This document shows positions 1-61,458 of a DNA stretch of 61,458 bases, one piece after another. The stretch's first letter is position 1; the number at the start of each line of letters is the position of its first letter. The position numbers and the translations under genes are program-made. Under the pieces are notes generated by a model. It was given only the letters and a program-made list of their open reading frames with translations. It ran no database searches and was not told the origin of the DNA. This stretch comes from Prolixibacteraceae bacterium (GTDB lineage: Bacteria > Bacteroidota > Bacteroidia > Bacteroidales > Prolixibacteraceae): assembly GCA_019459525.1 (NCBI GenBank), contig JAIBEY010000078.1:1-61458 (forward strand), written 5' to 3'.

Positions 1-2
1 CC

Positions 3-263
3 TTTTTCGTCTTTTTTTTGGCTTTTTTGGGTATTGGGCTAATTACCAACCGGTATTGGACCGAAAAAACCATCCGGAAAATGGAAATGGTGAGAGACTC
101 GCTGAAAGAATATAAGGCAGAATCGGTTATTCACGAAACCGAACTCATGTATATCAATCGTCCATCGGAAGTGGCTAAAAGGGTGATTGAACGCAAAATA
201 GAATTGATTGAGCCGATTGAACCGGCAAAAAGGATTAAAGTAAAAAAACTGGAGACTAAATAA
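3..263 (+). CDS. ftsL: FtsL-like cell division protein, 5' end missing
   Basis: The reading frame is open from the first bases of the window, so the true start lies upstream and only the C-terminal part is visible. It begins with a hydrophobic stretch of Phe, Leu, Ile and Gly, the end of a single membrane segment. A charged helix likely to form a coiled coil follows (about residues 20-60 of the visible part), containing the run LMYINRPSEVAKRV that is typical of Bacteroidota FtsL. FtsL is a bitopic division protein that works with FtsQ and the FtsW-FtsI synthase pair at the septum. The stop codon shares one base with the ftsI start (taATG), so the two are translationally coupled. The assignment rests on position before ftsI and the single membrane segment plus coiled coil. 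Confidence 0.8.
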   Translation, partial: FFVFFLAFLGIGLITNRYWTEKTIRKMEMVRDSLKEYKAESVIHETELMYINRPSEVAKRVIERKIELIEPIEPAKRIKVKKLETK

Positions 264-2692
264 TGGAAATCAGGAGAGCTATAACTTTACGATTCGGCTT
301 CGTGTATTTTGCGATAGCCCTATTCGGACTTGTTATAATAAGCCGGATTCTCATTATTCAGAATACCGAAACGGAAAAGTGGAAACAGACGGCCAAAGAC
401 TTAAAAAGTAATACCGAGGAAATCTGGGCCAAACGCGGAAATATTTGTGCCGACGATGGAAGTATCCTCTCTACGTCGGTACCGTATTACGAATTGAGGT
501 TAGATTTACGGGCTCCCGGCATTAAAAAAGTATTCGAAAAAGAATCGGAAGCTTTCATTCAGGAAATGTCGGCCTTCTTTGGCTTTTCCGAAACCGACTT
601 CCGGATAAAGCTTAAAGATGCCTATGCCAAACAGAAAAGCTGGTTCTTGTTAAATCCCAGGCAAATCGACCACAATAAGTTTCAGGAATTTAAGCAACTG
701 AAATACATTACCCGCAATCATTTCGGGTCCGGATTAATTGTAGTTACCGAAAACAAAAGGATACTGCCTCATGGCGATTTGGCCAGCCGTACCATTGGGG
801 TGCTCAACAAAGGAGTTTATGGTGGAGTACATGGCAATGTGGGTTACACTGGCGTTGAGGGCCTGTGCGAAAATTATCTGGCCGGATTAAACGGGATGGC
901 TTTAAAACGTAACCTCTCCGGAAGCTGGATCAACACGCCGCTGATAGAGCCTAAGGAAGGAAAAGATGTAATTACAACCATCAATGTTAACCTTCAGGAT
1001 TACGCCCAGACCGCGCTGGGGAAACAGATGGAAATCAGTCAGGCCGAATGGGGAACTGCTATTGTGATGGAAGTGAAAACCGGAAACATTAAAGCTATAG
1101 CCAATATCGGCCGCAAAAAAGATGGCTCGTATGGTGAAACGTACAATTTTGCATTTGGTCATGCCGGATGCAGCGAGCCGGGTTCAACGTTTAAGCTCAT
1201 GTCGGTAATGGCTGCTATGGAAGAAGGTTACGGCGATACAGCCGCCTTGTTTGATACGGGGGCCGGGCTTTGGGAATACAAAGGCCAGAAGATGAAGGAT
1301 AGCGATTACGATCGCGGGGGGCACGGCCTCATAAGCGTAAATAAAATTTTCCAGTTGTCTTCGAATATTGGTATTGCCCGGTTGATCGTCAAACATTTTG
1401 AAGGTCGCGAAAGTCAGTTTATTGACCGGATTTATTCCTGGGGATTAAACAAACCACTCGGGCTGGGATTCAAAGGCGAAGCTGAACCCTACATTAAATA
1501 TCCGACCGACCAAACTTGGTGGGGACCATCGCTGGCCTGGATTGCTCACGGTTACGAAATAAAACTGGCTCCGATACAAACACTTACTTTTTACAATGCC
1601 GTTGCCAACAATGGTGTGATGGTAAAACCCAAATTTATTGAAGAAATAAGGGAAGACGGAATTCCGGTACGGAAGTTTAAAACGGAAGTTATCAATCCTT
1701 CTATTTGTTCCAAAGAAACATTGGATAAAGCACAGGCTTTGCTGACGGGAGTGGTTGAACAGGGAACCGGAAGGAATCTCCGGAATCCGTACTATACACT
1801 GGCCGGAAAAACCGGAACTGCTGTAATTGCCAACGAAGATAAAGGTTATACCACTGGCGGTGCAAAAAAATATCAGGCTTCTTTCTGTGGATATTTCCCT
1901 GCTAAAAATCCGCAGTTCAGCATTATTGTAGTTATTGTTGGCCCGAAAGGTAAATTCTACGGAGGATCGGTTGCCGGACCGGTTTTCAGGGGGATTGCCG
2001 ATAAAGTTTATGCGTCTTATCTGGAGCCGGCACCCGACTCAATACCTCCTTACAACGAAGTTCCGCTGGTGAAACCGGGTTTGAAAGAAGATGTGATGCA
2101 TTTCACCCAGAACCTTGGATTTAAAACCCAATCGCAAAATATGACGGCCGAACGCGTTGCCATTGCCTATGATACCATGACCGTTTATGTAAGCGGGGTA
2201 AACGATATTCCCGGATTACTTCCCGATGTGATTGGAATGGGTGCCGGCGATGCTGTTTACCTGCTCGAAAAATCAGGATATAAAACGAAAACCAATGGCT
2301 TTGGCCGGGTATTCCGTCAGTCGCCCAGGCCGGGTACGCCCTGTGTAAAAGGTGATTTGATTGCCCTGGAACTTGGTTTCGATGAGTTGGAAATGGTGAA
2401 AAGAGATAGCATTGCCAATGCCGATTCTATTCAGGGGCCAGTGCTGTCGGCAGTTCCCATTGAGCAAAAAGTCAAGGAGGAGAAGAAACCCACTACTCCT
2501 GTTGTAGTGAAAAAAAATACGCAGAGCCCTACAAAAGCAAAGTCGGGTAAAGCTGCCGCTGAAAAACCAAAACCTACCCAGGAGGCAATAAATAAATGGA
2601 AGGCAAAGGTAGCGGCACAGAAAGCATTGGAGAAAAAAAAGAAGTCAGCAACAAAGAAGAATACCACAAAACCTAAAAAAACACAGCAATGA
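263..2692 (+). CDS. ftsI: Septal peptidoglycan transpeptidase FtsI (PBP3) with PASTA domain
   Basis: Class B penicillin-binding protein that cross-links septal peptidoglycan. An N-terminal membrane segment lies at about residues 10-32, then the dimerisation region, then the transpeptidase. All three active-site motifs are present: S308-T-F-K311, S366-S-N368 and K516-T-G518. A PASTA domain (about 650-715, beginning near DIPGLLPDVIG) follows, and the last 90 residues are a Lys/Pro/Ala-rich tail that looks disordered. At 809 residues it is longer than proteobacterial FtsI, mainly from the PASTA domain and tail. ATG at 263 overlaps the ftsL stop by one base and the gene ends in an ATGA overlap with murE. 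It works with FtsW, four genes downstream. Confidence 0.95.
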   Translation: MEIRRAITLRFGFVYFAIALFGLVIISRILIIQNTETEKWKQTAKDLKSNTEEIWAKRGNICADDGSILSTSVPYYELRLDLRAPGIKKVFEKESEAFIQEMSAFFGFSETDFRIKLKDAYAKQKSWFLLNPRQIDHNKFQEFKQLKYITRNHFGSGLIVVTENKRILPHGDLASRTIGVLNKGVYGGVHGNVGYTGVEGLCENYLAGLNGMALKRNLSGSWINTPLIEPKEGKDVITTINVNLQDYAQTALGKQMEISQAEWGTAIVMEVKTGNIKAIANIGRKKDGSYGETYNFAFGHAGCSEPGSTFKLMSVMAAMEEGYGDTAALFDTGAGLWEYKGQKMKDSDYDRGGHGLISVNKIFQLSSNIGIARLIVKHFEGRESQFIDRIYSWGLNKPLGLGFKGEAEPYIKYPTDQTWWGPSLAWIAHGYEIKLAPIQTLTFYNAVANNGVMVKPKFIEEIREDGIPVRKFKTEVINPSICSKETLDKAQALLTGVVEQGTGRNLRNPYYTLAGKTGTAVIANEDKGYTTGGAKKYQASFCGYFPAKNPQFSIIVVIVGPKGKFYGGSVAGPVFRGIADKVYASYLEPAPDSIPPYNEVPLVKPGLKEDVMHFTQNLGFKTQSQNMTAERVAIAYDTMTVYVSGVNDIPGLLPDVIGMGAGDAVYLLEKSGYKTKTNGFGRVFRQSPRPGTPCVKGDLIALELGFDELEMVKRDSIANADSIQGPVLSAVPIEQKVKEEKKPTTPVVVKKNTQSPTKAKSGKAAAEKPKPTQEAINKWKAKVAAQKALEKKKKSATKKNTTKPKKTQQ

Positions 2693-4146
2693 GACCGTTA
2701 AATGACCTTTTAGTTGGTTTAGAATTACTGGAAACACGGGGAGATGTGTCTGTTCCGGTTCACGGCATTCAGTTCGACTCGCGCAACGTGGAGAAAGGCG
2801 ACCTTTTTGTTGCTGTTAAAGGATCGCATGTTGATGGGCATCAGTTTATAGCGAAGGCCATTGAAATGGGCGCTGTTGCCGTTGTTTGCGAAGATATTCC
2901 TGAGGATTTCCCTTCCGGAGTCGTCCTTGTACAAATCAACGGAACGCAGGCTGCATTTGGGAAAATGGCTGCATCATATTTTGGAAATCCGTCAGCCAAC
3001 CTGAAAGTGGTTGGTGTTACCGGAACCAATGGAAAGACCACTATAGCCAGCCTTCTATACAAAACATTTACCTTGCTGGGTTATAAGGTCGGACTAATTT
3101 CTACGATTAAATATTATGTAGGCGACGACGAATTTCACGCTACGCACACTACTCCCGATGCTTTGCAGATACAGGAGCTGATGGCCAAAATGGTCGGATC
3201 GGGTTGCGAATATTGCTTTATGGAAGTGAGTTCGCATGCCATTGATCAGGATCGGATCAGTGGAATTGTGTTTGACGGTGGAATCTTTACCAACTTGACT
3301 CACGATCACCTCGATTACCACAAAACTTTTGCAGAGTACCTGAAAGCTAAAAAGAAATTTTTCGATCAGTTGCCCGAAACAGCTTTTGCGTTGACGAATG
3401 CCGATGATAAAAATGGTATGGTCATGCTTCAGAATACGCGTGCCACTAAGCAAACCTATTCGCTGCGATCGCTGGCCAACTTTCATTGCAAAGTGCTCGA
3501 AAAACATTTCGATGGAATGCTTTTGAGTATCGATGGACAGGAAGTATGGACGCATTTTACCGGTGTTTTTAACGCCAGTAATTTGATGGCTGTATTGGGG
3601 GCAACACAGTTGTTGGGTGTTGAACAGGATGATATCCTTAGAATATTGAGCGAATTACGCCCGGTTTCGGGCCGGTTCGAGATTATTCGTTCCCCGGAAG
3701 GAAAATATGCTGTGGTTGACTACGCGCATACACCCGATGCCATACAGAATGTGCTTTCAGGAATTACTGAAATACGCACCGGGAACGAACAGGTGATTAC
3801 AGTAGTTGGCGCCGGGGGCGACCGCGACAAAACCAAACGCCCTGAAATGGCGAGGGAAGCGGCCAAACAGAGCGACAAAGTTATCCTGACTTCAGATAAT
3901 CCGCGTTCGGAAGAACCGGAACAAATTCTGGCCGATATGGAGGTCGGGATTGAAGTGCACCAGAAACAGAAAGTGCTGTCGATTGTAAATCGTCGCGAAG
4001 CGATTAAAACGGCCTGCATGTTGGCTAAGCCAGGCGATATTATTCTGGTGGCTGGCAAAGGTCACGAGGACTATCAGGAAATTAAAGGTGTGAAATATCA
4101 CTTTGACGATAAAGAAGTTATCAACGAAATATTCGGTAACAATTAA
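2689..4146 (+). CDS. murE: UDP-MurNAc-L-Ala-D-Glu:meso-diaminopimelate ligase MurE
   Basis: Mur ligase that adds the third residue of the stem peptide in the cytoplasm using ATP. The P-loop GTNGKT (K116-T117) and the central motif THDHLDYH are present. The specificity motif D403-N-P-R406 is the one known to select meso-diaminopimelate rather than lysine, so the wall is predicted to be of DAP type. Length (485) fits the family. The start overlaps the ftsI stop in an ATGA arrangement. No murF is visible in this cluster, which is common in Bacteroidota. Confidence 0.97.
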
Positions 4147-4157
4147 ACTATCAGCAT

Positions 4158-5408
4158 ATGTTGTATCATTTATATCAGCTTTTGAAAGATTGGGACATTC
4201 CCGGATTGGGCATGTTTCAGTACATCTCGTTCCGTTCGGGTGCGGCAATTATTATTTCGTTGCTGATTACTGTCGGGTTTGGGAAAAGTCTGATAGGTTT
4301 TTTACGCCGGAAACAAATTGGCGAAGATGTTCGCGATCTGGGGCTTGAAGGTCAGTTACAAAAAAAAGGAACTCCAACTATGGGAGGCCTCATTATTCTG
4401 GCTTCCATTATCATACCAACGCTTTTGTTCGCCAGGCTTGATAATATCTATATCCTGCTGATGCTTATTACCACCGTTTGGTTGGGATTGATTGGCTTCC
4501 TGGACGATTACATTAAAGTTTTCCTGAAGGACAAAAAAGGGCTGGCCGGTAAATTCAAAATTCTGGGCCAGGTTTCGTTGGGGGTTATTGTTGCCGGAAC
4601 ACTTTATCTGTCGGATGATGTGCTTGTTCGCGAACGGTCTTTTAGTGATGACGGAATGATTTTGAAGGAAATGGTGGTTGACAGCATTACTGGTCAAAAA
4701 GAATTGCAGCCGATAACCAACGATGTGAAATCGACAAAAACCACACTCCCGTTTATCAAGAACCACGAATTGGATTATGGCTATTTCGTTTCATTTATGG
4801 GCGAAAGTGCAAAAACATGGCGCTGGTTGGTTTATGCGCTGGCCATTATCCTGATCATTACAGCGGTGTCAAACGCCGCAAACCTGACCGACGGGATTGA
4901 CGGGCTGGCTACCGGAACTTCGGCCATTAGCGGTGCAACTTTGGGGATTCTGGCTTATGTAAGTGGTAACGTTATTTATGCCGAGTACCTTAACATCATG
5001 TATATACCCAACCTGGGCGAGCTTACTGTTTTTATTGCGGCATTTATTGGTGCAACAGTTGGGTTTTTATGGTACAACTCCTATCCGGCCCAGGTTTTTA
5101 TGGGCGATACCGGAAGTTTGGCGCTGGGTGGTATTTTGGCTGTTTTTGCCATCATCATCCGAAAAGAAATCCTGATCCCGATTTTGTGCGGAATCTTTGT
5201 TGTCGAAAATCTTTCGGTAGTTATCCAAGTCAGTTATTTCAAATACACCAAAAAGAAATACGGGGAAGGGCGTCGGATTTTCCTGATGAGCCCGATTCAC
5301 CATCATTTTCAGAAACAGGGAATTCCGGAAGCAAAAATTGTTACCCGCTTCTGGATTGTCGGGATCATACTGGCGGTATTAACTATTGTAACCTTGAAAA
5401 TGCGTTAA
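4158..5408 (+). CDS. mraY: Phospho-MurNAc-pentapeptide transferase MraY
   Basis: Polytopic membrane enzyme that moves phospho-MurNAc-pentapeptide from UDP to undecaprenyl phosphate, making lipid I. Visible family motifs are FLDDYIKV with D116-D117, [12 protein letters not shown] with N242 and D245, [11 protein letters not shown], and the triple histidine H381-H383. At 416 residues it is longer than the E. coli enzyme. The extra length includes an extra-membrane insert of about 60 residues around residues 155-215, which I recall as usual for Bacteroidota MraY. The gene lies 11 bp after murE and 4 bp before murD. Confidence 0.97.
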
Positions 5409-5412
5409 CAGG

Positions 5413-6750
5413 ATGAGTAAACGTGCAGTCATATTAGGAGCAGCCGAGAGTGGAGTTGGAGCTGCCATTTTGGCCCGAAAGCAAGGTTTTGACGTGTTTG
5501 TGTCAGACTTTGGAACCATTAAGGAAAAGTATAAAAATGAACTGACCGAACGTGGGTTCGAATTTGAAGAAGGCTTTCATACCGAAGAAAAGATTTTAAA
5601 TGCTGACGTGGTGGTGAAAAGCCCGGGCATTCCGGACAAAGCGCCACTCATTGTCAAATTGAAAGAAAAAGGTATTCCGGTGATTTCTGAAATCGAGTTT
5701 GCCGGAAGATATACTTCAGCAAAAAAGGTGTGCATAACCGGAAGTAACGGTAAAACCACTACGACTTTGCTGACCTATCACATGTTTCAGAAAGCCGGAT
5801 TACATGTGGGTTTAGCCGGAAATGTCGGGAAAAGTATGGCCTGGCAGGTTGCCGAAAACGATTTTGACTATTACGTGATTGAACTGAGTAGCTTTCAGTT
5901 GGATGGAATGTATGAATTCAGGGCCGACATCGCCATTTTGCTGAACATTACTCCTGATCATCTCGACCGGTATGAGTACAAAATGCGGAATTACATCGAT
6001 TCCAAATTCAGGATAACGCAAAACCAAACGGCTGAGGATATTTTCATTTACTGTACCGATGATCCGGTATTGAACCATGAAATGACTAAACGAAAACTGG
6101 CAGCCAGGTGTGTCCCTTTCGGGTTGGGCGTGCCACCGGTTGAAGGTGCCGGAATTATTGATAATAAACTGATTATTAACTGGGAACAAAATATTTTTAC
6201 TATGTCAATTTTAGATATTGCATTACAGGGAAATCACAATACCTACAACTCTATGGCCGCAGGTATTTCAGGAATGGCAGTCAATATCAGGAACGAAAAA
6301 ATTCGTGAGAGCATGGCCGATTTTAAAGGTGTTGAACACCGGCTCGAACGTTTTTTGAAAGTTCATGGTATCGAGTTTATTAACGATTCAAAAGCGACGA
6401 ACATCAATTCAACCTGGTATGCGCTGGAAAGTATGACTCAGCCAACGGTTTGGGTTGTTGGCGGAATTGACAAAGGAAACGATTATTCGGAGTTGTACGA
6501 TTTGGTAAAAACAAAGGTAAAAGCCATTGTTTGTTTGGGTAAAGACAATTCTAAAATTCTGGAAGCGTTTAAGAATCTGGGGATTGATATGGTTGAGACA
6601 CAATCGATGGAAGATGCCGTACGTTCGGCCTATTATTTGGCAAAAAATGGCGATACCGTATTGCTTTCGCCGGCCTGTGCCAGCTTCGATTTGTTCGAAA
6701 ATTACGAAGACCGTGGCCGTCAGTTTAAGCATGAAGTAAGACAATTGTAA
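5413..6750 (+). CDS. murD: UDP-MurNAc-L-alanine:D-glutamate ligase MurD
   Basis: Mur ligase that adds D-glutamate to UDP-MurNAc-L-Ala in the cytoplasm. An N-terminal Rossmann-like domain starts with AVILGAAESGVGAA, then the P-loop ITGSNGKTT (K114-T115), the central-domain motif NITPDHLDRY, and the C-terminal region with FINDSKATN. Length 445 is normal. It sits 4 bp after mraY and 1 bp before ftsW in the same presumed transcript. Confidence 0.96.
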   Translation: MSKRAVILGAAESGVGAAILARKQGFDVFVSDFGTIKEKYKNELTERGFEFEEGFHTEEKILNADVVVKSPGIPDKAPLIVKLKEKGIPVISEIEFAGRYTSAKKVCITGSNGKTTTTLLTYHMFQKAGLHVGLAGNVGKSMAWQVAENDFDYYVIELSSFQLDGMYEFRADIAILLNITPDHLDRYEYKMRNYIDSKFRITQNQTAEDIFIYCTDDPVLNHEMTKRKLAARCVPFGLGVPPVEGAGIIDNKLIINWEQNIFTMSILDIALQGNHNTYNSMAAGISGMAVNIRNEKIRESMADFKGVEHRLERFLKVHGIEFINDSKATNINSTWYALESMTQPTVWVVGGIDKGNDYSELYDLVKTKVKAIVCLGKDNSKILEAFKNLGIDMVETQSMEDAVRSAYYLAKNGDTVLLSPACASFDLFENYEDRGRQFKHEVRQL

Positions 6751-6751
6751 A

Positions 6752-7957
6752 ATGGCAGGAAGACTGGCTAAAATATTTAAAGGAGACCGGACGCTTTGGG
6801 TGCTGCTCGTATTTTTATCACTGATTTCATTGGTAATTGTTTATAGCGCAACCGGCAAACTCGCTTACCGCGAGGCCGATGGCAATACCATGTACTACCT
6901 GGTTCGTCAGATCGTTTTTATTCTGGTTGGCTTCGGGATAATGCTTCTCCTGGTAAATATTGTTCCGGTTGTGGTTTATTTTAAATCGGCTCCTTTTTTC
7001 GTGATTATCACCATCCTGGCTATTATAATGGCCATTATTCAGTATAAATTAACGGGCAATGTCGATAAAGAAACATCGCGCTCGTTAACCTTGCCATTCA
7101 TTAGTTTTCAGCCTGCCGAGCTGGCAAAAATTTCCCTGGTAATGTATGCTTCGCGGCTGCTCTCCAAAGCACAGCGGACGGAAGAGGAACTTAAGGTTGC
7201 ATTTTACTGGATTACCGGAGTTTCCGGAATGGTTTGTTTCCTGATTTTTATGAGTAATTTCTCAACGGCAGCACTTATCTTCTTTACAATCATGGTTTTG
7301 ATGCTTATTGCCCGTGTAGCTTTTAAATACATTCTGTCTTTGGTCGGAATTGGAGCCTTAATGGTTCTGCTAATCTATTTTACAGCCGATTTTTTTCCCG
7401 ACAGTGTAGGTCGTGTGCATACGGTAAAAGCACGTATCGACGACTTTGTGCGGGGTGATAACGATGCAACCAAAGGAACCACACAGGCTGACTATGCCCG
7501 TTTGGCCATTTTCGAAGGTGGAATGTTGGGTAAAGGCCCCGGAAACAGTGAAGTGAGTAATTACATGGAAGCCGGTTATAACGACTTTATTTATGCCATT
7601 TATATCGAAGAATATGGTTTCATAGGTGGGGCGTTTCTGGCTCTGCTTTATCTTATTTTGCTGTTCAGGGGGGTAACTATCGTTCGTCGCTGCGACCGTA
7701 CTTTTCCTGCTTTCCTGGTAACCGGATTGGTACTCCTGATGATATTTCAGGCATTTATTAATATGGCTGTTTCGGTTGGTGCTGTTCCGGTAACGGGTCA
7801 ACCTTTGCCTTGGGTAAGTATGGGAGGTTCGTCCATGCTGTTTACAGCGGTGTCCTTCGGAATCATATTGGCAGTAAGCGCGCACAATCAAAAAAATAAA
7901 GATACTACCGACCAGTTGGTAGTAGCCGATATACCAAACGAAGATCAGGCTTTATGA
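6752..7957 (+). CDS. ftsW: Septal peptidoglycan glycosyltransferase FtsW (SEDS family)
   Basis: SEDS polymerase that builds septal glycan from lipid II together with FtsI. The protein has about ten predicted membrane segments and an extra-membrane loop (about residues 215-260). It carries the conserved C-terminal motif PVTGQPLPWVSMGGSSM. Its place between murD and murG in a dcw cluster separates it from the paralog RodA. The stop overlaps the murG start by 4 bp (ATGA). Confidence 0.95.
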   Translation: MAGRLAKIFKGDRTLWVLLVFLSLISLVIVYSATGKLAYREADGNTMYYLVRQIVFILVGFGIMLLLVNIVPVVVYFKSAPFFVIITILAIIMAIIQYKLTGNVDKETSRSLTLPFISFQPAELAKISLVMYASRLLSKAQRTEEELKVAFYWITGVSGMVCFLIFMSNFSTAALIFFTIMVLMLIARVAFKYILSLVGIGALMVLLIYFTADFFPDSVGRVHTVKARIDDFVRGDNDATKGTTQADYARLAIFEGGMLGKGPGNSEVSNYMEAGYNDFIYAIYIEEYGFIGGAFLALLYLILLFRGVTIVRRCDRTFPAFLVTGLVLLMIFQAFINMAVSVGAVPVTGQPLPWVSMGGSSMLFTAVSFGIILAVSAHNQKNKDTTDQLVVADIPNEDQAL

Positions 7958-9063
7958 GAAAGTTAAAAGTCATAGTAAGCGGAGGGGGAACCGGAGGACA
8001 TATCTTCCCGGCTGTTTCCATTGCCAACGAACTGAAGGAGCGTTTCCCTGAAACCGACATTCTTTTTGTTGGTGCGCTTGGCAAAATGGAAATGGAACGC
8101 GTTCCCGCGGCTGGTTATCGCATTATCGGGTTACCGGTAATGGGTTTTCCACGCAAGCCTTCGTTTAAAATGCTTACTTTTTTCCTGAAGTTGTTTAAGA
8201 GTATGCGTATGGCTAACCGGGTCATTGCCGATTTTAAGCCCGACGTGGCCATTGGGGTGGGTGGATTTGCAAGCGGGCCGGTTCTAAAGGCTGCCGTTCG
8301 CAATGGAGTTCCGGCGGTGCTTCAGGAGCAGAATTCCTACGCCGGTGTAACCAATAAATTATTGGCTGCCAGGGTGAATAAAATTTGTGTAGCCTACCCT
8401 CATATGGAACGTTATTTCCCGGCCGAAAAGATTGTATTGACCGGAAATCCAATCCGTAGAAATCTGATTGAGGTCGTGGTGAATAAATCTGAGGCATTGG
8501 CGTATTTTAAGCTTGATGCTGAAAAACCGGTAGTGTTAATTGTTGGCGGTAGTTTGGGCGCACGTACCCTGAACGAAAGTGTGATGGCTAATATCGAATT
8601 AATCAGGAAAACTGAAGCACAGATTATTTGGCAAACAGGCAGTTATTATTACAAGGAAATGCTGGAACGGCTGGGAAATGAAACTCCGGCAAATTTGCAC
8701 CCGATGGAATTTGTGTCGCGCATGGATTTGGCTTATGCCGTGGCCGATGTGGTTATTTCAAGGGCAGGCGCAGGCACCATTTCTGAACTTTGCCTGTTGG
8801 GTAAACCATCGGTTTTAATACCATCGCCCAATGTGGCCGAAGATCACCAGACCAAAAATGCGATGGCACTGGTTGAAAATGAGGCCGCTTTGTTAATAAA
8901 AGATGCCGATTCGAAAGAACAATTAATGAAAGAAACCTTTAGCTTGCTGAATGATAAATCGCGGTTAAAAAGCCTTTCAGAAAATATACGCAAGCTGGGG
9001 CGACCTCATGCTGCAAAAGATATTGTGGATGTGATTTTGGCAGTGGTTGAAAGTCAGAAGTAA
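7954..9063 (+). CDS. murG: Lipid II synthase MurG (UDP-GlcNAc:lipid I GlcNAc transferase)
   Basis: GT-B fold, membrane-associated enzyme that adds GlcNAc to lipid I. The N-terminal glycine-rich loop SGGGTGGHIFPA (about residues 9-20) and the C-terminal donor-site region around ISRAGAGTISEL are both present. The 369-residue length is standard. It overlaps ftsW by 4 bp. The spacer to murC after it is the only long gap in the cluster and contains a palindromic repeat. Confidence 0.96.
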   Translation: MRKLKVIVSGGGTGGHIFPAVSIANELKERFPETDILFVGALGKMEMERVPAAGYRIIGLPVMGFPRKPSFKMLTFFLKLFKSMRMANRVIADFKPDVAIGVGGFASGPVLKAAVRNGVPAVLQEQNSYAGVTNKLLAARVNKICVAYPHMERYFPAEKIVLTGNPIRRNLIEVVVNKSEALAYFKLDAEKPVVLIVGGSLGARTLNESVMANIELIRKTEAQIIWQTGSYYYKEMLERLGNETPANLHPMEFVSRMDLAYAVADVVISRAGAGTISELCLLGKPSVLIPSPNVAEDHQTKNAMALVENEAALLIKDADSKEQLMKETFSLLNDKSRLKSLSENIRKLGRPHAAKDIVDVILAVVESQK

Positions 9064-9092
9064 AAGGTTAATTAAACAAGATATATGCCTAA

Positions 9093-9209
9093 GCTCCGGA
9101 GGAGCAAAATTTGGGTAGCCCCGGGTTTCAACCCGGGGGGATGATAAACCGAAGGTAATCCGTCCGCTGGATAAAGATGAAAAGAGTGAATGTGTTTTTT
9201 CGGACGGAA
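9093..9209 (+). repeat. Palindromic repeat element between murG and murC
   Basis: Three nested inverted repeats sit in this spacer. GCTCCGGAGGAGC (9093-9105) can form a small hairpin. CCCCGGGTT-TC-AACCCGGGG (9119-9138) has a 9-bp GC-rich stem. TCCGTCCG (9159-9166) pairs with CGGACGGA (9202-9209). Hairpins built on CCGGAGG and CCCGGGTT-AACCCGGG cores recur in Bacteroidota intergenic regions in my recollection and resemble REP-type repeats. No second copy is in this window. There is no run of T after the strong stem, so it is not an obvious terminator. Confidence 0.6.
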
Positions 9210-9250
9210 TGGCATTCACCATCAAAAATGAAACGATTGAAATAAATAGA

Positions 9251-10639
9251 ATGTTAAAATTTACCGACATAAAGCAAGTGTATTTCCTGGGTATTGGAGG
9301 AATTGGGATGAGCGCTCTGGCACGTTATTTTGCGAGTCAGGGCATTGCTGTTTCTGGTTACGACCGTACTGCAACCGAGTTAACAGCCCAGCTTGAAGCT
9401 GAAGGGATTGCTGTACATTACGACGATAATCCGTCGCTTTTGCCTGCCAGTCTGAATCTTTCCGATTCGCTTATTGTTTATACACCCGCTGTTCCGGCTA
9501 CACATCAGGAATTAAAAACACTGATTGCCCGTGGATTCCCCATTCATAAACGGGCAGAGGTTTTGGGCATTATTTGCAACAGCCGCCGGACGATTGCCGT
9601 TGCCGGAACTCATGGAAAAACGTCGGTTTCTACCATCACAGCGCACATCCTGAAAACTTCGGCAAAAGGGTGCTCTGCTTTTATGGGCGGAATTTCCAAA
9701 AATTACCAGACTAATCTGTTGCTCGATTCAACAGGTAGCGAATGGATTGTGGCTGAAGCCGACGAGTTTGACCGCTCATTTCTGCATCTCAAACCCGAGT
9801 TGGCAGTAATCACATCGATGGATGCTGATCATCTGGACATTTATGGCTCGCACGAAAAGGTGATCGAGAGTTTCCGTTTGTTTGCCGGAAATATCAAAGA
9901 AGGCGGTTCGCTGGTCCTGAAAAAAGGGTTGCCCATTGAATCTGATCCTTCTTCAAAATACCAGTTGTATTCGTATTCGATTAAAGAACCGGCTGATTTT
10001 TACGCGGATAACATCGAACTTAAAAATGGGTATTACCAGTTTGATCTGGTAACTCCTGAACTCAGGATTGAGAAATTGGTGCTGAATTATCCGGGCTTGC
10101 TGAATGTTGAAAACTCAGTAGCCGCATCGGCACTGGCGCTTCTGGCCGGAGTTACACCCGAGGATGTTCGGCAGGCGCTGGCTACTTATGCCGGAGTTAA
10201 AAGACGCTTTGATGTGCACCTGAAAAACGATTGTTTTGTGCTGATCGATGATTATGCCCATCATCCGGAAGAGCTGAGGGCAACCATTCAATCGGTTCGC
10301 GATATTTATAAAGATCAGACACTAACTGGCGTATTCCAGCCGCATCTTTACAGCCGGACAAAGGATTTTGCCGATGGTTTTGCCAGCAGCCTTGATTTAT
10401 TGGACGAAATCGTATTGCTCGATATTTATCCGGCGCGCGAACTGCCGATGGAGGGGGTGACTGCCGATTTGATTTTTAAACAGATAAAAAATAAGAATAA
10501 GAGATTATGTGCCAAGTCTGATTTAGTTGGACTTGCCGAAACATTTAAGCCAGGAATTGTAATTATGATGGGTGCGGGCGATATCGATACACTGGTTGAG
10601 CCTGTAAAAGAGCAATTATTGAAGCATGAGGATTGTTAA
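9251..10639 (+). CDS. murC: UDP-N-acetylmuramate:L-alanine ligase MurC
   Basis: First Mur ligase, which joins L-alanine to UDP-MurNAc in the cytoplasm. From ATG 9251 the protein starts MLKFTDIKQVYFLGIGGIGM, which puts the nucleotide loop GIGGIGMSAL at the usual distance from the N-terminus. A longer frame opens at 9209, but its extra 14 residues overlap the palindromic repeat, so I prefer 9251. The P-loop GTHGKTS has K123 and T124, and the central motif DADHLDIYG is present. Length is 462 residues. The 3' end overlaps ftsQ by 14 bp. Confidence 0.95.
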   Translation: MLKFTDIKQVYFLGIGGIGMSALARYFASQGIAVSGYDRTATELTAQLEAEGIAVHYDDNPSLLPASLNLSDSLIVYTPAVPATHQELKTLIARGFPIHKRAEVLGIICNSRRTIAVAGTHGKTSVSTITAHILKTSAKGCSAFMGGISKNYQTNLLLDSTGSEWIVAEADEFDRSFLHLKPELAVITSMDADHLDIYGSHEKVIESFRLFAGNIKEGGSLVLKKGLPIESDPSSKYQLYSYSIKEPADFYADNIELKNGYYQFDLVTPELRIEKLVLNYPGLLNVENSVAASALALLAGVTPEDVRQALATYAGVKRRFDVHLKNDCFVLIDDYAHHPEELRATIQSVRDIYKDQTLTGVFQPHLYSRTKDFADGFASSLDLLDEIVLLDIYPARELPMEGVTADLIFKQIKNKNKRLCAKSDLVGLAETFKPGIVIMMGAGDIDTLVEPVKEQLLKHEDC

Positions 10640-11381
10640 AAAAATAGTGGTCATAGTAGCTTGGTTGTGTCTGGTGGGTGTCATCGGATTCTCGGTCTAT
10701 TACGTTTACATGAAATGGGCCGCTGTTCGTTGCCAGGCTGTTGTGGTAAATATCAACCCGAGTTCGCCTCGTTTTATGGACGAAGCGGAGATTGCCGGGA
10801 TGATCGAAAAGTCGGGAGAGCCCATTATTGGACACCGGCTTGCCGCCATTAACATCAATAAGCTGGAGGCCCGGCTGAGTTCATTTACGACTTTAAATAA
10901 TGTGGAAATATTCAGGAAGGTTGATGCCAAAGGAATCTCATTTACCGGGAAACTGATTATCAGTGTCGATCAACGCACCCCGGTTATCCGGATGAAGAAT
11001 TCAACCGACGATTATTATCTCGACGGTGAAGGCGTAAAAATTCCGACATCGCCCAAATATGTGGAACGGATTTTAATCGCCACGGGAACAATTCCTGATG
11101 ACCAGGTAAAAAAGATGCTTCTGAAAATGGCGGATTTTATCAATAAAGATGATTTCTGGAGGGCTCAGATCGAACAGGTTTTTATTCAGGAAAACGGGGA
11201 ATTACTTTTGGTTCCCCAGGTCGGTGGTTATCTGATTGAATTTGGAACGCCGGAAGAGTACGAATTGAAATTGAGAAATTTGAAAGCTGTTTACCAACAG
11301 GGATTTAAAAATATGGGATGGAACAGGTATAAAACCATCAGTGTAAAATATCGGAATCAGGTTGTTTGTACAAAAAAGTAG
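10626..11381 (+). CDS. ftsQ: Cell division protein FtsQ/DivIB
   Basis: Bitopic division protein linking early and late divisome parts. It has a short cytoplasmic tail, one membrane segment (about residues 5-27), then a periplasmic region with a POTRA-like part (VVVNINPSSPRFMDEAEI...) and a beta domain. FtsQ is poorly conserved in sequence, so the call leans on topology, length (251) and its place between murC and ftsA. It overlaps the murC end by 14 bp and stops 3 bp before ftsA. Confidence 0.88.
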   Translation: MRIVKKIVVIVAWLCLVGVIGFSVYYVYMKWAAVRCQAVVVNINPSSPRFMDEAEIAGMIEKSGEPIIGHRLAAININKLEARLSSFTTLNNVEIFRKVDAKGISFTGKLIISVDQRTPVIRMKNSTDDYYLDGEGVKIPTSPKYVERILIATGTIPDDQVKKMLLKMADFINKDDFWRAQIEQVFIQENGELLLVPQVGGYLIEFGTPEEYELKLRNLKAVYQQGFKNMGWNRYKTISVKYRNQVVCTKK

Positions 11382-11384
11382 ATT

Positions 11385-12671
11385 ATGGACAAGAATGAAA
11401 AAATTTTTGCAGCAGTTGACATAGGTTCTACCAAAATTGTAGCCCTTGCCGGAAAGAAAAATGAAGAAGGAAAAATCCAGATCATTGGACTTGGGCATAG
11501 TCCGTCGCGGGGAGTTAACCGCGGTGTGGTGCAGAATGTTGAAGAAGCTTTTGCTGCCATAAGCGATGCTGTTGTTCAGGCTGAAAGTAATGGCAATTGT
11601 ATTGTGGAATACGTGTATGTGAACATTTCCGGACAGCAGCTGACTACCTTGACTTCCAAACAACATCGGATGCTGGGGCGCGACCGCTGTGTGACCGAAT
11701 CTGATGTAAACCATATGCTGGAAAGTGCCCGTCAGATAAACCTGGCTGAAGATATGGCTATTTATCACATTAATCCAGAGACATATACCATTGATGGAGA
11801 ACCTATTTTGGCCAATCCGGTTGGTTCTCTGGGCGAAAAGATTGAAGCGAATTTTAAAATTCATGTAGCTCCTGATTCGTACCAGCGGAACATTTCCAAA
11901 TGCTTCGAAGGTGGTTCGATAAAAGTACGCAAGGCCATTCTCGACCCAATTGCCTCTTCTGAAGTTGTTTTGCTTGATGACGAAAAAGAGGCCGGGGTAG
12001 CTTTGGTTGATATTGGCGGAGGGACAACGAAAATATCCATCTTTTACGAGGGCGTTTTATGCTTTACCTCCATGGTTCCTTTTGGCGGAAATGTAATTAC
12101 GCGCGACATCAAGGAAGGTTGTTCGATTACAGCCAAGCAAGCCGAATCGCTGAAAGTTCAGTTCGGTTATGCCATTGCTGATTTTGTTCAGGAAGGGAAA
12201 ATGGTGACCATCCCGAATGCAGGTGGCTGGGAACCCAAACACATATCGGTAAAAAGTTTATCGCATATCATTCAGGCCCGGATGGAAGAAATTATTGCCG
12301 GATTCTTTGTGCAAATCCGGAAATCGGGTTACGCCGATAAACTGGGTGCCGGAATTGTAATAACCGGGGGTACTTCGTTGTTGCGCAATTTGCCTCAGTT
12401 AATAAAGTTTCATACCGGTTTCGACGTGAAAATCGGGAATCCAAATTTGAATAGTTTTGCCGACCGTAGGGAAGTCAATGATCCACGGTTTGCCACAGCG
12501 CTGGGGTTATTAAAAATGGCAGCTACCGCAGAAGGCGAATTTGGGAAGAAGGTGAAGGTTAAAAAACCGAAATCGAATGAGCCAGGGCTACTTACTGTGG
12601 CCAAGCAAAAATTAGTTCAGGGAATGATCAGTTTTTTTGAAGAAAATACAACCGATGCAGAAATGTCCTAA
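11385..12671 (+). CDS. ftsA: Cell division actin homolog FtsA
   Basis: Actin-fold ATPase that tethers FtsZ filaments to the membrane. Visible are the phosphate-1 loop near FAAVDIGSTKIVALAG (about residues 9-24), the phosphate-2 loop VALVDIGGGTTKISIF (about 205-220) and the adenosine motif GIVITGGTSLLRNL. The SHS2 (1C) domain lies between the first two. The C-terminus (KQKLVQGMISFFEE) could form the amphipathic membrane-targeting helix. It is 24 bp from the first ftsZ. Confidence 0.95.
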   Translation: MDKNEKIFAAVDIGSTKIVALAGKKNEEGKIQIIGLGHSPSRGVNRGVVQNVEEAFAAISDAVVQAESNGNCIVEYVYVNISGQQLTTLTSKQHRMLGRDRCVTESDVNHMLESARQINLAEDMAIYHINPETYTIDGEPILANPVGSLGEKIEANFKIHVAPDSYQRNISKCFEGGSIKVRKAILDPIASSEVVLLDDEKEAGVALVDIGGGTTKISIFYEGVLCFTSMVPFGGNVITRDIKEGCSITAKQAESLKVQFGYAIADFVQEGKMVTIPNAGGWEPKHISVKSLSHIIQARMEEIIAGFFVQIRKSGYADKLGAGIVITGGTSLLRNLPQLIKFHTGFDVKIGNPNLNSFADRREVNDPRFATALGLLKMAATAEGEFGKKVKVKKPKSNEPGLLTVAKQKLVQGMISFFEENTTDAEMS

Positions 12672-12695
12672 GCATTAATATAATCATGTTGCCTT

Positions 12696-13979
12696 ATGAT
12701 CGACGAATTACTTAACTTCGGATTAGAGCACACAAATTCTTCCATAATCAAAGTGATTGGGGTTGGAGGAGGAGGTTGCAATGCGGTGAAAAACATGTTT
12801 GAGGAAGGTATTGAGGGTGTCAATTTCATGGTTTGCAATACCGATGCGCAAGCCATGCAAAACAATCCGGTACCTATCCGGATTCAGCTTGGTGTAACCT
12901 TAACAGGAGGTCGTGGGGCCGGAAATATGCCTGGGCAAGGTGAACAAGCAGCCATTGAAAATCTGGATGACATTCGCAGCGTTCTCGAACCCACAACCAA
13001 AATGGTGTTTATCACTGCCGGAATGGGTGGCGGCACGGGAACTGGTGCAGCGCCGGTTATTGCCCGGTTGGCCCGCGAAATGGACATTCTCACCATTGCT
13101 GTGGTTACCATCCCATCACAATCCGAAGGAAAGCGCAGATTCGATCAGGCGCTTGAGGGGGTTGAGAAACTAAAGGAACATGTGGACAGTATGCTGGTTA
13201 TCAGCAACGAAAAATTACATAAAATCTACGGAAACCTTCCGGCATCAAAGGCTTTTAAGAAAGCCGACAACATTATTACCACTGCAGTAAAAGGGGTTGC
13301 CGAAATTATCACACTTCACGGAAATATAAATATCGACTTTGCCGACGTTAGTACGGTAATGGCTGGCAGTAAGGTTTTCATAATGGGAACCGGGTACGCC
13401 GAAGGGCCCGACAGGGCAATGAGTGCCGTTACGCAGGCACTCGAATCGCCATTGCTCGATAGTAGCAGCATTCGTGGAACAAAAGATATCCTTCTGAATA
13501 TTATTTCAGGAACCGATGAAATTACGATGGGCGAAATTGGTGAGATTATCGATTTCCTTCAGGATGAAGCCGGGCAGGATGCCACTATTATCTGGGGAAA
13601 CGGGTGCGATCCTAAACTTGGGAACCAGATAAGTGTTACCATTATTGCCACCGGGTTCGATGTAAATCCGAACCGCATTTTCCAGAATCCTGGCGATATG
13701 GTTGAACTGGAACCTGAAAATACTGGCTTTGAAATTAATCTGGATGACGATGAATCCTTCTTTTCGAAAGAGTTTGCAGCGCCGGAGCCGGAAAAGAAAC
13801 CGGCCATGGAAACCCAGATGCGCCAAGGTTCTTCTGGTACACAGAAAAAGGCAGGGAAGGTAAAACCTGAAAAACCAAAACCCGATAATGCAACTGTTGA
13901 CAGTTGGTTTACCAGGCAGTTCACCAAATTGTTCGATGATAAAGACTCGACCATACCTGAAGAGAATAGTAACAATTGA
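12696..13979 (+). CDS. ftsZ: FtsZ paralog 1, divergent C-terminal tail
   Basis: Tubulin-like GTPase. The GTP-binding loops are intact: GVGGGGCNAV near the N-terminus, the signature GGGTGTGAAP (about residues 110-119), and the T7 synergy loop N212-I-D214-F-A-D217 with both catalytic aspartates, so polymerisation and hydrolysis look possible. The tail (about 325-427) is Lys/Pro-rich and lacks the IPAYxR-type peptide that usually binds FtsA. It carries VDSWFTRQFTKLFDD instead, which could form an amphipathic helix. The next gene, 30 bp away, is a second FtsZ that does have the usual peptide. The start at 12696 gives MIDELLNFG, matching the paralog's N-terminal extension. Confidence 0.95.
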   Translation: MIDELLNFGLEHTNSSIIKVIGVGGGGCNAVKNMFEEGIEGVNFMVCNTDAQAMQNNPVPIRIQLGVTLTGGRGAGNMPGQGEQAAIENLDDIRSVLEPTTKMVFITAGMGGGTGTGAAPVIARLAREMDILTIAVVTIPSQSEGKRRFDQALEGVEKLKEHVDSMLVISNEKLHKIYGNLPASKAFKKADNIITTAVKGVAEIITLHGNINIDFADVSTVMAGSKVFIMGTGYAEGPDRAMSAVTQALESPLLDSSSIRGTKDILLNIISGTDEITMGEIGEIIDFLQDEAGQDATIIWGNGCDPKLGNQISVTIIATGFDVNPNRIFQNPGDMVELEPENTGFEINLDDDESFFSKEFAAPEPEKKPAMETQMRQGSSGTQKKAGKVKPEKPKPDNATVDSWFTRQFTKLFDDKDSTIPEENSNN

Positions 13980-14009
13980 AGAAATTAATAACACGAAAAA
14001 TATACGATC

Positions 14010-15422
14010 ATGTCAAACGAAATTATGAATTTTGATTTAACCGTTAATACGGGTTCAATCATTAAGGTAATAGGAGTAGGTGGTGGCGGAGGTAATGCTG
14101 TGAATCACATGTATTATCAGGGAATTCGTGATGTGGATTTTATGGTTTGCAACACAGATGCTCAGGCGTTGATAAATAGTCCGGTTCCTTTTAAGGTACA
14201 ATTAGGATCGTCGTTAACCGAAGGACGCGGTGCCGGTAATAAACCTGAAACGGGTCGCGATTCGGCCATCGAGAATATTGAAGATGTAAAAAAAGTACTG
14301 AAGAACAATACGAAAATGGTATTTATAACCGCCGGGATGGGTGGTGGTACAGGAACAGGTGCTGCGCCTGTAATTGCTGCCGCAGCCCGCGAACTTGGCA
14401 TTCTAACCGTTGGTATTGTTACCATTCCCTTTCGAAACGAAGGTCGCCGCCGTATAAAACAAGCCGTTGAAGGTATTGCCGCCATGGAATCGCATGTTGA
14501 TTCCCTGTTGGTAATCAACAATGAACGGATTCGCGAAATGTACGGCGATTCGAAAATCTCGGATGCCTTTGCCAAGGCTGATAATATTTTGACCACAGCC
14601 GCTAAGGGAATTGCCGAAATCATAACAGTTCCGGGCTATATCAATGTTGACTTTGCCGATGTTGAAACCGTGATGCGCAACAGTGGAGTGGCGCTGATGG
14701 GAACTGGTATCGCCTCCGGAGTTAACCGTGCGGTAATTGCAGTGGAAGAGGCTTTAAATTCGCCTTTGCTGAACAACAACGACATCATGGGCGCTCAAAA
14801 TATTTTACTGAATATTACTTCCGGAATTGAAGAAATTACCATGGACGAAATTGGTGAGATAACCGATTATGTGCAGGAAAAAGCAGGTAACTCGGCCGAT
14901 CTGATCTGGGGAAATGGCGTTGATGAAGCTCTGGGCGATCGCATTTCGGTGACCATTATTGCAACCGGTTTTAGTACCAGCAGCATTCCTGAAATGGTTA
15001 TCAACAAAAGCCAGGAGAAAACTTATCATACGCTTCAGGATGATGCAACTGTAGGAATGCCATTCGCCAAATCAGAAGTTAAATCTTCGGTTGAGAATGA
15101 ATTATACGGATCAAAGAATGTTAAACAAAAGACATTCGAATTCGAGATCAACCCCGGAGGATACGATGAGTTTGAAGAGTTGTATGGCACATCTAAAAAA
15201 AATGTAACCCAGGAAGCTGAACCGGTAGATTATACCCAAACCACCGAAGAAACGGTTAATGAACTGGAGAATATTCCGGCCTATCGGCGGAAGAACTCTA
15301 ATTTCTTCGGATTTAAAAAAAAAGTAGATGAGAAATTTTCCCGCTTTTCTATTTCTCCGGATGAAAATAATAATGTAATTTTACGGGACAATAATTCTTA
15401 TTTACACGATAACGTTGACTAA
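14010..15422 (+). CDS. ftsZ: FtsZ paralog 2, canonical C-terminal peptide
   Basis: Second FtsZ of the tandem pair. It has GVGGGGGNAVNHMY, the signature GGGTGTGAAP and the T7 loop N212-V-D214-F-A-D217, collinear with paralog 1 through the GTPase core. It also keeps the T5-region motif TIPFRNEG; paralog 1 has TIPSQSEG. A linker of about 100 residues leads to ENIPAYRRKNSNFFGF, the kind of peptide that recruits FtsA and other partners, followed by a further extension of about 45 residues. Length 470. This copy looks the more typical of Bacteroidota FtsZ. It is 9 bp upstream of a YqeY-like gene. Confidence 0.96.
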   Translation: MSNEIMNFDLTVNTGSIIKVIGVGGGGGNAVNHMYYQGIRDVDFMVCNTDAQALINSPVPFKVQLGSSLTEGRGAGNKPETGRDSAIENIEDVKKVLKNNTKMVFITAGMGGGTGTGAAPVIAAAARELGILTVGIVTIPFRNEGRRRIKQAVEGIAAMESHVDSLLVINNERIREMYGDSKISDAFAKADNILTTAAKGIAEIITVPGYINVDFADVETVMRNSGVALMGTGIASGVNRAVIAVEEALNSPLLNNNDIMGAQNILLNITSGIEEITMDEIGEITDYVQEKAGNSADLIWGNGVDEALGDRISVTIIATGFSTSSIPEMVINKSQEKTYHTLQDDATVGMPFAKSEVKSSVENELYGSKNVKQKTFEFEINPGGYDEFEELYGTSKKNVTQEAEPVDYTQTTEETVNELENIPAYRRKNSNFFGFKKKVDEKFSRFSISPDENNNVILRDNNSYLHDNVD

Positions 15423-15431
15423 TTTTAAGCT

Positions 15432-15881
15432 ATGGGTTTATTTGAACAGATAAGTAATGATATTTTAGTCGCGATGAAAGCACGCGAGAAAGAAAAACTC
15501 GAAGCTTTACGTGGAATTAAGAAAGTAATGATTGAAGCCAAATCAGCCGAAGGAGCAACAGGCGAATTAAGCGATCAGGAATGCCTGAAAATTATATCGA
15601 AATTAGCCAAGCAAGGAGCTGATTCTGCATCCATTTACAAGGAACAGGGACGTAATGATTTGTACGAGCAGGAGATTTTTCAGGTGAAAGTTTTTGAAGC
15701 TTATCTTCCTGCAAAAATGTCGGATGCTGATTTAACTAAAGCAGTTCAGGAAATTATTACAGAAGTTGGCGCAACGAGCATCAAAGAAATGGGTAAAGTA
15801 ATGGGTATCGCTTCCAAAAAGCTGGCAGGACTGGCCGAAGGGAAAGATATCTCGGATAAAGTGAAAGCGCTATTAAGCTAA
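15432..15881 (+). CDS. GatB/YqeY domain protein
   Basis: A 149-residue all-helical protein of the YqeY family, related to the C-terminal tRNA-contacting domain of GatB. Typical features are the N-terminal MGLFEQISNDILVAMKAREK, the repeated KxxLEALRxIKK pattern and the EAYLPAKMSD motif. The family's function is not settled; a link to amidotransferases or tRNA is inferred from the domain only. It is the last gene of the division cluster, 9 bp after ftsZ and followed by a terminator. Confidence 0.9.
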   Translation: MGLFEQISNDILVAMKAREKEKLEALRGIKKVMIEAKSAEGATGELSDQECLKIISKLAKQGADSASIYKEQGRNDLYEQEIFQVKVFEAYLPAKMSDADLTKAVQEIITEVGATSIKEMGKVMGIASKKLAGLAEGKDISDKVKALLS

Positions 15882-15937
15882 AGATAGAATGTCGGGACTT
15901 GAAATCTCAAGTTTTGTGCATTTGGGGTGGAAAAAAG

Positions 15938-15966
15938 GAAAGCGGGCAGAGGCCCGCTTTCTATTT
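15938..15966 (+). terminator. Terminator of the division/cell wall cluster
   Basis: A perfect 10-bp stem GAAAGCGGGC / GCCCGCTTTC with a 4-base loop, followed by TATTTTTAT. It lies 57 bp after the YqeY-like gene and points the same way. The next gene is on the opposite strand. Confidence 0.85.
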
Positions 15967-16104
15967 TTATAGACCCTATTAATCCATTTTATTCCGGAGC
16001 AATTCTCTGCAATCTTATCTAAAACCGGATAAAAGAAAGTGGATGCGCCCAATTGCTACGGAATGAGGTTGTCTGGAAGAATTGATAGGATTGGAGATAA
16101 GCCG

Positions 16105-17058
16105 TCAGTTTTTTCCTTTGGTATGAAGAAACGAATCTCGTTTTGAATTTTTAACGGCTTCATAAATGCTTGCATTCAACTCGAAACCTATAAGTAAAAT
16201 CATGGAAAGGATATACATTAAAACCATAATTACCAGCAAAGTGCCTATGGAACCGTAAAGCTTGTTGTACTGTCCGAAATTATTAATGTAGTACGAAAAT
16301 CCGACAAAGGTTATTAAACACAGAATAGTGGAAAGAGTACCGCCAGCCGAGATAAAGCGCCATTTGGTTTTTTTTGCCGGTGCCAGATAAAATAGGAAGG
16401 AATTGGCAATAAAAAATAAAAATAAAATTATCACCCATTTGCCAATGGTAAGCATATAGAACGTAAAATGGTCTCTTAAATAGCCATTGGCAACCAGGTA
16501 ATTAATAGAATGCTGCCCGAAAGTAATTAACCCAATAGCAACCGTAATCAGGACCGACAAAATGGCAAGCAGCAACAGTGCAATAATCCTCTGTCCAACC
16601 CAGGTGCGGCGTTCGAAACTATGCAGCGAGGCATCAAACGCAGTCATCATCGAGGCAAAACCGTTGGTCGAGAATATCAGGGCCATAAAAAAGCCTAACG
16701 AAAGTAAATCCCCGCGCTGTCGGGTAAGGATATCCTGAACGGTTTCTTCAATAGCCATAAAGGCATTTTGAGGAACCATATCTTTAATGAGCAGGAACAA
16801 TTCGTTCTGAAAGTTGGAGATCGGAATGTATGGAATAAGGGTAAACAGAAAAATAATGGCGGGAAACATGGCCATAAAAAAACTAAACGCAATAGCTGAT
16901 GCCCTTGTGGATAAAGCCCCGTCAACAATGCTTCGCCAAAAAAAGACCATTACATCATAGAGAGCCATTCCATCGAGTCCGGGAAAGGTGATTGTTTTTG
17001 CCCTAACCAGAATCCTATCCCATAAGCGAATCAGTCTTTTCGGTATTTTGTCAGGCAT
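16105..17058 (-). CDS. YihY/BrkB family inner membrane protein
   Basis: A 317-residue protein with about six membrane segments. The family marker region RASAIAFSFFMAMFPAIIFL (residues about 52-71) and the later glycine-containing segments FVGFSYYINNFGQYNKLYGS are present. Members were once called ribonuclease BN, which is now regarded as an error; the true function is unknown and transport is often suggested. The C-terminal cytoplasmic tail is basic. The start codon abuts the stop of the upstream DUF4783-like gene, so the two are probably co-transcribed. Confidence 0.85.
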   Translation of the reverse strand: MPDKIPKRLIRLWDRILVRAKTITFPGLDGMALYDVMVFFWRSIVDGALSTRASAIAFSFFMAMFPAIIFLFTLIPYIPISNFQNELFLLIKDMVPQNAFMAIEETVQDILTRQRGDLLSLGFFMALIFSTNGFASMMTAFDASLHSFERRTWVGQRIIALLLLAILSVLITVAIGLITFGQHSINYLVANGYLRDHFTFYMLTIGKWVIILFLFFIANSFLFYLAPAKKTKWRFISAGGTLSTILCLITFVGFSYYINNFGQYNKLYGSIGTLLVIMVLMYILSMILLIGFELNASIYEAVKNSKRDSFLHTKGKN

Positions 17059-17453
17059 TAGCCTTGTTTTTCAATTCGTAATTGGTGAATGTAGGAATTA
17101 TTGTTTTTGTTTTTCAGAAGGAAATAAACCCTGAAGGTTCCGGTGTTAGTTGTCAGGCTTCCAATGGCATACCGGGCTCCGTCTTTTCCGCCCTGATGCA
17201 CAATGCTGAACTGTTTGGGTTTATTTGATTTGAAAAATTCAGCAACAATCTGTTGTGCTTGTGATTTGCTGTAAACATCATCATGTGTTTGAACAACCAG
17301 TTCAACGTTTTCATTAAAGAATGCAGCCAGACCGCTATCGTTGCCACTTTGAATACTGGTTACAATTTCGTCGGGAATTTGGGCAAATGATACCGTTGCC
17401 AGAACAAATAAACTAAAGAGTAAGGATATCAGTTTCAATTTAAAATTTTTCAT
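17058..17453 (-). CDS. Secreted DUF4783-like protein (NTF2-like fold)
   Basis: A 131-residue protein with a clear Sec signal peptide (hydrophobic core LISLLFSLFVLATVSFA, cleavage after about residue 24). The mature part resembles small Bacteroidota DUF4783 proteins, which look like NTF2-type domains. No catalytic residues are evident and no function is known. It shares a boundary base with the downstream YihY gene and diverges from rlmH across 111 bp. Confidence 0.75.
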   Translation of the reverse strand: MKNFKLKLISLLFSLFVLATVSFAQIPDEIVTSIQSGNDSGLAAFFNENVELVVQTHDDVYSKSQAQQIVAEFFKSNKPKQFSIVHQGGKDGARYAIGSLTTNTGTFRVYFLLKNKNNNSYIHQLRIEKQG

Positions 17454-17527
17454 CGTTACTAAATTTGTACTAATTACTTTCAGCAGGATTCGTCACCAAA
17501 AACCGTGCAATTTTTTATTTAAACAAA

Positions 17528-17535
17528 TACCTTTG
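17528..17535 (+). promoter_or_regulatory. Promoter -7 box for rlmH
   Basis: TACCTTTG matches the Bacteroidota -7 consensus TAnnTTTG and lies 30 bp before the rlmH start. No good TTTG is seen at the usual upstream distance, so confidence is moderate. Confidence 0.5.
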
Positions 17536-17564
17536 TAAAGGTAACAAAATTCATATATCTGGAA

Positions 17565-18038
17565 ATGAAAATTTGCCTCCTGGTAATCGGAAAAACGGAT
17601 GAGAGCTATTTGCAAAACGGTATTGGTATATTCCTGAAACGAATACCACATTATATTGCGTTTGAAATGAAAGTAATACCCGACCTGAAAAATTCAAAAA
17701 ACCTGAGCGAGCAACAGCAAAAAGAGAAAGAAGGAGAACTTATCCTTCAGCAAATCAATGTGTCTGACGAGCTATTTTTGCTCGATGAGCAGGGAATTGA
17801 AGTGTCGTCGGTTGAATTTGCACGGTTTTTGGAGAAGAAAATGGTGGCTGGCATAAAGCGGTTGGTTGTTGTTATTGGTGGCCCCTATGGTTTCTCAAAC
17901 GATGTCTATTCCCGGGCAAACGGAAAGATCAGCCTTTCGAGAATGACGTTCTCTCATCAGATGGTCAGATTAATTTTTGTTGAGCAGCTTTACCGTGCAA
18001 TGACTATCCTGAAGGGCGAACCCTACCATCACCAGTAA
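17565..18038 (+). CDS. rlmH: 23S rRNA pseudouridine-1915 N3-methyltransferase RlmH
   Basis: SPOUT-class methyltransferase that methylates pseudouridine 1915 in helix 69 of 23S rRNA using SAM. The C-terminal knot motifs are clear: VVVIGGPYGFSNDVYSRA forms the SAM site, and the ending MVRLIFVEQLYRAMTILKGEPYHH is the family hallmark. Length 157 is exactly typical. The gene stands alone, with a -7 box just upstream and a large kinase gene 57 bp downstream. Confidence 0.97.
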   Translation: MKICLLVIGKTDESYLQNGIGIFLKRIPHYIAFEMKVIPDLKNSKNLSEQQQKEKEGELILQQINVSDELFLLDEQGIEVSSVEFARFLEKKMVAGIKRLVVVIGGPYGFSNDVYSRANGKISLSRMTFSHQMVRLIFVEQLYRAMTILKGEPYHHQ

Positions 18039-18095
18039 GTGGAATAAATACCGGCCTTAATTGGGGTTTAAACAGTAAAATGATTATTTTGTGGC

Positions 18096-21000
18096 ATGAA
18101 GGAATTCAGGAAATACATTTTATCGATACTTTCCGTCCTGTTTTTTATTCTGGCGGTTATTCTGGAACATCAAAGCCTGAATAAACATCCGGAAATAAAA
18201 ATGATTCAGACTTTCCGGAAAACCTTGCTGAATCAGGAATCAAAACTGGCCGACCACCTGAATGCGGCTGAAATTAAATTAAAAGACAGCATCGTTTCTG
18301 ATAATTACGTTTCTGCATTCGCTGCATTAAATCCTTTGTTCGAAGATGAAGGCTTGGGGTTTGTTATTTACAAGGGCGACCGGATGGTTTACTGGTCGAG
18401 TAACCAGTTTACTTTCCCGAATGTCCAGAATAAGTTTTCGAGCCAAAACAGGCTTTTAATTTTGCCCAATGGTATTTTCACGGCGCAGAAAAGGATTGTT
18501 GGAGAACATGTCCTGATTGGGCTGGTGCACATCAAATCAACTTATTCGTATGAAAATCAGTTTCTGAAGAATTCCTATGTTCGACCGTTTCGTCTTCCGG
18601 CAGATTTTAACATTGTTTCAACCAGAGATAAGAATGCTCAGGAAATACACGATATAACGAATCAGTATCTGTTCTCTATTTTACCTTCCGGGGCAAAATT
18701 TGTTAAAGAATCACAACTCTATTTCCCGGCTTTTCTCTATTTGCTCGGGTTTATTTTCCTGCTCTTTTCGTTATACCACAGCATACGCAAATACAAGGAA
18801 GAAAATTTTGTTTTTAAAATGGTAATTGTATTGCTGATCCTGTTTGTAATTTACTGGATCCACATCATTCTTGGAATACCCTTAATCCTGAACGAGTTTA
18901 AGATCTTTAGCGCCCAATATTATGCGGTTTCCACCTGGCTTCCTTCTCTGGGCGATTTTTTCCTGATAGCGTTGTTGTTCTTTTTCTGGAGCCTGGTGTT
19001 TGTGCGCGAATTTCCGCAAGAAAACCGATTGAAGCACCGAATGGTGTTAGCTGCATTTGCGTTTACCGGTTTGCTCTACCAGTTGGTTGGTTTTATGGTG
19101 GTTAATTTAATACGCAACAGTAACATAACCTATAAAATAACCCGGATTACAGATATTGATCAGTTTAGCATCGGAAGCTATCTGGCTATTGCCATGCTGC
19201 TGTTTTCTGTTTTTCTTATTCACCTGAAAATTATCGAACGGACAGGGCCTCTGATTCGGAAAGATATTTTTCTGAAAATCAATGGTATCGCGATTCCTGT
19301 TTTGATTGTTTTAAGCATCTTCTTTCCATCGGGAGAATGGTATCTGCTGATTCTTTTTTTTGCAGTTAATTTGCTTCAGAGCCAGGTGAAGAAATTGCAC
19401 ATTTCCTTGTATTCATTGTCGTATTCCATCCTTTTTATTTCGCTTTTTTCGATCATTAGTTTATTGGTGGTTTACCACACCATTAAAAAACGTGATTTTG
19501 AGGTCCAGAAGCTGTATGCCATTACGCTCAGTTCAGAACAAGATCCTGTTGCAGAGGTTTTTCTGGCCCGGATACAGAGTCAGTTTAATACCGACTCGGT
19601 TATCCCATCGTTGCTAAACACACCTTATACCGACCTCGAAAATTACCTCACACGCACTTATTTCAGTGGATATTTCAGAAAATACGATATCCAATACACT
19701 TTGTGTACCGAAATAGACAGTTTGCTTATTCAGCCTGAGAATTCATGGGAACCCTGTTTTCCATACTTTGAACAAATGATCAGGCATTCCGGGATACCAG
19801 TGCCTGGCAGCAACTTCTATTTTATGAACCACATGAACGGACGGGTTTCGTACTTCGGAAGACTTCATTATCCGTTGGTTGCAGATGTGAATGGCATTTC
19901 CATCTTTATAGAACTGACTTCGAAACGGGTATCCGAAGGAATCGGGTTTCCTGAATTGCTGATGGACAAGTCGCTGGTAAAGCCATTCAGGTATAAGTAT
20001 CTTTCTTATGCCAAGTATTTTGAAGAAGAACTGGTTAACCGGTCGGGAGAATATGCTTACAATTATTACCTGCAAGCCTATGATTTGCAGGATTCAATTT
20101 CGGAGTTTCAGGTTTTAAAATTGGATGGATACAGTCATCTGATCTACAAATCGGATGAGAATACTCATATTGTGGTGAGTAACCGGGCTCTCACTTTTTC
20201 TGATTACCTGATTTCTTTTCCTTACATTTTTGTGTTCTATTTTGTGTTTGTTATTGCCATTTCAATAGCCGGAAACTCCAGTTTCAGAAAACTAATTATT
20301 CCGCAAGACTTACGTTTCCGTATTCAGGTTTCGATAATCTCCGTTGTACTTGGGTCGCTTCTGTTTGTGGCCTCTGGAACCATTTATTACAACATTCAGG
20401 AATATCGGGCACGGCATCAATACGACCTTCAGGAAAAAATGAAATCCATTTCAGAAGAAATAAAAAACAGGCTTCAACCGGTAAATTCCATTACACCCGA
20501 ATTGCAGCAGTGGCTTTTCAGGGAGCTGTATAAATTGTCGAATATTTTCAGAACCGACATTAATATTTACGACATTAATGGGGAGTTACTGGCAACTTCG
20601 CGTCCCGAGATTTTTGCCAAAGGTGTTATATCGGAGCAAATGAATGCTGAGGCTTTTTATGAATTGTCGGAACGATACGAACTCAATTATTTTCAGCCAG
20701 AACGAATCGGGTCATTGTCTTATCTTTCGGCATACGAGCCCATCATCAATAACAGCGGCGATTATCTGGGGTATCTCAATCTTCCGTACTTTACGCGTGA
20801 AGATGATCTGAAGCAAAGCATTTCAACTTTTATTGTGGCTTTCATTAATTTATACCTGATTTTATTTCTGGCCAGTGTAATTGTTGCTGTGGTGCTGTCG
20901 GACAAAATTACCCAGCCGCTGAGCCTGATCCGCGAAAAACTGAGGGGCATTCAACTCGGTAAAAAGAGTGAACAAATCAACTATCAGGCAAAGGATGAAA

Positions 21001-21773
21001 TTGGCGCTTTGGTAAGCGAGTACAACCACAAAGTTGATGAACTTGCCGAAAGTGCTGAATTGCTGGCCCGTTCGGAACGCGAGTCGGCATGGAGGGAAAT
21101 GGCCAAACAGGTAGCCCATGAGATCAAAAATCCGTTGACTCCGATGAAGCTCAATATCCAGTACTTACAACGGGCCAAAGAAGAAGGAAACGAACACTAC
21201 GACGACTTTTTCGACCGGGTTACCAAAAACCTGATAGAGCAAATTGATACGCTTTCGGGAATAGCAACCGAGTTTTCGAATTTCGCGCAAATACCCAAAG
21301 CAAAAAACGAGATGTTTAACCTGGTGGAAGTCCTCCGGAATATCTGTTCGTTGTTTGAGCCCAACCAGAACCTGTATTTTACCATGGATTTTGACGAACA
21401 GAATGAAATCAGGATGTTTGCAGATAAAGAACAGCTTTCGAGGGTTTTTCTCAACCTCATAAAAAATAGTATTCAGGCCATTCCGGCCGAGCAAAAGGGT
21501 GAGATCCGTATTGCTATTCAACAGCATGATGCCTTTGCAACGATTGCTATCAGCGACAATGGTACCGGAATCAGCCAGGAAGCTCAGGATAACCTGTTTC
21601 AGCCTAATTTTACCACTAAAACCAGCGGTATGGGGCTCGGATTATCGATAGTGAAGAATATTGTCGATAATTTTGGTGGAAAAATATGGTACACCACAGA
21701 GCTCAATGAAGGAACCACTTTTTATATTGAAGTGCCTGTATTTAAAACGGAACCGGTGACCAAAAAAGGTTAG
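18096..21773 (+). CDS. Very large multi-pass sensor histidine kinase (NtrY-like), orphan
   Basis: A 1225-residue membrane kinase. A first membrane segment at about 7-25 precedes an extracytoplasmic region. A block of several membrane helices (about 205-460) follows, then a second large extracytoplasmic region (about 465-700), two more membrane segments (about 705-770), a further sensor region, a last segment near 910-935, and a HAMP-like linker. The transmitter has H-box QVAHEIKNPLTPMK with H1008, N-box LSRVFLNLIKNSIQAIP, and G-boxes ISDNGTGI and GMGLGLSIVK. This core resembles NtrY-type kinases. No response regulator is adjacent, so its partner is elsewhere. The signal cannot be read from sequence. 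Confidence 0.88.
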   Translation: MKEFRKYILSILSVLFFILAVILEHQSLNKHPEIKMIQTFRKTLLNQESKLADHLNAAEIKLKDSIVSDNYVSAFAALNPLFEDEGLGFVIYKGDRMVYWSSNQFTFPNVQNKFSSQNRLLILPNGIFTAQKRIVGEHVLIGLVHIKSTYSYENQFLKNSYVRPFRLPADFNIVSTRDKNAQEIHDITNQYLFSILPSGAKFVKESQLYFPAFLYLLGFIFLLFSLYHSIRKYKEENFVFKMVIVLLILFVIYWIHIILGIPLILNEFKIFSAQYYAVSTWLPSLGDFFLIALLFFFWSLVFVREFPQENRLKHRMVLAAFAFTGLLYQLVGFMVVNLIRNSNITYKITRITDIDQFSIGSYLAIAMLLFSVFLIHLKIIERTGPLIRKDIFLKINGIAIPVLIVLSIFFPSGEWYLLILFFAVNLLQSQVKKLHISLYSLSYSILFISLFSIISLLVVYHTIKKRDFEVQKLYAITLSSEQDPVAEVFLARIQSQFNTDSVIPSLLNTPYTDLENYLTRTYFSGYFRKYDIQYTLCTEIDSLLIQPENSWEPCFPYFEQMIRHSGIPVPGSNFYFMNHMNGRVSYFGRLHYPLVADVNGISIFIELTSKRVSEGIGFPELLMDKSLVKPFRYKYLSYAKYFEEELVNRSGEYAYNYYLQAYDLQDSISEFQVLKLDGYSHLIYKSDENTHIVVSNRALTFSDYLISFPYIFVFYFVFVIAISIAGNSSFRKLIIPQDLRFRIQVSIISVVLGSLLFVASGTIYYNIQEYRARHQYDLQEKMKSISEEIKNRLQPVNSITPELQQWLFRELYKLSNIFRTDINIYDINGELLATSRPEIFAKGVISEQMNAEAFYELSERYELNYFQPERIGSLSYLSAYEPIINNSGDYLGYLNLPYFTREDDLKQSISTFIVAFINLYLILFLASVIVAVVLSDKITQPLSLIREKLRGIQLGKKSEQINYQAKDEIGALVSEYNHKVDELAESAELLARSERESAWREMAKQVAHEIKNPLTPMKLNIQYLQRAKEEGNEHYDDFFDRVTKNLIEQIDTLSGIATEFSNFAQIPKAKNEMFNLVEVLRNICSLFEPNQNLYFTMDFDEQNEIRMFADKEQLSRVFLNLIKNSIQAIPAEQKGEIRIAIQQHDAFATIAISDNGTGISQEAQDNLFQPNFTTKTSGMGLGLSIVKNIVDNFGGKIWYTTELNEGTTFYIEVPVFKTEPVTKKG

Positions 21774-21836
21774 GAACAGCGGCGTGCATTTGACCGGAAT
21801 GATTGGTGAAAATTAAAATGAAAAATTTCTGAATCC

Positions 21837-22625
21837 ATGCAAAAACTCAGGATTAGTGTTTTGAACGATAACATCGCCGGACGTTGGTGCCGGGCCGAAC
21901 ATGGCCTGTCTTTCCTGATTGAAGCCGACCAAACGGTGCTGTTCGACACCAGTTCAACCGATCTGATTGCTTTTAACGCACGGATTTTAGGTATCGACCT
22001 TCGCCAGATTAAAACCATTGTTTTGAGCCACGGGCACGACGACCACACTGGCGGTCTGATGCTTTTTGAAGGGCAGCAATTGATTTGTCATCCGGACACG
22101 TTCCTGAAAAGGTATCGCAAATCAAATGAAACAGAGTTGGGAATAAAATGGACGAAAGAAGAAGTTAGCGCCCGGTTCAGGCTGCAAACCAGCAAAGAAC
22201 CGGTAAAACTTTCGGAGCAGATTTATTTCCTGGGCGAAATTCCCCGGTTGACCAACTTTGAACGCCGGGAGACTGCATTTAAAAATGAGGATGGATCGGA
22301 TGATTTTGTGATGGATGATTCCGGCCTGGCCGTTATTACCAGCAAAGGGCTGGTTGTGGTTTCCGGTTGCGCGCATTCCGGAATTTGCAACATGGTTGCC
22401 CATGCCATAAAGGTAACCGGAATCGAAAAAGTACATCTGGTCATTGGTGGGTTTCATTTGCAAAACGACGACGCCGTGACCCAAACGACTATCGAATGGA
22501 TGAAGTCCATACACGTGGAACAGGTTGTACCTTCACATTGCACCGCTTTTGCGGCACAGGCAGCCATTTATAAAAGTTACCGGTTTTTACCGGTCAAATC
22601 GGGTAATCGTATTGAGATTGCCTGA
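21837..22625 (+). CDS. MBL-fold metallohydrolase (COG1237-like)
   Basis: A 262-residue metallo-beta-lactamase fold protein with the metal motif H65-G-H67-D-D69-H70 followed by TGG, plus a later VSGCAHSGICN and a C-terminal VPSHCT, both metal-ligand regions in this subfamily. The family includes proteins annotated as dihydropterin-related synthases in methanopterin producers, but most bacterial members have no proven substrate. No signal peptide is seen, so it is cytoplasmic. It has no obvious operon partner. Confidence 0.82.
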   Translation: MQKLRISVLNDNIAGRWCRAEHGLSFLIEADQTVLFDTSSTDLIAFNARILGIDLRQIKTIVLSHGHDDHTGGLMLFEGQQLICHPDTFLKRYRKSNETELGIKWTKEEVSARFRLQTSKEPVKLSEQIYFLGEIPRLTNFERRETAFKNEDGSDDFVMDDSGLAVITSKGLVVVSGCAHSGICNMVAHAIKVTGIEKVHLVIGGFHLQNDDAVTQTTIEWMKSIHVEQVVPSHCTAFAAQAAIYKSYRFLPVKSGNRIEIA

Positions 22626-22700
22626 TGATAAAGGGATTGAACTAAACAAATGCGGTTTGGGTTTTGTTATTTTTCTTTGATAGCAAAACCGAACATCCTC

Positions 22701-22730
22701 TTGATTTTTATTTTTTAAAAAGTACATTTG
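22701..22730 (+). promoter_or_regulatory. Bacteroidota promoter for the S-component gene
   Basis: TTG at 22701-22703 and TACATTTG at 22723-22730 are separated by 19 bp. Both parts and the spacing fit the Bacteroidota consensus (TTTG, about 19 bp, TAnnTTTG). Start of transcription is expected near 22737, leaving a leader of only about 20 bases and no room for a riboswitch. Confidence 0.7.
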
Positions 22731-22756
22731 TTGAACTCAACTAAAACTACCAGATC

Positions 22757-23272
22757 ATGAAAAACACTGCTATTCTTCCGCTTTCATCCAAATATCAACT
22801 TGCTCAAACCGCAGTGATTCTTGCTGCCACAATGGTTTTACCGGTATTGATCCATTTATTTCCCAATATCAACGGGAATCTTTCGGGAGCTGTTTTGCTA
22901 CCTATATTTTGGGCTCCAATGGTCGCTGCTTTTCTGTACAAAAAACATGTAGCCATTTTGGCCGGCATTTTTGCTCCTTTGCTTAACTACCTCATTATGG
23001 GTCGTCCGGCTCCTGAAATGGTTGTTACTCTCGGATTTGAAGTCGTATTGTTTGTGTTGTTTTTGAGCTGGTTTAAAGATTTAAAGGTCATTCAATATCT
23101 TGCAGCCCCTTTGGCTTATTTGGTTGCTTCACTTTTAGTAGTTCTTGGACTTTCCGTTTTGGGTAATTTGACTAACCCTGTTTCGTTTTGGATGAACAGC
23201 ACTGCTATAGCCCTTCCCGGAATTTTACTGATGGGGATTTTCAATATAGCTATTATCCGTTTTCGTAAGTAA
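22757..23272 (+). CDS. Predicted ECF transporter S component
   Basis: A 171-residue very hydrophobic protein with about five or six membrane segments and no signal peptide. The layout, with a small-residue-rich first helix and the later run LLNYLIMGRPAPEMV, resembles substrate-binding S components of energy-coupling factor vitamin/nucleobase transporters. No EcfA or EcfT gene is near, so a shared energy module would have to be encoded elsewhere. The next gene is a phosphoribosyltransferase, which hints at a nucleobase or related precursor as substrate, but that is inference only. Confidence 0.6.
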   Translation: MKNTAILPLSSKYQLAQTAVILAATMVLPVLIHLFPNINGNLSGAVLLPIFWAPMVAAFLYKKHVAILAGIFAPLLNYLIMGRPAPEMVVTLGFEVVLFVLFLSWFKDLKVIQYLAAPLAYLVASLLVVLGLSVLGNLTNPVSFWMNSTAIALPGILLMGIFNIAIIRFRK

Positions 23273-23292
23273 TTTTTTCGGTTTTATCAATC

Positions 23293-23340
23293 AAACGCAG
23301 ATCATTCCGCCTTGGTTGACCTGCGTTTGTCGTATTTTAT
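23293..23340 (+). terminator. Possible terminator after the S-component gene
   Basis: AAACGCAG (23293-23300) pairs with CTGCGTTT (23321-23328), with a further short pairing inside, followed by a T-rich but interrupted stretch. The long loop and weak T run make it uncertain; it could also be a leader structure of the next gene, which starts 30 bp on. Confidence 0.4.
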
Positions 23341-23358
23341 TTTAGTACACTTTTGGTT

Positions 23359-23757
23359 ATGGTTCCTGTTCTGTTTTCTGAAATTTCAGCACGTTTGCGA
23401 TCTTTGTCGTTGCCCGAAACCGATCTGGTTATCGGAATTGGCACAGGCGGAATCGTACCTGCTTCGTTGGTCGCATTTCATTTGGGCTGCGAACTTCAGG
23501 TTATTACATTGAATTACCGTGACGAAAACAATACTCCCCGCTACGAGAATCCGGTTGTTGTAAATATGCCTGAAATGCCTTCACTTCAAGGTAAACGAAT
23601 ACTTTTGGTTGACGATGTATCTGTTTCCGGAAAAACACTTCATGAAGCCTTATTTCATTTTCAGGGATTGCAGATAAGAACCCTAACGATGAAGGGGAAA
23701 GCCGATTATGTGCTTTTCCCGGAAATTCAAGATTGTGTGAAATGGCCGTGGAAGTAG
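23359..23757 (+). CDS. Phosphoribosyltransferase (PRT type I)
   Basis: A 132-residue protein with the PRPP-binding loop ILLVDDVSVSGKTL (about residues 89-102), the signature of type I phosphoribosyltransferases. An upstream loop DLVIGIGTGGIVPASLVA also fits. ATG 23359 is preferred; a longer frame could begin at TTG 23353, which adds only two residues. The substrate base is not clear: it is shorter than hypoxanthine or orotate enzymes and looks like the small xanthine/uracil-regulatory-type group. It lies 87 bp after the predicted S component on the same strand. Confidence 0.8.
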   Translation: MVPVLFSEISARLRSLSLPETDLVIGIGTGGIVPASLVAFHLGCELQVITLNYRDENNTPRYENPVVVNMPEMPSLQGKRILLVDDVSVSGKTLHEALFHFQGLQIRTLTMKGKADYVLFPEIQDCVKWPWK

Positions 23758-23826
23758 CCTGAAACTGCTTTACCGGTAAAATGAACTTACTGGTCGAAAA
23801 ATACAGTCCGTTTGGTCAACATTCCA

Positions 23827-23834
23827 TAACTTTG
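23827..23834 (+). promoter_or_regulatory. Promoter -7 box for the AIM24-like gene
   Basis: TAACTTTG fits the TAnnTTTG consensus 45 bp before the start codon. An upstream TTTG exists but its spacing (12 bp) is too short. Confidence 0.45.
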
Positions 23835-23878
23835 CGTGAAACATTCAAAAAAAGATAATCTCTCAAAAATTATTATTC

Positions 23879-24646
23879 ATGCAATCACACGAAATCGATT
23901 ACAAAATTGTAGGTCATGACGTTCAATTGGTAGAAGTTGAACTTGATCCGGGAGAAACCGTAATTGCCGAAGCCGGAGCCATGTTGTATATGGAAGACGG
24001 CATTAGTTTTGAATCTAAAATGGGCGACGGTTCCAATCCGCGTGCTGGTTTTTTCGATAAAGTTCTTTCCGCAGGCTCGCGGTTAATTACGGGCGAATCA
24101 TTGTTTATTACCCATTTTACCAATCAGGGCTGGGGCAAAAAGCATGTTGCCTTTTCGGCGCCTTATCCTGGCACCATTATTCCGGTTTATTTACCCGATT
24201 ACCGTGGTAGCCTTATTGTACAAAAAGATGCATTCCTGTGTGCGGCTTTGGGAACCAAAATAACCATGCGCTTTAACCGAAAGATTGGCGCCGGTTTTTT
24301 TGGAGGTGAAGGGTTCATCCTTCAGCAGATACAGGGCGATGGAAAAGCGTTTATCCATGCCGGAGGTACCGTAATAGAACGTCAGTTAAATAACGAAGTT
24401 TTGCGCGTTGATACGGGATGTGTGGTCGCTTTCGAAGAATCTATTGATTTCGATATTCAGCAGGCTGGCGGACTCCGTTCGATGGTTTTTGGAGGCGAAG
24501 GTTTGTTCCTGGCTACCCTGCGTGGCACCGGGAAAGTATGGCTCCAATCGATGCCAATTCGTAAACTGGTTGCACAACTTAGCTCATTTGGACCGAATAG
24601 TCGCAAAGAATCGAGCGGAGGCTTGCTCAATACTATTTTCGAATAA
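23879..24646 (+). CDS. AIM24/TIGR00266 family protein
   Basis: A 255-residue protein of the TIGR00266 family, which shares a beta-rich fold with the mitochondrial AIM24 domain. Typical runs are [20 protein letters not shown] near the N-terminus, [17 protein letters not shown] in the middle and [20 protein letters not shown] near the end. The fold is a pair of similar halves, visible here as the repeated GGEGxxL motif. Function is unknown. It has its own promoter box and terminator, so it is monocistronic. Confidence 0.88.
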
Positions 24647-24713
24647 TTTATAAACGAATTCAGGGCTGGAATGACAGGGTGTAAGATCGTCATTTACAGT
24701 TTATTTTACTTAG

Positions 24714-24746
24714 GAAATATCCGTATTTATGCGGATATTTCTTTTT
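24714..24746 (+). terminator. Terminator of the AIM24-like gene
   Basis: GAAATATCCG (24714-24723) pairs perfectly with CGGATATTTC (24732-24741), with an 8-base loop and a following T5 run. Confidence 0.85.
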
Positions 24747-24757
24747 GTGAAAGATCA

Positions 24758-24984
24758 TACTTTTGAGGTATGAAAAACCTTGCGGTATCAACTAGCCCGT
24801 TTGCTGTCGTCATGCTGTTGCCCGGATTATCTTTACGGACTTCATGCCAGACTTATCGATACGGTTACTAGGGGAAATTGCACGTTTTGGGTACGCATGT
24901 TTCTTTCGAAAAGGATTTGGCTTCCCGGGTTATGCAAATTTCTGACCCGTTGGTTATTCAGGAATTACTGAAACTGAAGTAAGT
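24758..24984 (+). pseudogene. Possible gene remnant with one internal stop
   Basis: A -7-like box TACTTTTG (24758-24765) sits right before ATG 24770. The frame runs 33 codons (MKNLAVSTSPFAVVM...) to a single TAG at 24869 and then continues in the same frame for 36 more codons (GKLHVLGTHVSFEKDL... ISDPLVIQELLKLK) to TAA. Another frame, opening at 24780, gives 63 residues and overlaps it. I recognise no family. The second half has a plausible amphipathic helical ending, so this may be a decayed small gene, but it could also be non-coding spacer. The rest of 24985-25031 shows nothing. Confidence 0.25.
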
Positions 24985-25031
24985 TGTAAATGGCATTACT
25001 CTTCGTTACCAATGAAATGACCCATAAAAAT

Positions 25032-25066
25032 ACCCAAGGCTGAACGCTTTGGAGCCAGCCTCGGGT
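25032..25066 (-). terminator. Terminator of the Gfo/Idh/MocA gene
   Basis: ACCCAAGGCTG (25032-25042) pairs with CAGCCTCGGGT (25056-25066) with one mismatch. On the - strand it is followed by a run of T (plus-strand AAAAA before 25032). It lies just after the oxidoreductase stop codon. Confidence 0.75.
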
Positions 25067-25086
25067 TCATTTGAAACAGATCGGAT

Positions 25087-26529
25087 TTACAGTTTGTAAA
25101 ATTGTTCCCAGCCTTTGCGCGGCGGAGCTCCAACCAACAATTGATTAGCGATTTTATTATTGGTAATTTGTTTGGTTTCGCGGTCGAACGCCAATTTGGT
25201 GTTTAATTGCTGCGCCAGTACACCCAAATTAAATACCTGACTTAACGGACCTGCAACTTCGAAAGGTGAGCGGGTTTTTTCTTCGCCTTTTACCCCTTTC
25301 AGGAAATTGGCATAATGGTTCGATGGGCTTTTAGGTACCTCCGGTAATTTCGATTCCATTTCCTTGGCCTTTTCAGAAGGTATAATCGATAACGTACTTC
25401 CGTGCGAACCGCCTTTGAATATGAGGTCTTTGGTGTAGATTTCCTTTCCCGGATTCAGTTTGGCCGGCTGTATTTTACCCACGCTGGTTGGCGGAATATT
25501 CGGGTCAAGATCAGATGTACCGTAACCTTCCGGTACCTGAGGGACGTTGTTTACCCCATCGTACCACATAATTTCGCAGGCTGGCATATTTCCACGTTTC
25601 GGAAATTTAAACGAAAGGGTAGAGGACATGGGGAAGAAAAACGAATTATGCCCTTCCAATTTAATCGGATCCACTTCGTAAGGTAAACCCAGGTTCAGGA
25701 ATTGGTGGGCTGTATCGATGATGTGCGCACCCCAGTCGCCCAAAGCGCCCATACCGAAATCGTACCAGCAACGCCATTGGCCGTTAATAAAATCTTTATT
25801 GTAATCGTGGTGTTTCGCCGCCATTAACCAGGTATCCCAGTCCAATGTTTCAGGAATCGGCTCTGCGTTGGGAAATTTGGTGATTTTAGTATCCCAGCCG
25901 TGCCAGCGGCGAGCCGAATTCATATGCGCGGTGATTGCCGTAACATCTTTAATAATTCCGGCTTCGGTCCAGGCTTTAAACTGGAAATAATTTCCTTCGG
26001 AATGTCCCTGATTTCCCATTTGGGTAACCACATTGTATTTATTGGCGGCCTTCATCATCAGTTCTACTTCGTTGAAGGTTCGTGCCATTGGTTTTTCAAC
26101 AAACACGGCTTTACCCAACGACATGGCCAGCATGGTGATCGGGAAATGCGAGAAATCGGGAGTTCCAACTAAAACGGCATCAATTTGGTTGGCCATTTTA
26201 TCAAACATTTTCCTGAAATCCTGAAAACGTGGAACATCGGGGAATTTTTCGAGCACTTTCTGTGTATGAGGCGCTCCCATATCGGTATCGCAAAGAGCGA
26301 CGATATTGCACAAGCCTGTATTGTATAAAGAAAAAACATCGGAGCCACCCTGGTTGCCAATGCCAACACAAGCAAGATTTACCCGTTCGTTGGCACTTGC
26401 CAGGCCGCTTAAAGGAGCGTCAACTCCCGACATAGCTTTAGTAAGAATTGTAGGAAATACCATCATGGATGATAGTGCTGCGGCCTGTTTCAGAAACAAC
26501 CGCCTCGAAGCTTCATTGTGTTTATTCAT
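25087..26529 (-). CDS. Tat-exported Gfo/Idh/MocA family oxidoreductase
   Basis: A 480-residue NAD(P)-dependent oxidoreductase. The N-terminus has a twin-arginine signal (SRRLFLKQAAALSSMMVFP), so it is likely exported folded to the periplasm. The Rossmann motif VGIGNQGGSD (about residues 56-65) and the EKPMART motif (about 141-147) mark the Gfo/Idh/MocA family, and the C-terminal half is the usual alpha/beta sheet domain. Members act on sugars and sugar derivatives. It lies downstream of the arabinofuranosidase gene but has its own promoter, so a role in handling the released sugar is only suggested by context. Confidence 0.9.
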   Translation of the reverse strand: MNKHNEASRRLFLKQAAALSSMMVFPTILTKAMSGVDAPLSGLASANERVNLACVGIGNQGGSDVFSLYNTGLCNIVALCDTDMGAPHTQKVLEKFPDVPRFQDFRKMFDKMANQIDAVLVGTPDFSHFPITMLAMSLGKAVFVEKPMARTFNEVELMMKAANKYNVVTQMGNQGHSEGNYFQFKAWTEAGIIKDVTAITAHMNSARRWHGWDTKITKFPNAEPIPETLDWDTWLMAAKHHDYNKDFINGQWRCWYDFGMGALGDWGAHIIDTAHQFLNLGLPYEVDPIKLEGHNSFFFPMSSTLSFKFPKRGNMPACEIMWYDGVNNVPQVPEGYGTSDLDPNIPPTSVGKIQPAKLNPGKEIYTKDLIFKGGSHGSTLSIIPSEKAKEMESKLPEVPKSPSNHYANFLKGVKGEEKTRSPFEVAGPLSQVFNLGVLAQQLNTKLAFDRETKQITNNKIANQLLVGAPPRKGWEQFYKL

Positions 26530-26564
26530 AGTATGGTTATAATTGGTTTGGAATTTCAGTGGAA

Positions 26565-26594
26565 CAAATTTAGCAACAATGCTAACTTTTGCAA
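26565..26594 (-). promoter_or_regulatory. Promoter of the Gfo/Idh/MocA gene
   Basis: On the - strand, TTG (plus-strand CAA 26592-26594) and TAAATTTG (plus-strand CAAATTTA 26565-26572) are 19 bp apart, an excellent match to the Bacteroidota consensus. Transcription should start near 26558, about 30 bp before the start codon. Confidence 0.75.
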
Positions 26595-26644
26595 TCGATT
26601 GGCTAAAGATTAGTGTCTCTTTTGAAGAAAGCAGATTTTGCGTG

Positions 26645-26697
26645 TAAAAAGAAAAAGGACCTTCCCAACAAAATCAATTCTGTTGGGAAGGTCCTTT
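26645..26697 (-). terminator. Strong terminator of the arabinofuranosidase transcript
   Basis: A perfect 17-bp stem (26654-26670 with 26681-26697) and a 10-base loop. On the - strand the stem is followed by a T-rich run. It lies about 315 bp beyond the arabinofuranosidase stop, with the hairpin-rich repeat in between. Confidence 0.85.
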
Positions 26698-26754
26698 GGT
26701 CTGAATTCCGGATAGTTTATTTTTAATGAATATACGGATTTATGCCTAAATATA

Positions 26755-26965
26755 TCCAATAGGGGCTTTGCCCCTGTGACCCTAATTCCTTTTTTGTCTT
26801 GACACAAAAAAGGAATCAAAAAAGGTCAAGGCTGTGTTCGCTTCGCACGAAAAACTAGCGTTCGACGGCTAAAATCTTTTAAACTCGCCTGCGGCTCAAA
26901 CAGAAAAGATTTTTTAACGCCGTTTTCACTTGTTTTTCGGCTCACCGAACAAGGCCGATCGGGCA
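26755..26965. repeat. Hairpin-rich intergenic repeat, Bacteroidota type
   Basis: A run of inverted repeats with no credible gene: AGGGGC-TTT-GCCCCT (26761-26775), a perfect 13-bp hairpin ATTCCTTTTTTGT / ACAAAAAAGGAAT (26785-26816), a GTGTTCGCTTCGCAC hairpin near 26832, and a longer AAAATCTTTT / AAAAGATTTT pairing around a GCCTGCGGC core (about 26872-26915). The combination of GTCTTGACACAAAA, GTCAAGGCTG and CGCCTGCGGC is one I recall from many Bacteroidota intergenic regions. Short frames across it have no recognisable domain. The remaining bases to 27011 show nothing else. Confidence 0.6.
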
Positions 26966-27011
26966 ATTGGCAAACGATTTTTCAAATTAGGTACACTATC
27001 GGATATCCATT

Positions 27012-28976
27012 TTATTTTTTCAGTGGAATGCGGGCAACCGTCAATGAAAGGGCATCTAAAGTAAATATCATTTTTTTGCCCGAAAGTTTTTGTTTCTTTT
27101 CAACAGGAGCAATCGTTTCGGGTTTTCCAACCCGATTATAGGCTGTTAAATCGGCATGAGTCAAAATCTGTAAGTTCATTTCGTTGCCTGCAATTTTTCT
27201 TCCTTCCAGCGAGATATTAAGCATGGCTGGTTTTTTTGCCACATTCACCATTTTAACTACCAGTTCCGATGTTTCCGAATCGATTGTAGCACTGGCATAT
27301 AAGCTGTCCTGGCCGGTAAGTGGTTTGCCATCCACAAGCGCAGAAACAAGTTCGGTACCTGCATTGGTCGAGAACAATTTTTGCACATAATAATTGGGTG
27401 TTGCTACGGTGTTCAGGTTATCGAACCAAATTAAATCTGGGCGCCATTGCCAGGCATCTACGTTTCCAAACAGCGGCGCATACGAAGCCATGTGAACCAC
27501 ATCTGCATTGCGTTCCAGTCCGGTCATCAAGGCTGCTTCGGCCAAGGCACTTTTCCATGTGTTGCGCGACTCGGAGTCTTTTCCTTCTTTATCGTGAGCG
27601 GCGTATTCACCGGCAAATACTTTTGGGCCTTTACGATCGTACGAATCGTAGCGTGCGGTATTTTGTAAAAACCACTCCGGACTGCGGTAATAATGTTCAT
27701 CAACCATTTTCACATTCAGCTCGCGCATCTCTTTCCAGAGGTAGTCGAAATCCTTTCCATCAGAAAACGGACCGGAACCGCCCACAAAAATGATTTCGGG
27801 ATGTTTTTCATTCAGCACTTTCATAAATATTTTCAGGCGATCGACATACTGAGTTCCCCACTGTTCGTTGCCAACGCCGACCATTTTCAGGTTAAACGGT
27901 TCCGGATGGCCCATGTCTGCGCGTAGTTTGCCCCATTGGGAGGTGGTTGCCCCGTTAGCAAACTCAATCAGGTCGAGCACATCCTGAATGTAGGGATCAA
28001 GCGCGTCCAGCGACACCAATTCGCAGGAATTAAACTGGCAGGCCATTCCACAATTCAGGATAGGAAGCGGCTCGGCGCCAATATCTTCGGCAAGCAGAAA
28101 ATATTCGAAAAATCCCAATCCATACGATTGGAAATAATCCGGGGCATTTCTGTACGGAAATTCAGTATTCCAGCGGTTGATGTTTAATTGGCGATTTTCA
28201 ACATTTCCAACTGTCTTTTTCCATTGGTAACGAGTTTCGAGCTCATGTCCTTCCACAATGCAACCTCCGGGGAAACGAATAAATCCGGGTTTCATATCGG
28301 CAAGTTTTTGCACCAAATCGGCCCGCAAGCCGTTCTTCCTGTTTTTCCAGGTATTCTCGGGGAAGAGTGAAACCATATCGATTTCTAAAACCCCTTTTCC
28401 TGAAAGTGTAACACGTAGTTTAGCTTTTGATTGGGTTGCTGAACTGGTTAATTTTGCCTCGTATTTTTTCCAATCTCCAGAAAAACCGCCCACTTCGGTT
28501 TGGCCAAGAACCACCCCGGTTGAATCGATCAATTCTACTTTCAGGGTAGAAATACCCATGCCTTGACGTACAAATACCGAAAAATCATACTTTTCGCCGG
28601 CAGTTACGCCCATTCCGCGAAAGCCTTCGTTAATCAGGCCCAGTTCTTTTCCCTGAAGTGATTCGAGGCGGAGGTGCCGTGGATTATTTTCGTTCTGGCT
28701 ATTGATAATCTGGAACTGACCCACATATTCTTCACCAGTTTTTTCCCAACCCATTAGTGGTTTATAAAACTCGAAAGAACGGTTTTTAACCAATTCGGCA
28801 TAAATACCGCCATCGGCAGCAAAGTTGATGTCTTCGAAGAATAAACCCCACATGGTGGGCTGGATAGGAGCAACGGGCGTTCCGGCTTTTACAACCAGTG
28901 TTTTGGACTGTGCCTGTGCACCCGCTACGATGCCAAATAACAAGCAGATCAAAAAAATGGAGAGTCTTGGTTTCAT
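27012..28976 (-). CDS. Secreted alpha-L-arabinofuranosidase, GH51
   Basis: A 654-residue glycoside hydrolase that removes terminal arabinofuranose from arabinan, arabinoxylan or similar glycans. A Sec signal peptide occupies about residues 1-22. The TIM barrel is interrupted by a carbohydrate-binding-like beta domain at about 90-205 (ending DMVSLFPENTWKNR), and a C-terminal beta-sandwich closes the chain. The likely acid/base is E371 in VGVGNEQWG, and the likely nucleophile is E427 in VDEHYYRSPEWF. The conserved RFPGGC is present. It follows susD on the same strand but has its own promoter, and supplies the only glycan-degrading activity in the locus. Confidence 0.92.
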   Translation of the reverse strand: MKPRLSIFLICLLFGIVAGAQAQSKTLVVKAGTPVAPIQPTMWGLFFEDINFAADGGIYAELVKNRSFEFYKPLMGWEKTGEEYVGQFQIINSQNENNPRHLRLESLQGKELGLINEGFRGMGVTAGEKYDFSVFVRQGMGISTLKVELIDSTGVVLGQTEVGGFSGDWKKYEAKLTSSATQSKAKLRVTLSGKGVLEIDMVSLFPENTWKNRKNGLRADLVQKLADMKPGFIRFPGGCIVEGHELETRYQWKKTVGNVENRQLNINRWNTEFPYRNAPDYFQSYGLGFFEYFLLAEDIGAEPLPILNCGMACQFNSCELVSLDALDPYIQDVLDLIEFANGATTSQWGKLRADMGHPEPFNLKMVGVGNEQWGTQYVDRLKIFMKVLNEKHPEIIFVGGSGPFSDGKDFDYLWKEMRELNVKMVDEHYYRSPEWFLQNTARYDSYDRKGPKVFAGEYAAHDKEGKDSESRNTWKSALAEAALMTGLERNADVVHMASYAPLFGNVDAWQWRPDLIWFDNLNTVATPNYYVQKLFSTNAGTELVSALVDGKPLTGQDSLYASATIDSETSELVVKMVNVAKKPAMLNISLEGRKIAGNEMNLQILTHADLTAYNRVGKPETIAPVEKKQKLSGKKMIFTLDALSLTVARIPLKK

Positions 28977-29010
28977 AGTTCAGCTAGCTAATTCGTTTAA
29001 TAATCGAACA

Positions 29011-29018
29011 CAAATATA
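29011..29018 (-). promoter_or_regulatory. Promoter -7 box of the arabinofuranosidase gene
   Basis: On the - strand TATATTTG, a perfect TAnnTTTG, lies 35 bp before the start codon. A TTTT stands about 18 bp further up in place of TTTG. Confidence 0.6.
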
Positions 29019-29143
29019 ATTGTATAAAATACACTTAAAATAGGTTTTATACACATTTCCCAAAAAATATCGGTAAAAATGCTCAAAACCTTATTGGGTC
29101 TGAATGCCGGATGGTGAAGTTAATGACCATGTTACAACATTAA

Positions 29144-29179
29144 TCCTGAATATGGCCTGTACTGAGGTCATATTCAGGA
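29144..29179. other. Long inverted repeat between the arabinofuranosidase and susD
   Basis: TCCTGAATATG (29144-29154) pairs with CATATTCAGGA (29169-29179), extended by three more pairs inside to about 14 bp around an 8-base loop. It has no T run on either side, so it may be an operator, an RNA-processing hairpin or part of a repeat. It stands in the 423-bp spacer 28977-29399, which holds no gene. Confidence 0.5.
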
Positions 29180-29191
29180 TTTGTATATGAT

Positions 29192-29222
29192 GCAAAAGCG
29201 GCTTCCCCTCTGGAAAGCCGCT
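29192..29222 (-). terminator. Terminator of the susCD transcript
   Basis: AGCGGCTT (29197-29204) pairs with AAGCCGCT (29215-29222). On the - strand the stem is followed by TTTTGC. It lies about 180 bp past the susD stop and separates susCD from the arabinofuranosidase gene. Confidence 0.65.
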
Positions 29223-29399
29223 GGATTATTCGCAAAAAACCGGGATTAATAGCTTATTTATAGCCGATTGTCAGTAACGCAACACTATCAAATAATAGAT
29301 ATAGATTTCTCTTTTCTATTGACTTTCAGTTATATCATCTTATTAATGTGCCTGGTTTTATTTTAATTTTTTGATTGCACCACCGTATGCAAGATGCTT

Positions 29400-30932
29400 T
29401 TAATAGCCTGGGTTTTGAGTCAGGTTAGGGTTGGCATCTCTTGCGGTACGTGGAATCGGGAATAACAGGCATTTTGACGCTGTTACATTTTTCCATCCCG
29501 GAATTTCATTCAGGAAGGTTCCGTAACGAATCATATCCTGACGAGAGCTAATCTCCCAGGCCAATTCAAATCTTCTTTCCTGGTAGATATCGTCGAGCGT
29601 AACGGTTGTTTTTAGTTTCGCAGCATCGTCAAAAGCCCTTTTCCTGATCACATTGACCAAGCGGGTTGCTTCAGCCATATCGCCATTCGAGCGAACCAAC
29701 GCTTCGGCCTTCATCAGGTAAACATCGGCAAGCCTGAAGATAGCCATATCGTTTTCAGCATCACCGTTCTGGCCACTTTCAAATTCCCATTTCCAGCAAC
29801 GTGCGCCATCTTCCTGTTCTGTTTGTCCCCAACCGTCAGCATCGATACCATATTTCATGGTAACGTCAACCGTGTGAATTAACGGACGGCCATGTGCAGT
29901 AACGTAAGTCAGCCCGGTTGCCGGATCTTTCATTTCTCCTGTGAGGTATGACCATGCCACTCGTTTATCGGCTGGATCGTAGGCTTTTACAAACGCCGGC
30001 ATAGCGCAGATTCCGTTCCAGGTTCCGATTTTCAGGCCCAGTGAGGGTGCTGCCAGGTAATGAAGTGTGCGTTGGGCAAGGTGATTACCGCCATCGCTGG
30101 TGCTGAATACAATAGGGAAAATAATCTCCTGCGAGTTCTGATTTTTGACAATGAAACTCTGTTTAAAGTTCGGCTCAATCAGGTAAGGAAGTTTAATTAC
30201 TTCGTTACAGGCATCGACACATTCCTGCCATTTTGCACCACCAGTCGGATTCCAAACCGATGCATTCAAATACATTTTTGCCAGCATGGTATAAACTACA
30301 CCTTTGGTGATTTTTCCATAGCTTGCAGCTGAAACATCAGTCCTGACTACATCTTTAATCGCATTCAGTTCGGCAAGTACAAACGTATAAACTTCGGCCC
30401 TGGTTTTTGTTTTGGGTAATTCTTTGTCGTTAAAATCAGTAACGATGGGTACGTTTCCATAATAATCGAGCAGCATATAATACCAGAATGCACGTACTCC
30501 CCTGATTTCGGCAATAATCTGATCCTTATTTTCAATTGCCGGATTCTCGTTGATCATTGCGTAAATCTTGTTGCAAAGCGTAATGGCAGAAACTGCCGAA
30601 TTGTATGAGTCAACTACCAGGCTGGTAGAAGGAGTCCAGGTGTGAAAACGCAGTTCTTTGAACTGACCACCGTCCCACCAGTCGCCACCTTTGCGGGTTG
30701 GGGTAATGGCCATATCAGAAGAACATTCGCTAAGCAAAAAATAATTGCTGGGGAAGACATTTTTTAAAGTCCTGTAAATAGGAGCAATCAAGGAGTTGAC
30801 CTCTTTGGTGTTTTTCCCAAATTGATCAACAGGAAGCTTGTCGTAAACTTCTTCATCCAGGTTTGTACATCCAGGGAAACCCAAAGTTGCAATAACGACA
30901 GCAATGAAAATGAATATTTTATTTTTTTTCAT
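29400..30932 (-). CDS. susD: SusD/RagB family glycan-binding lipoprotein
   Basis: A 510-residue surface lipoprotein that caps the SusC transporter and binds the oligosaccharide. The signal ends in a lipobox just before Cys22 (FPGCTNLDEEVY). The helical TPR-like scaffold of the family runs through the middle, and the C-terminus shows the familiar LAWEISSRQDMIRYG and FPIPRTARDANPNLTQNPGY. The symbol marks the family only, since the natural glycan is not starch here. It follows susC by 19 bp. Confidence 0.95.
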   Translation of the reverse strand: MKKNKIFIFIAVVIATLGFPGCTNLDEEVYDKLPVDQFGKNTKEVNSLIAPIYRTLKNVFPSNYFLLSECSSDMAITPTRKGGDWWDGGQFKELRFHTWTPSTSLVVDSYNSAVSAITLCNKIYAMINENPAIENKDQIIAEIRGVRAFWYYMLLDYYGNVPIVTDFNDKELPKTKTRAEVYTFVLAELNAIKDVVRTDVSAASYGKITKGVVYTMLAKMYLNASVWNPTGGAKWQECVDACNEVIKLPYLIEPNFKQSFIVKNQNSQEIIFPIVFSTSDGGNHLAQRTLHYLAAPSLGLKIGTWNGICAMPAFVKAYDPADKRVAWSYLTGEMKDPATGLTYVTAHGRPLIHTVDVTMKYGIDADGWGQTEQEDGARCWKWEFESGQNGDAENDMAIFRLADVYLMKAEALVRSNGDMAEATRLVNVIRKRAFDDAAKLKTTVTLDDIYQERRFELAWEISSRQDMIRYGTFLNEIPGWKNVTASKCLLFPIPRTARDANPNLTQNPGY

Positions 30933-30951
30933 GTTGTTTAAATTTTAAGAT

Positions 30952-33900
30952 TTAGAAACTAAGGTTTATACCCACCGAGAAGGTTCTTGATTTGGGGTAG
31001 TATTCGCGACCTTCAATACCCGGATCAAGTCCGGACATTTCAACCTCAGGATCCAAGCCTGTGTATTTCGTGATAACAAACAGGTTTTGTCCGGTCAGAT
31101 AAACTCTTAATTTATTGATGCCATATTTACCTTTGGTATCAAAGTTATAGGCTACACTTGCATTATCGAGTCTCAGGAATGAACCGTCTTCGATGTAATA
31201 GCTGCAATACTTAGGGCTTTCTTTCAACCCCATTGTAAGGGATTCTTTCAACACATTGGCACCTGGCAACCACTGGGTAGTTGCGTACGACATTTTCGAG
31301 AAGTTTAATACGTCGTTGCCATAAACGCCCCGGAAGAAGAAATTCAGTTCCCAGTTTTTGTATGACATTACGTTGGCCAGACCATAGGTGAATTTTGGTT
31401 GTGCCGATCCGATGTAAGTACGGTCCTCGTCAGTTAATCCGGCTTTCCCATCAATCATATCGTCCATGATGTATTTGCCGTTGCTGTCGATTCCTTTACA
31501 AACCCATCCGTAGAATGTTCCGAGTTCTTTACCTTCTTCAACAATGTGTGTGGTGTTGTTCGATCCGCCACGAATCCAGGCAGAACCGGTTTTAATGGAA
31601 CTGGTTGTAAACTGGTCGTTCGACAAACTGGTGATTTCGTTTTTGTTGTGTGCCATGTTGAACGCTGCATTCCAACGGAAAGCGCCTTTGCGAATAACAT
31701 CGCCATTAATCATAAACTCGAATCCCTTGTTGTTCATCGATCCCACATTGGCCATCATTGTTCCTTTTAAATATGGAGGTTGTGGTACAGAATAAGTATA
31801 GAGAAGATCTTCAGTATCTTTGTTGTAATAGTCAATACTACCATTAATCCTTCCTTTTAAGAAACTATAGTCAAATCCGATGTTGAACATCGATGTTTGT
31901 TCCCAACGGAGATCGGGATTTTCGTTTTGGCTAAATTCATAAGCGCTGTACCATTTGCCATTGTCATAATACTGTCCGGCTTTTCCGTAGAGCGGAAGCG
32001 ACAAGTAAGGATCTAGTCCATCCTGGTTTCCGGATACCCCATAACCAATCCTGAATTTAAGATCATCAATTGCACTTACATTTTTCAGGAATGATTCTTC
32101 TTTCATATGCCAGGCAGCAGAAACAGAAGGGAAGGTACCCCATTGGTGGTTTTTACCAAATTTGGAAGAACCGTCGCGCCTGACTGAAGCCGTGATGACG
32201 TATTTTTCGAGCAGGGTATAGTTTATCCTTCCGAAGAAAGAAATCAGTTTGCTCATGTTTTTACCCGACCATACATCGCCCGAACGAAGGTTTTCACCTG
32301 CGCTAAGATTATTCGCGCCAAAAAGATCGGTAACAAACTGCCGGTTCTGAGCACCCATGTTTTGATAATAGTTGTCTTCGTATGAATAACCTGCCAGGAA
32401 ATTCATGTTGTGATTTTCAACCACTTTTTTGTAATTAATGGTAGCTTCCAGTAATTTCTTGTCTGTTGTCCACGAATTACGTTGTGCATAACCAATATCA
32501 TTACGGCCACGTTCGGTCTGAGAATCGTAGTACTGGCTGTAGTCGTTGGTTTCACGTTGTTTCAATACGTTCAGGCTGGCTTTCAGGCCTTCGAAAATAT
32601 CCAGATCAGCTTTTATGTTCCCGAAATAAAGGCTGTTTTTATTTTCTGTTTTGTTGTATTCGATGTTACGAACCGGGTTTCCCTGATCGTATTCCTGATT
32701 GTCGTACCAGCTTCCGTCATCATTCATCACGGGGTAAACCGGAATCATGTTGTAAGCCAATACAAAATTACGGGTATCGGTTGGTGTATAATTCCGTTGA
32801 GTCATTACTCCCGTAAAGGTCAGATCTAATTTGTTGTTCAGGGCTTTCTGGTTGAAACTCATACGGGCATTGTAACGTTCCAGTACGTTATCCTTTACTA
32901 CGCCTTCCTGGTTCAGGTATGAAATGGATGCCCTGTAGTTGCTTGATTTGGAACTTCCGGATAACGATAAACTGTGGTTTTGGGTAATCCCGGTACGCAT
33001 AATTTCATCAAACCAATCGGTATTTCCACCTTTGTCGAGGCCTGCGGTGTTGATGTTGTTTTTGGTAGCATAATCGCGCCATTCCTGAGCATTCAAAAGT
33101 TCAGGAACGTTGGTTACGTTATCAACGGCCACATAACCGTCGTATTCGGTAGTTGTCTGGTCTTTTCTTCCTTTTTTTGTTGTGATCAGGATTACACCAC
33201 TGGCCGACCGTGATCCGTAGATTGCAGCAGCAGAAGCGTCTTTCAATACACTGATTGATTCGATATCCTGGGGAGAAACAGAATTCAGACTCATTCCGGG
33301 TACACCGTCAACAACGATGAATGGCTGGCTGCTGGCGTTTAATGATGATGTTCCGCGCAGACGAATGGTCTGGTCTTTGGTAACATCGCCACTTCCATTG
33401 GTAATGGTTAAACCGGCTACTTTACCTTTTAATAAATCGACCCCGGTGCGGGTTACCCCTTTATTAAAGTTCTTTTCAGAAACATTGGTTACTGAACCCG
33501 AAATTTCGCGTTTGGTCTGTGTGCCGTATCCAATGGCTACAACTTCTTCAATCCCAATGGCATCTTCGCGCATAACAACATTCAGGCTTGTTTGCCCGGT
33601 ATAATCAATTTCCAGGCTACTCATCCCAATAAAAGAGAACATCAGAACGGTGGGTTGTTTACTGACTTTTAAAGCAAATTTACCATCGAAATCAGTGATT
33701 GTTCCGTTTGTTGTCCCTTTTTCAACAACGGTAGTTCCTGGTAGCGGATTGCCATCGGCCGTAGTAACTACACCTTTAACTTCAGGTTCTTTTTGCATCA
33801 GGAATCCGGCAAGAGGCAATCCTTTTCGCTCGGTAATTACAATTTGCCGGTCTTTAATTTCGTATCCGTTGTTCGATGCTTTCAGCACCTGGTCAAGGAT

Positions 33901-34188
33901 TTTTTCTACTGTCGCGTCAGCAACTTTAACCGAAACTTCGCGACTTACATCGATCATATCGTCAGAGTAAACGATAATAAACTCGCTGTTGCGTTCAATT
34001 TCCTGAAATACATCTTTTATAGTTGCATTTGACAACTGAAAAGAAAACTTTGTTGATTGCGAGTAGGTGCTGCCAATAACAGTTAACGAACTGATGAGCA
34101 ACATGACAAACGATAACCTCATAATAAGGAATAGTTTTTTGAATCTCCCAAAATCATGGAAGATTCGTTCATGAAACTTTTTTTTCAT
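30952..34188 (-). CDS. susC: SusC/RagA TonB-dependent transporter with STN signalling domain
   Basis: A 1078-residue outer membrane transporter that imports glycan oligosaccharides with TonB energy. After a signal region (about 20-44) there is an STN domain (about 48-115, TKFSFQLSNATIKDVFQEIE), then a carboxypeptidase-regulatory-like beta domain (about 137-215), the plug (about 220-340) and a 22-strand barrel ending in ...FSVGINLSF. The STN domain is the part that contacts a FecR anti-sigma factor in trans-envelope signalling, and the fecR and sigma genes lie just upstream. The symbol marks the family only. A candidate antisense RNA faces its 5' leader. Confidence 0.95.
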   Translation of the reverse strand: MKKKFHERIFHDFGRFKKLFLIMRLSFVMLLISSLTVIGSTYSQSTKFSFQLSNATIKDVFQEIERNSEFIIVYSDDMIDVSREVSVKVADATVEKILDQVLKASNNGYEIKDRQIVITERKGLPLAGFLMQKEPEVKGVVTTADGNPLPGTTVVEKGTTNGTITDFDGKFALKVSKQPTVLMFSFIGMSSLEIDYTGQTSLNVVMREDAIGIEEVVAIGYGTQTKREISGSVTNVSEKNFNKGVTRTGVDLLKGKVAGLTITNGSGDVTKDQTIRLRGTSSLNASSQPFIVVDGVPGMSLNSVSPQDIESISVLKDASAAAIYGSRSASGVILITTKKGRKDQTTTEYDGYVAVDNVTNVPELLNAQEWRDYATKNNINTAGLDKGGNTDWFDEIMRTGITQNHSLSLSGSSKSSNYRASISYLNQEGVVKDNVLERYNARMSFNQKALNNKLDLTFTGVMTQRNYTPTDTRNFVLAYNMIPVYPVMNDDGSWYDNQEYDQGNPVRNIEYNKTENKNSLYFGNIKADLDIFEGLKASLNVLKQRETNDYSQYYDSQTERGRNDIGYAQRNSWTTDKKLLEATINYKKVVENHNMNFLAGYSYEDNYYQNMGAQNRQFVTDLFGANNLSAGENLRSGDVWSGKNMSKLISFFGRINYTLLEKYVITASVRRDGSSKFGKNHQWGTFPSVSAAWHMKEESFLKNVSAIDDLKFRIGYGVSGNQDGLDPYLSLPLYGKAGQYYDNGKWYSAYEFSQNENPDLRWEQTSMFNIGFDYSFLKGRINGSIDYYNKDTEDLLYTYSVPQPPYLKGTMMANVGSMNNKGFEFMINGDVIRKGAFRWNAAFNMAHNKNEITSLSNDQFTTSSIKTGSAWIRGGSNNTTHIVEEGKELGTFYGWVCKGIDSNGKYIMDDMIDGKAGLTDEDRTYIGSAQPKFTYGLANVMSYKNWELNFFFRGVYGNDVLNFSKMSYATTQWLPGANVLKESLTMGLKESPKYCSYYIEDGSFLRLDNASVAYNFDTKGKYGINKLRVYLTGQNLFVITKYTGLDPEVEMSGLDPGIEGREYYPKSRTFSVGINLSF

Positions 34189-34201
34189 ACTTTTAGACGT
34201 T

Positions 34202-34278
34202 TAGTTTTAAACACTAATCAAATTCACTTTTTATTCTGATCCGGAGAATGCGGGAACATTCTTCGGATCGTTTTTTTT
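34202..34278 (+). ncRNA. Candidate cis-antisense sRNA opposite the susC leader
   Basis: A + strand terminator ends this interval, yet both flanking genes are on the - strand. A weak -7-like box TACTTTTA (34188-34195, last base off consensus) would start an RNA of about 75 bases running from near the susC start codon to the terminator. Cis-encoded antisense RNAs at this place in sigma/anti-sigma PULs are known in Bacteroides (DonS of B. fragilis). The promoter is poor, so this is a proposal. Confidence 0.35.
34238..34278 (+). terminator. Plus-strand terminator between fecR and susC
   Basis: GATCCGGAGAATG (34238-34250) pairs with CATTCTTCGGATC (34257-34269) with one G-T pair and a 6-base loop, then G and T8. 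The T run is on the + strand only, so it does not serve the - strand genes on either side. Confidence 0.75.
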
Positions 34279-34296
34279 CATTATTCTTTAGGTTTA

Positions 34297-35496
34297 TTAT
34301 TTATTTATAATTATAAAATCGCCGTTACTCTTTTTTTGCCAGTCGATAGGCACGGTTAGCTTAATTACGTTCAGTACTTCTTCCGGCTCCTCTTTTAAAT
34401 CGAGCTTTCCGGACAGTTTGAAGGACCCGATCATCGGATCGGCTAACTGTATCCTGACGTTGTAATACCGTTCAACTTGTTTTAGTGCTCTTACCAAATC
34501 AACTTTTTCAAATTCGAGCATTCCATCTTTCCAGGAAACAAATTTCGAGACATCTACCGTTTGGCTTCTCGATTCGCCAGTCGATTTATTTACCACAACC
34601 ATTTGATTTGGCTTCATTTCAACGGAATACTCACGGTTTAGAATTCCTTTTCCGGAGTAGGTCAGGTTTACTTTCCCCTCGACCAAAACAGTTTGAATAA
34701 GCTTATCTTCCGGATAGGCTGAAATGTCGAACCGGGTGCCCAAAACATGAATGCTGATGTCGGTAGTACGAACAACAAATGGTTTCTCGGTATTTTTGGC
34801 TACATCAAAAAAAGCTTCACCTACCAGCATTACCTGCCGGGTTTTTTCAGAAAAAACAGATGGATAAATGAGCTGGCTTCCGGCATTCAGCCAAACTTTG
34901 GTGCCGTCGGAAAGCATGATCATCGATTTTTTGCCGTATGGAATAATGATCTTATTAATCAGTCCGCCCTCGGTTGGTGTTTTTTGAGTAATGGTATCGT
35001 TATTTACAATGAGCTGTTGGCCATTCTGGCTGTATGAGATTTGAGACATCTGTTTTTCCAGCGAAATCTGCGAGCCGTCAGAAAGTACGATCATAGCTTC
35101 ATCCTTAGTTGTTTGTGGTGTTTCGGCTAATTCATACTGGTATTGTTGCCCGCCATTTTGGTACAAATAATAGGTTACAGCTCCCGAAAAAAACACCAAT
35201 ATTAAAATGGCAGCATATTTGGCCAGCTTCAGGAATATCGTTCGTTTAGAATTTTTTGCTTCGTCCTGAATTTTTTTCCAAAGGTCGTATTGCTCGTTTA
35301 ATGCGAGTTTATTTTCCCGCGAATAAAAAAGCTTAAAAACCAGCGTTGCTTCTTTTATATCAGCTTTTTTATAGGGGTGAGTTTTCAGAAAGTTGTTCCA
35401 AAAGTCATTTTCTTTCTGAGTGGGTTCACTGATCCATCTCAAAAAACTCTCATCATTTAAAAAATCGACCGCGGTATAATCCCTGTACTTCTCCAT
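34297..35496 (-). CDS. FecR family anti-sigma factor
   Basis: A 399-residue inner membrane regulator. A cytoplasmic N-terminal domain of about 85 residues would hold the sigma factor, one membrane segment follows (about 90-111, YAAILILVFFSGAVTYYLY), and the periplasmic part contains the FecR beta domain (MIMLSDGTKVWLNAGSQLIYP and EAFFDVAKNTEKPFVV) and a C-terminal STN-binding domain. It should release the sigma factor when the SusC STN domain signals substrate. It sits 72 bp after the sigma gene and 108 bp before susC. Confidence 0.93.
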   Translation of the reverse strand: MEKYRDYTAVDFLNDESFLRWISEPTQKENDFWNNFLKTHPYKKADIKEATLVFKLFYSRENKLALNEQYDLWKKIQDEAKNSKRTIFLKLAKYAAILILVFFSGAVTYYLYQNGGQQYQYELAETPQTTKDEAMIVLSDGSQISLEKQMSQISYSQNGQQLIVNNDTITQKTPTEGGLINKIIIPYGKKSMIMLSDGTKVWLNAGSQLIYPSVFSEKTRQVMLVGEAFFDVAKNTEKPFVVRTTDISIHVLGTRFDISAYPEDKLIQTVLVEGKVNLTYSGKGILNREYSVEMKPNQMVVVNKSTGESRSQTVDVSKFVSWKDGMLEFEKVDLVRALKQVERYYNVRIQLADPMIGSFKLSGKLDLKEEPEEVLNVIKLTVPIDWQKKSNGDFIIINK

Positions 35497-35568
35497 GATT
35501 ATAGATTTCTAACTGGATAAGACAGGCTTGTGGGTTTTGTTGATACCGTTTCAAAATTATTTTTTATG

Positions 35569-36192
35569 CTAAAAAGCATGTTCTCTGGAATGGCAAAGGA
35601 TTGCCAGTAAAACCTGGCCAAAATTTTTATTCGGAACGCGAATGATCTCACGCAGTTTTTCGACTGCCCGATGAATAAGTGCTCGTGATGACTGGTAATT
35701 GAGGTTGAGAAGAAAGGAGATTTCTTCGTATTCGAGTCCCCGGTTAAACCGAAGGTAGATGGCTTCTTTCTGCCGGTCGGTAAGCGATTGCATGGCATCT
35801 GCAAGCCGAAGCCGCTTTTCTTCATCCAGCTCACTAAGCTGATCGTCTAAACTTTCCGACCATCTCAGGTCGAACGGATAATCCTGATCGTTTAGTAACC
35901 GGGGCTGATGGTCTGTTTTTTTGAGCTCGCGGATAATTCTGCGTTTAAGCGATTTTAAAAGGTAAAGCCTGACATTGTCTGTTTCCGATAAATTATTGCG
36001 TGTTCGCATTAAGCTGCAAAATACTTCCTGAATACAATCTTTAACGAGTTCTTTGTCGATAGTAAACCGGCATCCGTAGTCGAACAATGAATTGGAGTGC
36101 TGCAAATAAATAAGGCTTAGAACATGATTATCCCCTTTCAGGAATCTGCTCCAAATTAGGCGCTCGTCGTCTTTATTCTCTACAGAATACAT
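35569..36192 (-). CDS. ECF RNA polymerase sigma factor (sigma-70 family)
   Basis: A 207-residue extracytoplasmic-function sigma factor of the group common at Bacteroidota PULs. Region 2 covers about residues 25-95 and region 4 about 130-190, with the helix-turn-helix around LTDRQKEAIYLRFNRGLEYEEISFLL. It is the first gene of the regulator pair and probably drives susCD when freed from FecR. A -7 box (TAAATTTG on the - strand, 36215-36222) lies just upstream. Confidence 0.92.
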   Translation of the reverse strand: MYSVENKDDERLIWSRFLKGDNHVLSLIYLQHSNSLFDYGCRFTIDKELVKDCIQEVFCSLMRTRNNLSETDNVRLYLLKSLKRRIIRELKKTDHQPRLLNDQDYPFDLRWSESLDDQLSELDEEKRLRLADAMQSLTDRQKEAIYLRFNRGLEYEEISFLLNLNYQSSRALIHRAVEKLREIIRVPNKNFGQVLLAILCHSREHAF

Positions 36193-36214
36193 GGTTAGTT
36201 TTGTTTGTGGTTGC

Positions 36215-36222
36215 CAAATTTA
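36215..36222 (-). promoter_or_regulatory. Promoter -7 box of the ECF sigma gene
   Basis: On the - strand TAAATTTG fits TAnnTTTG, 23 bp before the start codon. No clear upstream TTTG is seen. Confidence 0.5.
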
Positions 36223-36292
36223 AGCATAAAAAATCGGAATAATAATCACGTGAAAGAACTACATGGAGGTGTCAGTCCGTATCGTTTGGTTC

Positions 36293-36306
36293 TGCAAACG
36301 TTTGCA
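36293..36306. promoter_or_regulatory. Perfect 14-bp palindrome, LacI-type operator candidate
   Basis: TGCAAACGTTTGCA is a perfect palindrome with the central CG typical of LacI/GalR family operators. It lies about 100 bp upstream of the ECF sigma start. No LacI-type gene is in the window, so the regulator would be encoded elsewhere. Confidence 0.5.
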
Positions 36307-36482
36307 ATTTAGTTGTCAGTTTGACGTTTCTGTTGATCCTGTTGGATTTGGCGTGTATCATACAAAATTGAAAGTATCGGTAAAAAAACAGGCAGAAATC
36401 TATATTATAGGTATTATGATACCGTTTACCTTTTAAAAATGGTTGTTTGCAGAAATTAATTTTATGACAGGATCCGATTTTT

Positions 36483-36631
36483 TAAGTTTGTTTCAGAAAC
36501 ACATAACGCGATTTTTTTCATGTAAAGAATTAAACAGCATCAGATTCATTCATCAACGGTATGTGTTCGCCTGACATATTGTTGTTAAGGTATTAAAACC
36601 ATCGAATCCCCCTTCGGTGGTTTTTTCTTTT
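36483..36631 (+). ncRNA. Candidate small RNA upstream of the PUL sigma gene
   Basis: A -7 box TAAGTTTG (36483-36490) with TTTA 18 bp upstream and a strong + strand terminator (36595-36631) frame an RNA of about 135 bases starting near 36497. No + strand gene of any size fits: the only frame is 11 codons (ATG 36561, MCSPDILLLRY). The interval lies in the 563-bp spacer between the PUL and the two-component locus. The rest of that spacer holds the palindrome at 36293 and a - strand terminator. Confidence 0.4.
36595..36631 (+). terminator. Plus-strand terminator without an upstream gene
   Basis: AAAACCATCGAA (36595-36606) pairs with TTCGGTGGTTTT (36613-36624) with one G-T pair and a C-rich loop. 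T6, C and T5 follow. Confidence 0.8.
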
Positions 36632-36642
36632 TATCCGGTTAT

Positions 36643-36674
36643 AAAAAAAGCGACCGGAAATAATCCCGGCCGCT
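36643..36674 (-). terminator. Terminator of the secreted Met/Pro-rich protein gene
   Basis: AGCGACCGG (36649-36657) pairs with CCGGCCGCT (36666-36674). On the - strand the stem is followed by T7. It lies about 80 bp after the stop of the 36756-37565 gene. Confidence 0.8.
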
Positions 36675-36755
36675 TCACCTGTTTTGCTGTTTAATTGTTC
36701 TCCTGTGTTTCAGATTTGGAGGTTTACCGAAACATCTCTTTAACGTATTATTGAA

Positions 36756-37565
36756 CTATTTATTTTCTTCAGTTTCAACTTCTACTTTAATTTCTTTTTC
36801 CATCATTTTTGTGTTATGATCTGCACCGTCAAATTCTTCGATGTGTACGGGTGCCTCAGGAACATCAATGTTATGGTCAAATTCGAAGTCAAAGGTCATA
36901 TTTTCAGGAGCGTCCGATTTTTTCCTGATAATCTCAATTTTTTCCCGGTCGCCACTCATTTCTTTTTTCTTGTATGAAATGATGTTAGGGTCGTTTAAAT
37001 CGATAATTTTTCCGGCATGTTGCATTTTCATCATTTTTACATGGGGCACTGGTGGAACCGGGGGCATCGGTGGAAAATGGTTTCTGTCAGCATCACTGAA
37101 ATAGATCATATGGTCTTTGTCGCCACCTTTCATCCTTTTTTTAACCACAATTTTCTTTCCCAGTGAATCAATGTCTTCAGTAATAATTTCCATATTCTCG
37201 CCCGAATCCATATTCCAGATCATCGGTTCTCCCGGTTTTCCGTCGTTATGTCTGAAAATCATTATATTTTCTTTTCCACCTTTACGGTCAACGGTTATGT
37301 CCATCTGCTGCCTTTTTGCAAATTCCGGATGCCTGAATTTTCCCATGGGTTTGTTTGGGTTGATGGTGTCGCCATTCCAGACAAAAACATCGTCAGTAGT
37401 CAGGATGGTATCGAGTTCCATCTTTTTCCCATTCTCAATTTTTGTCATCCTGATATGACGTTCTTTTTTGGGTTCCTGAGGTTCGTCGCTTTTCTGGATA
37501 AAAGTAAATGATAACAATGCTGATGTTAGTCCAGCTAATCCGAATGATAGCAATGTGTTTTTCAT
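36756..37565 (-). CDS. Secreted charged, Met/Pro-rich protein of unknown function
   Basis: A 269-residue protein with a Sec signal-like N-terminus (LLSFGLAGLTSALLSFTF, about residues 4-22). The mature part is very rich in Lys, Asp and Glu. It has a central segment NHFPPMPPVPPVPHVKMMKMQH (about residues 165-186; first 20 residues NHFPPMPPVPPVPHVKMMKM) rich in Pro, Met and His, and acidic C-terminal stretches. I recognise no family. It is transcribed divergently from a two-component system whose kinase has a similar MAPVPPMPPDVF segment in its periplasmic domain. The shared control region suggests it belongs to that system's regulon and may modulate the sensor. Metal binding through Met/His is possible but unproven. 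Confidence 0.7.
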   Translation of the reverse strand: MKNTLLSFGLAGLTSALLSFTFIQKSDEPQEPKKERHIRMTKIENGKKMELDTILTTDDVFVWNGDTINPNKPMGKFRHPEFAKRQQMDITVDRKGGKENIMIFRHNDGKPGEPMIWNMDSGENMEIITEDIDSLGKKIVVKKRMKGGDKDHMIYFSDADRNHFPPMPPVPPVPHVKMMKMQHAGKIIDLNDPNIISYKKKEMSGDREKIEIIRKKSDAPENMTFDFEFDHNIDVPEAPVHIEEFDGADHNTKMMEKEIKVEVETEENK

Positions 37566-37598
37566 GGTTCTATTTTTTTAGTGAATTATTTCTGCGAA

Positions 37599-37626
37599 CA
37601 AAGATACGGCAGTTGCTCGCGAACAA
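37599..37626 (-). promoter_or_regulatory. Promoter of the secreted protein gene
   Basis: On the - strand, TTG (plus-strand CAA 37624-37626) and TATCTTTG (plus-strand CAAAGATA 37599-37606) are 17 bp apart. The -7 box is a perfect match and lies 34 bp before the start codon. Confidence 0.65.
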
Positions 37627-37629
37627 TGA

Positions 37630-37666
37630 GTTAAGGCGCGGTTAAAGTCTGTTAACAAAAAGTTAA
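37630..37666. promoter_or_regulatory. Four phased GTTAA boxes, response-regulator site candidate
   Basis: GTTAA occurs at 37630, 37641, 37651 and 37662, spaced 11, 10 and 11 bp. Two of them extend to GTTAAAGTC (37641-37649 and 37662-37670), 21 bp apart. Tandem half-sites on one helical face with this spacing are how OmpR/PhoB-type regulators bind. The array sits between the two divergent promoters, upstream of the regulator's own operon. Confidence 0.6.
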
Positions 37667-37693
37667 AGTCCTATCAACGGGGTATTTAATGCT

Positions 37694-37701
37694 TATCTTT
37701 G
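37694..37701 (+). promoter_or_regulatory. Promoter -7 box of the two-component operon
   Basis: TATCTTTG is a perfect TAnnTTTG, 48 bp before the kinase GTG start. The GTTAA array ends 27 bp upstream of it, in place of a good -33 element, as expected for an activated promoter. Confidence 0.65.
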
Positions 37702-37748
37702 AAGCATCAAGTAACCGTGTTGCGGATCATTAACTTAATTTATTCAGC

Positions 37749-39395
37749 GTGAACAAAAAAATCATCACCGGACTTATTGCCCTGATGGGTGTTTCGATTA
37801 TCGGAATCATCATTATTCAGTTGGTATGGATGAATAATGCCATTCGGGTCAGGAATGAATTGTTCGACCGCAGCGTAAACGAAGCGCTTACCAGTACCAC
37901 TAACCGGCTCGAAACATTACAGGATTTTCGTTTGATTAACCATTTTTCGTTTAACGATACGGTTCATTTTCAGGGCATGGCGCCAGTGCCACCCATGCCT
38001 CCGGATGTGTTCAGGCCAGCTCCTGAAAGGGTAGTTGCTCACAGGAGAAGGTTATCGAACAGGAGAATTGAAATGGTTCTTAAAGCCGATAATAAGAAAA
38101 ATGGCTACCAGTATCAGATTTCTACAAAAATGGATACAATTCAGTCGGGTAAAGGGAGTTTTATTTTTATTAATTCTGACAGCATGATCCGTAATCTCGA
38201 TTCGGTTTATGCACACGGAATTAATCGGTTCGATTCGCTTGTCGGACAGTTTGATATCAGGTCTGATTCTGCTGATAAACTTAGGCAACGTATCGAGGTT
38301 AAGACACATAAGCTGAAACGGGTTGCCAATCAGGTTGTTCAGGAAATATCGACATGGGAAGAGGATGTGCCGCTTGAACGGGTATCGGAAGTGCTGAAAA
38401 AGGAGCTCGAAAACCGGAATATCCCCATTCCATTCGAGTTAGGTATTATTAAAGATTCGGTTATCTCAGATAAATCAGTCAGTGCCGATACGGTATTTCT
38501 TGGTAAAAGCAATTACAAGGCCAACCTTTATCCCAACGGGATTTTCCGGAAAGACGTACGCCTTTCGGTGTATTTTCCCGATAAAGATTCGTTTATATAC
38601 AAAACCCTGAATTGGTTGCTGTTAATTTCTCTCATTTTTTCGATAATCGTATTGGTCACTTTTGCTGTCAGTATCTATTTTTTGCTCAGGCAAAAAAAGA
38701 TATCCGAAATGAAATCGGATTTTATCAACAACATGACCCATGAGTTTAAAACGCCAATTGCCACCATCTCAGTTGCCGCCGATTCCATTACGAATCAAAA
38801 GATCATTGAAAACCCCGAGCGCATCCGCTATTTTGTTGAGATGATTAAAAAAGAGAACGTGCGGATGAACCGGCAGGTGGAAGATATTCTGACTATTGCC
38901 CGGCTTGATAAAAAAGATTTTGAGTTTAAATGGGAAGCTTTCAATTTACACCACGTTATTGAAGATGCCATACAAAGTATTGTGCTTCAGGTTGAAAAAA
39001 AAGGAGGCACTGTTACCAGCGAACTTACAGCGGTCAATCCGGTAGCAACAAGCGATTTGTGTCATTTTGCAAACCTGGTTTACAACCTGCTCGATAATGC
39101 CAACAAGTATTCGTTAAACGCTCCTGAAATCAAAATATCGACCCGCAATACGACTAAAGGCGTGCTGATTCTGGTTGAAGACAAAGGTATTGGGATGACT
39201 AAAGCGGTACAGAGTCGCATCTTCGAACGGTTTTACCGGCAAACCAGCGGAAATATTCACAATGTGAAAGGATTTGGATTGGGCCTCAGCTATGTGAAAG
39301 CCGTGTTGGAAGCCAACCGGGGAAGCATTAATGTACACAGCGAACCAGGTAAAGGGAGCCGCTTTGACGTTTTTATTCCTTTTATCCGGGAATAG
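37749..39395 (+). CDS. Sensor histidine kinase, PhoR/CpxA-like layout
   Basis: A 548-residue membrane kinase. One membrane segment (about 5-27), a periplasmic sensor domain of about 260 residues with a Pro/Met segment (MAPVPPMPPDVFRPAP, about 77-92), a second segment (about 293-315), then the transmitter. The H-box is NNMTHEFKTPIATIS with H331, the N-box NLVYNLLDNANKYS, and the G-boxes VEDKGIGM and GFGLGLSYVK. The start is GTG 37749 (MNKKIITGLIALMG), since no ATG precedes the first membrane segment. Its regulator follows by 25 bp. The divergent secreted protein shares the Pro/Met motif. Confidence 0.9.
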   Translation: MNKKIITGLIALMGVSIIGIIIIQLVWMNNAIRVRNELFDRSVNEALTSTTNRLETLQDFRLINHFSFNDTVHFQGMAPVPPMPPDVFRPAPERVVAHRRRLSNRRIEMVLKADNKKNGYQYQISTKMDTIQSGKGSFIFINSDSMIRNLDSVYAHGINRFDSLVGQFDIRSDSADKLRQRIEVKTHKLKRVANQVVQEISTWEEDVPLERVSEVLKKELENRNIPIPFELGIIKDSVISDKSVSADTVFLGKSNYKANLYPNGIFRKDVRLSVYFPDKDSFIYKTLNWLLLISLIFSIIVLVTFAVSIYFLLRQKKISEMKSDFINNMTHEFKTPIATISVAADSITNQKIIENPERIRYFVEMIKKENVRMNRQVEDILTIARLDKKDFEFKWEAFNLHHVIEDAIQSIVLQVEKKGGTVTSELTAVNPVATSDLCHFANLVYNLLDNANKYSLNAPEIKISTRNTTKGVLILVEDKGIGMTKAVQSRIFERFYRQTSGNIHNVKGFGLGLSYVKAVLEANRGSINVHSEPGKGSRFDVFIPFIRE

Positions 39396-39420
39396 TTATA
39401 TTTACAATTAAAATCAGCGC

Positions 39421-40113
39421 ATGACTCAAAAACCTCATATCTTTCTGGTCGAAGATGACCTTAGTTTTGGAGCTGTACTTAAATCGTACCTCGAAATCAA
39501 CGATTTTGAAGTGGATTGGGTGGACGACGGACAGCATGCCTTGAATCAATTTAAAAAAGCAAGTTTTGATATTTGTATTCTCGATGTGATGTTACCCCAT
39601 GTCGATGGGTTTACTATTGGTACTGAAATCAGGAAGCTGAATGCCGGGGTCCCGATACTGTTTTTGACGGCTAAAAATCTTAGGGACGATGTGTTGAAAG
39701 GCTATCGCATTGGCGCCGACGATTACATTACCAAACCTTTTGATACCGAAGTGCTTATTTTTAAGCTTAAAGCTATTCTGAAAAGACAGTCAGGAACACC
39801 AGTTAAAGAATCTGACTTTTACCAGATTGGCAGTTATTTGTTCGATTTTAAATTGCGAACCATCGATCGCAATAATTCGAAGCAAAAACTGTCGCCCAAA
39901 GAAGCGGAACTGCTTAAAATGTTGTGTGATAACCAAAATGAGTTATTGCCCCGCGAAACAGCGCTCAAAAAAATATGGGGCGACGATGGTTATTTTACTG
40001 CCCGAAGCATGGATGTTTACCTGACCAAGCTGCGTAAACTTTTTGCCGAAGATACTTCTGTAGAAATCCGAAATATACACGGGAGTGGATTTATGCTTGA
40101 AATTAAATCCTGA
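39421..40113 (+). CDS. OmpR-family response regulator
   Basis: A 230-residue regulator with a receiver domain (phosphoacceptor D55 in CILDVMLPHVDG, acidic pair near the N-terminus in VEDD, conserved Lys in YITKPFD) and a C-terminal winged helix (KLSPKEAELLKMLCDNQ ... RSMDVYLTKLRKLF). It forms a pair with the kinase just upstream and is the natural candidate to bind the GTTAA array in the promoter region. Confidence 0.93.
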   Translation: MTQKPHIFLVEDDLSFGAVLKSYLEINDFEVDWVDDGQHALNQFKKASFDICILDVMLPHVDGFTIGTEIRKLNAGVPILFLTAKNLRDDVLKGYRIGADDYITKPFDTEVLIFKLKAILKRQSGTPVKESDFYQIGSYLFDFKLRTIDRNNSKQKLSPKEAELLKMLCDNQNELLPRETALKKIWGDDGYFTARSMDVYLTKLRKLFAEDTSVEIRNIHGSGFMLEIKS

Positions 40114-40141
40114 TTGTCATACTCCTGTTAATCAGTTTTTA

Positions 40142-40149
40142 TACCTTTG
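40142..40149 (+). promoter_or_regulatory. Promoter -7 box of nadB
   Basis: TACCTTTG is a perfect TAnnTTTG 27 bp before ATG 40177. It overlaps the TTG at 40147 that could otherwise be taken for the start of nadB, which supports the ATG. Confidence 0.65.
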
Positions 40150-40176
40150 CGCCCTCTCAGAAAAATTTTTCTGCAA

Positions 40177-41766
40177 ATGGCACATGCTACTTCCATTGAA
40201 ATTAAAGAATTCGACACCATCATCGTTGGTAGTGGTTTGGCTGGTCTTACAGCCGCTTACCATGCCTCCAAAAACGGTAATGTTGCCATCATAACCAAAT
40301 CTCAGCTCGACATCAGCAATTCGTATTATGCACAGGGAGGCATAGCGGCTGTTACTGCTCCGGAAGATTCGTTCGAATCACATATTCAGGATACCATGGT
40401 TGCTGGTCGTGAACTTTGCGATCGCGATGCTGTGGAAATTCTGGTTTCCGAAGGACAAAAATGTGTTCAGGAATTGATAAGCCTGGGAATGGAATTCGAT
40501 AAGGAAAATGGCGAATTCGTGCTTGGCCTTGAAGGCGGGCATACTCATCGGCGTATTCTTCATGCGGGAGGTGATGCTACCGGAAAGGGGCTTACCTGTT
40601 TTATGCTGAAAAAGGTTCAGGAACAAAAAAATATCCAGGTTTTTGAATATACAACTGTGGTTGAACTTTTAGTTGAAGGCCAGTTGTGTGTTGGTGTCCA
40701 GGCTTTTGATTTTGTAACCGGGAACAACGTTATTTTTAAATCAAAAGCAACCATAATAGCAACAGGTGGACTATCAAGAATTTACGACCGCTCGACGAAC
40801 CCGCACACGGCAACCGGCGACGGAATCGCGTTGGCCTATCATGCCGGAGCTAAACTTTCCGATATCGAGTTTATCCAGTTTCATCCATCGGCGTTGTATA
40901 TTCCCGGAGAAGAAGCTTTCCTGATCAGCGAGGCTGTACGCGGAGAAGGTGCCTGGTTGCTGAATCAGGAAGGAGAGCGGTTCATGCAACATATTCATCC
41001 GCTGGCAGAGCTTGCCCCGCGAGATGTGGTGGCCTATGCCATTTACAACCAGTTGCAGTTGCATCATGCCGATTTTGTTTATCTGAGCCTGAAACATCTC
41101 AATCCGGAATCAATAAAAAAACGCTTTTCGACGATTTACAATACACTGTTAAAATATCACATCGATTTCACCAGTGATTTATTACCCATTTCGCCGGCGG
41201 CACATTATATGGTTGGGGGTATTCAAACCGACTTGCACGGGGAAACCAATATCGCAGGTCTTTTTGCCTGTGGCGAAGTTGCTTCAACCGGAGTGATGGG
41301 GGCCAACAGGCTTGCCAGTAATTCGTTGCTCGAGTGTTTGGTTTTTGGAAAACGTGCCGCCGAAAAAGCTACCCAAAGAAAAAGTACGGGTGTTACTTTG
41401 CCCGAAATAAATGATATTCGCGTGGATACCGGTAATGAAAACCTGTTTCTGGAGACTAAAAACCGCATCGCCACACTTATGAGCAAAAAAGCGGGAATTG
41501 TTCGTTCCGAAGAAAAGCTGGGTGAGGCTATTGCCGAATTGAATTCGATTAAAAAACAATTACCGGAAATAATTAACGAATACAATCTTTTAAAAATCAA
41601 ACACATTGTTGATATTTGCACCCTCATTTGCGAATCAGCTTTAATTCGTAAAGAAAGCCGTGGCGGACACATTCGTGAAGATTTTCAGAAAGAGAATCCT
41701 GAGTTGTGTGCACACCTGATTCAACAAAAGGGGCACCCATATAAATTTGAAGAAGTCAGAAAATAG
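40177..41766 (+). CDS. nadB: L-aspartate oxidase NadB
   Basis: FAD enzyme that oxidises L-aspartate to iminoaspartate, the first step of NAD synthesis from aspartate. The FAD-binding motif IIVGSGLAGLTAAYHA is near the N-terminus, followed by NSYYAQGGIAA, the substrate-region HTHRRILHAGGDATGK and the C-terminal GLFACGEVASTGVMGANRLASNSL. ATG 40177 (MAHATSIEIKEF) gives 529 residues. It is 1 bp from nadC. nadA is not in the window, so quinolinate synthase is encoded elsewhere. Confidence 0.96.
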   Translation: MAHATSIEIKEFDTIIVGSGLAGLTAAYHASKNGNVAIITKSQLDISNSYYAQGGIAAVTAPEDSFESHIQDTMVAGRELCDRDAVEILVSEGQKCVQELISLGMEFDKENGEFVLGLEGGHTHRRILHAGGDATGKGLTCFMLKKVQEQKNIQVFEYTTVVELLVEGQLCVGVQAFDFVTGNNVIFKSKATIIATGGLSRIYDRSTNPHTATGDGIALAYHAGAKLSDIEFIQFHPSALYIPGEEAFLISEAVRGEGAWLLNQEGERFMQHIHPLAELAPRDVVAYAIYNQLQLHHADFVYLSLKHLNPESIKKRFSTIYNTLLKYHIDFTSDLLPISPAAHYMVGGIQTDLHGETNIAGLFACGEVASTGVMGANRLASNSLLECLVFGKRAAEKATQRKSTGVTLPEINDIRVDTGNENLFLETKNRIATLMSKKAGIVRSEEKLGEAIAELNSIKKQLPEIINEYNLLKIKHIVDICTLICESALIRKESRGGHIREDFQKENPELCAHLIQQKGHPYKFEEVRK

Positions 41767-41767
41767 G

Positions 41768-42610
41768 ATGAACGAAATTGAATTAAAAGCAGCGCAAACG
41801 CTCATCGGGTTGGCCTTATCGGAAGATGTAGGCGAAGGGGATATTACAACCGATAACATTATACCGGCAGAAACTAGGCGTAAAGCAAAAATGGTGGCGA
41901 AGGCCGACGGTATTGTGGCCGGGCTTCCGGTTGCTGAAATGGTTTTTAAAAGTCTTGATCCGGACCTGGTTTGGATCGTGCTTACTCCTGAAGGATCCAA
42001 AGTGAAACGAGGCGATGTGATGGTAGAATTCGAAGGAACCTACCGGGCTTTACTCACTGGCGAACGTACAGCGCTTAATTTTTTGCAGCGCTTGTCAGGA
42101 ATAGCTACGATGTCGGGAAAATACGCTGATGCAGTTAAGGATTACAAAACCATTATTCTGGATACGCGCAAAACATTGCCCGGATTCAGGATGCTCGATA
42201 AATATGCGGTGAAAACCGGTGGAGCCAGCAATCACCGGATTGGGCTATACGATATGGCTATGATTAAAGATAACCACATCGAAGTTGCCGGAGGAATAAC
42301 AAAAGCAGTTAACGCGGTTCGCAGTAATATAAAAGAAGGAATCAAAATTGAAGTGGAAACGACTACGATAGCCCAGGTACAGGAAGCTATTGATGCCGGT
42401 GCAGATATCATCATGCTCGATAATATGGATAACGAAACCATGCGCAAAAGCGTGGAATTGATAGCCGGGCGAGCTAAGGTGGAAGCATCGGGGAATATGA
42501 CGCTTGAACGGTTGAGGGAAGTAGCCGCTACGGGTGTCGATTACATTTCAATAGGTGCACTCACTCATTCGGTTAGTGCATTGGATATCAGTCAACGTTT
42601 AGAAGATTAA
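41768..42610 (+). CDS. nadC: Nicotinate-nucleotide pyrophosphorylase NadC
   Basis: Converts quinolinate and PRPP to nicotinate mononucleotide. Typical motifs are LSEDVGEGDITTDNI, ERTALNFLQRLSGIATMSG, TRKTLPGFRMLDKYAV and IMLDNMDNETMRKSVEL, the last near the phosphate site. ATG 41768 (MNEIELKAAQTLIG) follows the nadB stop by one base; an upstream TTG inside nadB is not needed. Length is 280, standard for the family. Confidence 0.96.
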   Translation: MNEIELKAAQTLIGLALSEDVGEGDITTDNIIPAETRRKAKMVAKADGIVAGLPVAEMVFKSLDPDLVWIVLTPEGSKVKRGDVMVEFEGTYRALLTGERTALNFLQRLSGIATMSGKYADAVKDYKTIILDTRKTLPGFRMLDKYAVKTGGASNHRIGLYDMAMIKDNHIEVAGGITKAVNAVRSNIKEGIKIEVETTTIAQVQEAIDAGADIIMLDNMDNETMRKSVELIAGRAKVEASGNMTLERLREVAATGVDYISIGALTHSVSALDISQRLED

Positions 42611-42613
42611 TAC

Positions 42614-43351
42614 TTGATAAATCTCGTAATAGATATTGGTAATAGTCGCACAAAGATTGCTTTGTTCAATCAGCACGACCTGATGTTTAATGTTCCTATC
42701 GACCATTTAACCATTGGCCATGTCCAGATGCTGAAGAATGAACATCCGCAATTAACAAAGGCTATTCTTTCGAGTGTTAAGCCGAAAGACGAAGAATTGA
42801 TTCGTTTCTTGTCTGAAAATTTTGATCAGTTTATTGAACTCGATCATTTGACCGAATTGCCAATCGAAAATTGTTATGAAACGCCCGAAACATTGGGGAA
42901 AGACCGTTTGGCTGCTGCGGTTGGTGCCAACGAACTTTTTCCGGATCAAAATTTGCTGGTCATTGATGCGGGTACAGCTATAACCTACGATCTGGTTTCG
43001 GAAAAGAATCAGTTTATAGGTGGAAATATTTCCCCGGGGCTGGAAATGCGTTTCAAAGCTTTAAACCAACTTACAGGTAAATTGCCTCTTGTGAATTATG
43101 CTGATGATTTTCAGTGGATTGGTAAAAATACAACGGATGCTATACGTGCGGGTGTTCAAAATGGAGTTCTGTTTGAAATTGGGCAAACGATAGATTTGTT
43201 TAACAGAAATTACCAAAATTTACAGATCATTATGACCGGAGGTGACTCCAATTTTTTTGATAGAAAATTAAATTATACCATATTTGTACATTTTAACTTA
43301 ACCCTAATCGGTTTAAACAGGATACTGGAACACAATGCTAAAAAGAAATAA
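42614..43351 (+). CDS. coaX: Type III pantothenate kinase CoaX
   Basis: Phosphorylates pantothenate, the first step of coenzyme A synthesis. The ASKHA-fold motifs are LVIDIGNSRTKIALF at the N-terminus, GKDRLAAAVGA (about residues 95-105), LVIDAGTAITYDLV and GGNISPGLEMRFKALNQLT. The start is TTG 42614 (MINLVIDIGN), which places the first motif correctly; no ATG fits. It lies 3 bp after nadC and overlaps the next gene by 17 bp, so cofactor genes run into an outer membrane group. Confidence 0.93.
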   Translation: MINLVIDIGNSRTKIALFNQHDLMFNVPIDHLTIGHVQMLKNEHPQLTKAILSSVKPKDEELIRFLSENFDQFIELDHLTELPIENCYETPETLGKDRLAAAVGANELFPDQNLLVIDAGTAITYDLVSEKNQFIGGNISPGLEMRFKALNQLTGKLPLVNYADDFQWIGKNTTDAIRAGVQNGVLFEIGQTIDLFNRNYQNLQIIMTGGDSNFFDRKLNYTIFVHFNLTLIGLNRILEHNAKKK

Positions 43352-44612
43352 TGCTTTAATCGTCGTTATAGTTTTGATTATCTGTGGATTCTCTGGCTTT
43401 GCGCAAAACAACAACACAACATCTCCATTTTCCAGATACGGAATTGGAGATTTGCATCATTATGGGTATGGCCGTACCGCAGCCATGGGAGGTGCATCGC
43501 TGGGAAGCAGGCACAGTGTTCAGATCAATTCTGCCAACCCGGCATCCTATACCGCCAACGATAGTCTTTCATTCATTTTTGATTTCGGTATCGACGGGAC
43601 TTTTTCGAACTATAAGGGCGATAAAGGTTCTATGAAGGCGAAGGATGTTAATTTTAGATATTTCTCATTAAGCTGGCCGGTTAATAGATGGTTTGGTGCT
43701 GCCATGGGAATTCAGCCTTTTTCAGATATGGGCTACGAAGTCGGTTTTTATGAAAATATGACCGGAATTGGTAATGTCTATCACAGCTATAAAGGTGAGG
43801 GAACTACTTCAAAAGCATTTTTTGGTGCCGCTGTTAAACCTTTCAAAGGGCTTTCGGTTGGGGCAAACCTTAATTATATATTTGGTCGTCTGAGTAAAAA
43901 CACGGGCATCGGTTTTGACGACGCTTCACTTTTTTATATTTCGAGAACGGAAGGTACCCGGCTGCGTGATTTTACCATGACTTACGGACTTCAATACGAC
44001 CTGGAGGTTAAAAAAAATCAGTTCTTAACGCTGGGGGTTACCTTCGAACCCCAAACCGACCTAACAGTTCTTCACCGTCTGTTTTCGTACAAAGCTATCT
44101 CGGTTGGATCAAGTACTCTTTCGGATACACTTGAGTTAGTAACTGAAAGTAAAGATCAGATCAAACTGCCTACAACGTTTGGTGTGGGGTTGTCATACAG
44201 TCAATTGAATAAACTGGAGATCAATGCGGATTATTATTATGCCGGTTGGAGCAAATCAACTTTCTACGGACAATCTGATGAGCTGATTACCAATCAAAGC
44301 CGAATTTCTGCGGGTGTGGAATATATTCCGGAAGCGTTTTCTATCCGGAGTTACTTAAAAAGGGTAAAATACCGTGCCGGGCTACACTATGAAAATTCAT
44401 ACTTAAAACTTAACAATCATCAGATAAAGGATTTTGGCATAAGTTTTGGAGCTGGTATTCCGTTCCCAAAATCGAAATCGACTGCTAATTTAGCCGTTGA
44501 GTTTGGAAAGAAAGGAACAACCAAGGATAATCTGATCAGAAATAATTATACAAAATTGAGCCTGTATCTCAATCTTTACGATTATTGGTTCGTGAAACGC
44601 AAATTTGATTAA
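43335..44612 (+). CDS. Outer membrane beta-barrel protein, Bacteroidota family
   Basis: A 425-residue exported protein. A signal peptide (about residues 1-23, ending GFSGFAQ) precedes a sequence with many alternating hydrophobic strands and an aromatic C-terminus (LNLYDYWFVKRKFD). The start SPFSRYGIGDLHHYGYGRT and the glycine-rich strands resemble FadL/PorV-like barrels found in Bacteroidota. No substrate is known. It overlaps coaX by 17 bp and stands upstream of TPR and lptC genes, so a role in envelope assembly is possible. Confidence 0.75.
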   Translation: MLKRNNALIVVIVLIICGFSGFAQNNNTTSPFSRYGIGDLHHYGYGRTAAMGGASLGSRHSVQINSANPASYTANDSLSFIFDFGIDGTFSNYKGDKGSMKAKDVNFRYFSLSWPVNRWFGAAMGIQPFSDMGYEVGFYENMTGIGNVYHSYKGEGTTSKAFFGAAVKPFKGLSVGANLNYIFGRLSKNTGIGFDDASLFYISRTEGTRLRDFTMTYGLQYDLEVKKNQFLTLGVTFEPQTDLTVLHRLFSYKAISVGSSTLSDTLELVTESKDQIKLPTTFGVGLSYSQLNKLEINADYYYAGWSKSTFYGQSDELITNQSRISAGVEYIPEAFSIRSYLKRVKYRAGLHYENSYLKLNNHQIKDFGISFGAGIPFPKSKSTANLAVEFGKKGTTKDNLIRNNYTKLSLYLNLYDYWFVKRKFD

Positions 44613-44642
44613 GAAAGACAAAACCAAATAAAAACAAATAAG

Positions 44643-46265
44643 ATGAAAAAGTTATTATTTAAACAAATTTTTCTCACTCTGACTGTTGCACTTATGGTAA
44701 CATATGCCGCAATAGGTCAGCGTGTAATAAAAGGGACTGTTTACCGTGAAGGCAAGATTGCTGCGGGCGTAACTGTTGAAGGACAAAAGGCAAAAGCACC
44801 TTTTATGACCAGTTTTGATGGACTATACGAAATCAACGTTCCTGAAAATTGTAAGTTCATTAAATTCACATTCATTGATGAAACTAAAAAACTTGACATC
44901 GAAGGGAATACCAGCAATGTGATTGATTTTAGTTTCGACGGAGAAATTCCTGTTGCGGCCGAAGAAAGTGAAACCGGGGCGATACTCAAAACGTCAGCCG
45001 AATTAGTTGCGGCCCAGGACAAGGATTTTATGAGCCTTATTACTCTTGAAAAGCAGTTCTATGATCAGAAAGATTATAAATCGACTCTCGGTCCCTGGAG
45101 AAAGCTGTACAAAACGTACCCAAAATCAACTGTAAATATTTATATCCACGGAATAAATATTTACCAAAATTTGATTGAAGGGACAGCAGATATTAAGTTA
45201 AAAGATCTTTATATTGATACCTTAATGCGCGTTTACGATCACCGCATTAAATATTTTGATCAAAGAGGAGTAAACCTTGGTCGTCAGGGTAAAGATTACC
45301 TGCAATACAAACTGACAAACGAAAATATTACTGACGAGCAGCGTAAAGCCGTTCTGAAGAAAGGATATAATTATTTGGATGAATCAATTAAGCTTCAAGG
45401 TAACGAGTCGGAAGCAGCCGTATTGATTTTACTTATGCAATCGACCCGTGGTTTATACGGATTGGGTGAGTTTGGTAAAGAAAAAGTTGTTGAGACTTAC
45501 GACGTTGTTTCTAAAGTTATCAATACCGAATTGGCCAAAGCTCCAACTTCGGATAATCATCTTAAAGCCCGCGATGCTATCGACCAGATTTTTCAGACAA
45601 GTGGAGCAGCTGATTGCGAAGCCCTTATCAGTATCTACGAACCCAAGTTCGACCAGATTGCATCTAATTTGGAAGACCTGAAGAAAATGATCAGAATGCT
45701 CGACCGTCAGAAGTGCGATGCTAGCCCTCTGTTCGCAAAAGCATCAGAAAAACTATATGCACTTGAGCCATCAGCCGAAGCTGCTTACAATATGGCTCGT
45801 TTATTTGTAAAAGCTGAACAGTTGGATAAAGCTGAAACATATTACAAACAAGCTGTCGATTTAGAAAAAGATCAGCTTAATCTTGCTAAATATTATTTAG
45901 AACTTGGTCAGTTGAATTTCCAGAAACCACAGGTAGCACGCACGTATTTGAAGAAATCAATTGAGAATAATCCGAGTGCAGGGAAAGCTTACATCATGGT
46001 TGGTGATATTTATGCCCACAACAGCAAATCATATGGCGAGAATGATTTTGAACGCTCTTTGGTTTTTCTGGTTGCCGTTGATTATTACAACAAGGCTAAA
46101 AGAGCTGATGCCTCAGTTGAAGCAGAAGCCAATCAGAAGATCGGAACTTATTCTCAGTATTTTCCATCAAAAGAAGAAATCTTCTTTAACGGTTTAACTG
46201 TAGGTCAATCATATACTTTAGGTGGTTGGATTGGCGAAAGCACCACTATTCGTGAGAAACGATAA
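44643..46265 (+). CDS. Exported TPR-repeat protein
   Basis: A 540-residue protein with a signal peptide (about 1-25, ending AAIGQ), a short beta domain (about 27-95, VIKGTVYREGKIAAGVTVEG) like a carboxypeptidase-regulatory fold, and a helical region with several TPR units (clear ones around AAYNMARLFVKAEQLDKAE and ARTYLKKSIENNPSAGKAY). It is likely a periplasmic scaffold. The family is common in Bacteroidota but has no assigned function. It follows the outer membrane protein by 30 bp and ends in a terminator. Confidence 0.8.
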   Translation: MKKLLFKQIFLTLTVALMVTYAAIGQRVIKGTVYREGKIAAGVTVEGQKAKAPFMTSFDGLYEINVPENCKFIKFTFIDETKKLDIEGNTSNVIDFSFDGEIPVAAEESETGAILKTSAELVAAQDKDFMSLITLEKQFYDQKDYKSTLGPWRKLYKTYPKSTVNIYIHGINIYQNLIEGTADIKLKDLYIDTLMRVYDHRIKYFDQRGVNLGRQGKDYLQYKLTNENITDEQRKAVLKKGYNYLDESIKLQGNESEAAVLILLMQSTRGLYGLGEFGKEKVVETYDVVSKVINTELAKAPTSDNHLKARDAIDQIFQTSGAADCEALISIYEPKFDQIASNLEDLKKMIRMLDRQKCDASPLFAKASEKLYALEPSAEAAYNMARLFVKAEQLDKAETYYKQAVDLEKDQLNLAKYYLELGQLNFQKPQVARTYLKKSIENNPSAGKAYIMVGDIYAHNSKSYGENDFERSLVFLVAVDYYNKAKRADASVEAEANQKIGTYSQYFPSKEEIFFNGLTVGQSYTLGGWIGESTTIREKR

Positions 46266-46291
46266 TACAACAAATTCAATCTGAAATACTG

Positions 46292-46345
46292 AAAAGCATT
46301 GCATTTCTTTTAAAGAGATGCAATGCTTTTCATTTCATGACATTT
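46292..46345 (+). terminator. Terminator after the TPR gene
   Basis: GAAAAGCATTGCAT (46292-46305) pairs perfectly with ATGCAATGCTTTTC (46319-46332), followed by a T-rich stretch. Confidence 0.75.
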
Positions 46346-46481
46346 TATTTCTAGCTTTATCTCTTTCAATCTATTAACCTGACGAATCTTCGTTCATCAG
46401 AAATCGAGACCGGAAATGAGCAATAAGTCGATAGTATTCACTGCAGTAGGAAACACTAAATGTTGGAAGTTTTCCGTAAAA

Positions 46482-47027
46482 ATGAAGTTATTTCTTTCTT
46501 TGGGAATAGCTTTTATGCTGGTTTCGTGTGAAAACGAAATGTCGAAAATTAAAAATTTCAGCAGCACGGAAGAATTACCGTCTCTTACAGCAGAAGGGTT
46601 TGAAATGCTATTCTCCGATTCAACGGTCATTCGGTTCAAACTACAAACTCCTGAATTTATCAGACACGATAATGTTGACGAGAAAGAACCCTATACGGAA
46701 TTCCCCAAAGGAATGAAGCTTGAACAATTTGATGCCAAAATGAATATAGTGTCGAGTATAACCGCACTATATGCCAAAAACTTCGATTCAGACGACCGCT
46801 GGGAAGCCAAGAATAATGTAATCGCCATAAACCTGAAAGGCGATACGCTTAAAACAGAATATCTCGTATGGGACAGAAAAAAAGGGAAAATATATTCTGA
46901 TCAGTTCGTTAAGATCATTCAAAAAGACCAGATATACACTGGTGTTGGATTTGAATCGAATCAGGACTTTTCCGAATATCATATCAAAAATCTGAAAGGT
47001 CACATGTATGTGAATGTTGAAAAGTAA
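46482..47027 (+). CDS. lptC: LPS export periplasmic protein LptC (lipoprotein form)
   Basis: Member of the LptC family, part of the LptBFGCADE bridge that carries lipopolysaccharide to the outer membrane. From ATG 46482 the protein begins MKLFLSLGIAFMLVSC, a lipoprotein signal with Cys16, so it would be a lipid-anchored form as often seen in Bacteroidota. A frame extends upstream to ATG 46416, but that adds 22 residues before a good signal peptide and seems less likely. The body has the beta-jellyroll pattern of LptC (ALYAKNFDSDDRWEAKNNV, GDTLKTEYLVWDRKKGKIYS). It is 12 bp from the next gene. Confidence 0.85.
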   Translation: MKLFLSLGIAFMLVSCENEMSKIKNFSSTEELPSLTAEGFEMLFSDSTVIRFKLQTPEFIRHDNVDEKEPYTEFPKGMKLEQFDAKMNIVSSITALYAKNFDSDDRWEAKNNVIAINLKGDTLKTEYLVWDRKKGKIYSDQFVKIIQKDQIYTGVGFESNQDFSEYHIKNLKGHMYVNVEK

Positions 47028-47039
47028 ATTAACCCAACT

Positions 47040-48311
47040 ATGAATTTGCTTTTTATTATTCTGCTTACCATTTTATTCTCAGCGTTTTTCTCCGGAATGG
47101 AGATTGCATTTCTTACCGCGAATAAGTTAAGGCTCGAACTCGACAAAAAACAGAATGTCGTTTTTTCAACCCTAATCTCGCTTTACACACAAAATCCCGG
47201 TCAGTTTATTGCAACCATGCTGATTGGCAATACCTTGGCGTTGGTTATGTATGGCGTGGCATTCGCCAGACTACTCGAACCTACACTGCTTTTTTATCTT
47301 CATTCCAATTTGCTTGTATTAGTTGCCCAGACCATAATCGCAACCTTAATTATTCTGATAACTGCAGAATTCCTGCCCAAAATGCTTTTCCGGATTAATC
47401 CGAACGGGATATTAAAATTCTTTACGATTCCTATCGCATTCTTCTATGTTTTATTCTTCCCGGTAACTAAAATTACCATGTGGATATCGAAGTTCTTATT
47501 GAAGATTTTTTTGAGTGAGTCCATTAAGAATGTCAACGAGAAAATCGTTTTTAGCCGGATGGATCTTGACCATTTCGTAAAAGAACCAGAGGTTGGCCAT
47601 CCATCCCAATCGAACCAGGAGGTTGACAGCGAGGTCAAATTGTTCCGGAATGCGCTTGATTTTTCGAAAGTAAAGCTCCGGGAGATTATGGTTCCACGAA
47701 CCGAAATGATGGCTTTGGATATTGAATCAAGCATCGATGAGTTGCATCAGAAATTCATAGAAACCGGTTATTCGCGCATTTTATTTTATTCCGGGAATAT
47801 TGATAATATCGTAGGTTACATTCACCATTCCGTTATTTTTACAAACCCCGACTCTGTAAAATCAAATTTGAGGAAGGTCTTAATTGTACCTGAGACCATG
47901 TCGGCCAGTAAACTACTGAGTAAGTTTATTCAGCAACGACTAAGCATGGCCATTGTTGTTGACGAATTTGGGGGCACTTCGGGAATGGTAACCAGCGAGG
48001 ACATTCTGGAAGAGATATTTGGTGAAATTGAAGACGAACACGATACGGTTGATTTAATAAAAAAACAGACCGCACCGGGCGAGTTTATTTTTTCGGCCAG
48101 GCTAGAACTTGACGAACTGAACGAGTCTTTTAATTTGGATTTTCCTGAAAATGAAAATTTTGAAACGCTGGCAGGGTTCATTTTATTTAACTACGAAAGT
48201 ATTCCTAAAATAAATACCATAATTACCATCGATCAATACCGCTTTAAAATATTAAAAGCGAGCAACACCAAAATTGAGTTGGTACACCTTAAGATATTGG
48301 ACGATAACTAA
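47040..48311 (+). CDS. CNNM/CBS domain transporter-like protein (HlyC/CorC family)
   Basis: A 423-residue protein with an N-terminal DUF21/CNNM membrane domain (about residues 1-150), a CBS pair (about 205-335, beginning REIMVPRTEMMALD) and a C-terminal CorC/HlyC domain (about 350-420). Members are linked to magnesium or cobalt efflux; in Flavobacteria the related GldE is tied to gliding, which cannot be judged here. The motif VVDEFGGTSGMVTSEDILEE is well kept. It follows lptC by 12 bp. Confidence 0.88.
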   Translation: MNLLFIILLTILFSAFFSGMEIAFLTANKLRLELDKKQNVVFSTLISLYTQNPGQFIATMLIGNTLALVMYGVAFARLLEPTLLFYLHSNLLVLVAQTIIATLIILITAEFLPKMLFRINPNGILKFFTIPIAFFYVLFFPVTKITMWISKFLLKIFLSESIKNVNEKIVFSRMDLDHFVKEPEVGHPSQSNQEVDSEVKLFRNALDFSKVKLREIMVPRTEMMALDIESSIDELHQKFIETGYSRILFYSGNIDNIVGYIHHSVIFTNPDSVKSNLRKVLIVPETMSASKLLSKFIQQRLSMAIVVDEFGGTSGMVTSEDILEEIFGEIEDEHDTVDLIKKQTAPGEFIFSARLELDELNESFNLDFPENENFETLAGFILFNYESIPKINTIITIDQYRFKILKASNTKIELVHLKILDDN

Positions 48312-48405
48312 AATAAAAATTGAATTCGGAGGTTTAATATTGAAAATTATTATCTTCGTACCGCGAAATTTTAACGAATAAATCAAATAAAATAACTAAC
48401 AGTAA

Positions 48406-50523
48406 ATGGCTACTTTACAGAACATACGGAATCGCGGGAGTTTGATGATTGCGATCGTGATAGGTCTTGCCTTAGGCGCTTTTATTCTGGGTGACATGCT
48501 CAATTCGGGCAGTAATCTAATGAAACCCAGTCAGATGGAGATTGCAGAAATTGATGGTGAATCTGTACAATATCCCGAATTTCAGAAGAAAGTAGAAGAG
48601 CTTTCCGAAATTTATAAAATGCAGACTCAACAGACTCAGATTGATGAGAATACCTGGGAGCAAATTCGTGAACAGGTTTGGCAAGGATACCTTCAGAAGA
48701 ACATCTTAGGAAAAACTACCGAGAATCTGGGCATTACTGTTGGAGTCGATGAACTTTTCGATCTTATACAAGGAGCCAATCCTCACCCAATTATTCAGCA
48801 GCTTTTCAGAAATCCTCAAACCGGTGCAATAGATAAATCTGCCATCATCCAGTTCCTGAAATCATTGGAGACTAATGCTACACCAGAACAGAAAGCATAT
48901 TGGTTATACATTGAAGATCAGATCAAACAAGATAAACTTCGTTCCAAATACAACACTCTGGTTTCAAAAGGATTGTATGTAACATCTGACGAAGCTAAAA
49001 AAAGTCTGGAAGCAAAAAACAAAAATGCCAATTTCCAGTATGTCGTACTAAATTATTCATCTATTGCTGATGCTTCGGTTACTTTATCCGACAGCGAATT
49101 GAAAGAATACTACAATAAACATAAAGACCAGTACAAACAGGATAAGACACGGAAGATTGAATACATCACTTTCGAAGTACTTCCGTCAACTGCCGATAAT
49201 GCTGCTACCCAGAAATGGATTACCGACAGCAAGCAAGAATTTGCTACGGTAACCGACAATGCCCAGTACGTTAGCGTAAATTCTGATACACCGTTTGATC
49301 CAAGTTATTTTAAGAAAGAAGAACTTCCGGCTGCAATGGCAGAATGGGCTTTCTCTGCTCAGCCTGGTGATTTTTATGGCCCGTATTTCGAAAATAACGA
49401 ATATAAACTTGCTAAGCTTGATCAGTTTAAAATGTTGCCAGATTCCGTTCAGGCCAGTCACATCCTGATTAATCCACAAACCATTGGAAGCGCTGAAAAA
49501 GCTCAGGCATTGGTTGATAGCTTGAAAAGAAACATTGAGCTGGGTGGGAATTTTGCTGAAGCAGCAATGAAATATTCTGAAGATCCGGGATCAAAACTTA
49601 AAGGTGGTGATTTAGGTTGGTTCAAACGCAAACAAATGGTGCCTGAATTTGAAGAGGCCGCTTTCTCGGGTGATGTTAACAAATTGTATGTGGTAGCTAC
49701 CCGTTTTGGGTTTCACCTCATTAAGCCAACGAAAAAAGGGAAAGAAACCAACCAGGTTCGTATTGCTGTTTTGAGCAGAAAAGTAGAACCAAGTACCGAA
49801 ACCTATCAGAAAGTCTATTCTGAAGCCAGTAAATTTGCCAGTGAAAATCAAAGTGCTGAAGCTTTTAATAAAGCTGTTTTGGATCAGAAAATAGATAAAA
49901 AAATAGCAACAGTAAAAGAAAATGACCGTGAAGTGGTTGGTCTTGAGCAATCGCGCTCGTTGGTACGTGCTGCGTTCCAGGCCGACAACGGAAGTATTTT
50001 GGCGAATAACGAAGGATCGCCGATCTTTGAATATGGAAATAAATTTGTGATTGGTTTATTGACAGGAGCTACCGAAGAAGGTGCATCTACCTTTGAAGAA
50101 GCAAAAGCTCAGGTAGAACTGGCTGTCCGTAAAGAGAAAAAAGCACAGATGCTGGCTGAAAAGTTACAGGGTGCTGCTTCAGGCCAGTCTGATTTGGCCA
50201 GTGTAGCTTCAAAACTGTCAGCCGAAGTAAAAGAGGCTTCAGGAGTTAACTTCACCACGTTCTCGATACCAGCTGCAGGCTTCGAACCTGCTGTAATCGG
50301 AACTGTTTGCACTTTGCCTGAAGGAAAAATTTCAGCTCCGATTGAAGGGAATAACGGCGTTTACCTGACTAAGGTAAGCTCTTTTGTCACCAGTGCCGAT
50401 ACTGATCTGAAAGGAGAAAAGACCCGACTGGCGCAATCGCTTGGGTACAGGGCCGGTGCCCAGGTCTTCGAATCGCTTAAGAAATTAGCCGATATAGAAG
50501 ATAAACGATCGAAATTCTATTAG
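48406..50523 (+). CDS. Membrane-anchored PpiD/SurA-like peptidyl-prolyl isomerase
   Basis: A 705-residue foldase anchored by one N-terminal membrane segment (about 12-32). The SurA/PpiD-like N-terminal helices follow (about 45-190). A parvulin domain lies at about 345-450 (QASHILINPQTIG, FAEAAMKYSEDPGS, GGDLGWFKRKQMVPEFEEAAF) and a long C-terminal region, possibly a second degenerate parvulin domain, completes it. It acts in the periplasm on outer membrane proteins. A near-consensus box TATCTTCG (48351-48358) lies upstream. Neighbours lptC and the CNNM gene fit an envelope theme. Confidence 0.88.
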   Translation: MATLQNIRNRGSLMIAIVIGLALGAFILGDMLNSGSNLMKPSQMEIAEIDGESVQYPEFQKKVEELSEIYKMQTQQTQIDENTWEQIREQVWQGYLQKNILGKTTENLGITVGVDELFDLIQGANPHPIIQQLFRNPQTGAIDKSAIIQFLKSLETNATPEQKAYWLYIEDQIKQDKLRSKYNTLVSKGLYVTSDEAKKSLEAKNKNANFQYVVLNYSSIADASVTLSDSELKEYYNKHKDQYKQDKTRKIEYITFEVLPSTADNAATQKWITDSKQEFATVTDNAQYVSVNSDTPFDPSYFKKEELPAAMAEWAFSAQPGDFYGPYFENNEYKLAKLDQFKMLPDSVQASHILINPQTIGSAEKAQALVDSLKRNIELGGNFAEAAMKYSEDPGSKLKGGDLGWFKRKQMVPEFEEAAFSGDVNKLYVVATRFGFHLIKPTKKGKETNQVRIAVLSRKVEPSTETYQKVYSEASKFASENQSAEAFNKAVLDQKIDKKIATVKENDREVVGLEQSRSLVRAAFQADNGSILANNEGSPIFEYGNKFVIGLLTGATEEGASTFEEAKAQVELAVRKEKKAQMLAEKLQGAASGQSDLASVASKLSAEVKEASGVNFTTFSIPAAGFEPAVIGTVCTLPEGKISAPIEGNNGVYLTKVSSFVTSADTDLKGEKTRLAQSLGYRAGAQVFESLKKLADIEDKRSKFY

Positions 50524-50539
50524 TAGAATCATACAGAAG

Positions 50540-50568
50540 AAAAGCGGGCTATTAACCCGCTTTTTTTT
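50540..50568 (+). terminator. Terminator of the PpiD-like gene
   Basis: AAAAGCGGG pairs with CCCGCTTTT (50540-50548 with 50556-50564) and the stem runs into T8. Confidence 0.9.
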
Positions 50569-50599
50569 ATTGTTTTACTTTCAAAATAAACCATTGGTA

Positions 50600-51001
50600 A
50601 TGGAACACAGAATTAAAAAACTGGAACAAATGTTGAAAAACGACCGGTTTGCCAATCACAACGATATCCGGTTGGTTTCGGTTGGAAAAGGGGAAGCAAC
50701 GGCAGAGATGCTGGTTGCTGAAAATCACCTGAATGGGGTAAACATTATTCAGGGCGGGGCCTTGTTTACATTAGCCGATTTTGCCTTTGCGGCTGCTTCA
50801 AATTCGCATGGAAGGATTGCGGTGGCATCTCATGCAAGTATCAATTTCTTCAGGGGAGTCTCATCCGGAAAACTAACTGCACGGGCAAGCGAACTTAGCT
50901 CTGGCAAAACTTTAGCAACCTATACCGTTGATATTGTTGACGAAGAAGGTACAAAAATTGCCTTTTTCAACGGAACTGCATTCCTGAAGGGAGAGTATTA
51001 G
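50600..51001 (+). CDS. PaaI-like hotdog-fold thioesterase
   Basis: A 133-residue acyl-CoA thioesterase of the PaaI group. The motif NIIQGGALFTLADFAFAAASN is the hotdog central helix with its active-site region, and VASHASINFFRGVSSGKL follows. ATG 50600 (MEHRIKKLEQMLKND) is taken as the start, since the frame's earlier TTG at 50570 lies next to the terminator of the previous gene. The substrate is unknown; PaaI proteins act on phenylacetyl- and related CoA esters. Confidence 0.85.
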   Translation: MEHRIKKLEQMLKNDRFANHNDIRLVSVGKGEATAEMLVAENHLNGVNIIQGGALFTLADFAFAAASNSHGRIAVASHASINFFRGVSSGKLTARASELSSGKTLATYTVDIVDEEGTKIAFFNGTAFLKGEY

Positions 51002-51022
51002 AAAGTGCGGAGTGAACTTAGA

Positions 51023-51070
51023 GTTCGGAGTGCCTAAAGTTGATTCGACACTTCGAACACCGAACTTTTT
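51023..51070 (+). terminator. Possible terminator between thioesterase and IMPDH genes
   Basis: GTTCGGAGTG (51023-51032) pairs with CACTTCGAAC (51049-51058) with one G-T pair, and T5 occurs a few bases later. Partial copies of the same GTTCGGAGTG-like words repeat nearby, so it may be a small repeat unit. Confidence 0.4.
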
Positions 51071-51073
51071 ATT

Positions 51074-51081
51074 TAAATTTG
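51074..51081 (+). promoter_or_regulatory. Promoter -7 box of the IMPDH gene
   Basis: TAAATTTG matches TAnnTTTG 28 bp before the start codon. The -33 element is not clear. Confidence 0.5.
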
Positions 51082-51109
51082 CAAAATTTTTCATTTTAAA
51101 GACGAATTT

Positions 51110-52606
51110 ATGGCCAGGTATTTTAACGATGTTTCAAGAACTTTTAATGAATATTTATTAATTCCCGGATTAACAACTAAAGATTGTTTCCCGCAGAATG
51201 TAACGCTAAAAACACCGCTGGTAAAGTATCATAAAGGTGCTGCTCCTGATTTGGAACTTAATATTCCGTTTGTTTCAGCGATTATGCAATCGGTATCCGA
51301 TCATAAAATGGCTATTGCCTTAGCTAAAAATGGTGGGTTGTCATTTATTTTCGGATCGCAGTCCATTGAAACGCAATGTGAAATGGTCAGGAAAGTCAAG
51401 AAATTTAAGGCAGGTTTTGTGGTGAGTGATGCCAACCTGACTCCTGAAAATACATTGAAAGATGTGATTGCCCTGAAAGCACGGACAGGTCATTCCACAA
51501 TTGGAATTACTGCTGATGGAACTTCGAACGGAAAACTGCTTGGAATGGTGACCAGTCGCGATTACCGCGAGGGTAAGGACAACCTGGACACCAAGATCAG
51601 CGAATTTATGACCCCATTCTCTAAACTGGTAACCGGAGAGCTGGGTATTTCGCTGACTGAGGCCAACGATATTATCTGGGATCATAAGCTGAATACGTTA
51701 CCCATTATCGATAAAGATCAGAACCTGCAATATTTTGTATTCCGTAAAGATTACGACGAGCACAAAGAGAATCCGAACGAATTGCTCGATCCGAACAAGA
51801 AGTTATTGGTTGGCGCCGGAATTAATACCCGCGATTACACCGAACGGGTTCCTCAGTTGGTTGAGGCTGGTGCTGATGTGTTGTGCATCGACTCATCGGA
51901 TGGTTTTTCGGAATGGCAGGCTGAAACAATCGCCTTCATAAAAGAAAAATATAACGGAAAAGTAAAAGTGGGAGCCGGGAATGTGGTTGACAAGGATGGT
52001 TTCTTATACCTGGTAGAGTCAGGTGCCGATTTTGTTAAGGTGGGAATCGGAGGGGGTTCCATTTGCATCACCCGTGAGCAAAAAGGTATTGGCCGCGGGC
52101 AGGCGACCTCGTTGATTGAAGTGGCCGAAGCCCGCGATGAATATTTTGAAAAAACTGGTATTTATGTGCCAATTTGTTCCGACGGTGGTATTGTTCAGGA
52201 TTATCACATGGTGCTCGCATTGGCTATGGGAGCCGATTTTATCATGATGGGACGGTACTTTGCCCGGTTCGATGAAAGCCCGACCAAGAAGCTTAAAGTG
52301 GGTAGCAACTATGTGAAAGAATACTGGGGCGAAGGTTCGAACCGTGCCCGCAACTGGCAACGGTACGATTCGGGTGGCAGCGAAGGCCTCAAGTTTGAAG
52401 AAGGTGTTGACAGCTATGTCCCTTATGCCGGAAAATTGAAAGACAACCTCGACATAACTCTCGGCAAAATTATTTCTACCATGTGTAGCTGTGGGGCATT
52501 ATCCATTCCTGAACTGGAGAAAACAGCCAAAATTACCCTGGTTTCCTCTACGAGTATCATTGAAGGCGGAGCACACGACGTGATCTTGAAAGACACCAAT
52601 ATCTAA
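51110..52606 (+). CDS. guaB: IMP dehydrogenase, Tritrichomonas foetus type
   Basis: Oxidises IMP to XMP, the committed step of GMP synthesis. The TIM barrel is split by a CBS pair (about residues 95-220). The catalytic loop reads [20 protein letters not shown] with C319, and the flap has NWQRYD with R418 and Y419. These three positions carry the same numbers as the well-studied T. foetus enzyme, and long stretches such as [13 protein letters not shown] and [19 protein letters not shown] look alike from memory. Usual bacterial GuaB has GIGPGSICTTR instead. Length is 498. It is preceded by a -7 box and followed by a terminator, so it is a single-gene unit. Confidence 0.93.
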
Positions 52607-52624
52607 AATACGTTTTAAATACAA

Positions 52625-52662
52625 GAATGAGCCCCGGATAAAATCCGGGGCTCATTCTTTTT
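52625..52662 (+). terminator. Terminator of the IMPDH gene
   Basis: GAATGAGCCCCGGAT (52625-52639) pairs perfectly with ATCCGGGGCTCATTC (52643-52657) around a 3-base loop, followed by T5. Confidence 0.9.
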
Positions 52663-52726
52663 GCAGGTATCTACGGGAACGAAAGGATTCTGGTTGCTAA
52701 TTCGGGTTCGTTTATAACAAGGCCTG

Positions 52727-53596
52727 TTATTTTCCCATTCGAAATAAAATTTCTTTTTCTTCTTTGGATAGCGAGTCGTAGCCCGATTTGCTGATTTTAT
52801 CCAGGATTTCGTTCATCCTGATTTTATTCTGGTTTTTTATACGGTTGTATTCGATGTCGTCGGTTGGTTTGCGGTACGAAACCTTAACGTTGGGTTTGGG
52901 GGCAAATCCTTTTTTTATACCTCCAAAAAGTTGAGTTATCCATTTCCCCAGATCAATGCCGCGGCGAAGCTGAAGAACGTATAGCATTCCCCAGAAAGCT
53001 CCACCCAAATGGGCGAGGTTTCCCCCGGCATTTGTCGATGATATTCCGATGACATACAGCAAGACCGAAAAGAGTGCGATGTATTTCATTTTAACCGGTC
53101 CGATAAACATGAGGTGCAGGATATGATTTGGCGCATGTACGGCCAGTGCAGTAACAATAGCAATTACCGATGCCGATGCCCCCAAAAGCCGCGAATCAAC
53201 CACTATCTGCGAGAAAACCGGGAATGAGTTGTACCCGGCCACATAAAAAAGACCTCCGGAAATTCCACCCAATAGGTAGATTGTGACCAATTTACCCTGA
53301 TTGAAATAATTCAGAAATATCTGCCCCATCCAATACAGCCAAAGGAGGTTGAATAAGATGTGCAAAAAATCGAAATGCAGAAACATATAAGTGATCAAGG
53401 TCCAGGGGCGGCTGGCCAGCATTCCGAAATCGGCAGGTAAAGCCAGCCAGTCGAGAATCGGGAATTCAGTGCCCGACAGGAAATAAAAAACATTCGTAAT
53501 CCTGATCAGCAGGAAAAGCCCGAGATTAATGTAAATCAGCCTGGTCAATGCCGATCCTTCCCTAAATGATTCTTTTATTTCGTCCAGAAGGTTCAT
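52727..53596 (-). CDS. Rhomboid intramembrane serine protease, downstream copy
   Basis: A 289-residue rhomboid with six or so membrane segments. The catalytic pair is S141 in LLGASASV and H196 in NLAHLGG, and the conserved MFLHFDFLHILFN region is in the first half. The C-terminal 60 residues are a soluble basic tail ending KEEKEILFRMGK, like the tail of some bacterial rhomboids. It is the second of two rhomboid genes on this strand, 84 bp after the first. Substrates cannot be inferred. Confidence 0.9.
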   Translation of the reverse strand: MNLLDEIKESFREGSALTRLIYINLGLFLLIRITNVFYFLSGTEFPILDWLALPADFGMLASRPWTLITYMFLHFDFLHILFNLLWLYWMGQIFLNYFNQGKLVTIYLLGGISGGLFYVAGYNSFPVFSQIVVDSRLLGASASVIAIVTALAVHAPNHILHLMFIGPVKMKYIALFSVLLYVIGISSTNAGGNLAHLGGAFWGMLYVLQLRRGIDLGKWITQLFGGIKKGFAPKPNVKVSYRKPTDDIEYNRIKNQNKIRMNEILDKISKSGYDSLSKEEKEILFRMGK

Positions 53597-53680
53597 TGTA
53601 AAAGGTGTAAGAGATTAAAAGTCAAAAAGAATGCTGCCTGACCCGAAGAAGTGGAATGCGCGATGCAAACCGTTCTTCGT

Positions 53681-54421
53681 CTAATAAAAATGAGTGGTAT
53701 GTTTATTCCAATATTTAATCATGAAAAATCCAAAAAGCATCCCCCCAAGGTGGGCAAAGTGGGCAATGTTACTGCCAGTATTGGCAATTCCGCTAAAAAG
53801 TTCTATTGCGCCATAACCCATTACAAAATATTTGGCTTTAATCGGAATCGGCGGAAATAACAACATAAGCTGCGTGTTGGGGAATAACATTCCAAAGCCA
53901 AGCAGGATGCCAAAAACAGCTCCGGAAGCTCCAACAGTAGGAATATTTAGCATTAAATTCAATTTTCCGGCATCAGGATCCGAGAAATTCTTGCCCTGAT
54001 GGAAGATTTCAGTTCCCTGAGTCATCACCATTTGTACGGTTTCAGGAAGCATTTTGCTGGCCAGATAATGAAATTCGACAAAATTAACAAAGGTGTGTAA
54101 CGCGGCGGCACCGAGTCCGGTCACAAAATAATAGATAAAAAAACGTTTAGGCCCCCAAACACTTTCCAACACGCGACCAAACATCCAAAGGGCAAACATA
54201 TTGAATAAGAGGTGTGTAAAACCACCATGCATAAACATGTGGGTTACCAGTTGGTAGGGTCTGAAATCTGATGATTCGAAATAATGTAGTCCTAAGATTT
54301 TAGTCAGGTCAATGCCGCGCATTTCAAGCACATAAGTGGCGAACAGCATGATGACATTAATAATAATCAGGTTTTTTACAACCGGAGGAATAGCATTGAT
54401 ACTGGGTCTGAAATTATTCAT
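53681..54421 (-). CDS. Rhomboid intramembrane serine protease, upstream copy
   Basis: A 246-residue rhomboid with catalytic S166 in VGASGAVFG and H224 in HFAHLGG, and the HMFMHGGFTHLLFNMFALW region. It is compact and ends shortly after the last helix. It lies 153 bp after mutL on the same strand and upstream of the second rhomboid. The two copies differ in length and tail, so the pair is likely an old duplication. Confidence 0.92.
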   Translation of the reverse strand: MNNFRPSINAIPPVVKNLIIINVIMLFATYVLEMRGIDLTKILGLHYFESSDFRPYQLVTHMFMHGGFTHLLFNMFALWMFGRVLESVWGPKRFFIYYFVTGLGAAALHTFVNFVEFHYLASKMLPETVQMVMTQGTEIFHQGKNFSDPDAGKLNLMLNIPTVGASGAVFGILLGFGMLFPNTQLMLLFPPIPIKAKYFVMGYGAIELFSGIANTGSNIAHFAHLGGMLFGFFMIKYWNKHTTHFY

Positions 54422-54574
54422 TGTTATTCTTTTTTGTTTCTATTTATTTTTACTGAAAAGCTTGATGTGCGGGATTCAAGAATCGCACCAACCTGTCAGT
54501 TTAAACACACAACTCGAAACTTCGTTTGCTAAAGGCTTAATTTTCTGATTTGTTTCTTCTTTTCAGTCAATTTG

Positions 54575-56428
54575 TCACTTTAGCAATTTTTCGAAATCCT
54601 CTAAAGGCATAATCGAAAGTATCTTTTTCCCTTTGGGCGAAAAGTTGGGCGTCTGGCAGGCGAAGAGATTGTCAATCAATTCGTTTATTTCTCCTGGTTT
54701 AAGCGTGTGTCCATAAGGAATGGCCGATGCCTGGGCCAGCGAAATGGCAACCGTCTCCCGTGCCTTTTCCTGAAGGTTTCCCGGCGAATTTTTGTATTCC
54801 TCCAGCAAACTTTCGATAATCTCGATGGGCGAAGAGGTATTTAGCACCCCAGGTGTCCCGTTTATGATGAAACTGTTTTTTCCAAAATCACGAATGTCGA
54901 AGCCCAAAGTTCTCAGGTCGGGCAGTATGCTGGTAAGCAGGGTGGCATCCGAAGCATTCAGCTCAAAGGTCTCCGGGAAAAGCTGTTGCTGGCTGGCGAC
55001 TTCATGATTTTCAAGTACCTGTATCAACCGTTCATACAAAATACGCTCGTGTGCCCGCTTTTGGTCGATTACCATTAACCCAGATTTTACCGGAGTGAGA
55101 ATATATTTATTTTTAAACTGAACCGAACTTTTTACAGTTTGCTGTTCCTCTATGCGGAATTGCACCGGCTCATCTGCTGGCTGTTCTGCCTGAGATGACA
55201 AATCAGGTTCCAGCCCTTTATACAGCGATTGCCAATTGCTTGTATTGGGTCGTTCTGTTGCTGGTCTTGGCGAAAAACTGTTCCCCGATCCGGAGTAACT
55301 TTTTGTTGGATTGGGCGAATCAAATGGGTTGTAATTCGGATTTATCTTGATTTCCGGCATACTTACTTCATCGAAATGGTGTAGGGGCATCGGAATATCA
55401 ACACTTCCGGCCTGATCAAAATCGATGGAAGGAACAATGTTGAATTTCCCCAGGGCTTCGCGTACCGAGGCCTGAAGTATTTGCCAGATGGCCGATTCGT
55501 TTTCGAACTTGATTTCTGTTTTTGTAGGGTGAATGTTTACATCAATGTCGGCCGGATTGAGGTCGAAATAGATAAAGTACGACGGAATGGCATCGGGAGG
55601 CAATATTTTTTCGTAGGCCTGAACGATGGCTTTGTGAAAAAACGGATGTTTCATAAACCGTTTGTTCACGAAAAGGAATTGTTCGCCGAATGTTTTTCGG
55701 GCATGTTTAGGTTGCCCGATAAACCCGGTTAATTTGACCAGCGATGTTTCTGTATCGATCGGGATTAGGTTCTGGTTAATGTTCTTCCCGAAAAGAGAAA
55801 CGATACGTACCCGTTTGTTACTTCCGGATAATTCGTGTATTGCCGAGCCATTGTGGTGCAGCGATATGGAAATCTCCGGATTGGCAAGCGCTATTCGTTG
55901 TATTTCGTTGATGATATGTTTGAGTTCTGCCGGGTTCGATTTCAGGAATTTACGCCTGGCCGGTACATTAAAAAACAGGTTTTTGATCTGGAAATTGGTT
56001 CCATTGTCGCATCGGATTGGTTCTTGAGTGATGATGGAAGAGCCCGAGATATGAATAAAAGTTCCTAGGTCCTGGTCGTGTTCTTTGGTGCGAAGTTCAA
56101 CCTCGGCAATAGCGGCTATTGAGGCCAGTGCTTCGCCCCGAAAACCCATGGTACGGATGGCAAAAATATCGTTGGCCGATCGGATTTTAGACGTTGCATG
56201 GCGTTCAAAAGCCATCCGGGCGTCGGTGTCCGACATGCCGCACCCGTTGTCGATAATCTGAATTAACGTACGTCCGGCATCCTTAATGTTGACTTTGATT
56301 TGAGTTGCCCCGGCGTCAATGGCATTTTCTACCAGCTCTTTAACCACAGAAGCTGGTCGTTGAATGACCTCGCCTGCAGCAATCTGGTTGGCTACCGAAT
56401 CAGGAAGTAATTGAATAATATCTGCCAC
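54575..56428 (-). CDS. mutL: DNA mismatch repair protein MutL
   Basis: GHKL ATPase that couples MutS mismatch recognition to repair. The N-terminal domain has VKELVENAIDAGA, IIDNGCGMSDTD and TMGFRGEALASIAA. A proline/serine-rich linker (about 345-420) leads to the C-terminal dimerisation domain. The endonuclease signature DQHA(x)2E(x)4E is altered: here it reads DQKRAHERILYE, and the CPHGRP-like motif near the end is replaced by FSPKGKK. So nuclease activity in the C-terminal domain is doubtful. It follows a small gene by 12 bp. mutS lies 1.8 kb away on the other strand. Confidence 0.94.
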   Translation of the reverse strand: MADIIQLLPDSVANQIAAGEVIQRPASVVKELVENAIDAGATQIKVNIKDAGRTLIQIIDNGCGMSDTDARMAFERHATSKIRSANDIFAIRTMGFRGEALASIAAIAEVELRTKEHDQDLGTFIHISGSSIITQEPIRCDNGTNFQIKNLFFNVPARRKFLKSNPAELKHIINEIQRIALANPEISISLHHNGSAIHELSGSNKRVRIVSLFGKNINQNLIPIDTETSLVKLTGFIGQPKHARKTFGEQFLFVNKRFMKHPFFHKAIVQAYEKILPPDAIPSYFIYFDLNPADIDVNIHPTKTEIKFENESAIWQILQASVREALGKFNIVPSIDFDQAGSVDIPMPLHHFDEVSMPEIKINPNYNPFDSPNPTKSYSGSGNSFSPRPATERPNTSNWQSLYKGLEPDLSSQAEQPADEPVQFRIEEQQTVKSSVQFKNKYILTPVKSGLMVIDQKRAHERILYERLIQVLENHEVASQQQLFPETFELNASDATLLTSILPDLRTLGFDIRDFGKNSFIINGTPGVLNTSSPIEIIESLLEEYKNSPGNLQEKARETVAISLAQASAIPYGHTLKPGEINELIDNLFACQTPNFSPKGKKILSIMPLEDFEKLLK

Positions 56429-56440
56429 AGTAGGGTTTAG

Positions 56441-56737
56441 CTATTTCAGTAAGAGGTAGAATAAAATTGACAGGATAATCACAATATAAAATAACCGTTT
56501 GTTCGATTTTCTGCGGGCTTCGGCTACTGTTTTACTGTGCGAAAGTTTTCCCTGATTCCTGAACTGGCCTTTAATATTAGCCCGGTAATAGGTGCCGGGT
56601 TCATGGCCGTCTTCCAGTTCAAGTTCCTTTTTTATCCGTTCTTCACGTTCTTTCATCGCCTCTTTCTGAGGGTCGTAAAACCGGGTTGTGATAGTAAATT
56701 GCTTCGCTCTAGGAAGATGTAAGAATTTCATTCCCAT
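56441..56737 (-). CDS. Small tail-anchored protein upstream of mutL
   Basis: A 98-residue basic protein. Residues 1-80 are charged and soluble (KQFTITTRFYDPQKEAMKER), and the last 17 (LFYIVIILSILFYLLLK) are a membrane anchor. Homologs are frequent beside mutL in Bacteroidota and are sometimes given the name riboflavin synthase subunit beta, for which I see no support. The start may be 56737 or the internal ATG 56731 (MKFLHLPRAK). It is 12 bp before mutL and shares its promoter. Confidence 0.7.
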   Translation of the reverse strand: MGMKFLHLPRAKQFTITTRFYDPQKEAMKEREERIKKELELEDGHEPGTYYRANIKGQFRNQGKLSHSKTVAEARRKSNKRLFYIVIILSILFYLLLK

Positions 56738-56757
56738 GTTAATTCGTTTTAGAACAG

Positions 56758-56786
56758 CAAAATTAACAATTCTGGGGGACTTTCAA
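56758..56786 (-). promoter_or_regulatory. Promoter of the small gene-mutL operon
   Basis: On the - strand, TTG (plus-strand CAA 56784-56786) and TAATTTTG (plus-strand CAAAATTA 56758-56765) are 18 bp apart. The -7 box is a perfect TAnnTTTG, 21 bp before the start codon. Confidence 0.6.
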
Positions 56787-56896
56787 GCAATATACTGATG
56801 GCGAAAACTTCCACAATTCTTGCCTGGTGTAGTTGATTTTAGTCCGAGAATGGTCATCCGGTTGCAACTGCATTTATTTATTCCGATGACCGCGCT

Positions 56897-58051
56897 TTAA
56901 TTTAATTCTTTCCCGAAAATCCGGAAGCGCTTATAAACACGTCCACCCAGCTTTTCCATTTCGGCTCGCACCATGTTGTTGTGTTCGAGTTCAAGATGCG
57001 AATCAACAGTTGTTTTTCCCAGAGCAGTGGCCGATTCGAGCATTTTTACACCCATCAGCACGTCGAGGCCTTTTCCCCGATAGGCAGGATCGATACCTCC
57101 CAGAAGTAAATTCAACTGTTTCGATTTTTTTCCTGCAGCAAAAATCTTAAAAATGCCCAACGGAAGTAAATGTCCGTTCGCTTTCTGAATTCCTTCGCCA
57201 ATGTGCGACATTCCGATTACAAAAGCCACCACTTCTTGCCGATCATTAACCACTATTTTGATGAATCGCGGATTGATCAGGAAAAGATACCGGTTGGCAA
57301 AATCATCCATCTCCGCTTCAGTAAAAGGAATAAAGCCGAAGATTTCGGTAAAGGTGCTGTTTAATAACCGGAGTACCGGATGGATATATGGTTTTACTTT
57401 TCGCCGGGAGGTGAATTCGAGTACATGCAATCCATGATTTAAACGGACAGCCCGCTCGTAAATCCGCCGGTAAAATTCGGGGATCGGGTTCGGGATTTTG
57501 ATCTGGTAAACAACCAAATCTACTTCTTTGGTATAGTTATTCTTTTCGAGTAATTCCGACTGATAGGGGAAATTGCAGTTCGACGCAATAACGGCTGGTT
57601 CGTCAAACCCTTCAATCAGTAATCCCTGCGGATCTTTATCTGAAAAGGCAAGCGGGCCAATAAGCCGCTCCATTCCTTTCTCCCGGGCCCAGTTTTCAAC
57701 ATGCTGAATTAACGCAGTGGCTACCTCCTCGTTGTTCCATGTTTCGAAAAAGGCAAAACGGGCATTGTTTTCCCGGTGCTTTTCGTTGTATTTGTAGTGA
57801 ATGATTCCCATAATACGGCCAATAGCCTGACTGTTACGGTAGGCCAGTAATAAAATGGTGTCGCACGAATCAAACGATTTGTTTTTTTTAGGATTGAAAA
57901 ACGTCCATTCGTCCATGTAGATGGGCGGAACCCAGTTGGAATGGTTCTGATGGATGACTGCGGGCAAATGGATAAATTTCTTGAGCGCTTTGGTCGATTT
58001 TACTTCCTGAATAGCTATTTGGTTCCTGACTTCTTTTTTCCCCTGATCCAT
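56897..58051 (-). CDS. GNAT-like N-acetyltransferase family protein
   Basis: A 384-residue protein with two GNAT-like parts. The N-terminal one includes LLAYRNSQAIGRIMGIIHYKYN, and the C-terminal one AYRGKGLDVLMGVKMLESATALGKT near the acetyl-CoA site, followed by HLELEHNNMVRAEMEKLGG. The layout matches large Bacteroidota GNAT-fold proteins of unknown substrate. It diverges from mutS across 148 bp. Confidence 0.75.
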   Translation of the reverse strand: MDQGKKEVRNQIAIQEVKSTKALKKFIHLPAVIHQNHSNWVPPIYMDEWTFFNPKKNKSFDSCDTILLLAYRNSQAIGRIMGIIHYKYNEKHRENNARFAFFETWNNEEVATALIQHVENWAREKGMERLIGPLAFSDKDPQGLLIEGFDEPAVIASNCNFPYQSELLEKNNYTKEVDLVVYQIKIPNPIPEFYRRIYERAVRLNHGLHVLEFTSRRKVKPYIHPVLRLLNSTFTEIFGFIPFTEAEMDDFANRYLFLINPRFIKIVVNDRQEVVAFVIGMSHIGEGIQKANGHLLPLGIFKIFAAGKKSKQLNLLLGGIDPAYRGKGLDVLMGVKMLESATALGKTTVDSHLELEHNNMVRAEMEKLGGRVYKRFRIFGKELN

Positions 58052-58144
58052 TCGTCTCGCTTAAAATTTGATGTCGAATTTAAAAATTAGGCTCCAAGAT
58101 ATTTCATTTTTGTTACAGTTTATCTACAATTGAAAAAAAGTTGG

Positions 58145-58176
58145 TTGACTAACTAAAAAATAGAAATGTATCTTTG
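58145..58176 (+). promoter_or_regulatory. Promoter of mutS
   Basis: TTG at 58145-58147 and TATCTTTG at 58169-58176 are 21 bp apart. The -7 box is a perfect match and sits 23 bp before the TTG start codon, so the leader is very short. Confidence 0.65.
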
Positions 58177-58199
58177 TACACCATTAAAAATTCAGACCA

Positions 58200-60833
58200 T
58201 TGAGTACGACTTCGAAATATGTTGAAACGCCTTTGATGAAGCAGTATAATGTTGTCAAAGCAAAACATCCTGATGCTATTTTGTTGTTTCGGGTGGGTGA
58301 CTTTTACGAAACTTTTGGCGAAGATGCCATTCGGGCATCCGGAATACTGGGTATCACGCTCACCCGCCGTGCGAACGGATCGGCCAGCTATGTGGAGTTG
58401 GCCGGATTTCCTTACCATGCGTTGGATACGTACCTTCCCAAACTGGTTCGTGCCGGTGCTCGGGTTGCCATTTGCGAGCAATTGGAAGATCCGAAGATGA
58501 CCAAAAATATCGTCAAGCGAGGCATTACCGAGTTGGTAACTCCCGGCGTTTCGTTTAACGATAATATTTTGGAACACCGCGAAAACAACTTTCTGGCTTC
58601 GGTTCATTTCGATAAAAAAATGGCCGGAATTGCTTTCCTCGATATTTCAACCGGCGAATTTCTTACCGCCGAAGGTTCGTTCGAGTATGTTGATAAATTG
58701 CTGAATTCATTTCAGCCCAAAGAAGTTTTGTTTCAGAAAGGGAAAGGAGCCGATTTTGCAGCTTTGTTCGGAGGTAAATATTATACCTTTTCGCAGGACG
58801 ACTGGGTTTATACCGAAGATGCCGCCAACGATAGGCTGATGCGCCATTTCGAAACCAAATCGCTCAAAGGGTTTGGTGTTCACGAACTGAATTACGGGAT
58901 TGTTGCTTCCGGGGCAATCCTGCATTACCTCGACCTGACCCAGCATCATCAAACCAAACATATCGTCAATCTTTCACGCATCGAAGAAGACAAATACGTT
59001 TGGCTCGACCGGTTTACTATCCGTAACCTCGAATTGTTTAATTCCATTAACGAAGGGGCTAAAACGCTGGTTCAGGTGATCGATAAAACCATTTCACCGA
59101 TGGGTGCCCGGTTGCTGAAACGCTGGATTGCCTTGCCGTTAAAAGAAATTGCAGCTATCAACAATCGCCAGAATGTGGTTGAATACCTGATTAAAGACGA
59201 AAGCCTGAAGGAAAATCTGGAAGAGCATATCCGTCAGGTAGGCGATCTGGAACGCATTATTTCTAAAGTTGCCGTCATTCGCATCAATCCGCGCGAGGTG
59301 GTGCAACTGAAACACGCACTTCAGGCCATTGCCCCCATTAAGGAGATTTGCAGCCAAACCGATAGCCCAAACCTGAAACGTTTTGCCGAACAGCTCAATC
59401 CCTGCGAATCCATCCGTACGCGCATCGAAAAGGAAATACATCCCGATCCGCCCACTTTGGTTAACAAAGGGCATGTGATTGCAACCGGAGTTTCTCCGGA
59501 GTTGGATGAATTGCGCGAACTTGCTTTCTCCGGAAAAGATTATTTGGCACGGATGCAGGAACGCGAAGCTGAACGCACCGGTATTTCGAGTCTGAAAATC
59601 GCCTTTAACAATGTGTTTGGCTATTACATCGAAGTAAGGAATACGCATAAAGATAAAGTTCCGCCGGAATGGATCCGTAAGCAAACGTTGGTTGGCGCCG
59701 AGCGTTACATTACCGAAGAACTGAAAGAATACGAATCGAAAATTCTGGGCGCCGAGGAGAAAATTCTGGCCATCGAAGTGAGACTATTCAACGAACTGGT
59801 GGTTGCACTTGCCGAATACATCCAGGCAATTCAACTGAATGCAGCCATTGTGGGGCAACTCGATTGTTTGCTGTCGTTTGCTACAACGGCCATTGAGTAC
59901 AACTACTTCAGGCCCGAAATTAACGATTCGAAAGACATTGTTATTAAAGGTGGCCGCCATCCGGTAATCGAACACCAGTTGCCGTTGGGCGAATCGTACA
60001 TTTCGAACGATGTGACCCTGAATCAGGATGACCAACAGGTGATTATCATTACCGGACCGAACATGGCCGGTAAGTCGGCATTGTTGCGGCAAACCGCTTT
60101 GATTGTGCTGATGGCACAAGTAGGTAGTTTTGTTCCGGCTGAGGCTGCGCAGATTGGTTTTGTCGATAAAATATTCACCAGGGTAGGGGCGTCCGACAAT
60201 ATATCGTTGGGCGAATCAACGTTTATGGTAGAGATGAACGAAGCGGCTAGTATCCTGAACAATATTTCGGACCGAAGCCTGATTTTGCTGGATGAACTGG
60301 GTCGCGGAACGTCAACTTACGATGGTATTTCCATTGCCTGGTCGATCGTGGAGTACATTCACGAGCATCCGAAGGCAAAAGCAAAAACCATGTTTGCCAC
60401 CCATTACCACGAGTTGAACGAGATGGAAAAGTCGTTTGGCCGGGTAAAAAACTTCAATGTAACCGTAAAAGAAGTAGGCAATAAAGTGATTTTTCTGCGG
60501 AAGCTGGTTTCGGGCGGAAGTAACCACAGTTTCGGGATTCACGTGGCGCGAATGGCCGGAATGCCGCCTTCGGTGGTTCGTCGTGCTGACGAAATACTGC
60601 TTCAGCTCGAAGATACGCACAGAAAAGAGGGCCTTTCGAAGCCTTTGGAAGGCATGGCCGAAAAAAGAGAAGGTTTCCAGATGAGTATTTTTCAGCTCGA
60701 CGATCCGGTACTGAAACAGATCAGGGATGAGATCAAGAATCTGGACATCAACCAACTGACACCGTTGGAAGCGTTGAATAAATTGAACGACATCAAGAAG
60801 ATTACCGGACTGGACAGGCCTTTCAAAAAATAA
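58200..60833 (+). CDS. mutS: DNA mismatch repair protein MutS
   Basis: Mismatch-binding ATPase. The N-terminal domain has the mismatch wedge F35-Y-E37 in [15 protein letters not shown]. The connector, lever and clamp follow, and the ATPase has Walker [11 protein letters not shown] with K625-S626, the signature [15 protein letters not shown] and Walker [17 protein letters not shown]. The C-terminal part is a helical extension. The start is TTG 58200 ([16 protein letters not shown]), which fits the promoter; ATG 58236 would cut residues before the first conserved motif. Length 877 is normal for the family. Confidence 0.96.
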
Positions 60834-60866
60834 TACAGCGAAAATAGGGTAAAGTTTTTCTCTTTT

Positions 60867-60897
60867 TTTGGAGAAAGAAAAAATAGGTATATATTTG
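60867..60897 (+). promoter_or_regulatory. Promoter of the tRNA-Gly/tRNA-Leu unit
   Basis: TTTG (60867-60870) and TATATTTG (60890-60897) are 19 bp apart, a full match to the Bacteroidota consensus. Transcription should begin near 60904, about 120 bases before the first tRNA. An imperfect T-rich hairpin overlapping the upstream element may also end mutS transcription. Confidence 0.75.
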
Positions 60898-61024
60898 CAT
60901 CGCTGTTTTAGAAAGCACTAAACAGTACGTTCAAACCAGAAAAATGCTGCGGTTTCCACCAGATTGCGGGATTATATTGTAAAGGCATCGTTGTCCGGAA
61001 TGTAAGTTCAGGACTGCAAAATAT

Positions 61025-61097
<73 letters not shown>

Positions 61098-61109
61098 CTT
61101 TTTAAGGAG

Positions 61110-61192
61110 GCCCGGATGGTGGAATCGGTAGACACGCAGGACTTAAAATCCTGTGGCCATTGGCTGTGCGGGTTCAAGTCCCGCTCCGGGTA
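61110..61192 (+). tRNA. tRNA-Leu (TAA), integration target
   Basis: An 83-base tRNA with a long variable arm. Acceptor stem GCCCGGA / TCCGGGT (one G-T pair), anticodon stem CAGGA / TCCTG with anticodon TAA at 61144-61146, variable arm around TGGCCATTGGCTGTGC, and T-loop GTTCAAGTCC. The CCA is not encoded. An integrase frame starts just beyond its 3' end, so this tRNA is likely the attachment site of a mobile element. Confidence 0.97.
61170..61192 (+). mobile_element. Likely attachment core at the tRNA-Leu 3' end
   Basis: Integrating elements usually recombine at the T-arm and acceptor end of the target tRNA. This interval is that part of tRNA-Leu, directly next to an integrase-like frame. 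The distal copy lies outside the window, so the exact core cannot be set. Confidence 0.45.
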
Positions 61193-61196
61193 CATA

Positions 61197-61230
61197 GAAC
61201 CTCTTGAAAATGAAGATTTTAAAGAGGTTC
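61197..61230 (+). terminator. Inverted repeat after tRNA-Leu
   Basis: GAACCTCTT (61197-61205) pairs perfectly with AAGAGGTTC (61222-61230) around a 16-base loop. The T run after it is poor (TTCCTTTAG), so it may be a weak tRNA terminator or part of the recombination region. Confidence 0.45.
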
Positions 61231-61242
61231 TTCCTTTAGAAA

Positions 61243-61266
61243 CAAAACTCCCACCAAAACTCCCAC
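61243..61266 (+). repeat. Tandem 12-bp direct repeat, arm-site candidate
   Basis: CAAAACTCCCAC occurs twice head to tail at 61243-61254 and 61255-61266. Repeats of this kind between a tRNA and an integrase gene are candidates for arm-type integrase binding sites. Confidence 0.5.
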
Positions 61267-61322
61267 TAAATAATTCGGATACTCAAAAGTTAAAACAACG
61301 ATTCAAAAAACGCTTTACAAGA

Positions 61323-61458
61323 ATGGAAAATGTCAAATACAAAACTCCTAAGATTGTAAGAGCTAAAAAGGGTTGGTTTATTGCTTTGTATCATGAATAT
61401 CCGGATAATCCAGGTAAGTATAAGCGATTTGAAATTTCAGCAGGAATTAATTACATCC
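61323..61458 (+). CDS. Tyrosine integrase N-terminus, cut by window end
   Basis: The last 45 codons from ATG 61323 read MENVKYKTPKIVRAKKGWFI and then ALYHEYPDNPGKYKRFEISA, which resembles the N-terminal arm-binding domain of Bacteroidota tyrosine recombinases (pattern TPKI-x-K-GW-[YF]-x(4)-Y-x-P-x(3)-G). The catalytic domain is beyond the edge. The frame is open upstream through tRNA-Leu as far as ATG 61116, so the true start is uncertain; 61323 is the first ATG after the tRNA in this frame. The region is AT-rich compared with mutS, in line with a mobile element. Confidence 0.65.
   Translation, partial: MENVKYKTPKIVRAKKGWFIALYHEYPDNPGKYKRFEISAGINYI

Follow-up and report, generated by a model that had tools for sequence, protein, structure and literature searches.

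What does a second ftsZ gene contribute to a bacterial division cluster that already has one? The question is raised by a stretch of 61,458 nt from a Prolixibacteraceae bacterium (assembly GCA_019459525.1, contig JAIBEY010000078.1, positions 1-61,458 of the forward strand; hereafter the window), in which two ftsZ genes follow each other in tandem. The answer that we favour, with moderate confidence and from sequence comparison, is a division ring built of two FtsZs with split membrane attachment, FtsZ1 being tethered by an FtsA-type helix of its own and FtsZ2 through FtsA.

A tandem ftsZ pair in the dcw cluster

ORF calls combined with Pfam searches place the dcw cluster on the plus strand of the window. 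The 5' part encodes a PASTA-type penicillin-binding protein, Mur ligases, MraY, FtsW, a MurG-type transferase and a third Mur ligase, and is followed in the 3' part by a probable ftsQ, ftsA, ftsZ1, ftsZ2 and yqeY, in that order (table 1). Both ftsZ products pass PF00091 and PF12327, and their scores of 359.4 (FtsZ1) and 362.2 bits (FtsZ2) exceed the curated NCBIfam TIGR00065 cut-off of 295.2, which bears out the preliminary description of two full-length genes 30 bp apart. A third FtsZ was searched for in the source genome, a draft of 116 contigs, and no further PF00091 match was found.

Table 1. Features of the 3' part of the dcw cluster, in window coordinates
Feature	Position	Strand	Basis or remark
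ftsQ (probable)	10626..11381	+	PF03799 20.5 bits, just below the cut-off of 21; precedes ftsA
ftsA, 428 aa	11385..12671	+	PF14450, PF02491
FtsA C-terminal tail, the type that the FtsZ1 tail resembles	12609..12668	+	FtsA-tail profile 7.1 bits, second of 272 ORFs
ftsZ1 (copy 1), 427 aa	12696..13979	+	ORF; TIGR00065 359.4 bits; family FtsZ1 clade 100/100
FtsZ1 GGGTGTG GTP-binding signature, residues 111-117	13026..13046	+	invariant in 55/55 distinct family FtsZ1
FtsZ1 Ser141, a replacement of Phe within PFxxEG that defines the class	13116..13118	+	
FtsZ1 T7 loop N212, D214, D217	13329..13346	+	55/55 FtsZ1
FtsZ1 Lys/Pro-rich linker, residues 322-400	13659..13895	+	dN 0.34-0.75; low pLDDT
FtsZ1 FtsA-like tail motif VDSWFTRQFTKLFDD, residues 401-415, with invariant Trp404	13896..13940	+	
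ftsZ1-ftsZ2 spacer, 30 bp	13980..14009	+	stop-to-start distance
ftsZ2 (copy 2), canonical, 470 aa	14010..15422	+	ORF; TIGR00065 362.2 bits; family FtsZ2 clade 99/95
FtsZ2 IPAYRRKN, conserved FtsA-binding-type peptide (putative), residues 422-429	15273..15296	+	pattern in 48/48 FtsZ2
FtsZ2 extreme C-terminal block LRDNNSYLHDNVD	15381..15419	+	N462, D470 invariant
yqeY, 3' neighbour	15432..15881	+	PF09424

The GTPase cores of the two window proteins are 62% identical, with GGGTGTG at residue 111 in both and, as had been noticed from the window alone, N212, D214 and D217 also at identical positions. GGGTGTG and the NxDxxD of the T7 loop are hallmarks of active FtsZ. These residues are invariant in all 55 distinct FtsZ1 sequences of the family (a count that includes locus L127, and beside which 11 upstream copies from other families are counted) and in all 48 FtsZ2 sequences. 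Comparison of the window with 12 relatives gave core dN values of 0.03-0.14 against dS values of 1.27-2.95 for FtsZ1; dS is near saturation, and therefore only the sign of this contrast is safe, which indicates that FtsZ1 is under purifying selection. The FtsZ1 linker, in contrast to the core, evolves fast in the same comparison. A relic or pseudogene reading of FtsZ1, named at the outset as a possible refutation, is thus rejected on the basis of selection together with catalytic conservation, and the proposal of two active-looking GTPases with different tails holds at the level of sequence. Outside the window's family the activity of both copies may not hold, since the peptide-bearing last copies of family f23 (L074 and L079) have GKGTGTG in place of GGGTGTG.

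Distribution and age of the duplication

From the window's family (Prolixibacteraceae according to most record titles) 100 genomes were sampled. An FtsZ match was obtained in 95, of which 94 have at least two; in the lone single-match genome (G197) a contig end cuts the locus. The five genomes lacking a match are drafts with a rated completeness of 71-97%, and we read the absence as missing contigs. Sequence was examined for 56 genomes or records of the family; in all but G197 (55 of 56) the pair is adjacent and on one strand, and we accordingly reject chance or an assembly artefact as its source. The gap between the two genes has a median of 25 bp over the family pairs measured, and the order ftsZ-ftsZ-yqeY is found in 47 family genomes. 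One named strain, Gaoshiqia sediminis A06 (Prolixibacteraceae by NCBI ranks), offers a possible starting point for further work.

A search at the level of the order, covering 149 genomes from 119 families, yielded 19 genomes outside the window's family with more than one FtsZ match. Eight of these, belonging to six families, have tandem dcw arrays of two or three ftsZ genes. In ten others the extra matches fall below the cut-off or are located elsewhere, and in the last (G084) contig breaks across the locus make the arrangement unreadable. In the phylum sample of 296 genomes, neighbouring FtsZ matches were seen in none of the 28 multi-match genomes outside the order that were placed (of 29; G516, with 13% contamination, was omitted). 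The expectation that such a pair is unusual in Bacteroidota is therefore sustained by the phylum sample, but the pair is family-wide and recurs in six more families of the order.

The branching pattern of an FtsZ tree, the dating approach suggested in the preliminary description, provides clues on the timing of the duplication. Out of 160 FtsZ proteins extracted, 69 were used in a careful core tree and 110 in a quick tree; L090, a very long branch, was omitted from the careful tree and from both topology tests. The FtsZ1 sequences of the family form one clade (support 100/100 in the careful tree, 99 in the quick tree) and so do the FtsZ2 sequences (99/95 and 93, respectively). Since each copy makes a single well-supported clade, the trees place the duplication before the radiation of the family, as one event after which both copies were retained. 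The upstream copies of the other families may or may not share this origin: a constraint that groups the tree's 28 upstream copies lowers the log-likelihood by 19.7 and is not rejected (p-AU 0.119); nor is a constraint that unites family FtsZ1 and FtsZ2 in one clade (p-AU 0.415). On a quick, weakly supported MurC+FtsA tree, the array-bearing lineages entail at least four label changes. Within one genome FtsZ1 and FtsZ2 share a mean identity of 60%, a value that suggests duplication within Bacteroidota, the trees comprising neither archaeal nor plastid sequences.

Two different C-terminal tails

The two copies differ at their C-termini. FtsZ2 is the canonical copy, with an IPAYRRKN peptide that we take, by analogy, to be FtsA-binding. 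This peptide is present as first described, but not at the protein end: it is internal, and 41 further residues follow it, ending in LRDNNSYLHDNVD. A PAYxRR-type pattern occurs in 48/48 FtsZ2 and in 29 of 38 single FtsZs. The C-terminal block is also common among the single-copy FtsZs of the order, 22 of these 38 ending in a loose form of it. FtsZ1 lacks the peptide, in agreement with the earlier observation; the pattern gave one match among 55 FtsZ1 sequences, namely PVFESR inside a linker. The same split is found in the eight arrays of the six other families, where the peptide is absent from all 11 upstream copies and present in all eight last copies.

In place of the peptide, FtsZ1 has VDSWFTRQFTKLFDD (residues 401-415) after its Lys/Pro-rich linker. 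The consensus of the family tail is W-F-x-R-Q-F-x-x-F-F-D/E-D; the pattern W[FL]xx[QKNEM][FL] fits 52 of 54 FtsZ1 tails, the other two being one residue off, and a Trp lies within the last 40 residues in all 54. The upstream copies of other families have a tail of the same kind made of other residues, namely a basic linker, an aromatic or hydrophobic stretch and a mostly acidic end. Placed side by side with these, the FtsA tails of the order mostly show a Lys-rich stretch, a short hydrophobic or aromatic stretch and an acidic end.

This likeness was quantified with a profile trained on 35 FtsA tails, all from single-FtsZ genomes; the tail tests omit locus L107, which has an assembly gap in FtsZ1, locus L097, whose FtsZ2 is cut, and four duplicate loci. 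Median scores were 7.9 bits for upstream FtsZs (n=51) and 8.2 for held-out FtsA (n=50), compared with -0.4 for last copies (n=48), -0.4 for single FtsZs (n=35), -1.1 for other dcw proteins (n=213) and -0.6 for shuffles (n=510). The profile separates upstream from last copies with an AUC of 0.956, and scores of at least 5 bits were reached by 40/51 upstream copies against 1/48 last and 1/35 single copies. The separation is not complete, with 11 of the 51 upstream tails below 5 bits (L121 at -1.0) and the highest controls at 12.7 (a shuffle), 7.8 (a last copy) and 6.4 (a single copy). Family tails are not mutually independent in these statistics; the 11 upstream copies outside the family have a median of 8.5 bits, and scores averaged by lineage range from 5.5 to 14.3 bits over seven groups. 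When 272 long ORFs, taken from the window together with 20 further stretches of its genome, were scored, FtsZ1 had the highest value (7.9 bits) and FtsA the next (7.1), and a single other ORF exceeded 5 bits (5.3). By its sequence, then, the FtsZ1 tail is of the FtsA type.

Whether the likeness reflects descent is a separate matter. Tails of FtsA and FtsZ from the same genome score higher than those from different genomes over all 51 copies (31.2 versus 28.0, with 31 of the 51 higher), an excess that is absent in the 11 copies outside the family (26.7 versus 27.8); recent local copying of the FtsA tail is therefore not supported, and the comparison establishes resemblance to the FtsA tail but not descent from it. 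A more specific origin, in which self-anchoring FtsZs arose several times in the order through tandem duplications that fused the ftsZ linker with the 3'-terminal part of ftsA, the gene upstream, seems to us improbable. If it were true, one step would yield a peptide-less upstream FtsZ with an FtsA membrane tail, followed by a canonical FtsZ that is still complete, as in the arrays examined, and a division ring with two filament populations on separate anchors would result.

Structure and moment predictions for the tail, also suggested earlier, gave a divided outcome. The hydrophobic moment is raised in upstream copies (median 0.541, against 0.420 in last copies, 0.336 in single copies and 0.401 in shuffles) and splits upstream from last copies moderately (AUC 0.82), the difference within the window being small (0.54 for FtsZ1, 0.50 for FtsZ2). 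AlphaFold, applied to both FtsZ1 and FtsZ2, on the other side assigns the FtsZ1 tail four helical residues (406-409) at low confidence, pLDDT being mostly below 50 there and about 39-49 by block beyond residue 330; the helix was thus not confirmed.

Proposed split membrane attachment and its alternatives

In model bacteria the C-terminus of FtsA is a membrane-targeting helix. From this, and from the behaviour of chimeras carrying the FtsA mts, we infer that FtsZ1 would be self-anchored and that FtsZ2 would use FtsA. Both proteins would bind and hydrolyse GTP and polymerise. FtsA would bind IPAYRRKN and so hold FtsZ2 at the membrane; FtsZ1 would have lost the FtsA-binding peptide and would end instead in a Lys-rich linker followed by a short amphipathic helix, rich in Trp and Phe, of the kind that targets FtsA to the membrane. 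Through this helix FtsZ1 filaments, or mixed filaments of both proteins, could attach directly and hence not compete for FtsA. The original suggestion that copy 1 reaches the membrane directly gains support because the tail is of the FtsA type and has a raised hydrophobic moment, membrane binding itself being a prediction. Laboratory chimeras suggest, by analogy, that treadmilling slows down when direct attachment is strong; FtsZ1, anchored in the membrane, is therefore probably the slow member of the pair and FtsZ2, tethered through FtsA, the faster one.

Several known systems bear on this proposal. Chloroplasts also have two FtsZs, of which FtsZ2 keeps the conserved C-terminal peptide and has ARC6 as its adaptor. 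Arabidopsis FtsZ1 has been reported to bind membranes via its C-terminus (cited in excerpts of PMC12583498), but these are plastid proteins. The Odinarchaeota dual FtsZs, described in 2025, are also close: according to excerpts of the same report, one is self-tethered by its own amphipathic helix and the other tethered by an adaptor on its C-terminal tail, with the differences that the system is archaeal, the helix is N-terminal, the adaptor is SepF instead of FtsA, and the proteins belong to the archaeal FtsZ1 and FtsZ2 clades. Dual FtsZs that divide tethering between them are thus already known, and the dcw-encoded pair of Bacteroidota would be a variant of this theme. Direct membrane binding by the N- or C-terminus is likewise ascribed to Mycoplasma FtsZ, from another phylum (Dutta 2025, as cited in excerpts of PMC12583498). 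An FtsZ with a membrane tail of FtsA type at its end, the architecture proposed for FtsZ1, has been engineered as FtsZ-YFP-mts; in the excerpted report (PMC7320174), the E. coli FtsA mts gave 6-fold more coverage of supported membranes than the MinD mts, and vortices moved at 23 nm/s with the former versus 35 nm/s with the latter. That construct is artificial and was studied alone, whereas FtsZ1 occurs naturally and has a canonical FtsZ beside it. Other bacteria with two ftsZ genes carry the extra copy outside the dcw cluster, according to excerpts of a survey of FtsZ evolution (PMC9871819), in contrast to the tandem pair inside dcw reported here. Among the matches listed in a non-exhaustive search of the open-licence literature, we found neither a described tandem ftsZ pair in Bacteroidota nor a bacterial lineage described with two dcw-encoded FtsZs splitting membrane attachment. 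If split attachment is true, FtsZ1 would correspond in nature to the synthetic FtsZ-mts of treadmilling studies; being family-wide and recurrent, the pair would permit a direct test of FtsA adaptor against self-tethering, and of what a second filament contributes to the ring.

The strongest rival to self-anchoring is that the FtsZ1 tail docks a protein partner, which could be FtsA at another site or a second divisome protein that binds FtsZ, and that FtsA has a similar tail because this partner binds it too. The tail is conserved at the level of single residues within the family: Trp404 is present in 35/35 aligned sequences and F405, F409 and F413 in 90% or more, while position +3 is R or K in 50 of 51 tails and position +4 mostly Q (36/51). 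Such strictness at Trp, Arg/Lys, Gln and Phe exceeds the needs of a generic membrane helix and counts against self-anchoring, and the lack of a stable helix in the AlphaFold model also suits docking. However, in other families the upstream tails share the overall build but not these residues, as expected of a membrane helix, and in model bacteria FtsA ends in such a helix. We regard docking as rather unlikely.

In an alternative scenario, which we hold to be less probable than docking, FtsZ1 acts mainly as a modulator that co-polymerises with FtsZ2 and alters its dynamics or curvature, the tail being secondary. At 15 core sites FtsZ1 and FtsZ2 have different fixed residues, including S141/F141, N210/Y210, I213/V213 and F228/A228 (in this list, as in the per-position tail counts, L127, a family FtsZ1 from genome G204, is grouped with the other families' upstream copies). 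Residue 141, presumably near the nucleotide site by FtsZ structure, shows the clearest difference: it is Ser in 49 and Ala in six of the 55 FtsZ1 sequences, and Phe in 48/48 FtsZ2 and 36/38 single FtsZs. A modulating role has a precedent in Arabidopsis, where FtsZ1 counterbalances the stability of FtsZ2 filaments in vitro (excerpts of PMC8142252). Nevertheless, the change at residue 141 is not shared by the 11 upstream copies outside the family, all of which have Phe, and the difference common to arrays of all families examined is the tail. Finally, a redundant dosage copy or decaying relic is very improbable: with a mean core identity of 71% over 28 genomes, compared with 76% for FtsZ2, FtsZ1 does evolve a little faster, but its purifying selection, complete catalytic conservation, conserved tail and near-universal retention within the family all stand against it.

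C-terminal end of FtsZ2

The predicted FtsA-binding-type peptide of FtsZ2, the downstream copy of the tandem pair, is internal, with 41 further residues following it (window 15297-15419), and a second conserved block, NNS[FY]LHDNVD, closes the C-terminus. A loose form of this block also constitutes the C-terminal end in 22 of the 38 single FtsZs of the order. Across the order, the arrangement of internal peptide and terminal second block recurs in many FtsZs that are either the only copy or the last one of an array.

Tandem arrays in other genomes

Three loci carry three tandem ftsZ genes within the dcw cluster (L075, L076 and L080, from genomes G031, G069 and G145, respectively). In FtsZ trees the first copies of these arrays group together in a well-supported clade, and the second copies group in another. 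In two loci of family f23 (L074 and L079, from G022 and G136), the peptide-bearing last copy has the GTP signature GKGTGTG, and these two last FtsZs share a long branch in the FtsZ tree. Judging from sequence, the peptide-bearing last copy may be the weaker GTPase of the f23 pairs.

Matches beyond the dcw cluster

Some genomes of the window's family possess third, divergent FtsZ/tubulin-like matches outside the dcw cluster. In the phylum sample, group f135 includes 17 genomes from two genera with a second FtsZ-like match (e.g., G305, G320, G328 and G446), which lies on a different contig from the first or distant from it. The PF00091 search gave no match in two genomes of the family (G236 and G199) and three of the order (G005, G016 and G020), all rated 95-97% complete; perhaps the contig bearing dcw is missing from these assemblies. 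Within the window, the Pfam-assigned domains of a histidine kinase are all confined to the last quarter of the protein.

Coordinates of FtsZ/tubulin-like matches and of the histidine kinase
Feature	Location	Pfam result
Third match, G164	C150:378400-378885	above cut-off
Third match, G195	C2:189365-189808	above cut-off
Third match, G238	C458:36785-37024	above cut-off
Histidine kinase, 1225 aa	window 18096-21773	HisKA and HATPase-type domains only
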